From Propionibacteriales bacterium (lineage in GTDB: Bacteria; Actinomycetota; Actinomycetes; Propionibacteriales; Nocardioidaceae), in assembly GCA_009377795.1 (NCBI GenBank), contig WHTJ01000042.1:1-38135 (forward strand): a DNA stretch of 38,135 nucleotides, given 5' to 3'. Below, piece by piece: positions 1-38,135 of this stretch (its first letter is position 1; each line of letters opens with the position of its first letter). A program made the translations under genes and the position numbers. Below the pieces are notes generated by a model, which made no database searches, had not been told where the DNA came from, and saw only the letters and a list, made by a program, of their open reading frames with translations.

Positions 1-513
1 CAGCTCCTCGGCGGTCCACGGTTTCTCGTCGGCGCGTACCGCCAGAGAGCGTTTCGCGGCCCTCTTCGTCGCGGTCTTCTTGGCCGGCGCCTTCTTCGCG
101 GGCGCCTTCTTGGCCGTGGTCTCCTTGCTGGGTGCCTTGGTCGGTGTCTTCTTGGCCGGCACCTTCTTGGTCGGAGTCTTCTTGGCCGGGGTCTTCTTGG
201 CCGGGGTCTTCTTGGCCGGGGTCTTCTTGGCCGGGGTCTTCTTGGCCGGGGCCTTCTTCGCCGGGGCCTTCTTCGCGGGCGCCTTCTTCGCGGGCGCCTT
301 CTTCGCGGGCGCCTTCTTCGCGGGCGCCTTCTTCGCGGGCGCCTTCTTCGCGGGCGCCTTCTTCGCGGGCGCCTTCTTGGTGGTCTTCCTGGTGGCCGCG
401 CTCGTGGCGGCGGATCGCCCGGCCGTCGCCGGCTTCGTGGCGGCGATCGCGCGAGTGGATCGGCTCGCCGATGCACTCGTGGAGGCGGGTTTGCTCGCCG
501 GCACCTTCGGCAT
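1..513 (-). CDS. TraR/DksA-like protein with histone H1-like Lys/Ala/Pro tail (partial)
   Basis: The reading frame leaves the window at position 1, so 171 N-terminal residues are visible and the C-terminus is missing. It starts at ATG 513 with a GGGAAGG ribosome site upstream; the frame is open to a stop near 610, with no other start codon in between. The first 45 residues are rich in Ser, Thr and Ala. About 100 residues of [10 protein letters not shown] repeats follow, as in eukaryotic histone H1 tails. The last visible residues, [10 protein letters not shown], resemble the start of the DksA/TraR zinc-finger domain found near ileS in actinomycetes. The family binds RNA polymerase; the basic tail would be expected to bind DNA or RNA. 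The zinc-finger cysteines lie outside the window, so the family call is an inference. DUF167 lies upstream on the same strand. Confidence 0.72.
176..250. repeat. Five perfect 15-bp tandem repeats inside the H1-like tail
   Basis: The unit gtcttcttggccggg occurs five times without a mismatch. Read on the minus strand each unit encodes five residues of the P-A-K-K-T type. The unit length is a multiple of three, so copy-number changes keep the frame. Confidence 0.95.
266..370. repeat. Seven perfect 15-bp tandem repeats inside the H1-like tail
   Basis: The unit gccttcttcgcgggc occurs seven times in a row without a mismatch, starting at 266, 281, 296, 311, 326, 341 and 356. On the minus strand each encodes A-P-A-K-K. 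The identity at synonymous positions suggests recent expansion by slippage or unequal exchange. One diverged unit (251-265) separates this block from the preceding one. Confidence 0.95.
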
Positions 514-672
514 CGGGCGAATCCCTTCCCTCGGGGTGGCGAGCGAGTCACCACCGCAATCGGTCCCGAGAGAATAGGCCGCGAGACCTCGCCCTTCAAC
601 AATCCACGCCTACATAATCGAACATCCGTGCATTTGGCAGGCTGCGGAATGCATGCCGGTCGGATCTCGGTC

Positions 673-945
673 TCAGCCGGTGAGCAGCTCCCGCAGCCGC
701 TCCCGGACCTGTACGTCGTCCGCGTCGACCTCGAACACCTTGTCCCGGCTGGTCGCGCCGGACACCAGGGCCACGGCCGACCGGCGTACGCCGAACACGT
801 CCGCCAGCGCGCGCGACGCCGCCGCCGTCGCCCGGCCGTCGACCGGGCGCGCCGACACGGCCACCACGAGTGCCGAGCCATGCGCCCCGCCGACGCGTGG
901 GCGCGCAGAACCCGGCTTCACCCGCACCGGGATCCGAACCGCCAT
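673..945 (-). CDS. DUF167 (YggU-like) family protein
   Basis: The protein has 90 residues, the usual size for the DUF167/YggU family, whose biochemical role is unknown. The family pattern is visible: an N-terminal VRVKPGS motif, a central [10 protein letters not shown] stretch, and [12 protein letters not shown] near residues 62-73. ATG 945 is chosen because it places VRVKPGS near the N-terminus as in homologues. The ribosome site is weak. The frame runs open far upstream, antisense to ileS, but that extension is rejected. The DksA-like gene follows on the same strand after about 160 bp, and the ileS leader is divergent. Confidence 0.82.
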
Positions 946-999
946 GTATCCAGTGTCGCCCACAACCGCCCAGCCCGTAGACTGCGATACGCTGACAAG

Positions 1000-1368
1000 G
1001 CGCTGATGGGGACGAGTAGTCGCCGAACGCAGCCCGAAGCGAGCCGGGAACGGTGCGAGCCCGGTGGCGTGCACGACGTCGAACATCACCCCGGAGCCGC
1101 CGGAAGAACGGGCCGCCGCACACGCGACCTCAGTAGAACCGGCTCGGCGAGACAGCGTCCTGCATGGTCCGGGCAGACGCCCGCGATCGGCGGGACGCGA
1201 CGAGTGGGCCACCCGCGAGGTGGCCAAGGAGGGTGGTACCGCGGGAAGCGTCGACGACGCGACTCGTCCCTCCGCCAGCACAGCCTGACCCGGGTCATAC
1301 AGAACGTGCGCCATCGCGCACGGATCGCATGACACGGGACCGGAACCCAGGCACTGACGGAGGAGTAG
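1000..1368 (+). promoter_or_regulatory. Isoleucine T-box riboswitch leader of ileS, probably translational
   Basis: T-box leaders sense uncharged tRNA. The core ggtggtaccgcgg lies at 1232-1244. A stem I-like start (gatggggacgag) begins near 1005, an AGTAGAACCGG element lies near 1132, and a specifier-like loop carries the Ile codon ATC at 1085-1087. Two pairings exclude each other. ggaggg (1228-1233) matches ccctcc (1268-1273), and cctccg (1269-1274) matches cggagg (1358-1363), which is the ileS ribosome site. This suits control of translation rather than termination, as known for actinobacterial ileS T-boxes. A weak promoter (TAGACT at 978-983, GTGTCG at 953-958) could start the RNA near 990. 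The stretch from 946 to the leader shows nothing else. Confidence 0.9.
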
Positions 1369-4300
1369 ATGACCAGCCCCGACCCGGGCTCGGGCTTCCG
1401 CCCGGTTCCCGCGCAGGTGGACTTGCCGGCCCTCGAGCACGACGTGCTGCGCCTCTGGCACGAGCAGCGCACCTTCGAGAAGTCCGTGCAGAAGAACGCC
1501 GACGGCCCCACCTGGACGTTCTACGAGGGTCCGCCGACGGCCAACGGGCAACCCGGCGTCCATCACGTCGAGTCGCGCTGCTTCAAGGACGTCTTCCCCC
1601 GGTTCAAGACCATGCAGGGCTACCAGGTAGCCCGCAAGGGCGGCTGGGACTGCCACGGCCTGCCGGTCGAGCTCGAGGTCGAGAAGGAGCTGGGCTTCAC
1701 CGGCAAGAACGACATCGAGAAGTTCGGGGTCGCGGAGTTCAACCAGCGCTGCCGGGAGTCCGTGCAGCGGCACGTCGACGCCTGGGTCGAGATGAGTGAC
1801 CGGGTCGGCTACTGGGTCGACTACGAGAACGCCTACCGCACGATGGAGCCGTCGTACGTCGAGAGCGTCTGGTGGGCCCTGCGGCAGATCTACGACAAGG
1901 GTCTCCTGGTCGAGGACTACCGGGTCACGCCGTACTGCCCGCGCTGCGAGACCGGGCTGTCCGACCACGAGCTCGGCCAGCCGGGCGCCTACGAGACCGT
2001 GTCCGACCCGTCGGTGTACGTCCGGTTCCCGCTGACGTCCGGCCCGTACGCGGGCCAGGCCGCGCTGCTGACCTGGACGACGACGCCGTGGACGCTCGTC
2101 TCCAACGCCCTGGTCGCCGTACACCCCGAGGTGGAGTACGTGGTCGCCACCGACGGCACGGAGTCACTCGTGGTCGCGGCCGCCCGGGTCGAGGCCGCGC
2201 TCGGTGAGGGCTGGCAGGTCACCGCGCGGTTCACCGGGCGGGACATGGTCGGGTGGGAGTACTCCCGGCCGTTCGAGCTGGTGGCCTGGCCGGGCGGACG
2301 CGCGCACTTCGTCGTCACCGAGGACTACGTCACCACCGACGACGGCACCGGTCTGGTGCACCAGTCGCCGGCGTTCGGCGAGGACGACTTTCGCAGCTGC
2401 CGGGAGAACGGCGTCGAGATGGTCAACCCGATCGACACCGCCGGGCGGTTCCTCGGCGACCTCGACCTGGTCGGCGGACAGTTCTTCAAGCACGCCGACA
2501 CCGACCTGGTCGCCGACCTCGAGGCGCGCGGCCTGATGTTCCGGCACGAGTCGTACGAGCACTCGTACCCGCACTGCTGGCGCTGCCACACCCCGCTGCT
2601 GTACTACGCGCAGCCGTCCTGGTACATCCGGACCACCGCGGTCAAGGACGCCCTGCTCCGGGAGAACGACCGCACCAACTGGGTACCGGAGACGGTCAAG
2701 TGGGGGCGGTACGGCGACTGGCTGCACAACAACGTGGACTGGTCGCTGTCCCGCAACCGCTACTGGGGAACGCCGCTGCCGATCTGGCGCTGCCCCGACG
2801 GCCACGAGACCTGCGTGGCGTCGCTGGCCGAGCTCAGCGAGCTGACCGGCAGCGACCAGTCCGGCCTCGACCCGCACCGGCCGTTCGTCGACGAGGTCAC
2901 CTTCACGTGCCCGCATCCGTCCGCGCGGGTTGGGGGTGGTGGCGAGGGTTCTGCCCATGCTTCCGAGGCGTGCGGCAAGGTCGCCAGACGGGTGCCCGAA
3001 GTCATCGACGGGTGGTTCGACTCGGGCTCGATGCCGTTCGCGCAGTGGGGTTACCCGTACGTCGACGGCTCGGAGGAGCAGTTCAAGCAGGCCTACCCGG
3101 CTCAGTTCATCTCCGAGGGCATCGACCAGACCCGCGGCTGGTTCTACACCCTGATGGCGATCGGCACCCTGGTGTTCGACCGGACCTCGTACGAGAACGT
3201 CGTCTGCCTGGGGATGATCCTCGCCGAGGACGGCCGGAAGATGTCCAAGCACCTGGGCAACATCCTCAAGCCGATGCCTCTGATGGACGAGCACGGCGCG
3301 GACGCCTTGCGGTGGTTCATGGCGACGTCCGGCTCGCCCTGGTCCGCGCGGCGGGTCGGGCACGCCACCCTGCAGGAGCTGGTACGGAAGGTGCTGCTGA
3401 CGTACTGGAACACGGTGGCGTTCCACACCCTGTACGCCCACACCGCAGGCTGGTCCCCGGCCGACGGCGCGCCTCCGGTCGGCGAGCGCCCGGTGCTCGA
3501 CCGCTGGCTGCACGCCGAGACCGACCGGCTGACCCGCGAGGTCACCGCGGCCATGGAGAGCTTCGACACCCAGCGGACCGGGCAGCTGATCTCGCAGTTC
3601 GTCGACGACCTCTCGAACTGGTACGTGCGGCGTTCGCGCCGTCGCTTCTGGGACGGCGATCCGGCCGCGCTGGCGAGCCTGCACCACACGCTGGCCGTGC
3701 TCACCCGGCTGCTGGCGCCGGTGACTCCTTTCGTCACCGAGCGGGTCTGGCAGGAGGTCGTGCGCCCGGTGACGCCGGACGCGGCGGAGTCGGTGCACCT
3801 CGCGTCCTGGCCGTCGTACGACGAGACCGCGATCGACGACACGCTGGCCGACCAGATGGCGCTCGCCCGGCGCCTGGTCGAGCTCGGGCGGTCCGCACGC
3901 GCCGAGGCGAAGGTGAAGACCCGGCAGCCCCTGCGACGCGCCCTGGTCGGAACCCGCGCGTGGGACGCCCTGTCCGAGGAACTGCGGGCCGACATCTCCG
4001 ACGAGCTCAACGTCGCCGCGGTGGAGCCGCTGTCCTCGGCCGGATCAGATCTGGTGGACCACTCGGCCAAGGGCAACTTCCGCGCGCTGGGCAAGCGGTT
4101 CGGCAGGGACACCCCCAAGGTCGCGGCCGCGATCGCCCGGGCCCCGGCGGCGGACCTCGCGGCCCAGCTGAGCGAGACCGGGTCGGCGACGGTGGACGTC
4201 GACGGATCTCCGACCGCCGTGAGTGCGGACGAGGTCATCGTCTCCGAGCGCCCGCGCGAGGGCTGGTCGGTGGTCAACGAACAGGGCGAGACCATGGCCC

Positions 4301-4587
4301 TCGACCTGGAGCTCACTCCGGAGCTGGTCCGTGCGGGGCTGGCCCGGGAGGCGGTGCGGTTGATTCAGGAGGCTCGTAAGCGCACCGGCCTGGAGGTCAG
4401 TGACCGGATACGGCTCTGGTGGACGGCCGACGCCGAGATGGCGGCGGCGATGCGCGCGCATGCCGGCCTGGTGGGCCAGGAGGTTCTGGCGCTCGAGCTC
4501 AGCGAAGGTGCACCCGCCGCGGATCTTGCGGAGCACTCCGACGCACAGCTCGGGCTGCGATTCTGGCTGGCCAAGCACGTCGGCTGA
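1369..4587 (+). CDS. ileS: Isoleucyl-tRNA synthetase, eukaryotic-like type (IleRS2)
   Basis: This class I synthetase charges tRNA-Ile with isoleucine and edits valine. It is 1072 residues long, normal for actinobacterial IleRS. The HIGH-type motif reads HHVE (residues 65-68) and the KMSKS-type motif reads KMSKH (624-628); this pair marks the eukaryotic-like class, which is generally insensitive to mupirocin. The anticodon-binding region follows (LSNWYVRRSRRRFWDGD). ATG 1369 has ggagga at 1359-1364. A Gly/Ser/Ala-rich insertion sits at residues 518-533 between two cysteine-containing segments just before the conserved EVIDGWFDSG block. The gene is alone on its strand, is controlled by the T-box leader, and converges with divIVA across 93 bp. 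Confidence 0.98.
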   Translation: MTSPDPGSGFRPVPAQVDLPALEHDVLRLWHEQRTFEKSVQKNADGPTWTFYEGPPTANGQPGVHHVESRCFKDVFPRFKTMQGYQVARKGGWDCHGLPVELEVEKELGFTGKNDIEKFGVAEFNQRCRESVQRHVDAWVEMSDRVGYWVDYENAYRTMEPSYVESVWWALRQIYDKGLLVEDYRVTPYCPRCETGLSDHELGQPGAYETVSDPSVYVRFPLTSGPYAGQAALLTWTTTPWTLVSNALVAVHPEVEYVVATDGTESLVVAAARVEAALGEGWQVTARFTGRDMVGWEYSRPFELVAWPGGRAHFVVTEDYVTTDDGTGLVHQSPAFGEDDFRSCRENGVEMVNPIDTAGRFLGDLDLVGGQFFKHADTDLVADLEARGLMFRHESYEHSYPHCWRCHTPLLYYAQPSWYIRTTAVKDALLRENDRTNWVPETVKWGRYGDWLHNNVDWSLSRNRYWGTPLPIWRCPDGHETCVASLAELSELTGSDQSGLDPHRPFVDEVTFTCPHPSARVGGGGEGSAHASEACGKVARRVPEVIDGWFDSGSMPFAQWGYPYVDGSEEQFKQAYPAQFISEGIDQTRGWFYTLMAIGTLVFDRTSYENVVCLGMILAEDGRKMSKHLGNILKPMPLMDEHGADALRWFMATSGSPWSARRVGHATLQELVRKVLLTYWNTVAFHTLYAHTAGWSPADGAPPVGERPVLDRWLHAETDRLTREVTAAMESFDTQRTGQLISQFVDDLSNWYVRRSRRRFWDGDPAALASLHHTLAVLTRLLAPVTPFVTERVWQEVVRPVTPDAAESVHLASWPSYDETAIDDTLADQMALARRLVELGRSARAEAKVKTRQPLRRALVGTRAWDALSEELRADISDELNVAAVEPLSSAGSDLVDHSAKGNFRALGKRFGRDTPKVAAAIARAPAADLAAQLSETGSATVDVDGSPTAVSADEVIVSERPREGWSVVNEQGETMALDLELTPELVRAGLAREAVRLIQEARKRTGLEVSDRIRLWWTADAEMAAAMRAHAGLVGQEVLALELSEGAPAADLAEHSDAQLGLRFWLAKHVG

Positions 4588-4680
4588 CAGTGGCGCGGCG
4601 TACCGAATCTGAGCGCGCACACCGATCGACGGCGCCGGTCGCACTGCGACTGTGGGTGCGTACGGACAGGCGAGCTGAGA

Positions 4681-5439
4681 TCAGCCCTCTTCGCCGAGGA
4701 GTGACCTCAACCTGCCCCTGCCGCTTTGCTCGCTGCTGTCCTGGCTGGGCAGCTGCGTCTGTCCGGCCTCCTGCTTGCCGTCGAGCACCGCCAACTGCTC
4801 CTGGAAGTACGCCCGAAGCCGACTGCGGTACTGCCGCTCGAATGCACGCAGCTCCTCGACCTCACGCTCCAGCTGGTCGCGTTCACGCTCCAAGTCGCCG
4901 AACAGCTGTTCCCGGCGCTGCGCGGTCTCGTTGTCGAGCTTCTCGGCACGGGTGCGCGCGTCAGACTCGAACCGCTCGGACTTTGTCTTCGACTCCGACT
5001 CCAGGCGCTCGGCCTTCGTGCGCGCCTCGCCGATGATCCGGTCGGCCTGGTCCTTAGCGTCGGCCACGACCTCGTCGGCGTTCTTGGTGGCGATCTCCAG
5101 CAGACGGGCCGCGGCGCTCGATGCCTCCGCCACGGTGCCGGGCGCCTCCGGGGCGGGAACGGCCGCCTGGACCGGCGGCTGTGGCCGGGGCTCGGGTGCC
5201 GGTACCGGAGCAGGTGCGGGCGTCGGTGCGGGCGCCTGCGGCTGTGCCGGCCGGCTCGCAGCGCCGCCGGACTGCGCAGCCTCCAGCTTGGACCGCAGGT
5301 CGTCGTTCTCCTTGGTGAGGCGTTCCAGCTCGGCCTCCACCTCGTCCAAGAACTGGTCGACCTCCGCCATGTCATAGCCTTCACGCAGCCGGACGGGCGT
5401 AAAGCGCTTGTTGCGCACGTCCTCGGGAGTCAGCGGCAT
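4681..5439 (-). CDS. divIVA: DivIVA/Wag31 cell-pole scaffold protein
   Basis: DivIVA proteins bind curved membrane at poles and septa and direct polar wall growth in actinobacteria. The 252-residue protein starts with the diagnostic MPLTPEDVRNKRF and the DivIVA domain (about 1-55). A Pro/Ala/Gln-rich linker follows (57-101), then a long charged coiled coil (about 105-220) with heptad-like Lys/Glu/Arg repeats and a short tail. ATG 5439 follows AGGTGAGG. It is the last gene of the dcw-linked run, 105 bp after yggT. A possible own promoter (TTGTCG, 19 bp, TACGGT) lies in that gap. The Pro-rich linker is typical of actinomycete members. Confidence 0.97.
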   Translation of the reverse strand: MPLTPEDVRNKRFTPVRLREGYDMAEVDQFLDEVEAELERLTKENDDLRSKLEAAQSGGAASRPAQPQAPAPTPAPAPVPAPEPRPQPPVQAAVPAPEAPGTVAEASSAAARLLEIATKNADEVVADAKDQADRIIGEARTKAERLESESKTKSERFESDARTRAEKLDNETAQRREQLFGDLERERDQLEREVEELRAFERQYRSRLRAYFQEQLAVLDGKQEAGQTQLPSQDSSEQSGRGRLRSLLGEEG

Positions 5440-5544
5440 GACCTCACCTCATGTTGCGATCTCGTGGGAACATCAAGCGCCACCGTACTCCGTCGACGCC
5501 CGATTCCGACAACTCGGTGCCGGTTCGGCCTGTCCCTTGAGGCC

Positions 5545-5838
5545 CTAGCTGAGCAGCAACCGGCTGTTGATGGTGAGCAGCAGGTAGCAGATCAACAGCA
5601 ACACCATAAACGACAGATCGATACCAATGCCCCCGAATCTCAGCGGAGGGATGAGCCGTCGCAGCGCGATCAGCGGCGGATCGGTCACGGTGTAGACGGC
5701 CTCGAGCACGACGAGCAGAGGCCCCTTCGGGCTCCACGACCGCGCGAACACCTGTACCCAGTCCACGACGAACCGCACCAGGAGCATGGCCAATGCCAGC
5801 CACAACACCAGGTGGATGAAGGATCCAACCGCTTGCAC
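5545..5838 (-). CDS. YggT family membrane protein
   Basis: This is a 97-residue integral membrane protein with two hydrophobic segments, about residues 5-28 and 72-95. They flank a loop containing TDPPLIALRRLIPP, the conserved YggT motif. The family is regularly encoded between sepF and divIVA in Gram-positive dcw regions and is thought to act in division or envelope maintenance, without a defined activity. The start is GTG 5838 with AGGAGA seven bases upstream. It sits 164 bp downstream of sepF. Confidence 0.93.
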   Translation of the reverse strand: MQAVGSFIHLVLWLALAMLLVRFVVDWVQVFARSWSPKGPLLVVLEAVYTVTDPPLIALRRLIPPLRFGGIGIDLSFMVLLLICYLLLTINSRLLLS

Positions 5839-5957
5839 AGAGACTCTCCTACTACCCGCCCGTCCCCGACGACGCCTCTAACGTACCCGGCACAACCAGG
5901 CCTACTCACACCACCGTCGAGCGCGCGGCCGGTCAAATGCCGCCGGGTGCGCGCCTC

Positions 5958-5980
5958 CGGCCGTACGGCTGTCACGGCCG
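5958..5980 (-). terminator. GC-rich hairpin downstream of sepF
   Basis: A 7-bp perfect stem (5958-5964 with 5974-5980) and a 9-base loop lie 23 bp after the sepF stop. There is no T-run, so it may only attenuate transcription or stabilise the mRNA end before yggT. Confidence 0.35.
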
Positions 5981-6002
5981 AGGGCTCGGGTCTGATCGCT
6001 GT

Positions 6003-6476
6003 TCAGGACTGGTTGAAGAAGCCGCCCTCGGCGATTCGCTGCTTGTCCTCGGCCGCGACCGTGACATTGGGAGGCGAGAGCAGGAACACCTTCTTGGTCA
6101 CCCGCTCGATCGAGCCGCGCACCCCGAAGATCAACCCGGCGGCGAAGTCCACCAGGCGCTTGGCGTCGCTGTCGTCCATCTCGGAAAGGTTCATGATCAC
6201 CGGGATGCCGTCGCGGAAGTTCTCGCCGATCGTGCGCGCCTCGTTGTAGGTCCTGGGGTGCAGGGTGACGATCCGGGACAGCTCCGCGATCGTGGTCGTG
6301 GGACGCCGACGGTCGGACAGCTCGGTCACTGCGCCCGAGTCGTCCGGGACGGCATGCACCGGACGTGGGTCGAGCTCGCCCCGCCGGTCGTCGAAGTCGG
6401 CGTACTCATCGTCGAAGCGGTCCGTATCTTCTACCAAACCGAGGTAGACCCCCATCTTGCGCATCGCGGTGCCCAT
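6003..6476 (-). CDS. sepF: SepF, membrane anchor of the Z-ring
   Basis: SepF binds FtsZ and the membrane and is the main Z-ring anchor in actinobacteria, which lack FtsA. The 157-residue protein begins [17 protein letters not shown], which contains the amphipathic membrane-binding helix. An acidic variable linker (about 18-65) follows, then the SepF core with [29 protein letters not shown] and the conserved EGGFFNQ end. ATG 6476 is preferred because homologues start at this helix; a GTG two codons upstream (6482) is also possible behind AAAGGG. It lies 44 bp downstream of yggS. Confidence 0.95.
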
Positions 6477-6520
6477 GGCCACATGACCCTTTCGGTACGA
6501 GAAACTCGCCGTCCATGACA

Positions 6521-7222
6521 TTACCGGAGCAAAGGCCGCTCACCGAGCACCGCGCCTCCGACACGCACGTGTGTCGCGCCGTATCTGACCGCCGCCTCCA
6601 GATCCCCGCTCATGCCCGCGGAGATCATCGTCGCGCCCGGGTGCCGCTCCCGCAGGTCCTCGGCCACCCCGGCGAGCCGTTCGAAGGCGGGAGCGGGGTC
6701 GCGGCCCAGTGGCGCGATCCCCATGACGCCCGCGATCTCCAGCAGCCGGACCGCGGCCAGCCGGTCGGCCAGGGCCGGTACGTCCTCCGGTTTGGCGCCG
6801 ATGCGCCCGGACTGCTCGCCCGGCGGATCGAGGTTGACCTGGACGAGGCAACGCAGCCTCCGTTCGGACCGGTGTACGGCCCTGGCGAGCGCGTCGACGA
6901 GCCTCGGACGGTCGACCGAGTGCAGCACGTCGGTGTACCGCGCGACGTCGGCGGCCTTGTTGGTCTGCAGCGCGCCGGCGAAGTGCCAGGTCAGCCCCAG
7001 GCCGGCGCACTCGGAGTGCTTATGCATCGCCTCGGGGTGGCGGCTCTCCCCCACGTCCGTCACGCCGAGCTCGGCCAGCACTCGGACGTCGGCGGCCGGG
7101 AAGGTCTTCGTGACCACGACGAGATGCACGCCGGACTCGTCCCGCCCAGCCTCGCGGCATGCCTCGACGATCCTCCGGCGTACGGCGTCGAGGCCCGCGG
7201 CCACCTCCTCGCGACGACTCAA
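6521..7222 (-). CDS. yggS: YggS/PROSC family pyridoxal phosphate homeostasis protein
   Basis: This family binds pyridoxal 5'-phosphate without known catalysis and buffers PLP and amino-acid/keto-acid pools. The 233-residue protein shows the PLP lysine in VVVTKTFP (K39), the [10 protein letters not shown] motif, and the phosphate-binding [10 protein letters not shown] and [11 protein letters not shown] segments, consistent with a type III-fold TIM barrel. The motif usually written GENY reads GESR here. The start is TTG 7222, overlapping the pgeF stop as TTGA with CAGGATCC upstream, which suggests translational coupling. The order pgeF-yggS-sepF is standard in actinobacteria. Confidence 0.95.
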
Positions 7223-7947
7223 CGCCGGATCCTGACCAGTCCGGCGGACCGGCCGGTCATCGGCCCGTCCCGGCGATGGGAGTACAGGTCGGGCGTCTCA
7301 CGCGTGCACCACGAGCCGAAGCCGGTAACGGAGCAACCGGCCTCCCGGAGCTGCGACTCGACACCGGCGCCGAGGTCGAGCGCGGGGGTGCCCCACGACG
7401 TCATGCTCCGCGACGCCGGTACGGCGGCCACCACGTCGGCCTGCATGGCCTCCGGCACCTCGTAGCACGCACCGCACACATACGGGCCCACCCAGGCGGT
7501 GATCCGATCGGCTCCGAGCTCGCGCATGCCCCGAACGGTATTCGGTACGACGCCCGCCGCCATGCCGGACCGTCCGGCGTGCGCGCATCCGACTACCCCG
7601 GCCTCGGGGTCGGCGAGGAGCACGGGTACGCAGTCGGCGACCCGGGCCGAGATCACCAGCCCGGGGACGTCGGTCACCAGCGCGTCCACCCGCGGCGGGG
7701 AGCCGGGCGGCGGAGCCTGCCGCAACACGGCCACCTCCGCGTCATGCATCTGGTGCATGCGTGCGACGGTTCCCGGGTCGGTGTCGAGCTCACGGGCCAG
7801 GATCTCGTAGTTGTGCTCGACGTCCTCCGGCGAGTCGCCCGGGGCCGCGCCGAGATTCAAGGTGTCGAACGGCGGGCTGCTCACGCCGCCATGCCGGTCG
7901 GTGAACGCGATCTCGACACTGCCGAACGTGTCGCGAAAGCAGAACAC
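7219..7947 (-). CDS. pgeF: PgeF (YfiH) laccase-domain protein
   Basis: Members of this family act on purine nucleosides, or on peptidoglycan intermediates in which L-Ser was misincorporated into UDP-MurNAc, and they bind a metal. The 242-residue protein carries the putative metal-ligand pattern: MHQMH (65 and 68), ADCVP (C106) and GCAHAGRSGMA (H123). TDRHGG and LNLG near the N-terminus also match the family. GTG 7947 starts 3 bp after the ftsZ stop, and the ribosome site lies inside ftsZ. Its place right after ftsZ is conserved and fits a link to wall precursor quality control. Confidence 0.93.
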   Translation of the reverse strand: MFCFRDTFGSVEIAFTDRHGGVSSPPFDTLNLGAAPGDSPEDVEHNYEILARELDTDPGTVARMHQMHDAEVAVLRQAPPPGSPPRVDALVTDVPGLVISARVADCVPVLLADPEAGVVGCAHAGRSGMAAGVVPNTVRGMRELGADRITAWVGPYVCGACYEVPEAMQADVVAAVPASRSMTSWGTPALDLGAGVESQLREAGCSVTGFGSWCTRETPDLYSHRRDGPMTGRSAGLVRIRR

Positions 7948-7950
7948 GTG

Positions 7951-9201
7951 CTACTTGAGGAACTCGGGCACGTCGAGCTCGGCCGGATCGTCGAACTCGA
8001 CCGGCTTGGGCTTGCGAACCGGTGGCGGCAGCGGACGGTCGTCGCGCGAGGTCCGGTCCGCCCGATCGGCCGCGGCCGACGCGCCGACCGAGGAGCCGGA
8101 GGTCGCCGCACCCACACCGGACGGGATCGGCGGGTCCGGTCGTCCGGACCCGGTCCGCTCGTCGGCGGGCCGGGTCGGCCGGGCACCCGCCTGACCGTTC
8201 TGGCTGTTGGAGGTGTCCCGCCGCAGGGGAGACTGGGCGTGGTCGCGCCGCTTCGGCGTGCCGCCCTCGAATCCAGCCGCGATGACCGTGACCCGTACCT
8301 CGTCGCCGAGCGCGTCATCGATGACCGCGCCGAAGATGATGTTGGCCTCGTTGTGTGCCGCCTGCGACACGAGTGCCGCCGCCTCGTTGATCTCGAAGAG
8401 GCCGAGATCGGAGCCGCCCGCGATCGACAGCAGTACGCCGTGCGCGCCGTCGATCGACGCCTCCAGCAGCGGGCTCGACACCGCCATCTCCGAGGCGGCG
8501 ACCGCGCGGTCCTCGCCGCGAGCCGAGCCGATTCCCATCAGCGCGGACCCGGCGTTGGACATGATCGACTTGACGTCGGCGAAGTCCAGGTTGATCAGGC
8601 CGGGCGTGGTGATCAGGTCGGTGATACCGGAGACGCCCTGCAGCAGGACCTGGTCGGCCTGCTTGAACGCGTCAAGAACGCTCACGTGCCGGTCGCTGAT
8701 CGACAGCAGCCGGTCGTTCGGGATGACGATCAGCGTGTCGACCTCCTCGCGCAGCTTCTCGATGCCCTCGTCGGCCTGGTTCGCCCGGCGCCGCCCCTCG
8801 AACGCGAACGGCCGGGTGACGACCCCGATGGTCAGCGCGCCGAGCGATCGGGCGATCCGGGCCACCACGGGCGCGCCGCCGGTGCCGGTGCCGCCGCCCT
8901 CGCCGGCGGTCACGAACACCATGTCGGCGCCCTTGATGACGTCCTCGATCTCCTCGGCGTGATCGTCGGCCGCCTTGCCACCGACCGCCGGATCCGCGCC
9001 CGCGCCCAGACCGCGCGTGAGGTCCCGGCCAACGTCCAGCTTGACGTCGGCGTCGCTCATGAGCAGGGCCTGCGCATCGGTGTTGATCGCGATGAACTCG
9101 ACGCCCTTCAGACCGATCTCGATCATCCTGTTGACCGCGTTGACGCCACCACCGCCGATGCCGACGACCTTGATGACCGCGAGGTAGTTCTGCGCTGTCA
9201 T
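7951..9201 (-). CDS. ftsZ: FtsZ, tubulin-like cell division GTPase
   Basis: FtsZ polymerises with GTP into the Z-ring. The 416-residue protein has the GTP-binding GIGGGG motif (14-19), the tubulin signature GEGGGTGTG (100-108) and the T7 loop NLDFADVK (203-210), whose aspartate drives hydrolysis. A variable Pro/Ser/Arg-rich linker (about 320-400) leads to the C-terminal peptide [13 protein letters not shown], which binds SepF and other partners. ATG 9201 has GAGAGGG upstream. The 191-bp gap to ftsQ is the largest in the downstream half of the cluster and carries a promoter-like region, so ftsZ is probably transcribed both with the cluster and on its own. Confidence 0.99.
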
Positions 9202-9291
9202 GACAATGGCCCTCTCGCCTCGTAGTTCAACGCCGACGCGGGTGCGACGACGACCATCCGTCCGGGGAAGCTGGGAAGATCAACGACCCTC

Positions 9292-9322
9292 ACCCTCAAG
9301 TAGAGGGTTATAGTTATGTCAA
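9292..9322 (-). promoter_or_regulatory. ftsZ promoter region with overlapping inverted repeat
   Basis: On the minus strand a perfect TTGACA (9317-9322) lies about 116 bp before the ftsZ ATG. A 17-bp inverted repeat, accctc-5-gagggt (9292-9308), occupies the place where the -10 element would fall (TGAGGG or GAGGGT at 18-19 bp spacing). A further accctc copy (9286-9291) abuts it. The -10 assignment is uncertain. Confidence 0.6.
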
Positions 9323-9392
9323 CCTGGTCCTTGTCGAGGAAGTTACGCGAGCGCGGATGGGGCGATCAAAGCAACACGCCGGAATATGTGGA

Positions 9393-10112
9393 TCAATTGA
9401 CCGAGACGGTCGGCGCACCGGGGACACTCACGTCGTACACGGTCCCCTCGCGCCCGAGCAACGCGCCCAGCACCTCGGCCTTGACCATGGAGTCGGCCGC
9501 GCTCCCCCACACCACGGTGCGCCCGTCACGCAGATACAACGTGATCGAGTCCATCGTCGTGGCCTCGACCTCGCGCACCCGCCCGGCCAGGTCGCCCGGC
9601 AGCGCGGCGATCGCGGCCGCGGCCTCCTCCGCCGCCCGACGGCCGTCCGCCCGGACGACCGGCAACCGCGCGTCGACGCCGCCCTTCCGGCGGAAGGTCA
9701 CGCCCTCCGCATCGATCAGGACCCGCCCGGAGCCGGACTCGACCGCGGCCACGGCGGTCCGCTCGGTGACCGTGACCGCGATGGCATGCGGCCAGGCCAG
9801 CGAGACCTCGGCGCTCTCGACGACGGGGATCTCCTGCACGCGCTCGCGGACGTCGCCGAGGTCGACCCGGGCCAGCGGCACGCCCCGGGGTACGTCGGCC
9901 ACCTTGGCGATCCGCTGTTCCGCGATCGTGCGCACCCCGGCGACCCGGACCGACTCCACGGCGAGAACGGTCGAGAAGAAGACCAGCCACACCGCGCCCG
10001 CCACCATGGCGACGACGACCAGGAGGATCGCGAACCCGCGCCAGCTGGCCCATCGCCGCGACCACCGGCGGCGGGCGAACCGCCGCCTCGTCGCCGCGGA
10101 CCGCCGGCTCAC
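9393..10112 (-). CDS. ftsQ: FtsQ division protein
   Basis: FtsQ is a bitopic membrane protein that bridges FtsL and other divisome members to septal synthesis. The 239-residue protein has an Arg-rich cytoplasmic N-terminus (1-25), one membrane segment (about 27-48), an extracellular POTRA-like region beginning VESVRVAGVRTI, and the FtsQ core with WPHAIAVTVTERTAVA and VLIDAEGV. It starts at GTG 10112, overlapping the murC TGA as GTGA, so it is probably translationally coupled. Confidence 0.96.
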   Translation of the reverse strand: MSRRSAATRRRFARRRWSRRWASWRGFAILLVVVAMVAGAVWLVFFSTVLAVESVRVAGVRTIAEQRIAKVADVPRGVPLARVDLGDVRERVQEIPVVESAEVSLAWPHAIAVTVTERTAVAAVESGSGRVLIDAEGVTFRRKGGVDARLPVVRADGRRAAEEAAAAIAALPGDLAGRVREVEATTMDSITLYLRDGRTVVWGSAADSMVKAEVLGALLGREGTVYDVSVPGAPTVSVN

Positions 10113-11515
10113 GATCGCGCCTCCAGGGCGGCCAGCAGCTGTGGCCCGATCTCGGTGATATCACCGGCCCCGAGGGTGAGCAGCACATCTCCCGGACCGG
10201 CCCGTTCGGCCAGCGCCGGCACGACGGACTCCCGTTCCCGGGCGAAGAGGACGTCGCCCGGGACCTGCCGCGCCACCAACCCGCCGTCGACACCCGGCTC
10301 CGGCTCCTCTCGCGCGGGATAGACATCCATCACCACGACCCGGTCGGCGTCTCCGAGCGCCGCGCCCATCTCGGACGCGAAGATCCGAGTGCGGCTGAAC
10401 AGGTGCGGCTGGAAACAGACCACCAGCCGGCCGTCGCCGGCAAGCGCCCGGCCGGCGGCGATGTCGCTTCGGATCTCGGTCGGATGATGCGCGTAGCTGT
10501 CGTACACCCGCACGCCACCGGCCGCACCCTTCAGCTCCATCCGGCGCCGGGTGCCGGCGTACCGCGCGAGGCCGGCGCGCAGGCCGTCGAACCCGAACCC
10601 GAGCTGGAGCCCGGCCGCGACCGCGCACGCGGCGTCCAGCAGGTAGTGGAGGCCCGGGATCTGCAGCCGGATCTCGCCGAGCTCCGTGCCGTCACGGGTC
10701 AACGTGCAGGTCGAGGAGGTCGCCTCGATCTGCGGGTTCGTGATGCGGAGCGCGGCGTCCTCCGACCGTCCGACGCCGATCGTGGTCACGCCGCGCTCGC
10801 GGGCCGCGTCCGCGAGGTGCGACGCGCCGGAGTCGTCGACACAGCACACGACGAAGCCGTCGCGGTCTATGCGGTCGAGGAACCGCACGAACGCGTCCGC
10901 GTACGCCTCCGGTGTCTTCCAGATGTCCAGGTGGTCGGCCTCGACGTTGGTCACCACCGCGGCGTACGGCGAGTAGACCAGGAACGCCCCGTCGCTCTCG
11001 TCGGCCTCGGCGACGAACAGCCGGTCCCGGCCGTGGTGTGCGTTGGTCCCGGAGTGCGTCAGCTCGCCGCCGATGGCGTACGACGGGTCGGCGCCCGCGT
11101 CCTGCAGCGCCACCGTGAGCAGGGACGTGGTCGTGGTCTTGCCGTGGGTACCCGCGACCGCGACCACCCGGCGGTCCAGCATCAAAGCGTCCAGACCGGC
11201 GGAACGCGGTAGCAGGCGCAGACCCCGCCGGCCGGCCTCCCGCACCTCCGGGTTGTCCTCCGCCACCGCGGTCGACACGATCACCGTGTCGGCGTCGCCG
11301 AGCTGTCCGGCGGCATGACCGACGTAACAGGTCGCGCCGAGGTCGTGCAGGCTCTCCAGCACCGGCGACGCGTGCGCGTCGCTGCCGGACACCGTGATCC
11401 CGCGTTCGAGCATGATCCGCGCGATGCCGGATAGCCCCGCGCCGCCGATGCCCACGAAATGCACGCGGCCGAGCCGATCCGCCGGCAGCCGCTCCTCCGG
11501 AACCGGGATCCTCAC
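10109..11515 (-). CDS. murC: UDP-N-acetylmuramate--L-alanine ligase
   Basis: MurC adds L-alanine to UDP-MurNAc, the first amino acid of the stem peptide, using ATP in the cytoplasm. The 468-residue protein has the N-terminal Rossmann motif GIGGAGLSGIA (22-32), the ATP loop AGTHGKTTTT (121-130), and the C-terminal ligase domain with DSYAHHPTEI and FQPHLFSRT. GTG 11515 overlaps the murG TGA as GTGA. The frame stays open upstream of this start antisense-free into murG, but that extension is low-complexity Arg/Gly and is rejected. Confidence 0.98.
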   Translation of the reverse strand: MRIPVPEERLPADRLGRVHFVGIGGAGLSGIARIMLERGITVSGSDAHASPVLESLHDLGATCYVGHAAGQLGDADTVIVSTAVAEDNPEVREAGRRGLRLLPRSAGLDALMLDRRVVAVAGTHGKTTTTSLLTVALQDAGADPSYAIGGELTHSGTNAHHGRDRLFVAEADESDGAFLVYSPYAAVVTNVEADHLDIWKTPEAYADAFVRFLDRIDRDGFVVCCVDDSGASHLADAARERGVTTIGVGRSEDAALRITNPQIEATSSTCTLTRDGTELGEIRLQIPGLHYLLDAACAVAAGLQLGFGFDGLRAGLARYAGTRRRMELKGAAGGVRVYDSYAHHPTEIRSDIAAGRALAGDGRLVVCFQPHLFSRTRIFASEMGAALGDADRVVVMDVYPAREEPEPGVDGGLVARQVPGDVLFARERESVVPALAERAGPGDVLLTLGAGDITEIGPQLLAALEARS

Positions 11516-12606
11516 GCGGCGTACCCACCGGCGTCGAGGACCATCCGGGCGAGCCGCTCGTCGGCGTCGCGCCGGATCAGGCCTTCCGCGGCCCGGCTCA
11601 TCCGGTCCAGTCGGGCCCGATCGGCCAGCAGCGGTACGACGTGCTCCCCCACCCACTCGGCCGTGAGATCGGCGTCGTCCACCAGCAGCCCGCCGCCCGC
11701 CTCCACGACGGCGCGGGCGTTGAGCGCCTGTTCGCCGTTGCCGTGCGGCAGCGGCACGAACACCGCGGGCAGGCCGAGCGCGGACACCTCGGTGACCGTG
11801 TTGGAGCCGCACCGGCAGACCAGCGCGTCCGCGGCCGAGTAGGCGAGATCCATCCGGTCGACGTACGGCTCCACGACGTACGCCGGATCGTCCGGCCGGT
11901 CCGCCACCTTCACCTCGCCGCGGGGCCCGGACACGTGCAGCACCTGGATGCCGGCCGCGCGGAGCGCATGCGCGGCGGCGCTCACCGCGTCGTTGATCCG
12001 CTTGGCGCCCTGCGATCCCCCCGTGACCAGCAGGGTGGGCCGGTCGGGATCCAGGCCGAACGCGGCGCGCCCTTCGGCGCGCATCGCGGCCCGGTCAGTG
12101 TCCGAGATCAGCTTGCGGATCGGCAGCCCGACGTACTGACCGTGCGGGATCTCCGTGTCGGGAAAGGACGTGGCGACGAGCCCGGTGCAGAACCGGGCGG
12201 CGAACTTGTTCGCGATCCCGGGCAGGGCGTTGCCCTCGTGTACGACGATCGGGATCCGCCGGCGCCTCGCGGCGACGTACGCCGGGACGCTGACGTAACC
12301 ACCGAACCCCACGACGACGTCGGGGCGTACCCGGTCGAGGACCGCGTGGGTGTCCTTGACTGCGGCACGGAGCCGGGCGGGCACGCGCAGCAGCTCCGCT
12401 CCCGGCCGCCGGGGCAATGGCACCGGCGGGATCAGCTCCAGCGGCAGCCCGGCCTCGGGAATGACCCGGACCTCGATTCCCCGCGAGGTTCCCAGCGCGG
12501 TCACCTCGGCGTCGGGCACGAGCCGGCGGACGGCGTCCGCGGTCGCGATCAACGGCGAGGTGTGCCCGGCCGTGCCGCCGCCCGCCATCAGAATCCGTAC
12601 CGTCAC
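11512..12606 (-). CDS. murG: MurG, lipid II-forming GlcNAc transferase
   Basis: MurG is a GT-B glycosyltransferase on the inner membrane face that transfers GlcNAc from UDP-GlcNAc to lipid I, giving lipid II. The 364-residue protein has the Gly-rich loop GGGTAGH (9-15), GFGGYVSVPA, the acceptor-site HEGNALPGIANK (usually HEQN), GGSQGAKRIN, and the donor-site stretch PLPHGNGEQALNA. GTG 12606 follows a GGGGGCG ribosome site, 3 bp after the ftsW stop. MurC overlaps its end. Confidence 0.98.
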   Translation of the reverse strand: MTVRILMAGGGTAGHTSPLIATADAVRRLVPDAEVTALGTSRGIEVRVIPEAGLPLELIPPVPLPRRPGAELLRVPARLRAAVKDTHAVLDRVRPDVVVGFGGYVSVPAYVAARRRRIPIVVHEGNALPGIANKFAARFCTGLVATSFPDTEIPHGQYVGLPIRKLISDTDRAAMRAEGRAAFGLDPDRPTLLVTGGSQGAKRINDAVSAAAHALRAAGIQVLHVSGPRGEVKVADRPDDPAYVVEPYVDRMDLAYSAADALVCRCGSNTVTEVSALGLPAVFVPLPHGNGEQALNARAVVEAGGGLLVDDADLTAEWVGEHVVPLLADRARLDRMSRAAEGLIRRDADERLARMVLDAGGYAA

Positions 12607-12609
12607 CGG

Positions 12610-13854
12610 TCAACGCCCCCGTCGTGGACGGGCCAGTCCCCAGCGGGCGGCGATTCCCTGCTTGTGGTGGGCGCGCCAGGCCGCTGCGGCTCCCGGCTCG
12701 GTCTTCGCCAGGCTGGTCAGCAGGCCCAGGGCGACGAGCGTCGGCAGCAGCGACGAGCCGCCGTACGACACCAGCGGAAGGGGGACCCCGATCACCGGAA
12801 GCAGGCCGAGCACCATGCCGATGTTGATGATCGCCTGGGACGACAGCCACACCGTGATTCCGGCGGCGGCGTACCGGGCGAACCGGTCGCGCGTTCGGGT
12901 GGCGATGCGAAGCCCCGCATACGCCAGGACGGCGAAGAGGACGATCACCACCAGAGCGCCGAACAGTCCGAGCTCCTCGCCGATGATCGCGAAGATGAAG
13001 TCGTTGTGCGCGGCCGGGAGCTTGCCCTCCCATTTCTGCGTGCTCGCTCCGAGCCCGACCCCCCACCAGCCGCCGTTGGCGAGTGCGAAGAAGCCGTGCG
13101 CCGCCTGCCAGCCGGTGTCCTCGTAGTCCGCGAACGGGTTGACGAAGTTTGTCAGCCGGTCCACCCGGTTCGAGCTCAGCGACACCAGGAAGAGCGCGAG
13201 GCCACCGACCGCGAGCGCCGAGCCGACGAACAGCCGCGCCGGCGCACCCACGGTCCACACCATGCCCAGCACGATCGCGAAGAGGACCAGCGCCGTACCG
13301 AGGTCGTGTTGGCCGACCACCAGACCGGACACCAGCGCGGCGATCGGAACCATCGGCCACAGCAGGTGCCGCCACCTGTCGAACCTTCGGCTCTGCCGAC
13401 TGTAATGAGCCGCCAGCCAGACCACGAGCGTGAGCTTAGCCAGCTCCGACGGCTGGATCCGGAACGGGCCGCCGAACGAGATCCAGTTGCGGTTGCCGGC
13501 CACATCGACACCCAGCGGCGTGTACGTGAGCACCAGGAGCCCGACCGTGAGCAGCAGGGCGAGACCCGCCGAACGCCGGATCACACCGATCGGGAGCCGG
13601 GACGCCAGCCACGCCAGCGGGAGCGCCACCAGCACCCAGATCGCCTGCCGGAAGAAGACGGTGTACGAGCTGCCCGTGTCGTAGAACGCCTGGACGCTGG
13701 ACGCGCTCAGGACCATCAGCAGGCCGAGCGCGAGCAGCAGTGCCGAGACGCCGCGCACGAGGTGGTACGACGTGAGCGGCCGGTCGAGGAAGTACCGCAC
13801 CCATGCCTTCAGGCCGGTGGTTCGAGGGTCACGCTGATCGGTCGTGGTCGTCAC
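12610..13854 (-). CDS. ftsW: FtsW, septal peptidoglycan glycosyltransferase (SEDS family)
   Basis: SEDS proteins polymerise lipid II into glycan strands together with a class B PBP, here FtsI. The protein is 414 residues from GTG 13854 and has about ten membrane segments. SEDS signatures include GNRNWISFGGPFRIQPSE, HDLGTALVL, HNDFIFAIIGEELG and PLVSYGGSSLL. The start at 13854 is preferred over the open upstream frame (to 13905) because GGAGGG lies six bases before it. A 66-bp gap separates it from murD. Confidence 0.97.
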   Translation of the reverse strand: MTTTTDQRDPRTTGLKAWVRYFLDRPLTSYHLVRGVSALLLALGLLMVLSASSVQAFYDTGSSYTVFFRQAIWVLVALPLAWLASRLPIGVIRRSAGLALLLTVGLLVLTYTPLGVDVAGNRNWISFGGPFRIQPSELAKLTLVVWLAAHYSRQSRRFDRWRHLLWPMVPIAALVSGLVVGQHDLGTALVLFAIVLGMVWTVGAPARLFVGSALAVGGLALFLVSLSSNRVDRLTNFVNPFADYEDTGWQAAHGFFALANGGWWGVGLGASTQKWEGKLPAAHNDFIFAIIGEELGLFGALVVIVLFAVLAYAGLRIATRTRDRFARYAAAGITVWLSSQAIINIGMVLGLLPVIGVPLPLVSYGGSSLLPTLVALGLLTSLAKTEPGAAAAWRAHHKQGIAARWGLARPRRGR

Positions 13855-13920
13855 GTCCAACCCTCCCTCGATGACGCGGGGTCCGCGGTCGACCCGGACA
13901 CGCACCGAGGCCGGACGACC

Positions 13921-15366
13921 TCAACGCACGCCGAGCCTGGCCGCGGCGGCGGCGAAATCGTCACCGCGCACGGTGTAATTGGCGAACTGGTCCCAGGACG
14001 CGCAGCCCGGTGCGAGCAGCACGGTGTCGCCGGGGACAGCCATCCGTGCCGCCTCGCGGACGACGCGATCCATGATCGAAGTCTCGCCGTCGTCGACCTC
14101 GATCAGCGGGACCTCGGGCGCGTGTCGCGCCAATGCGTCCGCGATCACACGACGGTCGGTGCCCAGCAGCACCACGCCGCGCAGCCGTTCGCGTACCTGC
14201 TGCACCAGCTCGTCGAAGCTCGCGCCCTTGGCGAGGCCACCGGCGATCCAGACCACCGGGTCGTACGCGTGCAGAGCGGCGGCCGCCGCGTGCGGGTTGG
14301 TGGCCTTGGAGTCGTTGACGTACGCCACGCCGTCCAGCTCGCCCAGGACCGTGACCCGGTGCGCGACCGGCTCGAACTGGCGAAGGCCCGCGCCGACCGC
14401 CGCCGGGGTCAGGCCGTAGGCCCGGGCGAGGGCGGCCGCGGCCAGCGCATTGCCGACGTTGTGCGGGCCGGCCGGCCGCACGTCGACCGCGGGACACAGC
14501 TCGGCGGCGAACTCCTCGGGATCGTCGACGAACGCCCGGTCGGCGAGCACGCCGTCGATCACCCCGAGCATGCCCGGCCGCGGGACGTCCAGCGTGAAGC
14601 CGAGGACGCGGCAGCCGGGCGCGGTGTCGGCCTCGCGCACCATGGTCTCGGTCACCCGATCGGCCACGTTGTAGACCGCGGCGACCCGGCAGCGCTGGTA
14701 GATCCGGGCCTTGTCGCGGGTGTACGCCTCCAGTGAGCCGTGCCAGTCGAGGTGGTCCGGCGCGACGTTGAGGACCACGGCGGCCTCCGCGGCCGGCGAG
14801 TACGCCCAGTGCAGCTGGAAGCTCGACAGCTCGACCGCGATGACGTCGTACGTCTTGGGATCCGTCACCGCCTCGAGCAGCGGCGTACCGACGTTGCCGG
14901 CCGCGATCGTACGCGCCCCGCTGGCCCGCAGCATCGACGCCAGCATCTCCGTGGTCGTGGTCTTGCCGTTGGTACCCGTCACGCAGAGCCACGGCGCCGG
15001 GTCCGGGCCGCGCAGCCGCCACGCCAGCTCGACCTCGCCCCAGACCGGCACCCGGCGGGCGACGGCATCGCGCAGTACGGCGGCGGTCGGCCGCCATCCC
15101 GGCGAGGCCACCACCAGGTCGGTGTCCGGCAGCGTGTCGGCGGCCCCGGGTCCGAGCCGTACGCCGGCTCCGAGCGCCTCCAACGCCGCGGCCTTCGCCC
15201 GATGGGGATCGTCCTCGCCCTCGTCCACCACCGTGACCCGCGCGCCGAGCCGCGCCAGCGCATCCGCGGCGGCGAACCCGGAGGCGCCGATGCCGGCCAC
15301 CACGACCCGCACCTCCGGCCAACGGGACTCGCGATCAGCGCATGGCAGCCATTCGACTGCGCTCAC
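13921..15366 (-). CDS. murD: UDP-N-acetylmuramoylalanine--D-glutamate ligase
   Basis: MurD adds D-glutamate to UDP-MurNAc-L-Ala with ATP. The 481-residue protein has the N-terminal nucleotide motif GIGASG (25-30), the ATP loop GTNGKTTT (131-138), the ELSSFQL block, [10 protein letters not shown], and the C-terminal [10 protein letters not shown] and [11 protein letters not shown] motifs. GTG 15366 overlaps the mraY TGA as GTGA. An open frame continues far upstream antisense-free across mraY in another phase and is not part of this protein. Confidence 0.98.
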
Positions 15367-16427
15367 GCCCCGGCCACCCATTCGGCGTAGAAGATGCCCA
15401 ACCCGGCCGCGACACAGAGGCCCGCGATGATCCAGAACCGGATCACGATGGTCACCTCGGCCCACCCCTTGAGCTCGAAATGGTGTTGCAGCGGAGCCAT
15501 CCTGAACAGTCGTTTGCCCCGAGTGAGCTTGAAATAGCCCACCTGCAAGATTACCGACAGCGTGATGATCACGAACAGGCCGCCGATGACGAGCAGCAGC
15601 ACCTCGGTGCGAGTCAGCACCGCGAAACCGGCGAGCGCGCCACCGAGCGAGAGCGAGCCGGTGTCGCCCATGAAGATCTTGGCCGGCGCAGCGTTCCACC
15701 ACAGGAACCCGAAGCAGGCGCCGGTGAGCGCGGCGGCCACGACCGCCAGGTCGTACGGGTCTCGCACCTCGTAACACTTCGGCCCGGCCGGTCCCTGACA
15801 GCTCTGGTTGAACTGCCAGATGCACACCAGCGTGTACGCGCCCAGCACCATCACCGACGTACCGGTGGCCAGGCCGTCGAGACCGTCGGTGAGGTTCACC
15901 GCGTTGCTGGTACCGCCGACCATGAGCAACACCCAGATGACGACCAGCAGGAGGGGCATCTCCCAGCCCTCGATGTCCCGGATGAACGAGATGAACTGCG
16001 AGGCCGGCCGGCGTCCGTACTCGTTGGGGAACTGCAGGGCGAGGACCGCGAACGTCACCGCGACGATCGTCTGTCCGGCCATCTTGGCCTTCGTGCGCAG
16101 ACCGAGACTGCGCTGCTTGGAGACCTTGATGAAGTCGTCGACGAACCCGACCATCCCGAGACCCACGAACAGGAACAACAGCAGCGCACCCGACGCCGAG
16201 GGCCCGTCGCCGGTGAAGATCTTGGCGCCGACGTAGCCGAACACGACCGCGCAGATGATCACCAGCCCGCCCATGGTGGGCGTGCCCCGCTTGGTGTGGT
16301 GGGACGTCGGGCCGTCGTCGCGGATCAGCTGTCCGTAGCCCTGCCGGACCAGGACCTTGATCGCCAGCCGGGTCCCCAGCAACGTCGCGAGGAGGCTGAG
16401 CCCTCCGGCGAGCAGGATCGCTCTCAT
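15363..16427 (-). CDS. mraY: MraY, lipid I synthase (phospho-MurNAc-pentapeptide transferase)
   Basis: MraY transfers phospho-MurNAc-pentapeptide from UDP to undecaprenyl phosphate in the membrane. The 354-residue protein has about ten membrane segments and the active-site motifs TPTMGG, the aspartate pair in GFVDDFIK (97-98), [19 protein letters not shown], and the histidine-bearing [13 protein letters not shown] 16427 overlaps the murF TGA as ATGA. It is followed, again with overlap, by murD. Confidence 0.99.
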
Positions 16428-17830
16428 GAACCGAGCCTTTCCGGGTCCCGGACCGGGTGGGTGAGCAGCGCCTCCGCGATCCGCTCGAACCCGGCCGCAC
16501 GTGAGGCCTTGACGAGTACGACGTCACCGACGCCGACGTCCTCCCGCAGCCGTTCGATCGCCGCGTCGACGTCGGGGACGAAGACCGACTCGCCGTTCCG
16601 GTAGCCCTCGAGCTCGGCGCCGGTGTGGATCGCCCGCGCGCCCTCCTCGACGACCAGCAGCCGCGCCACACCCAGCCGGGCGGCCTGCCGTCCGACGGCG
16701 GTGTGTTCTTCCGCTGCGGCCGCACCGAGCTCCTTCATCTCTCCGAGCACGGCGACCGTACGGCGTTCGCCGCCCCCGAGCGCGACCAGCGTGTGCAGGG
16801 CGGCGCGCACCGAGTCCGGGTTGGCGTTGTACGCGTCGTTGACCACGGTGACACCGTCGGCGCGCTCGTGGACCTCCATCCGCCAGGGGGAGCGCGGCTC
16901 CGCGTGGTTCAGCGCGTACGCGATCGTCTCGGACCCGACACCGCAACCATGCGCGACCGCGGCGGCGGCCACCGCGTTGGCCGCCTGGTGCTCACCGACC
17001 AGCGGCAACGCCACGTCGACCGCCCCGTCCGGCAGCGACAGCCGGAACCGGGGACGCGCGAGCCGGTCGAGCGCGAGGTCGCTCACGGAGACGTCGGCGG
17101 GTCTCGCACGTCCGAACGTGAGCACCCGGGTCTCGGTCAGGGCGCGCATCCCCACCACGAGATCGTCGTCCGCGTTGAGGACGGCCAGCCCGTCGGCCGG
17201 GAGGGCCTGCACGAGCTCCCCCTTGGCACGCGCGATGTCGTCCCGGCTGCCGAACTCCCCCAGATGCGCGATACCGATGTTGAGCACGGCGCCGACGTCC
17301 GGCTCGACGATGCCCGCGAGATAACCGATGTGCCCGTGACCGCGAGCGCCCATCTCGATCACGAGATGACGGGTGCTCCGGTCGGCCTCGAGCGCCGTGA
17401 GCGGAACGCCGAGCTCGTTGTTGAACGACTCCCGCGGCGCGATGGTGGGACCGGCCTGCTCCAGGATCTGGGCGACCAGATCCTTGGTGCCGGTCTTACC
17501 CTGTGACCCGGTGATCGCGACCACCCGGCATTCCGGCAACTGCGCAACCACGTGCGCCGCGAGCGAGCCCAGCGCCTCGACCGGGTCGTCCACCACCACG
17601 CACGGAGCGTCGACCGGCCGCGAGGCGAGCACCGCGGATCCGCCGGAACGCACGGCATCCGCCGCGTAGTCGTGGCCGTCGGCATGCTCGCCCGCGACCG
17701 CCACGAACAGCCCGCCGGCACGAGGAGTGCGTGAGTCCACGAACGCCGGACCGCTGACCACCACGTCGCGGTCACCGTGGGTCTCGCCGCCGACGACGGC
17801 GGCGATCTCGTTCAGGGTCATGGGAATCAT
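16424..17830 (-). CDS. murF: UDP-MurNAc-tripeptide--D-Ala-D-Ala ligase
   Basis: MurF adds D-Ala-D-Ala to UDP-MurNAc-tripeptide, completing the pentapeptide. The 468-residue protein shows [14 protein letters not shown] in the N-terminal uridine-binding domain, the ATP loop GSQGKTGTK (108-116), [22 protein letters not shown] and [10 protein letters not shown] in the C-terminal ligase domain. ATG 17830 overlaps the murE TGA as ATGA, and MurF in turn overlaps mraY. Confidence 0.98.
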
Positions 17831-19365
17831 GAGCCGCCACCTCGCGAAATCAGGGCACGCCGGGCGACCTCCCGGTCGTCGAACGGATGCACGACTCCGG
17901 CGATCTCCTGGCCGGGCTCATGACCCTTGCCCGCGATCAGGACGCAGTCTCCGGAGACGGCCAGACCCACCGCGGCCTCGATGGCCTTCGCCCGGTCCCC
18001 GACGTCGAGCAGCTCGGCGCGCTCGTCCGCGGCGACCCGGCGAGCGCCCTCGAGCAGTGCCGCCCGGATCGCCGCCGGGTCTTCCGAGCGCGGGTTGTCG
18101 TCGGTCACCACGAGTACGTCGGACAGACGCGCCGCCGTCTCCCCCATCAGGGGACGCTTGCCACGGTCTCGATCCCCGCCGGCGCCGAGCACCGTGATGA
18201 CTCGGCCCCGCGTGACCTCGCTCAGCGCGGAGAGGACCGCGGTCACGGCATCCGGTTTGTGCGCGTAGTCCACGACGACGACGAAGTCCTGGCCCTCCTC
18301 GATCCGCTCCATCCGCCCGGGTACTCCGGTGACCGACGAGACGCCGGCGATCGCCTCGTCGATGGAGAATCCGGCCTCGCCGATCGCCGCCACGGCGGCC
18401 AGCGCGTTGGCCACGTTGAACTTTCCCGGCATCTCCACCGCCGCATCGTGCCGGCTGCCGTCCGGGGCGATGAGTGCGAAATCGGTCCCGTACGCGCGCG
18501 GCCGGACCTCGGTCGCCCGCCAGTCCGCCTCGGCGCCGGACGCCGACATGGTCCGCGTCGGAATCACCGCATGCGCGGACAGCCAGCGACCGTGCTCGTC
18601 GTCGACACTCGCCAGTCCGGATCGCGCCCGCTCCGGACTGAACAGCCGGCTCTTCGCCGCGAAGTAGTCGTCGAGGTCACGGTGGAAGTCCAGATGGTCC
18701 CGCCCCAGGTTGAGGAACACCGCGACGTCGAACACGACCCCGTCCACTCGGCCCATCACCAGCGCATGACTGGAGACCTCCATCGCACAGGCCCCCACCC
18801 CCTGCTCCCGCATGTACCCGAACATCGCGTGCAGGTCCGGCGCCTCCGGTGTGGTGAGCGGGGTCTTGACGTACTCGCCGAAGATCCGCGCTCCCACGGT
18901 GCCGATACTGGCCGCCCGGCCGGTCGCCTGGGACAGCCCCGCCTCGGCCAGGGCGGCGGTCGTGGTCTTGCCGTGCGTCCCGGTGATTCCCACGGTGGTC
19001 AGGGAGGCGGCCGGATCGCCGTACAACCGCGCGGCGAGCACGCCGAGGACGGAACGCGGCGCGTCCACGACGCACACCGGCAGCCCGGCCTCGGCCGCGC
19101 CGGACGCTCCGGCCGGGTCGGTCAGCACCGCGACCGCGCCGGACGACCGGGCGTCGCCGGCGAACCCGCTGCCGTGCACCCGCGAGCCCGGCAGCGCGGT
19201 GTACAGATCGCCGGGCCGGACCGCACGCGAGTCGAGGGTCACGCCGGTGACGTCGACCGTGGGGCCGTGCACGGTACCGCCGATCCATCCGGCGATCGTG
19301 TCCAGACCCACTGGCCGGACCGCACTTGGGCGGAGCACGACACCTCCGGACAGATCGGTTGGCAC
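17827..19365 (-). CDS. murE: UDP-MurNAc-L-Ala-D-Glu--diaminopimelate ligase
   Basis: MurE adds the third residue of the stem peptide. The 512-residue protein has the ATP loop GTHGKTTT (129-136), the SSHAL and GRDHLDFH blocks, and TDDNPRSEDP with DNPR at 423-426, the motif that selects diaminopimelate rather than lysine. It starts at GTG 19365; an alternative GTG at 19338 has GGAGG four bases upstream and may be the true start. It lies 21 bp after the ftsI stop and overlaps murF. Confidence 0.97.
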   Translation of the reverse strand: MPTDLSGGVVLRPSAVRPVGLDTIAGWIGGTVHGPTVDVTGVTLDSRAVRPGDLYTALPGSRVHGSGFAGDARSSGAVAVLTDPAGASGAAEAGLPVCVVDAPRSVLGVLAARLYGDPAASLTTVGITGTHGKTTTAALAEAGLSQATGRAASIGTVGARIFGEYVKTPLTTPEAPDLHAMFGYMREQGVGACAMEVSSHALVMGRVDGVVFDVAVFLNLGRDHLDFHRDLDDYFAAKSRLFSPERARSGLASVDDEHGRWLSAHAVIPTRTMSASGAEADWRATEVRPRAYGTDFALIAPDGSRHDAAVEMPGKFNVANALAAVAAIGEAGFSIDEAIAGVSSVTGVPGRMERIEEGQDFVVVVDYAHKPDAVTAVLSALSEVTRGRVITVLGAGGDRDRGKRPLMGETAARLSDVLVVTDDNPRSEDPAAIRAALLEGARRVAADERAELLDVGDRAKAIEAAVGLAVSGDCVLIAGKGHEPGQEIAGVVHPFDDREVARRALISRGGGS

Positions 19366-19386
19366 GGCTGATCAGAGTAGCGGCGT

Positions 19387-21222
19387 TTACCAGGTGGTTT
19401 TGAGGTTGGGTGGTTTCGACCCGCTCGGGGGTACGGCGTACTTCTGCAAGGCGTAGCTGGTGATGTCGCGGAACACCGGCCCGCCCGAGCTGCCGCCGCC
19501 GCCCCCGGCCTTAGGGTTGTGCAGGATGACGTAGGTGAGGAACCGCGGGTCGTCGGCGGGCGCGAACCCGCCGAACGAGAGCGTGAAGCCGCCGCCGGCG
19601 TACGACCCGGTCTCCGGGTCGACCCTCTGCGCGGTCCCGGTCTTGCCGGCCACCCGATATCCCGGAATGGCGGCCATCGGCGCCGTCCCGTTCTCGGCGG
19701 TCACCATCTCCATCATGCGGGTGACGTCGCGGGCCGCGGAGGCGCTCATGACCCGGGTGCGGCCCGGAGGATCCGTCGGCGTGATGCTGCCGTCCTCGTC
19801 GACCTCGCCCTTGACCAAGGTCGGGTCGATCCGGACCCCGCCGTTCGCGATGGTGGCCACCGCGGCCGCCATCTGCACCGCGTTCACCGACAGTCCCTGA
19901 CCGAACGCCATGGTGTCGTGGTTGATCTGCCGCCAGTCGTCGGCCGGCGGCAGCAGGCCCTTCGTCTCGCCCTTCATCCCGATACCGGTCTCCCGGCCGA
20001 GACCGAACGCGCTCAGGTAGGCGTGCAGTCGGCGGCTCGACATCTCCTCGGCGGCCAGCACGGTTCCGATGTTCGACGACTGCGCGAGGACGCCGGTCAT
20101 CGTCAGCCGGAGGTTTCCGTGCCCGAACCAGTCGTTGATCGTGTGCCCGCCGCGGCGCAGCTGCGGCGGGACGTTGATCTTCGTCTGCGGTGTCACCAGT
20201 CCGGCGTCGAGCAAGGCCGAGGCGGTGAGGACCTTCTGTACGCTGCCGGGCTCGAAGACGTCCTGGATGGCGCGGCTACCGCGATCGGCCTCCGGTGAGT
20301 CGAGCGGGTCGCCGGCGTCGAACGTCGGGTAGTCCGCGAGCGCCAGGACCTCGAAGGTCTTGGTGTCCAGCGTGACCGCGACACCCGACTCCGACCGGGT
20401 CGATTCCACGGCCCCGGCCAGCCTGCGCTGGGCGAGCCACTGCAGGTCCCGGTCGATGGTGAGCTGCAGGCCGGTTCCGGGAACCGGTTCCTCGATCGAG
20501 CTCTCCGCCAGGGGGATGCGCGTACCCGTGGCGTCGGTGACGACGGCCTCGTGGCCGTCCTCGCCGTCGAGCCGGGAGTCGAAGGCGTACTCCAGGCCGG
20601 CGAGACCTCGCCCGTCGCTGCCGACGAACCCCACGATGTTGGCCCCGATCTCCCCCGCGGGATACACCCGCAGCGGGTCGTCTCGCGAGTAGACGCCGGC
20701 CAGGTCCTGCTTCTCCAGCCGGTTCAGCACCCACTCGGCGTTCACCGGCAGCACACGACGTACGAGGTAGACGAACCGGGTATCGGGCTTGCGGAGGAGC
20801 TCCAGGAGCTCGAAGTAGTTGACGTCGAGCCGCCGGCTGATGATCGCGGCGATCTCGGGGGCGTCGTCCTTGGTCATGGTGGGATCCGCGACCAGCATGT
20901 CCGCGTCGACGCTCTTCGCCAGCGGTGTACCCTCACGGTCGAGGATGGCCCCGCGCGGAGCGGTCAACGTGACGCTCTCGGCGCCGTCCAGGCGGTCCGC
21001 CTTGGCGTCGTACGCATGAGCGTCCACCCCCTGGATCTGCACCAGCCGGCCGGCGAACATCGAGAACACGAAGATCACCAGCACCAGTCCGACCCGCAGC
21101 CGGAATCTCGAAGCCGCGAGCCTGATCCTGCGCCGCGAGCCCCGCCCGGGTGGCCGGCCGCGCGCGGCCGGCCGACCGCGGCCGGAGCCGGTACGCCGAT
21201 CCGGTCTCGACGGCCGGCTCAT
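19387..21222 (-). CDS. ftsI: FtsI (PBP3), septal class B transpeptidase
   Basis: FtsI crosslinks septal peptidoglycan and pairs with FtsW. The 611-residue protein has a very basic cytoplasmic N-terminus (1-40), one membrane anchor (about 43-60), a PBP dimerisation domain starting APRGAILDREG, and a transpeptidase domain with the active-site SVQK (Ser327, Lys330), SSN (382-384) and KTGT (527-530). The C-terminus is Gly/Ser/Pro-rich, without PASTA domains. ATG 21222 overlaps the ftsL TGA as ATGA. Confidence 0.98.
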   Translation of the reverse strand: MSRPSRPDRRTGSGRGRPAARGRPPGRGSRRRIRLAASRFRLRVGLVLVIFVFSMFAGRLVQIQGVDAHAYDAKADRLDGAESVTLTAPRGAILDREGTPLAKSVDADMLVADPTMTKDDAPEIAAIISRRLDVNYFELLELLRKPDTRFVYLVRRVLPVNAEWVLNRLEKQDLAGVYSRDDPLRVYPAGEIGANIVGFVGSDGRGLAGLEYAFDSRLDGEDGHEAVVTDATGTRIPLAESSIEEPVPGTGLQLTIDRDLQWLAQRRLAGAVESTRSESGVAVTLDTKTFEVLALADYPTFDAGDPLDSPEADRGSRAIQDVFEPGSVQKVLTASALLDAGLVTPQTKINVPPQLRRGGHTINDWFGHGNLRLTMTGVLAQSSNIGTVLAAEEMSSRRLHAYLSAFGLGRETGIGMKGETKGLLPPADDWRQINHDTMAFGQGLSVNAVQMAAAVATIANGGVRIDPTLVKGEVDEDGSITPTDPPGRTRVMSASAARDVTRMMEMVTAENGTAPMAAIPGYRVAGKTGTAQRVDPETGSYAGGGFTLSFGGFAPADDPRFLTYVILHNPKAGGGGGSSGGPVFRDITSYALQKYAVPPSGSKPPNLKTTW

Positions 21223-21692
21223 CGCCGACCCCGATCCCGGCTCCGATCCCGGTCACCGTCCTGGCCCCGGTCCGGCGGCAGCTCGATCTCGGGCGCACGG
21301 GTCGCCGGGACCGGCCGACCGAGCACCGCGCCGTCGGCCAGACGCAGGAAGGCCGGGCTGTCGTTGGAGACCATGCCCATCTGCTGCGCTCGCTGGGAGA
21401 GGTGCTGTGGTTTGCGCAGGTGGGCGACCTGCATCTCCAGTGCCTGCTGCCGTTCCGCGAGGAGGGTCGCGCGTTCCTCCAGCCCCCGTGCGTAGAACGC
21501 GCCCTGTTGCAAGGAGGTGTTGAGGATCAGCAGGCCGGCGAACCCGACTCCGAGCACCACGAGCACCAGTGCGGCGAACGGGAACCCCGGACCGCGCGAG
21601 ACACGGCCCCGGACGACCGACAGCGGCGCCCGGCGCTGCGTTCCGGTGCCGCTGCGCGCCCGCGGCCGCGCGGGCGCCGGGAACGAGCTCAC
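21219..21692 (-). CDS. ftsL: FtsL-like bitopic division protein
   Basis: This 157-residue protein has a basic N-terminus, a single membrane segment (about 39-58) and a following coiled coil (about 66-92) rich in Leu, Glu and Gln. Such architecture between rsmH and ftsI identifies it as the actinobacterial FtsL, although sequence conservation is low. A charged Arg/Asp-rich tail ends the protein. GTG 21692 is chosen because a G-rich ribosome site precedes it; GTG 21707 in the same frame lacks one. It is coupled to ftsI by an ATGA overlap. Confidence 0.85.
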   Translation of the reverse strand: MSSFPAPARPRARSGTGTQRRAPLSVVRGRVSRGPGFPFAALVLVVLGVGFAGLLILNTSLQQGAFYARGLEERATLLAERQQALEMQVAHLRKPQHLSQRAQQMGMVSNDSPAFLRLADGAVLGRPVPATRAPEIELPPDRGQDGDRDRSRDRGRR

Positions 21693-21762
21693 GACCCCAC
21701 CCCCCACGTGTCATGCGCATCGTGCGCCATGGCGCTCGTGCCGCCCGACCGGGCAACGGTCC

Positions 21763-22713
21763 TCACGCCGCCTCCCGGACTCGTTCGGCCACCCGTAGTC
21801 GGACGGACGCCGCGCGCGGGTTGCGGGCGATCTCCTCCTCGGACGCACGCTCGGCGCCGCGGGTGACCAGCCGCAGCTCGGGCTCGTAACCGGCCGGCAC
21901 CACGGGGAGGTCGGGAGGCACGCGGCTGCTGGACCGCGCGGCGAACGTCTGCTTGACCAGCCGGTCCTCGAGCGAGTGGTACGAGAGCACCACCACCCGG
22001 CCGCCGACGGCGAGGGCGTCGATCGCGGCCGGAAGCGCCCGCCCCAGTACGGCGATCTCGTCGTTCACCTCGATCCGCAGCGCCTGGAAGATCCGCTTGG
22101 CCGGATGCCCGCTGCGCCGGGCGGACGCCGGGATGGCCGCGGCCACCACCTCGACCAGCCGCGCACTCGACTCGAACGGCCGCCGCTCGCGCTCCCGCAC
22201 GATCGACTCGGCGATCCGGCGGGCGAACCGCTCCTCGCCGTACTCCCGGATCACCCGGGCGAGCTCGTGCACCGGGTACGTGTTCAGTACGTCGGCGGCG
22301 GTGCTCCCCCGGCTCGGATCCATCCGCATGTCGAGCGGGGAGTCCTGGGCGTAGCTGAATCCACGCGCCGGCCGGTCGACCTGCATCGACGAGATCCCGA
22401 GGTCGAACAGCACGCCCTGGACCCGGCGAAGACCAAGCCGGTCCAGTACGCCGGGCAGCTCGTCGTACACCGCATGGACGAATGTCAGCCGCTCGGCGAA
22501 ATCTGCCAGTCGGCTCCGTGAACTCTCCAGCGCATCGGGGTCACGGTCGACGCCGACCACCCGCGCCGTTGGACACGCCTGCAGCACCGCTGCCGTGTGG
22601 CCGCCGAGGCCCAGGGTCGCGTCGACCAGGACCGAGCCGGGACGCACGAGGCTGGGCGCCACCAGCGCGACGACCCGTTCGAGCATGACCGGGACGTGCT
22701 CGGCAGCAGTCAT
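21763..22713 (-). CDS. rsmH: RsmH (MraW), 16S rRNA m4C1402 methyltransferase
   Basis: RsmH methylates the N4 position of C1402 of 16S rRNA using SAM. The 316-residue protein begins with the family motif [10 protein letters not shown], then SAM-binding [11 protein letters not shown] (30-40), [33 protein letters not shown], and the C-terminal [16 protein letters not shown] 22713 has AAGGGG upstream. It is the second gene of the dcw run, 235 bp after mraZ. Confidence 0.98.
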
Positions 22714-22778
22714 CTCGACCCCTTCGAGACGGTCGGCTTCGCGGGCCGACGGCGGCGTGTGGTGGACGGGTGGTGGAG

Positions 22779-22814
22779 AGTGGGGCGGACAGTGGGGCGG
22801 ACAGTGGGGCGAAC
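22779..22814. repeat. Three 12-bp direct repeats between rsmH and mraZ
   Basis: The unit agtggggcggac occurs at 22779-22790 and 22791-22802. A third copy at 22803-22814 has one change. Each contains GTGGGG, resembling the core of an MraZ box, but with a 12-bp period and on the plus strand. Nothing else is recognisable in the 235-bp gap. Confidence 0.85.
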
Positions 22815-22948
22815 GGCGATCTCGTCCGACCAGGTCCCCGCCCGCTTGTCCTGGGAAGCAGTCGTCTGGCGCCGGGGAAGTTGCGTCAGCGGACTGGAGA
22901 AGCGGGCTGAGACCTCGTCGTACGACGTGTCGCCACTCGAGAAGGCGC

Positions 22949-23380
22949 TCACATCACACCGGGCATCACCTCTTCCGACAGGTCGGCGAAGGCCTGCTCC
23001 TGTTCGCCGGAGTAGCTCTGCCAGGACTCGGAGTCCCAGATCTCGATCCGGTTCATCGCGCCGATGACCACGCATTCCCGGGTCAGGGCGGCGTACTCGC
23101 GCAAGGTCGGGGGGATCGTGATGCGGCCCTGCTTGTCCGGGCGCTCGTCGGACGCCCCGGCGAAGAGCATGCGCATGTAGTCGCGGGCCTTCTTGTTCGT
23201 GACCGGCGCCTGCCGCATCTGTTCGGTCATCCCCACGAACTCGCCGATCGGCCACACGTAGAGACAGCGCTCCTGCCCGCGGGTGATCACCAGGCCCTCC
23301 TGCAGCTCGTCGCGGAACTTCGCCGGGAGGAAGAGGCGGCCCTTCTCGTCGAGCCGGGGGGCGTGGGTGCCGAAGAACAC
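22949..23380 (-). CDS. mraZ: MraZ, transcriptional regulator of the dcw cluster
   Basis: MraZ is a ring-forming DNA-binding protein that represses its own promoter at the head of dcw clusters. The 143-residue protein has the usual two AbrB-like half-domains, marked by [13 protein letters not shown] (11-23) and [14 protein letters not shown] near residue 85. GTG 23380 gives the family N-terminus VFFGTH and follows AGGAGG by seven bases. The leader is only about 25 bases. Three MraZ-type boxes lie in its promoter. Confidence 0.97.
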
Positions 23381-23403
23381 CGAGACACCTCCTCTTCCTC
23401 CAG

Positions 23404-23439
23404 TTCGCTCCACTGTACTCCACTTTCCCCCACAGTCAA
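23404..23439 (-). promoter_or_regulatory. mraZ promoter with three 10-bp MraZ boxes
   Basis: On the minus strand TTGACT (23434-23439), a 16-bp spacer and TACAGT (23412-23417) form a promoter for the dcw cluster. Three consecutive boxes starting GTGG (23424-23433, 23414-23423, 23404-23413) repeat every 10 bp and cover the spacer, the -10 element and the start site. This arrangement matches known MraZ operators and predicts autorepression. Confidence 0.85.
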
Positions 23440-23627
23440 CCTAAATCGCCCACGGGCCGAATTAGGGGTCAGGGGTTAACGTGTTTCTGTACGTGTCTCA
23501 CCGGCTCGGCCCTGGCTGGACTGGGGGGTCACGGACGTGATGACATCGTGTGACCGGGCCCGCAGTGTCGAGAGCACCAAGGCCTTGCGAGGGATCGGCG
23601 CTACTACATGCGCATCGGGAGGACCAG

Positions 23628-24632
23628 GTGTCGATACAGGCCACATCGAGCGTTGCGTCCGAGCAGCAGACCGACTTCGACGCGCTCACGAAGGTGACCG
23701 ACGAGATCATCCGATCCGTGGGCACCGTGATCGAGGGCAAGCCCGACGTGATCAAGCTGGCCGTGACCGTCATGCTGGCCGAGGGTCACCTGCTGATCGA
23801 GGACGTCCCCGGCGTGGGCAAGACGATGCTCTCCAAGGCGCTCGCCCGTTCCATCGACTGCACGGTCAAGCGCATCCAGTTCACTCCGGACCTGCTGCCG
23901 TCCGACGTCACCGGCGTGTCCGTCTACAACCAGGAGACGCACAACTTCGAGTTCCGGCCGGGCGGCGTCTTCGCCAACATCGTGGTGGGCGACGAGATCA
24001 ACCGGGCCTCCCCCAAGACGCAGTCGGCTCTGCTCGAATGCATGGAGGAGGGCCAGGTGACCGCCGACGGCGTGACCTACACGCTCGACCCGCCGTTCAT
24101 CGTCATCGCCACCCAGAATCCCATCGAGATGGAGGGCACCTACCCTCTACCGGAGGCACAACGCGACCGGTTCATGGCGCGGGTCTCGATGGGCTACCCG
24201 GTCGAGAGCGCCGAGCTGGCCATGCTCGGGCATCGCACCGGGGCGAACCCTCTGACCACCATCCGACCGGTCACCGACTCCCGGCAGATCATGGAGCTCG
24301 TCGAGACCGTTCAGCAGGTGTACGTCGCGGACTCCATACAGCAGTACGCCGTGGCGCTGACGACGGCGACCCGGCGTTCGGCCGACCTTCGCCTCGGCGC
24401 GTCGCCACGGGCCACGCTGCATCTCGTCCGGGCCGCTCGGGCCGCCGCGGCGCTCGACGGCCGGGAGTACGTCACGCCGGACGACATCCAGACCCTGGTG
24501 GGCCCGGTGCTCGCCCACCGGATCCTCCCCAACACCGAGGCGCACCTCTCGGGCCGCTCGGCCGAGCGCATCCTGGCCGACATCGTGCGCAGTGTCCCGA
24601 TGCCACAAGCCCGGGCCGACGACCGGGGTTGA
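23628..24632 (+). CDS. MoxR-family AAA+ ATPase
   Basis: MoxR ATPases act as chaperones that assemble or activate partner complexes, usually with DUF58 proteins encoded next door. The 334-residue protein has Walker A EDVPGVGKT (about 58-66), Walker B VVGDEINRASPKTQ, sensor 1 IATQNPIE and the sensor 2/lid region RLGASPRATLHL, all intact. GTG 23628 follows GGGAGGA; the open frame upstream to 23550 lacks a ribosome site. It is the first gene of a three-gene plus-strand operon divergent from mraZ, 4 bp before the DUF58 gene. Confidence 0.95.
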   Translation: MSIQATSSVASEQQTDFDALTKVTDEIIRSVGTVIEGKPDVIKLAVTVMLAEGHLLIEDVPGVGKTMLSKALARSIDCTVKRIQFTPDLLPSDVTGVSVYNQETHNFEFRPGGVFANIVVGDEINRASPKTQSALLECMEEGQVTADGVTYTLDPPFIVIATQNPIEMEGTYPLPEAQRDRFMARVSMGYPVESAELAMLGHRTGANPLTTIRPVTDSRQIMELVETVQQVYVADSIQQYAVALTTATRRSADLRLGASPRATLHLVRAARAAAALDGREYVTPDDIQTLVGPVLAHRILPNTEAHLSGRSAERILADIVRSVPMPQARADDRG

Positions 24633-24636
24633 ACTC

Positions 24637-25944
24637 ATGCGCATGGCATTCGCCGCACTGACCACCAGGGGACGCGCCTTCCTGGCGGCCGGGACCACGT
24701 GTGCCGTCTGCGCCGCGGTGCTCGGTGAGCGCGACCTGCTGCGTGCGGGCATCCTCGTCCTCGCGTTGCCGGTCGTCACCATGCTTCTGGTCAACCGGGC
24801 GCGCTACCGAATCTCCTGTGTCCGCTCGATCCAGCCCAGCCGGGTACCCGTCGGGCACCCGGCCAAGGTCACATTGCATCTGGAGAACACCGGCCGGCTT
24901 CCGTCCAACCTGCTCATGCTGGAGGACGAGATCCCCTACGCGCTCGGCACCCGGCCGCGGTTCATCGTCGACCAGGTCGGGGCGCGCTGGCAACGCAGCA
25001 TCGATTACACGCTGAGGTCCGACGTACGCGGCCGTTATCCGGTCGGACCGCTGACCGTCCGAGTGTCCGACGCGTTCGGGCTCATCGAGATCAACCGGTC
25101 GTTCTCGGTCCGGCAGAACCTCCTGATCACGCCCGCGGTAGACCCACTCCCGAACGGACAACTCCACAGCGAGTGGGCCGGAACCGGCGAGAACCGACCG
25201 CGCGCCTTCGCCGCGGCCGGCACCGAGGACGTCACCATCCGCGAGTACCGGCACGGCGACGATCTGCGGCGGGTGCACTGGCGGTCGACGGCCCGGGTCG
25301 GCGAGCTGATGGTCCGCCGGGAGGAGCAACCCTGGCAGAGCAGGGTGACCCTGCTGCTCGACAGCCGCGAGGCAGCGCATCGCGGGAGCGGGCCCGCCTC
25401 GTCGTTCGAGTGGATGGTCAGCGCGACCGCCTCCATCGGAGTGCATCTCGCGGAGCAGGGATTCGCCCTGCGCCTGGTGAGCGAGTCCGGTGACGACCAC
25501 GCCGGCCATTGGCACGAGCGGGGCACCGGCCGGGTCGGAGACACCGACGACCTGCTCGAGGAGTTGGCGATCATCCAGGCCAGCCCACGCAAGACTCTCG
25601 ACCTGCCGCGCACCGGCGACGAGATGAGCGGGGTGATCGTCGCCCTGGTGGGTCTGCTGTCACCGCTCGATCTCGAGGCGCTTCGGCGACTGGCCCAGGG
25701 AGCCGGTGCCGGCTACGCGATCGTCGCGGACGTCGCCGAGTGGATGCGCGACACTCCCTATGGGCAGTCCGAGTCGAAGGCCCAGACCCGGCGTACGGTC
25801 GCCGAGCTGCGTACCCACGGATGGCAGGTCGCCGTGGCGACCCCCCAGGACCGGGTCGGCACGTTGTGGGCGCAGCTGATCAATCCCATGCGCGGCGGCA
25901 ACCGGGGCCTCCCTCCCCACGTCCAGGAGCTGGAGGAAGTCTGA
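24637..25944 (+). CDS. DUF58 domain protein
   Basis: This 435-residue protein has two hydrophobic segments near the N-terminus (about residues 10-55), a beta-rich middle region, and the DUF58 signature with REYRHGDDLRRVHWRSTAR near residue 205. The C-terminal part resembles a von Willebrand A-like fold. DUF58 proteins are regular partners of MoxR ATPases, but their activity is undefined. ATG 24637 follows the moxR stop by 4 bp, and the last base of its TGA is the first base of the next ATG, so the three genes are coupled. Confidence 0.92.
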   Translation: MRMAFAALTTRGRAFLAAGTTCAVCAAVLGERDLLRAGILVLALPVVTMLLVNRARYRISCVRSIQPSRVPVGHPAKVTLHLENTGRLPSNLLMLEDEIPYALGTRPRFIVDQVGARWQRSIDYTLRSDVRGRYPVGPLTVRVSDAFGLIEINRSFSVRQNLLITPAVDPLPNGQLHSEWAGTGENRPRAFAAAGTEDVTIREYRHGDDLRRVHWRSTARVGELMVRREEQPWQSRVTLLLDSREAAHRGSGPASSFEWMVSATASIGVHLAEQGFALRLVSESGDDHAGHWHERGTGRVGDTDDLLEELAIIQASPRKTLDLPRTGDEMSGVIVALVGLLSPLDLEALRRLAQGAGAGYAIVADVAEWMRDTPYGQSESKAQTRRTVAELRTHGWQVAVATPQDRVGTLWAQLINPMRGGNRGLPPHVQELEEV

Positions 25945-28295
25945 TGCAGCAGCGACTGGCCAGCCTGGCGATGCTGTCCCTCTTCGCGTGGCTCGCGTCC
26001 ATGGGTGCGGCGTTCGCCCTGCTCCCCCTGTTCGAGTACCACGCGTACCTGATCGCAGCGATCGTGTTCACCCTCCCGGCGCTGGTCGTGGGCATCGCGC
26101 TGCGGATGGCGCGGGTACCGGTCCTGCTGGTGCCACTCGGCCAGGTCGCCGCGCTCATCTTGTGGATCGCGTGGATCTACACCGTCGGGACCGGCTGGTT
26201 CGAGTTCGTTCCCTCCGACGGCGGGTTGTCCAACGTCCGGTTCCTGATCGAGATCGGCTTGGACGAGGCCAACGAGTACGCCGCGCCGGCGCCCGACACG
26301 CCCGGGCTCACGCTGATCACCGCGTTGGGCGTCACCGGCTGCCATCTCGTGGTCGACCTGATCGCGGTCGGCATGCGAAGCGCGCCACTCACCGGGATGC
26401 CGCTGCTCGCGCTCTACACCGCACCCGCCGCGTTGGCGCCGGAGGGCGTACCGGTCCTGGCGTTCATCCCCGGCGCGACGGGCTTCATCGCGCTGCTGGC
26501 GTACGACGAGCGCGAGCGCCTGGTGACCTGGGGCCGTCAGGTGTCGACGATCGCCGCCGTACGCTCGGTGGATCAACAGCGGCGACTCAACGTCAGCGCA
26601 CTGAACATCTCCGCACAGCGAGTCGGGCTGGCCGCGATCGCGGTCGCGGCGGTCGTGCCCTTCTTCGTCCCTGTCTTCCCCGAGAACCTCTTCGAGCGTG
26701 GTCCCAAGGGGGCCGGCGGCAACGGCCAGGTACGAGTGTCCAACCCGATCGTCGACCTCCGGCGGGACCTCACCGAGCGCTCCGAGGAGACCGCGATGCT
26801 GATCCGTACCACCGACGGACGGCCGCAGTACTTCCGGCTGGCCGCTCTCGACGAGTTCGACGGCAAGGCATGGAAGTTCTCCGACCGCGACGTCAGTACA
26901 CAGAACGACCTCGTGGGGGCGCTGCCCATACCACCGGGCCTCGATCTGCAGGTCGCGTCGACGGAGAAGACCTACGGCGTGCGGATCTCGGACAACTTCC
27001 AGACCGACTGGCTTCCGTCGCCGTACGCTCCGCAGAGCGTGCAGGCTCCCGGTGAGTGGCGCTACGACCCGGACACCTTCGACATCGTCAAGGCCGACGA
27101 GGATCAGTCCGCGGCCGGGATCGGGTACCGGTTGCGCGTCGTCGAGGCCGATCCCACCTTCGATCATCTGATGGGCGCCGGCGGCAACCCGACCGACATC
27201 AGCGCCGGCTACACCGCCGTCCCGAACTCCGTCCCGGACGAGGTCAGCGAGATCGCCCAGAACATCACCAGCTCCGCCACCAGCCGGTTCGAGCGTGCCG
27301 TGCAGCTGCAGCAGTGGTTCCGCCAGGACGGCGGCTTCCGGTACACCCTCGCCCCGCCCCCGGGGCACAGCGGGGACGACATCATGGCGTTCCTCGACGG
27401 CAAGGAGGGCTACTGCGAGCAGTTCGCGGCCGCGATGGCCGTGATGGCGCGGTTGCTCGACATCCCGTCGCGGGTCGCGGTCGGATTCCTCAGCGCCGAG
27501 CTCGGCGATCGCCCGAACGAATGGCGGTACGCCTTCTCCGACCTGCACGCCTGGCCGGAGCTGTACTTCGAAGGCACGGGCTGGGTGCGTTTCGAGCCCA
27601 CACCGGCCGGCGGGACGGACGCCATCCCCACGGTGGCGCCGAGCTACACCACAGGTACGACCGGTGAGGACGGCCAGATACCGCAGAACTTGCCGAATCA
27701 GAACGCCGCCCCGCCGGAAACGTCACCCGACGCGCTGTCCCAGGACCGGCTGGACCCCCAGCTCGGATCCGGAGGCGGTTCCGACGGCGACGGGTCCTCG
27801 CGGTGGTGGCTGCCGGTGCTGGTGGTGGCGGCCGGGATCGCCCTGCTGCCGGCCATCGTTCGGATGCTCGTACGCCGGACCAGATGGACACGCGCGCAGG
27901 GGGATGTGGCGCTTGCCGAGGCAGTCTGGGCAGAGGTTCGGGACACGATCCGCGATCTTCGCCACGAGTGGCCGTGGGACACCCCGCGCCGTACGGCCCG
28001 CGCGGTGTCCCCCCTGATCGCGCACGACGAGGCGGCGCTCGGCGCGCTCTGGAGGATCGCCATCGGTGTCGAACGCTCCCGGTACGCCCGCGTCCCGCAG
28101 GACGGCGCCCGCCTGCGCCCCGACCTCGAGACCGTGGTCGGGGCGCTGCGACACCACGAATCCCGCGCCGATCGCATCCGCGCGGTACTGCTCCCCCGCT
28201 CGCTACGGCCGCGCTACTGGCAGGAGCACCGGCTCTCGAAGCTCAGAACCCCGACTCACGACGGCGACGCCAGCGTTCTTCCATCCGCTCCATGA
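25944..28295 (+). CDS. TgpA-type membrane transglutaminase-like protein
   Basis: The 783-residue protein has about six N-terminal membrane segments, a large extracytoplasmic region, a transglutaminase core, and a final membrane segment near residue 630 followed by a cytoplasmic DUF4129-like tail. The catalytic pattern is C491 in GYCEQFAAAMAV and H535 in SDLHAWPEL. The third position falls in WVRFEPTP, with Glu551 where many relatives have Asp. TgpA-like proteins are essential in some bacteria and are linked to the envelope. Start ATG 25944 overlaps the DUF58 stop. Its 3' end overlaps the DUF3040 gene, on the other strand, by 53 bp. Confidence 0.93.
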   Translation: MQQRLASLAMLSLFAWLASMGAAFALLPLFEYHAYLIAAIVFTLPALVVGIALRMARVPVLLVPLGQVAALILWIAWIYTVGTGWFEFVPSDGGLSNVRFLIEIGLDEANEYAAPAPDTPGLTLITALGVTGCHLVVDLIAVGMRSAPLTGMPLLALYTAPAALAPEGVPVLAFIPGATGFIALLAYDERERLVTWGRQVSTIAAVRSVDQQRRLNVSALNISAQRVGLAAIAVAAVVPFFVPVFPENLFERGPKGAGGNGQVRVSNPIVDLRRDLTERSEETAMLIRTTDGRPQYFRLAALDEFDGKAWKFSDRDVSTQNDLVGALPIPPGLDLQVASTEKTYGVRISDNFQTDWLPSPYAPQSVQAPGEWRYDPDTFDIVKADEDQSAAGIGYRLRVVEADPTFDHLMGAGGNPTDISAGYTAVPNSVPDEVSEIAQNITSSATSRFERAVQLQQWFRQDGGFRYTLAPPPGHSGDDIMAFLDGKEGYCEQFAAAMAVMARLLDIPSRVAVGFLSAELGDRPNEWRYAFSDLHAWPELYFEGTGWVRFEPTPAGGTDAIPTVAPSYTTGTTGEDGQIPQNLPNQNAAPPETSPDALSQDRLDPQLGSGGGSDGDGSSRWWLPVLVVAAGIALLPAIVRMLVRRTRWTRAQGDVALAEAVWAEVRDTIRDLRHEWPWDTPRRTARAVSPLIAHDEAALGALWRIAIGVERSRYARVPQDGARLRPDLETVVGALRHHESRADRIRAVLLPRSLRPRYWQEHRLSKLRTPTHDGDASVLPSAP

Positions 28296-28662
28296 ACGAC
28301 CCCGAAGCGGAGGGGTGCTGACGTTTGCTGGCCGAGGCCGACTTGGCCTTGGGCTGGTCCGAGGAGCCGACCAGGTAGAGCGGCTCGGGTTGGGTGGATC
28401 TCCGCCAGGCGGTGAGGCCGATGTACGCGCCGCCCAGCATCAGCACGAAACCGAGCACGCTGACCACAGTCTGCGGCAGGATGACGCCGGTCATCAGCAA
28501 CCCGATCCCGATAACGAAGACACCGCCCGCACTCAAGGCGACCCGGCGGTGGTGCCCCTGGGACTTGCTCCCCCGAAGAGCCGACGCGAATTTGGGGTCG
28601 TCGGCGGTCAACGCCTGCTCCAATTGATCGAGCATCCGCTGCTCTTCCTCGGAGAGTGGCAC
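28243..28662 (-). CDS. DUF3040 small membrane protein
   Basis: The 139-residue protein starts VPLSEEEQRMLDQLEQAL, the hallmark of actinobacterial DUF3040. Two membrane segments follow (about 50-90), then a basic tail rich in Lys, Ser and Arg. Its function is unknown. GTG 28662 is chosen because GGAGG lies six bases upstream and because homologues start there. Its last 53 bp run antisense to the transglutaminase gene end. Confidence 0.9.
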   Translation of the reverse strand: MPLSEEEQRMLDQLEQALTADDPKFASALRGSKSQGHHRRVALSAGGVFVIGIGLLMTGVILPQTVVSVLGFVLMLGGAYIGLTAWRRSTQPEPLYLVGSSDQPKAKSASASKRQHPSASGSFMERMEERWRRRRESGF

Positions 28663-28769
28663 CGTGAACCTCCAACCCTCGGTCGCGGCAACCGGACTAC
28701 CGGCTGCGACTACCCACCAGTCTAGGACGGGCTCGGTCCGGCCGAAACCCGATCGTCCGCAAACAGCGT

Positions 28770-28799
28770 ACGTTACCGATGATTCGTTACCTGCAACAA
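28770..28799 (-). promoter_or_regulatory. Possible promoter of the DUF3040 gene
   Basis: On the minus strand TTGTTG (28794-28799), an 18-bp spacer and TAACGT (28770-28775) lie about 110 bp before the DUF3040 start, in a locally AT-richer patch. A GGTAACG direct repeat overlaps it. Only the pattern supports this. Confidence 0.35.
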
Positions 28800-28868
28800 T
28801 CCTCACCTCGGCCACGCACGGTCACGTCGTGTGTCCAGCTCAGCCCGCAGCCCGCGGGGCGCAGTGAG

Positions 28869-28923
28869 AACCGGTCACAGACGACAGCACAATGCGGTCC
28901 CGGCCAGTCGTCTTTGACCGGTT
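28869..28923 (-). terminator. 17-bp inverted repeat after the monooxygenase gene
   Basis: Arms at 28869-28885 and 28907-28923 pair over 17 bp with one mismatch around a 21-base loop, 39 bp past the monooxygenase stop. This is the strongest hairpin seen in the window. It lacks a T-run on either strand, so it may be a Rho-type or mRNA-stabilising end, or a protein-binding site. The remainder of the 300-bp gap (28663-28962) shows only the promoter-like patch noted above. Confidence 0.6.
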
Positions 28924-28962
28924 ACCAGGTCGGCCGCTCGATCAGGAACGCCAGGGCGTGTC

Positions 28963-30480
28963 CTAGCGGGCCGCGGGCGAAGCGGACGTCTGCTCGAGGT
29001 CGGCTGCGGGCTGGAGCGGCCGTACGGCGTACTCCTCCGGCCGGAACCTCCGCGTCTGCAACCGGAACCTCCAGGTCGACCGGGGCCACAGCGTGCTGTT
29101 GCGTCCGTTGCCGTCGAGGTACCAGCTGTGGCAGCCGCCGGCGGTCCACACCGTGCCCTTCATCTTGCGCTGGACCTCCTCGTTGTACGCCTCTTCCACC
29201 TCGGGGCGTACGTCGATCGTCCGCCAGCCGTTGCGGTCCATGGCGGCGATGCACTGCAGGACGTAGTCGATCTGAGCCTCGATCATGAAGACGACCGACG
29301 TGTGGCCCAGGCCGGTGTTCGGACCGAGCAGGAAGAAGCCGTTCGGGAACCCGGACACCGTGGAGCCCAGATAGGCCCGCGGGCTGCCCTGCCACACGTC
29401 GTCCAGAGTGCGTCCACCCACTCCCCGGACCCGGCTGCCGATCGGCATGTCGGTGACATGGAAACCCGTGGCGAAGACGATCGCGTCGATCTCGCGCTCG
29501 GTGCCGTCGGCCATCACCAGGGACTTCTTCCGGAGCTCCTTCACCCCGCCGGTCAGGACCTCGGTGTTGGGCTTGGTGAGTGCCGGGTAGTAGTCGTTGG
29601 CCAACATGATGCGCTTGCACCCGATGGTGAAGTTCGGCATCAGCTTCGACCGCAGCTCGGGATCGCGGACCTGTCGTTCGATCTGACGGCGGGCCAGGAA
29701 CTGGATCGGCTTCAGGACGTTCGTGTTGTGCGCGAGCCCGAGGACCAGCCACTCGCGACCCCAGTAGATCTGCGTGCGGTTGAGCCGCTGTGCCGGCGGC
29801 AGCGTGCGGTACAGCCAGCGCTCCAGCTTGGTGATCCGGCGGTTCGTGTGCGGCAGAACCCAGGCCGGGGTGCGCTGGCAGAGGTAGAGCCGCTCGACCC
29901 GCGGCTGGATCCGCGGCACGATCTGGATGGCCGAGGCGCCGGTGCCGACCACGGCGACCCGCTTGCCGGTGAGGTCGAAGTCGTTGTTCCACGCGGCGGA
30001 GTGGAACGCCTCTCCCTCGAACTCGGACATGCGCTCGATGTCGGGCAGCCTGGGATCGGCGAGCGCGCCGACGGCGGATACGCAGATCTGCGCCGTCAGC
30101 TCGCCGCCGGTGCTCTTCAGGCACCAGAGCTGTTCGCGCTCGTCCCAGCGCGCCGACTGGACGTCCTCGCCGTACCGGATGTGCGGGAGTACGTCGTACT
30201 CCTTCGCGACCCGGCGCAGGTAGTCCCAGATCTCCGGCTGTGCCGAGTACGTCTCGCTCCAGTCCGGGTTGACGGCGAACGAGAACGAGTAGAGGTGGGA
30301 GGGTACGTCGCACCGGCAGCCCGGGTACGTGTTGTCCCGCCAGGTGCCGCCGAGGTCGTCGGCGCGTTCGAGGATGACGAAGTCGTCGATGCCGGCCTGC
30401 TTGAGCCGGATCGCGATGCCCAGCCCGGCGAAGCCGCTGCCGATGATGGCGATGCGGGTGTCAGGGGTGGCAAGGGTCAT
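28963..30480 (-). CDS. Baeyer-Villiger-type flavin monooxygenase
   Basis: The 505-residue protein is a class B flavoprotein monooxygenase, using FAD, NADPH and O2 to insert oxygen next to a ketone or to oxidise a heteroatom. It has an FAD Rossmann motif GSGFAGLG (14-21), the type I Baeyer-Villiger fingerprint FEGEAFHSAAW (154-164, pattern FxGxxxHxxxW), and a NADPH motif GTGASA (179-184). The TYPGCRCDVPSHLYSFSF block is typical of the cyclic-ketone and phenylacetone monooxygenase group. The substrate cannot be read from sequence. ATG 30480 follows AAGGAGA. A palindrome sits in its upstream region. It interrupts an otherwise conserved neighbourhood. Confidence 0.92.
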   Translation of the reverse strand: MTLATPDTRIAIIGSGFAGLGIAIRLKQAGIDDFVILERADDLGGTWRDNTYPGCRCDVPSHLYSFSFAVNPDWSETYSAQPEIWDYLRRVAKEYDVLPHIRYGEDVQSARWDEREQLWCLKSTGGELTAQICVSAVGALADPRLPDIERMSEFEGEAFHSAAWNNDFDLTGKRVAVVGTGASAIQIVPRIQPRVERLYLCQRTPAWVLPHTNRRITKLERWLYRTLPPAQRLNRTQIYWGREWLVLGLAHNTNVLKPIQFLARRQIERQVRDPELRSKLMPNFTIGCKRIMLANDYYPALTKPNTEVLTGGVKELRKKSLVMADGTEREIDAIVFATGFHVTDMPIGSRVRGVGGRTLDDVWQGSPRAYLGSTVSGFPNGFFLLGPNTGLGHTSVVFMIEAQIDYVLQCIAAMDRNGWRTIDVRPEVEEAYNEEVQRKMKGTVWTAGGCHSWYLDGNGRNSTLWPRSTWRFRLQTRRFRPEEYAVRPLQPAADLEQTSASPAAR

Positions 30481-30526
30481 GCCGGGTCTCCTTCGGGTGG
30501 GCGCCCGCGGTAGCCGCCACCATGCT

Positions 30527-30544
30527 TCCTACTGACGCGTAGGA
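30527..30544. promoter_or_regulatory. Perfect 6-6-6 palindrome upstream of the monooxygenase
   Basis: tcctac-tgacgc-gtagga forms an 18-bp inverted repeat 47 bp before the monooxygenase ATG. On the minus strand TTGCAA lies just upstream. Size and symmetry resemble a TetR-family operator. The nearby TetR gene is a candidate regulator, but its own promoter site has a different sequence. Confidence 0.5.
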
Positions 30545-30586
30545 TTGCAAGCGTGTGCTTCGCCACAGGCCCGGACGGTATGCCGG

Positions 30587-31339
30587 TCAGCGTCTGACGG
30601 CGAGCGCGTGCAGCTGGGTGGCGATCGCCCGGAACTCGGGCCGGTCGGCCACGTCGGCCTCCAGCTTGAGCAGCTCCTCCGTCGCACCCGGCTCGGAGTC
30701 CACCAGCGCACTCGGGATGAGGTCCACGAACACCCGGGCGCCGTGTACCGCGAGCAGCTCGAACCCCGCGTCGTCGAGCAGGCTCGTCACCTCGTCCTCC
30801 GTGAAGCGCCGCGGCACCGGGTCGACGCTGCCCCATCGGCCGTCCGGATCGACCAGCAGCCGGCGCGCGTCGGCGAGATGCCCGGCCAGCGCCTTCGCGA
30901 GCGCCGCGGCGTACCGCCCGGTGACCAGCAGGCTGAGGGTGCCGCCCGGGCGCAGGGTCTCCGCCGCTGACCGCAGCGCCTCCCGCGGGCTGTCGACCAC
31001 CTCCAGCACGTCGTGGCACAGCACCACGTCGGCGACCGCCGAACCGGCCACCTCCACCAGATCGGTGGAATCGCCCTGCAGGCCCTGGATCCGGTCGCTC
31101 ACGCCGGCCTCGTCCGCACGCCGCCCCAGAAGGGCGAGCGCATCCGGATTCGGGTCGACCACGATCACCCGATGGCCGAGCTCGGCGGTACGGACCGCGA
31201 AACCTCCGGTACCCCCACCGAGGTCGAGCACGTCCAGCGGACGGGATTCGGTCAGCGACGCACGGCACGCCTCGAGCCGGCCGGCGAGCGCGTCCCAAAC
31301 GACGGCACTGCGCGCGATACTGCGACGGTGGTCAGCCAC
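30587..31339 (-). CDS. Class I SAM-dependent methyltransferase
   Basis: The 250-residue protein has the SAM-binding motif VLDLGGGTGG (37-46), a VDPNPDAL acidic loop, and the ADVVLCHDVLEVV and LRPGGTLSLLV blocks of the class I Rossmann fold. Its C-terminal half has a family-specific FTEDEVTSLLDDAGFELL segment. The substrate is unknown. GTG 31339 is preferred because GAGGAGG lies five bases before it; the frame remains open to an upstream start at 31414. The type occurs near DUF3040 and HEPN genes in actinomycetes, and here it is separated from the former by the monooxygenase. Confidence 0.88.
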   Translation of the reverse strand: MADHRRSIARSAVVWDALAGRLEACRASLTESRPLDVLDLGGGTGGFAVRTAELGHRVIVVDPNPDALALLGRRADEAGVSDRIQGLQGDSTDLVEVAGSAVADVVLCHDVLEVVDSPREALRSAAETLRPGGTLSLLVTGRYAAALAKALAGHLADARRLLVDPDGRWGSVDPVPRRFTEDEVTSLLDDAGFELLAVHGARVFVDLIPSALVDSEPGATEELLKLEADVADRPEFRAIATQLHALAVRR

Positions 31340-31455
31340 ACCGGCCTCCTCGGAAATCAGGGCGGTTGCTGCCCACCCTAGTGAGGGCCGCGCTCCGCCA
31401 TGCAGCTCATCCATCCCGGAAGGACGCTGACCGCCTGGCCCATGGTGGTCCCTGA

Positions 31456-32049
31456 TCAGCGCGTGCCCGCGAGCTGCAGCGCGAGCTGCTCGTGATGGCG
31501 AACCACGGCCGACGCCGGGCTCGGACCGTCGGGTCGATACCAGACGGAGACATGCATGCCTATGGCGAGGATGGCGTACGACGCCATCCGGTAGTCGGGG
31601 ACGTGGAACCGGCCGCGCCTGGCACCCCGGCGCAGGATGCGCCGTAGCGACCGTTCATAGTCGTCGCGCATCGCCGTCACCTGCCGGTAGCGCTCTCTGC
31701 CGAGACGCGTCATCTGCTGGTTGATGACGCGTGCCTCCTCGCGGTGGTCGATGTGAAAGCGGATGTGCTGGCGGACGAAGGCGCGCAACTGTTCGACCGG
31801 GTCGGGTGAGCTGGCCGCAGCCTCCTGGCCACGCGTGATCAGCGTCAACATCGCCTCCTCACAAATGGCCCACAGGATCTCCTCCTTGGACGGGTAATGG
31901 TTATAGAGGCTCGCAGGCTGGTTGCCGACGGCGGCGGCGATCTGCCTCATCGATGCAGCCTCGTAGCCCACATCGGAGAACAACGACAGCGCGGCCTTCT
32001 TGATTGTCGCCGCCGCGTCACGACGCGCGCCGAGGTCGCGGGTCCCCAT
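31456..32049 (-). CDS. TetR/AcrR family transcriptional repressor
   Basis: The 197-residue protein has an N-terminal helix-turn-helix (about 32-52, including MRQIAAAVGNQPASLYNHYPSKEE). Its C-terminal ligand domain ends WYRPDGPSP, as in KstR2-like regulators of lipid or sterol-related catabolism. ATG 32049 is used; GTG 32055, two codons upstream, lies closer to the GGAGG run and is possible. It is divergent from the liv operon, with a palindrome between them, so local and autoregulation is the simplest model. The ligand is unknown. Confidence 0.9.
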   Translation of the reverse strand: MGTRDLGARRDAAATIKKAALSLFSDVGYEAASMRQIAAAVGNQPASLYNHYPSKEEILWAICEEAMLTLITRGQEAAASSPDPVEQLRAFVRQHIRFHIDHREEARVINQQMTRLGRERYRQVTAMRDDYERSLRRILRRGARRGRFHVPDYRMASYAILAIGMHVSVWYRPDGPSPASAVVRHHEQLALQLAGTR

Positions 32050-32314
32050 AGTCACCGTCCCTCCCTCCCTGCCGATCCTGTGCCCAGCGCACGCCGATCG
32101 GGCATCTCCGAGCTCACCCTGGCCATCGGGGTGCATCACACCGAGGTTATCGCCATCGATGACAGCCAGGTGGCCGGCAGATACCTCCCCGAACGTCGCA
32201 GGAAGGACACCGGGGGTCAACGGTTCGAAGAACAGCTCTTCCAACATTTTTCCAACATCTCAGGCATTCCTAAGTCACCGTTACCTCAACCGTATCGCGT
32301 GACGCTGGCCCGGC

Positions 32315-32363
32315 TAACGATCGTTCGTAAATCCTTGACGCCGGAGAGTGATACGCGCATGAT
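32315..32363 (+). promoter_or_regulatory. Promoter of the liv operon with adjacent TetR-type palindrome
   Basis: TTGACG (32335-32340), a 17-bp spacer and CATGAT (32358-32363) form a promoter for the transporter genes. Directly upstream, taacgatcgttcgtaa (32315-32330) is a 16-bp imperfect palindrome with a perfect 10-bp core (32316-32325). Its position in the divergent gap suits an operator for the TetR protein. The other part of the 370-bp gap (32050-32314) shows nothing recognisable. Confidence 0.6.
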
Positions 32364-32419
32364 GGATGGCGCTTCCAGACGAGCCCACGCTGCCGGGGGG
32401 AAACCGGAGGAGTGTAGGG

Positions 32420-33757
32420 ATGAACGTCTTTCCTCGTGCCGGGCGCGCCACAGTGCTGGCGATCGCCGCCGCTTTCTTTCTCGTGACCGCCGCGTGCCAG
32501 CCACCCGAAGGCTCCGATGTCCCCGAGGACGTCGCCGAGGGGGAGGACGGCACTGCGGATGAGGGTTCCGGAGACGGCGCGTGTGAGATCGCCGGCATCG
32601 ACAGCATCCAGATCGGTGGCCTCGGCGCGTTGAGCGGGGCCCACGCGGACTACGGCGCGCAGATGGAGATGGGCGCGGAGATGGCCGCCGACGAGATCAA
32701 CGAGCAAGGCGGCATGCTTGGTTGCGAGGTCGAGATCCGCTTCATGGACAGCGAGCTGGATCCCGAGGTGGCGATCGGCAACGCTCGGAACCTCGTGGGC
32801 GAGTGGGGTGCCGAATTCCTCGTGGGCGTCGATTCCAGCGGTGTCGCCCTCGCGTTGGCGCCGGTCATGGACGAGCTCGACCGCGTGCTCGTCGTTACCC
32901 ACGCCGCAACGGAAAAGCTCAACGAAGAGGAGATCTACGCCAACGACCACCGCAACGTCTTCAGAATGAGCGTTCCGGTGTACCAGGATGCAGTCGTGGC
33001 CGCGCTGATCGTCGCGGAGATGCCTGAAATCACCCGCATCGCCAATATCGGCGCCGACTACGAGTACGGGCGCACAGCCTGGGCGATGTTCCAGGAGACG
33101 TTGTCCCAGTACCGTGACGACGTCGAGTTCGTCGCGGAGGCGTGGGCGCCTTTCCTCACCTCCGACTTCTCACCCCACGTATCCAGCGTCATGGCCGAGG
33201 AGCCGGACATGGTGTTCTCCACGCCATGGGCAGGGGAAGCGGTCGCGTTGATTCGGCAGGCGCAGCAATCGGGTGCGTTCCAGGAGCTCGAGATGTGGTG
33301 GCAGGCCATGGGCGCCTCCGTCGACGTGCTCGAAGCAGTGACCCCGGATGTCCAGGCGGACGCCTTCGAGGGCAAGTTATGGGCAACCGGACGCTACATC
33401 TTCAACTGGCCCGAGACGGACACCAATCGCGAGTGGGTGGAAGCATTCCAGGAGCGCTACGACCGGCTGCCCAACTACAGCGCCCAAACCACGTACACGG
33501 CGGTCAATGCGCTGCATGACGCCGTCGAGGCCGCCGGCAGCGTCGATCCCGCGGACGTCGGCGCGGAGCTCGAGGGGATGATCATCGACGCACCCGCCGG
33601 CGAGTTCACCTTGCGCGCCGAGGATCATCAGGCCGTCTACCCGGTTCCCGCGGGCAGGGTCGTGTACGACGACGACTGGGGTATCGCCTGCGTGTGCGCC
33701 GACCTGCAGGTCTTCGACACGGAGGAGTATTACCGCGACCCGCCGTTCGAGGAATGA
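32420..33757 (+). CDS. Branched-chain amino acid-type ABC substrate-binding lipoprotein
   Basis: The 445-residue protein has a lipoprotein signal: basic start, hydrophobic core, and a lipobox-like TAAC around Cys26. A very acidic linker follows (about 30-55), then a periplasmic-binding-protein type 1 fold beginning IQIGGLGALSGAHADYGAQ, with GMLGCEVEIRFMDSELDP in the first lobe. It should be tethered outside the membrane and deliver a ligand to the LivHM channel. The ligand cannot be inferred; this family carries amino acids, amides, urea and aromatic acids. ATG 32420 has an AGGAGT site 11-13 bases upstream. Extra cysteines occur in GDGACE, GCEVE and ACVCAD. Confidence 0.92.
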   Translation: MNVFPRAGRATVLAIAAAFFLVTAACQPPEGSDVPEDVAEGEDGTADEGSGDGACEIAGIDSIQIGGLGALSGAHADYGAQMEMGAEMAADEINEQGGMLGCEVEIRFMDSELDPEVAIGNARNLVGEWGAEFLVGVDSSGVALALAPVMDELDRVLVVTHAATEKLNEEEIYANDHRNVFRMSVPVYQDAVVAALIVAEMPEITRIANIGADYEYGRTAWAMFQETLSQYRDDVEFVAEAWAPFLTSDFSPHVSSVMAEEPDMVFSTPWAGEAVALIRQAQQSGAFQELEMWWQAMGASVDVLEAVTPDVQADAFEGKLWATGRYIFNWPETDTNREWVEAFQERYDRLPNYSAQTTYTAVNALHDAVEAAGSVDPADVGAELEGMIIDAPAGEFTLRAEDHQAVYPVPAGRVVYDDDWGIACVCADLQVFDTEEYYRDPPFEE

Positions 33758-33787
33758 GCATCGCAGGCCGGCGTGGAGAGCTCTCGC

Positions 33788-34657
33788 GTGAGCGTTGAGA
33801 ATCTCCTCTATCAGGGTCTCATCGGGCTGACCAATGGGATGTATCTGTGGCTGGTCGCGGCCGGCCTGACCATCGCCTTCGGCGTACTGAAGATCCTGAA
33901 CTTCGCGCACGGAAGCCTCTACATGGTCGGCGCGTACCTCGGGTTCTCCATGTACGGGGAGTTCGGGCTGGGTTTCTGGTCGTCGCTGGCGCTTGCGACC
34001 CTGACGGTCGGGTTGCTCGGCCTGGTACTCGAGCGAACGCTCTTCCGCCCCCTCTACAAGCTCGACATCACCTATGGACTGATCCTCACGTTCGGGCTCG
34101 CTCTCATCTTCTCCGACCTGGTACGGATCCTGTGGGGAGGCGTCTTCCTGATACCGCCGACACCCGCGGCTCTGGTCGGCAGTTTCGAGATCCTGGGCCG
34201 CGCGTTCTCCTACTACAACGCCTTCGTCATCGCCGCCGGCCTGCTGGTCGGCGCCGGGCTGTGGTTCCTGCTCGACCACACATGGTGGGGACGGACTGTG
34301 CGCGCCACCGCCTCCGATCGTGAGATGTCAGGTGTACTCGGCATCAACGCGGGCTGGATCTATGCCTCCGTCTTCGCGCTTGCAGCCGCCGTCGCCAGCC
34401 TCGCCGGTGCGTTGAGCATCCCGGTGCGCGTCGTTACTCCCGGGCTCGGTACGACGATCATCATCCAGGCCTTCATCATCACGGTCATCGGAGGGCTCGG
34501 CAGCCTGCGCGGCGCGTTCCTCGGTGCACTGATTGTCGGGCTCGCCAATGCCTACGGCGTCCTGCTGTTCCCGAACATCGAGTTGTTCCTCATCTACGGG
34601 ATCATGGCCCTGGTCCTGCTGGTGAAGCCGGAGGGTCTGCTGGGGGAGCGCCAATGA
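33788..34657 (+). CDS. livH: Liv-type ABC permease (LivH-like)
   Basis: The 289-residue membrane protein has about eight hydrophobic segments and the LivH pattern: GLTIAFGVLKILNFAHGSLYMVGAY in the first third and a conserved IITVIGGLGSLRGAFLGALIVG loop near the end, which couples to the ATPases. GTG 33788 follows a GGAG element; GTG 33773 in frame is an alternative. The gene starts about 30 bp after the binding protein and overlaps livM by ATGA. Confidence 0.92.
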   Translation: MSVENLLYQGLIGLTNGMYLWLVAAGLTIAFGVLKILNFAHGSLYMVGAYLGFSMYGEFGLGFWSSLALATLTVGLLGLVLERTLFRPLYKLDITYGLILTFGLALIFSDLVRILWGGVFLIPPTPAALVGSFEILGRAFSYYNAFVIAAGLLVGAGLWFLLDHTWWGRTVRATASDREMSGVLGINAGWIYASVFALAAAVASLAGALSIPVRVVTPGLGTTIIIQAFIITVIGGLGSLRGAFLGALIVGLANAYGVLLFPNIELFLIYGIMALVLLVKPEGLLGERQ

Positions 34658-35721
34658 CGGACCGCCTTGCCGCGCCCCGCCCTCCGGGTCTGCGGGTGAA
34701 ACGGATTTACCGGCCGGCGCTCGCCGGCCTTCTGGTCCTGCTTGCCCTGATCCCTCTGATCGCCTCGCCGTACCACACCTGGATCGCGGCGAGCATGCTG
34801 CTGCTTGCGCTCTTCGCCACCGGATTCAACGTGTTGTTCGGCTACACCGGGTTGCTGTCCTTCGGGCACGCGGCCTTCTTCGGCGTCGGCGCCTACGTCA
34901 GCGCGCTCGTCCTGCTGGCGTGGCCGTCGCTTCCCGTCGCCATGGTCGCCGGCACCCTGGCGGCAGGTGCCGTCGGTGTGGTCATCGGCTACCTGTCCCT
35001 GCGGCACACCGACATCTACTTCGCGATGCTGACGCTGGCCTTCGGGATGATGATCCACTCGATCATCTGGCGGTGGCGCGATGTGACGGGCGGTGACGAC
35101 GGCTTGCCCGGTGTTCCACGCGGCGTGCTCGGTGTGCCCGGTGCCGGCCTGGACCTCGCCGACCTGGACCGTTTCTACTACGTCGTCCTCGTGGTGACCG
35201 TGGTCGCGGTCTACGGTCTGTGGCGGGTGGTGCGATCGCCGCTCGGCCTCACCTTCCAAGGCGTGCGCGACAACGAGACGCGTGTCGCGTACGCCGGCAT
35301 CCATGTCCGCCGGGTCCGCCTCGCCAGCTTCGTCCTGTCGGCGCTCACGGCGGGTCTGGCCGGTTCACTGTGGGCGCCGCTGAACACCAACGCCGGCCCG
35401 GGCGTCGCGCACTGGACGTTCTCCGCGGAGCCGGTGCTGGCTTCGCTCCTGGGCGGCGCCCACGTTTTCGGCGGACCGGCGGTCGGAGCATTCCTCCTGT
35501 TCTTCGCCAAGCAGATCGTCGTCCAGTACACCCAGTACTGGCTGCTGGTACTCGGGATGATCGTCGTCGTACTCGTGCTGGCGTTCCGCGGCGGCGTGGC
35601 GAGCGCGGCCCTGACACTGCTGTCACGCGTCACCGCGGACGATGACACCAGGCCCTCGGACGACCAGCGGAAAGCCGCCGATGCCCTCGGAACCACGTCG
35701 AGAGGGTCCGGCGATGGGTGA
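34654..35721 (+). CDS. livM: Liv-type ABC permease (LivM-like)
   Basis: The 355-residue protein carries the LivM features NVLFGYTGLLSFGHAAFFGVGAY, YFAMLTLAFGMMIHSIIWRWRDVTGGDDGLPG and the cytoplasmic VRDNETRVAYAGIHVRRVRL coupling loop, with about ten membrane segments. The C-terminal 35 residues form a polar extension (DDDTRPSDDQRKAADALG). ATG 34654 overlaps the livH stop by four bases, and livG starts inside its last codons. Confidence 0.93.
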   Translation: MTDRLAAPRPPGLRVKRIYRPALAGLLVLLALIPLIASPYHTWIAASMLLLALFATGFNVLFGYTGLLSFGHAAFFGVGAYVSALVLLAWPSLPVAMVAGTLAAGAVGVVIGYLSLRHTDIYFAMLTLAFGMMIHSIIWRWRDVTGGDDGLPGVPRGVLGVPGAGLDLADLDRFYYVVLVVTVVAVYGLWRVVRSPLGLTFQGVRDNETRVAYAGIHVRRVRLASFVLSALTAGLAGSLWAPLNTNAGPGVAHWTFSAEPVLASLLGGAHVFGGPAVGAFLLFFAKQIVVQYTQYWLLVLGMIVVVLVLAFRGGVASAALTLLSRVTADDDTRPSDDQRKAADALGTTSRGSGDG

Positions 35722-36472
35722 GTTCCTGACTGCCCGTGGCATCGGGAAGCGCTACGGAGATTTCTGGGCCGTACGCGGCGTGGATCTCGAACTTCCCGAG
35801 GGTCGGCTGACTTCCGTGATCGGGCCGAACGGGGCCGGCAAGACCACGCTGATAAACCTTCTCAGTGGCCTGGTCAGGGCAGATGAGGGCCGGATCACCT
35901 TCCGAGGCGAGGACATAACCCGCCTGCCGATCCACAAACGCGTACGACGGGGCATCAGCCGTTCTTTTCAGATCACGAGCGTGTTCCCCCAGCTGACGGT
36001 GCGGGACAACATCTTGCTCCCGGTGCTCGCCCGGCGCGGGGAGACAGCAGCCCCGTTCCGCCGGATCGGCGCGGGTCTCGACGGTGTCCGCGAGGCGCAG
36101 ACCGTGCTCGAGCGGGTTGGGCTGAGCGAGCAGCAAGACCTGCTTGCAGGAGTGCTGCCGCATGGCGACCAGCGGCTGCTGGAGATCGCGATGGCCCTCG
36201 CCCCCGAGCCGTCGCTGTGCTTCCTCGACGAACCCTGCACGGGTATGACGCCCGGGGAAAGCCAGCAGATCCTGCGGCTCGTGCGCCGGCTCGGCGCCGG
36301 GCAGCAGACGACGTTCGTGGTGGTCGAGCACGACATGGACGTCGTGTTCTCGATATCGGACTGGATCATCGTCATGAACCGCGGTGAGGTCCTGGTCGCC
36401 GGGCCGCCCGATGAGATCCGCAACGACGCCGCCGTGCGTGAGGTCTATCTCGGCGAGGAGGTGCAGGAGTAG
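35714..36472 (+). CDS. livG: Liv-type ABC ATPase (LivG-like)
   Basis: The 252-residue ATPase energises the LivHM pore. It has Walker A GPNGAGKTT (37-45), an ABC signature written LPHGDQ (148-153; a common LivG variant of LSGGQ) and Walker B LCFLDEP (168-174). The H-loop is VVVEHDMD. The C-terminal GEVLVAGPPDEIRNDAAVREVYLGE is characteristic of LivG. ATG 35714 overlaps livM by 8 bp, and its TAG shares one base with the livF GTG. Confidence 0.95.
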   Translation: MGEFLTARGIGKRYGDFWAVRGVDLELPEGRLTSVIGPNGAGKTTLINLLSGLVRADEGRITFRGEDITRLPIHKRVRRGISRSFQITSVFPQLTVRDNILLPVLARRGETAAPFRRIGAGLDGVREAQTVLERVGLSEQQDLLAGVLPHGDQRLLEIAMALAPEPSLCFLDEPCTGMTPGESQQILRLVRRLGAGQQTTFVVVEHDMDVVFSISDWIIVMNRGEVLVAGPPDEIRNDAAVREVYLGEEVQE

Positions 36473-37170
36473 TGCTGACCCTCGAGGACGTCGAGAGTGC
36501 CTACGGGCGGAGTCTTGTGCTCCGGGGAGTCAGCCTGTCCGTGGAGGCCGGCGAGGTGGTGTGCCTGCTCGGACGCAACGGCGCCGGCAAAACCACGACC
36601 CTCCGCTCCATCGTGGGACTGGTGCGGCCACGTTCCGGACACATCACCTTCGACGGAACCGAGCTGGTCGGGCGAAGCCCTCATCGGATAGCCCGGCTCG
36701 GCCTGAGTTACGTTCCGGACGATCGGCGCATCTTCGCCGAGCTGACCGTGGAGGAGAACCTCCGGCTCGCGCGCCGTACTGTCAACCGGCCGGGCGACTG
36801 GGACCTCGAGCGCGTGTACCACTTGTTCCCGGTCCTCGAGCAGTATCGGCGGCGGGGCGGCGCCGAGCTGAGCGGCGGGGAGCAGAAGATGCTGGCCACC
36901 GGGCGTGCTCTGATCCAGAATCCTCGCCTCCTGCTCCTCGATGAGGCGTCCGAGGGCCTCGCGCCGAAGATCGTGCAGCAGTTCGTCCAAGCGGTGCGGG
37001 AGATCAGCGCCACGGGAATCGCCGTCCTGCTCGCGGACCAGAACCTGAAGTTTGCTCGCCGCGTCGCCGGCCGCGGTTATGTGATGGGCAAGGGCACGAT
37101 CGAGCACGCCGACGACATGTACGCGATCTGGGCCAACGAGGAGGTAGTCCGGCGCTACCTGTCGGTCTGA
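36472..37170 (+). CDS. livF: Liv-type ABC ATPase (LivF-like)
   Basis: The second ATPase of the importer has 232 residues, with Walker A GRNGAGKTT (34-42), LSGGEQ (133-138) and Walker B LLLLDEA (153-159). The VPDDRRIFAELTVEENL block is typical of LivF. The usual H-loop histidine is replaced: ADQNLKFA is present, as in most LivF proteins. GTG 36472 shares a base with the livG stop (TAGTG). It is the last gene of the cassette and converges with the HEPN gene over 36 bp. Confidence 0.95.
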   Translation: MLTLEDVESAYGRSLVLRGVSLSVEAGEVVCLLGRNGAGKTTTLRSIVGLVRPRSGHITFDGTELVGRSPHRIARLGLSYVPDDRRIFAELTVEENLRLARRTVNRPGDWDLERVYHLFPVLEQYRRRGGAELSGGEQKMLATGRALIQNPRLLLLDEASEGLAPKIVQQFVQAVREISATGIAVLLADQNLKFARRVAGRGYVMGKGTIEHADDMYAIWANEEVVRRYLSV

Positions 37171-37206
37171 TCCTCTACGTCTTGAGCCGACCAGCCCGGC
37201 CCCCGG

Positions 37207-37638
37207 TTAGCTCGCCTTGGCGGCCGGACCGGGCAACGGCTGCTGGGACGGTACGCCGAGCAGCTCCTCGACCAGGGTCAGGAATCGCTCCGCATCGCGT
37301 AACAGGTCGTCCGCCTCGCGCGCCGAAACCGCGTTTCGCAACCCGGCCTCGGCGGCCGCTCTTTTACCTGCACCTGCGGCAAAGAACGCCGCCCACTCCC
37401 CCATCTCCGGCACGACCTGAGCCAGGAGCGCCCACGCGTTGCGCTGACTGCGCCGGACCGACGGGCGGCTCCGGACCGCGAGCAATGCGGCGGTGGACCA
37501 CAGCGCCGCGACATGCGCCGACGCGTAACGGCGGGCCGGATCGGTCGTGGCCGCCGCTTCGCCGAGCGCCGACCGCGCACGAGTGAGACAGCTACGCGCC
37601 GCCTCCGACAGCGGAGCGCCCGGGGCCTGGAATCCCAT
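37207..37638 (-). CDS. SAV_6107-like HEPN domain protein
   Basis: The 143-residue all-helical protein resembles the actinobacterial SAV_6107 HEPN family. It contains RYASAH (R37 to H42), matching the R-x4-6-H signature of HEPN ribonucleases, within DPARRYASAHVAALWSTAALL. HEPN proteins often act in RNA cleavage or nucleotide binding; this family has no defined role. ATG 37638 follows GGAGG by seven bases. It normally sits close to the methyltransferase and DUF3040 genes, which here are 6 kb away. Confidence 0.82.
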   Translation of the reverse strand: MGFQAPGAPLSEAARSCLTRARSALGEAAATTDPARRYASAHVAALWSTAALLAVRSRPSVRRSQRNAWALLAQVVPEMGEWAAFFAAGAGKRAAAEAGLRNAVSAREADDLLRDAERFLTLVEELLGVPSQQPLPGPAAKAS

Positions 37639-38028
37639 CGCACAACCTCCAGCACAGCGACATCCTCGGCCGGCGGCGGGCGACCCCCTCCCGACGGGCG
37701 ACGTGGCGGGACGGGGGCCGGGCCGGCTTCTGGCGGTCTCCCTCACCCACAAGATCGAGGGGACTCGCCCCAGGCGCTGCCCCTCGCCCTAGCCGGCCCG
37801 GCAGCGCCCCCGGCGAAGGTGGGGTCGAGTTCACCTTCGCCGGGAACGGTCCCGTCTTCCCGGCGCGGGCCGCGAACACCGCCACCGAGGTGATCGAACA
37901 ACTGTTCGAACACGTCCACTATAACCACACCACCCTCCCGTCCGTCAACCTCCACGAGGGAAGTCCGTAGGGAGCGCCCTCCGACGTCGTCGCGGGCTCG
38001 CGGGCGCCCCTCCGCCGGCAGGCTCTAG
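37639..38028. other. Gene-poor stretch between the HEPN gene and the IS end
   Basis: About 390 bp with no complete gene recognised. The left part should hold the HEPN promoter, though no clear -10/-35 pair is seen. The right part contains the possible gene remnant listed separately. It is GC-rich, with several short Pro/Arg/Gly-coding frames that look like composition effects. Confidence 0.5.
37818..37970 (+). pseudogene. Possible 3' remnant of an unknown gene
   Basis: A plus-strand frame encodes about 50 residues containing EFTFAGNGPVF and TATEVIEQLFEH, ending at TAG 37968-37970. Third positions are strongly G/C, as in real genes here, but there is no good start codon or ribosome site and the upstream part of the frame is low complexity. 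A fragment left by rearrangement beside the insertion sequence is possible. The protein is not recognised, and a chance frame cannot be excluded. Confidence 0.25.
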
Positions 38029-38090
38029 GAGACTGCTGAAGAAAGGCGCGTCTGCGGGGCCGGCAGCTGTCGGTCTGAAATTCTTGGCTT
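38029..38090 (+). mobile_element. Probable left end of an IS1182-type insertion sequence
   Basis: The stretch beginning gagactgctgaagaaagg precedes the transposase start by about 60 bp, as expected for a terminal inverted repeat. The other end and the target duplication lie outside the window, so the boundary is approximate. Confidence 0.45.
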
Positions 38091-38135
38091 ATGCAGGGTC
38101 GTTCGCAAGATCAGCGTGAGCTTCTCGACGTGGAC
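38091..38135 (+). CDS. IS1182-family transposase, first 15 codons only
   Basis: The frame begins MQGRSQDQRELLDVD and runs off the window. MQGR followed by an RELLD motif is the usual N-terminus of actinobacterial IS1182-family DDE transposases. No ribosome site is obvious, as is common for transposases. With only 15 residues visible, the call rests on that N-terminal match. Confidence 0.65.
   Translation, partial: MQGRSQDQRELLDVD

Follow-up and report, generated by a model that had tools for sequence, protein, structure and literature searches.

Probably independent insertions in a LexA-boxed translesion-polymerase operon of a Propionibacteriales bacterium and a proposed acid-uptake role for the acquired importer

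The segment from 28963 to 37170 of the analysed window (38,135 nucleotides of contig WHTJ01000042.1 of a Nocardioidaceae genome, GCA_009377795.1) probably arose through two or more independent events in a translesion-polymerase operon headed by a LexA box, with a horizontally gained importer for which we propose a role in acid uptake. By comparison with relatives, the ancestral operon would have run on one strand in the order LexA box – (DUF6504) – HEPN – (dnaE2-like) – methyltransferase – dinB – DUF3040. The lineage leading to the window would have lost the dinB of this slot, with a type I Baeyer-Villiger monooxygenase (BVMO) in its place, as well as DUF6504; and a divergent unit of a TetR gene and an importer, composed of a substrate-binding protein (SBP) gene and livHMGF, would have come to lie between the methyltransferase and HEPN genes. 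The gene identities and coordinates in the original prediction proved correct in Pfam and NCBIfam profile searches, and its placement of the BVMO between DUF3040 and the methyltransferase, and of TetR plus a five-gene importer between the methyltransferase and HEPN, was confirmed. Synteny bears out its view that a conserved neighbourhood was interrupted, as does, for the importer, a strong phylogenetic anomaly; its single cassette is not supported, since the nearest relatives of the importer, TetR and the BVMO differ.

The conserved neighbourhood and its LexA box

Synteny was compared in 32 of the 34 HEPN-bearing relatives among 60 genomes of the family (G021 and G038 were left out). HEPN was used to choose these loci, and its presence among them is therefore by construction. 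With few exceptions, they show the order DUF3040 – dinB – methyltransferase – (dnaE2-like gene or nothing) – HEPN, which agrees with the original prediction that DUF3040, methyltransferase and HEPN genes are commonly neighbours, often with a DNA polymerase IV gene. Both flanks matched within the fetched stretch in 30 relatives, and 29 of these have dinB between DUF3040 and the methyltransferase (as two fragments only in G046); G025 has an L,D-transpeptidase gene there instead. Between the methyltransferase and HEPN lies a dnaE2-like gene in 20 of the 32 relatives and an endonuclease I gene in one; in 11 the two matches are 71-179 bp apart. The order of the window occurs in none of the 32, and no BVMO or liv gene was found at the locus in any of them. 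The sister genome, G009 (local support of 0.999 in a tree of HEPN, methyltransferase and DUF3040), retains dinB and has no insert at the locus. It is barely credible that the relatives lost an ancestral order still seen in the window, given that none of them shares it and that the best-scoring match to the SBP in the 60 family genomes is only 32% identical.

The left flank of the segment is the native DUF3040 gene (SCO2097 family; 28243..28662, minus strand, start assumed; PF11239 at 94.6 bits and NF058603 above its cut-off), whose position is conserved in relatives, and the right flank is the native HEPN_SAV_6107 gene (37207..37644, minus strand; PF18726 at 113 bits; 71% identical to that of G009). 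The class I SAM methyltransferase gene (30587..31342, minus strand; PF13489) is, by synteny, a native member of the operon; its nearest named model is CmoM (NF008264), matched at 92 bits and thus under the cut-off of 366. There was no match to dinB, dnaE or DUF6504 within the window, and the BVMO appears to do more than separate its neighbours: by position, it fills the slot of the lost dinB.

A perfect LexA (SOS) box, TCGAAC-N4-GTTCGA, lies upstream of HEPN at 37894..37909, 226 bp before the end of the contig (C7), and is the sole site with at most one mismatch in the whole window; the Streptomyces motif is given as tCGAAC-N4-GNNCGa (PMC9380542). The box is in the same place in all 32 relatives, perfect in 30 and with one mismatch in two. 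Elsewhere in the 652,765 bases scanned there are seven other sites with at most one mismatch, and one further site beside the box in G040. Because the choice of loci by HEPN is a selection bias, stretches around dinB were also fetched for HEPN-less relatives in the family, 16 out of 26. Nine of these are the same locus minus HEPN (in G011 and G024 the methyltransferase was unmatched as well), and a perfect LexA box precedes DUF6504 in eight, the contig of the ninth ending too early; HEPN is therefore optional and not universal. The other seven carry a dinB of another class, sited away from the other operon genes.

Since the LexA boxes before the operon are nearly invariant, HEPN_SAV_6107 and the methyltransferase look like SOS genes, which suggests that these two little-known genes belong to the DNA-damage response; LexA control and co-transcription of the operon are read from the sequence. 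In our judgement, the chances are evenly balanced that a modular LexA-controlled operon (DUF6504 – HEPN – DnaE2-like – methyltransferase – DinB), whose genes can be lost singly, has in HEPN_SAV_6107 and the CmoM-like methyltransferase two SOS genes not yet recognised as such, and that they perhaps act on RNA during lesion bypass by the polymerases. An RYAxAH string, a candidate for the Rx4-6H motif of HEPN RNases, is present in at least 90% of 33 HEPN proteins; the table of a 2013 HEPN survey (PMC3710099) has "No" for this family in what is presumably the motif column, and gives it no gene association. DUF6504 is unmentioned in the literature searched, and SAV_6107 appears there in one paper. 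HEPN had no match in plasmids (query from G023) or in phages (query from the window), and a PADLOC search with HEPN, the BVMO and a DUF6504 protein was negative. For the methyltransferase, PADLOC gave matches to parts of mad2 (2.7e-18) and to a type II methylase model, which we read as general methyltransferase similarity.

The placement of two families of no known role with translesion polymerases behind near-invariant LexA boxes makes their role in the DNA-damage response testable, and the window would offer a natural experiment: dinB and DUF6504 have departed, the importer cuts the operon, and HEPN stands alone behind the LexA box. The insert would cut the SOS transcript such that HEPN is still under LexA and the methyltransferase and BVMO are now downstream of TetR. 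SOS polymerase capacity would be retained via another dinB and an imuA'-imuB-dnaE2 run. The former, on contig C133 of the same genome, is of another class, 58-68% identical to copies in eight genomes, namely G025 plus seven that lack HEPN, as against 38-44% to the slot dinBs; contig C91 carries dnaE2, an IMS-domain gene and a third gene in a row, with a perfect LexA box in front. The locus illustrates how a mutagenesis operon may be dismantled gene by gene once substitutes are present elsewhere in the genome.

Origin and predicted role of the importer

The importer is encoded on the plus strand by genes for a lipoprotein SBP (32420..33757; PF13458 at 209 bits), LivH-like (33773..34657) and LivM-like (34654..35721) permeases (PF02653), a LivG-like ATPase (35714..36472; PF00005 and PF12399) and a LivF-like ATPase (36472..37170; PF00005), the last ending 36 bp from the stop of HEPN. 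This run of a Peripla_BP SBP, two BPD_transp_2 permeases and two ABC ATPases makes it a HAAT/liv-type ABC importer. The genes are 70-85% identical to those of two Nitriliruptorales MAGs, L124 (SKPY01000121) and L125 (WHTC01000226), with 75-79% for the SBP and 81-84% for the LivH-like permease to both, 75-85% for the LivM-like permease, and 70% (LivG-like) and 77% (LivF-like) to L125. Beyond the family, a sample of 395 other genomes of the phylum gave a best-scoring SBP match of 39% identity. The core protein MraW is 55% identical in one MAG genome, against 65-72% in five family genomes; none was found in the other MAG genome. Such high identity to Nitriliruptorales MAGs, set against 32% within the family, therefore points to horizontal acquisition, and sequence comparison strongly supports a Nitriliruptorales-like lineage or a common source as the origin. 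The donor is named after two MAG contigs that are short (7.7 and 4.7 kb) and may have been assigned to the wrong bin. As the GC3 of the MAG importer genes is 0.905-0.957, above the 0.834-0.871 of the window, those MAGs are not the immediate donor. Neither the importer nor the BVMO had a plasmid match of at least 60% in 72,556 records; the segment edges showed no tRNA and no Rfam match as signs of a mobile element, and of the repeats listed (20 direct, 25 inverted) no pair flanks it convincingly. The importer insertion itself would be ordinary lateral transfer.

Codon use was compared with that of 22 upstream genes of the window and 34 genes on three other contigs, called with a custom script. 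The relaxed codon use ascribed to the cassette holds for TetR and the liv genes, whose GC3 of 0.834-0.871 compares with 0.901 (sd 0.025) for the upstream genes and 0.900 (sd 0.042) for the other contigs and whose CAI is in the bottom 2-11% of the 56 reference genes, but not for the BVMO, which is core-like (GC3 0.935, 84th percentile). However, the GC3 of the native DUF3040 (0.836) and HEPN (0.801) is equally low, and codon use by itself therefore decides nothing. A foreign importer might also have been joined to native flanks by misassembly or contamination, as the genome is a fragmented draft of 182 contigs, the similarity to MAGs of another order is high and the contig ends soon after the insert. 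This is very improbable: native flanks in the ancestral orientation lie on both sides of the insert, the contamination estimate is 1.04%, and the identity of 70-85% together with the different GC3 means that the importer is not the MAGs' own DNA.

The TetR-family regulator (TetR_C_24; 31456..32049, minus strand; PF17932 at 109 bits) is divergent to the importer. Its best-scoring match in 40 other genomes is 39% identical, and neither Nitriliruptorales MAG genome yielded a match to it at E 1e-10; the comparisons support origins other than the importer's for both TetR and the BVMO. It resembles KstR2 (1.5e-12) and 3vpr (4.2e-30), the latter of which we take to be an acyl-CoA sensor. A putative operator at 32314..32327 is an exact copy of CNAACGNNCGTTNG, the operator consensus of PaaR quoted in PMC6651687. 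The window has no second exact copy (expected number, 0.02), the sequence arises 7 times when the 370-bp gap between TetR and SBP is resampled 20000 times, and it is in none of the other loci scanned; as a TetR-family protein with this sequence in its divergent promoter region, the regulator is a candidate PaaR-type repressor.

The SBP and LivHMGF-like complex would use ATP to take up an organic carboxylic acid, probably an aryl or alkyl one. TetR, as a relative of acyl-CoA-sensing repressors, would bind the palindrome and turn off its own and the importer promoters, until accumulation of the CoA thioester of the substrate lifts the repression. We infer organic-acid uptake under an acyl-CoA-sensing TetR because CoA ligases are found near 9 of the 17 loci of importer relatives (eight show none) and because of the exact PaaR-type operator. 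There is no acyl-CoA ligase in or beside the insert, nor does the genome hold a ligase close to that of the MAG: the best-scoring of its 22 acyl-CoA synthetase matches is 42% identical. That the importer is an ordinary one for branched-chain amino acids or urea is unlikely. Each of the five parts is of HAAT/liv type and has a urea model as its best named match, but the SBP is far under the cut-offs (UrtA 109 against 493; Liv-type 97 against 477), the other parts are below theirs too (the closest, UrtE, 238 against 286), and the CoA-ligase contexts of the relatives speak against it. An assignment as the urea (Urt) or E. coli Liv importer was rejected, every part being below its NCBIfam equivalog cut-off among the matches listed.

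The monooxygenase and the single-module reading

The product of 28963..30480 (minus strand; PF00743) is predicted to be a type I BVMO. It has two Rossmann motifs, GxGx2[GA], at residues 14 and 179 and the BVMO1 fingerprint, [GA]GxWx4[FY]P[GM]x3D, at residue 44. The strict form of BVMO2, FxGx3Hx3W[PD], is absent; its core is at residue 154 with N in the last position, as in the BVMOs of several relatives, and degenerate BVMO2 forms are said to exist (PMC9044951). A sequence scan found a 6-6-6 inverted repeat at 30527..30544, a possible operator upstream of the BVMO, of which no copy with at most two mismatches occurs in 16 BVMO loci of relatives. A homologue of 58% identity in G009 suggested a relocated, vertically inherited family copy. 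This was rejected on a tree rooted on a paralogue of the window genome, in which the window BVMO is outside the clade of the G009 copy and 13 other family proteins (support 0.977), and a Streptomyces protein is nearer to that clade (support 0.928). The partner SDR of the G009 enzyme has no match in the window genome at E 1e-30. The BVMO may have replaced dinB in a single event or have entered later.

The original prediction also suggested that the importer and BVMO may form one uptake-and-oxidation module. If they had been gained or selected together, a ketone or acid precursor would be imported and then oxidised by the BVMO under TetR control. The two flank one native gene, and because TetR, the methyltransferase and BVMO lie on the same strand, 113 and 106 bp apart and with no terminator-like site found between them, we leave such a pairing a small probability. 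However, their nearest relatives and codon use differ, the window SBP has no match in any of the 16 BVMO loci fetched from relatives (one, L113, has a livG-type ATPase, 32%), the genes near importer relatives include a CoA ligase (9 of 17 loci) and not full BVMOs (partial matches of 28-29% at 2 of 17), and the BVMO has an inverted repeat of its own. The insertions thus look independent, one module is unsupported, and a joint origin is quite unlikely.

Comparison with known systems

The window BVMO has BVMO1 and both Rossmann motifs in common with EthA/MymA-type type I BVMOs, to which it is likened by motifs alone, and differs in the final N of BVMO2 and in having no adjoining SDR (PMC9044951). 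The Nitriliruptorales importers have the same genes and order where visible. In L124, unlike in the window, an acyl-CoA synthetase gene is divergent from the importer, followed by CoA-transferase and hydantoinase B genes; in L125 a CMD-family gene lies downstream.

In Azoarcus sp. CIB, the TetR repressor MbdR controls an operon with a putative aromatic-acid ABC importer (MbdB1-B5), and its inducer is an acyl-CoA (PMC4424350). The window likewise has a TetR, of predicted similar role, beside an ABC importer. The MbdR operon, however, includes a CoA ligase gene, which the insert lacks, and the MbdR operator is ATAC-N10-GTAT, in contrast to the PaaR-like palindrome of the window (PMC4424350). PaaR of Thermus thermophilus regulates phenylacetate degradation genes (PMC6651687) and is likened to the window TetR by operator alone; its operator as quoted is the one matched exactly, whereas the consensus selected in PMC6651687 itself, AACnAACGTTnGTT, is unmatched by the window site.

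For the operon, the closest system is DnaE2B–PolY–ImuB-C, a putative mutasome of Actinobacteria described from Tessaracoccus lapidicaptus (PMC12926913). The locus of the window is without dinB, DUF6504 and the dnaE2-like gene, whereas relatives (e.g., L064, L066 and L068) likewise have a dnaE2-like, a dinB-type and a small DUF6504 gene in one run; we infer that the DUF6504 protein is a standalone ImuB-C. The loci of the relatives additionally carry HEPN_SAV_6107 and the methyltransferase, both unmentioned in the main text of PMC12926913.

The conserved locus and its two variable slots

The HEPN_SAV_6107 (HEPN) gene was found in 34 of the 60 family relatives searched. We placed the window genes, together with dinB, dnaE, and DUF6504, on 32 of these 34 loci by tblastn, leaving out G021 and G038. 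The relatives share a one-strand order, [DUF6504] – HEPN – [dnaE2-like] – methyltransferase – dinB – DUF3040, followed beyond DUF3040, where the stretch reaches, by TgpA and DUF58 on the opposite strand and then by MraW of the dcw cluster. The methyltransferase/DUF3040 interval holds dinB (fragmented in G046) in 29 of the 30 loci with both flanks matched. The methyltransferase and HEPN are separated by a dnaE2-like gene of ~1,300 residues in 20 of the 32 loci, and in 11 their matches lie 71-179 bp apart.

The same two slots are filled independently in two relatives: an L,D-transpeptidase replaces the slot dinB in G025 (L091), and an endonuclease I gene separates methyltransferase and HEPN in G043 (L088; 1 of 32 loci). 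The DUF3040-methyltransferase spacing is 2.3-3.1 kb, not ~1.4 kb, in L066, L069, L078, L080, L081, L084, L087, and L092, and a sigma-70 family gene makes up part of the extra DNA in L069.

The window is contig C7 of the draft genome G000 (4.58 Mb, 182 contigs, completeness 96.8%), and every gene named in the original prediction was found in it. Likely starts are at 31342 for the methyltransferase, 32049 for TetR, 32420 for the substrate-binding protein (SBP) of the importer, which has GGAGG ahead and a lipobox, and 37644 for HEPN. The proposed insertions into a conserved neighbourhood were borne out by gene order, as neither the Baeyer-Villiger monooxygenase (BVMO) nor any importer gene occurs at the locus in any of the 32 relatives. 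In a tree of HEPN, methyltransferase, and DUF3040, G009 is the sister of the window (support 0.999), and its locus reads LexA box – DUF6504 – HEPN – methyltransferase – dinB – DUF3040. Because MraW of the window is closer to that of G023 (72% identity) than to that of G009 (68%), this sister relationship is valid for the HEPN locus.

Importer, regulator, and monooxygenase

The best-scoring SBP match was 32% identical in the 60 family genomes and 39% in a phylum-wide sample of 395 further genomes, and plasmid matches in Thermus reached 38-40%. The SBP is 75-79% identical, and the other importer genes 70-85%, to those of two MAGs of the Nitriliruptorales, an order of the class Nitriliruptoria. 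MraW, by comparison, is 55% identical to the window in one MAG genome versus 65-72% in five family genomes; it had no match in the second, possibly incomplete, MAG genome. The importer is therefore best read as horizontally acquired, which these sequence comparisons support well. Because the GC3 of the MAG importer genes (0.905-0.957) exceeds that in the window (0.834-0.871), the donor need not have belonged to these MAG lineages.

A CoA ligase was found in 9 of the 17 importer loci examined (L124, L169, L170, L173, L174, L175, L178, L181, and L183), a set that takes in annotated Thermus loci and excludes other plasmid matches and weaker family loci. It was undetected in the other 8 (L125, L176, L177, L179, L180, L182, L126, and L122), some of which are on short contigs. 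L179 and L181 carry the SBP without liv genes. L173 (G094) has an importer of 39% SBP identity, and the acyl-CoA synthetase adjoining it is 67% identical to that beside the importer of the MAG locus L124, which suggests a conserved ligase-importer pair. From the ligase context, we infer that the substrate is an acid activated with CoA.

TetR carries a TetR_C_24 domain, and KstR2 is among its structurally solved relatives. Across 40 other genomes, the best-scoring TetR match was 39% identical (43% for a 92-residue piece), and the two MAG genomes gave none at E 1e-10. The 370-bp TetR/SBP gap contains CTAACGATCGTTCG, a putative operator in exact agreement with the consensus that PMC6651687 quotes for PaaR. 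The window has a single copy, where 0.02 would be expected. When the gap was resampled 20,000 times, a consensus match arose in 7 cases, and the other loci scanned contain none. A promoter-like site that follows, at 32335-32363, agrees at 9 of 12 positions; by number, such sites are not above chance. The functions assigned to the importer and its regulator are putative.

BVMO homologues (48-58%) sit elsewhere than this locus in 16 relatives (16 fetched loci), adjoined by an SDR in 14; 10 of the loci contain a TetR of the same group. In the tree, the main family clade does not include the window BVMO, and the SDR of G009 has no G000 match at E 1e-30. As an orphan whose codon use is core-like, the window BVMO probably represents an older arrival than the importer, or a different one. 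A single cassette of BVMO and TetR-importer, as originally predicted, is unsupported, because the importer, TetR, and BVMO differ in their relatives and the codon use of the BVMO sets it with the core genes.

Lost genes and possible substitutes elsewhere

No tblastn match to dinB, dnaE, or DUF6504 is left in the window. Positions 37821-37948 are 75% identical to the DNA preceding DUF6504 in G009, and from there to HEPN the window has only ~177 bp versus ~490 bp, DUF6504 included, in G009. The contig ends within the start of an ORF (38092-38135), which resembles the N-terminus of an IS-type transposase; blastn found no second copy of 37646-38135 among the other G000 stretches compared.

G000 retains a dinB of another class on contig C133, 58-68% identical to copies of eight genomes (G025 and seven HEPN-less ones) and 38-44% to slot dinBs; G025 likewise has no slot dinB. 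Contig C91 carries a run of three genes behind a perfect LexA box: dnaE2, an IMS-domain gene, and one with no Pfam match. The run reads as imuA'-imuB-dnaE2, with imuA' assigned by position. The locus dnaE2-like gene is missing in 12 of the 32 loci, and all 12 genomes carry another dnaE2 type, distinguished by bit score, elsewhere; this type occurs in 3 of the 20 genomes with the locus gene (G022, G039, and G049). The two are thus largely mutually exclusive across L062-L093, and substitutes elsewhere in the genome seem to free the dinB and dnaE2-like slots. LexA-like sites with 1-2 mismatches lie at or within ~35 bp of the second-class dinB start in L119 (5789-5804), L196 (8674-8689), and L202 (9419-9434); the remaining 5 of 7 HEPN-less loci that carry this class have no nearby site at ≤1 mismatch.

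The LexA-boxed operon

All 32 loci carry the box TCGAAC-N4-GTTCGA ahead of HEPN or DUF6504-HEPN, perfect in 30 and with one mismatch in G046 and G043; the window has a perfect box at 37894-37909. Away from the locus position, only 7 sites at ≤1 mismatch occurred in 652,765 bases scanned, and G040 has one extra such site beside the locus box. A perfect box also precedes DUF6504 in 8 of 9 HEPN-less loci, the ninth contig ending too early. The boxed operons of L188 (G011) and L190 (G024) have neither HEPN nor a methyltransferase match, so both genes are optional parts.

The survey table of HEPN families gives no association for SAV_6107 and reads "No" in its presumed catalytic-motif column (PMC3710099). 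An RYAxAH string is present in at least 90% of the 33 HEPN proteins, and it may sit elsewhere in the fold. Given this table entry and the possible placement of RYAxAH, we make no RNase claim for HEPN.

The locus motif agrees with the LexA consensus reported for Streptomyces venezuelae, where dnaE2 and dinP are listed as members of the LexA-controlled set (PMC9380542). The relatives' operon partly matches the DnaE2B–PolY–ImuB-C system of the propionibacterium Tessaracoccus (PMC12926913). However, it has both HEPN and the methyltransferase, neither of which is a term in the main text of that paper, and we consider the LexA-boxed operon with these two genes to be the part worth following.
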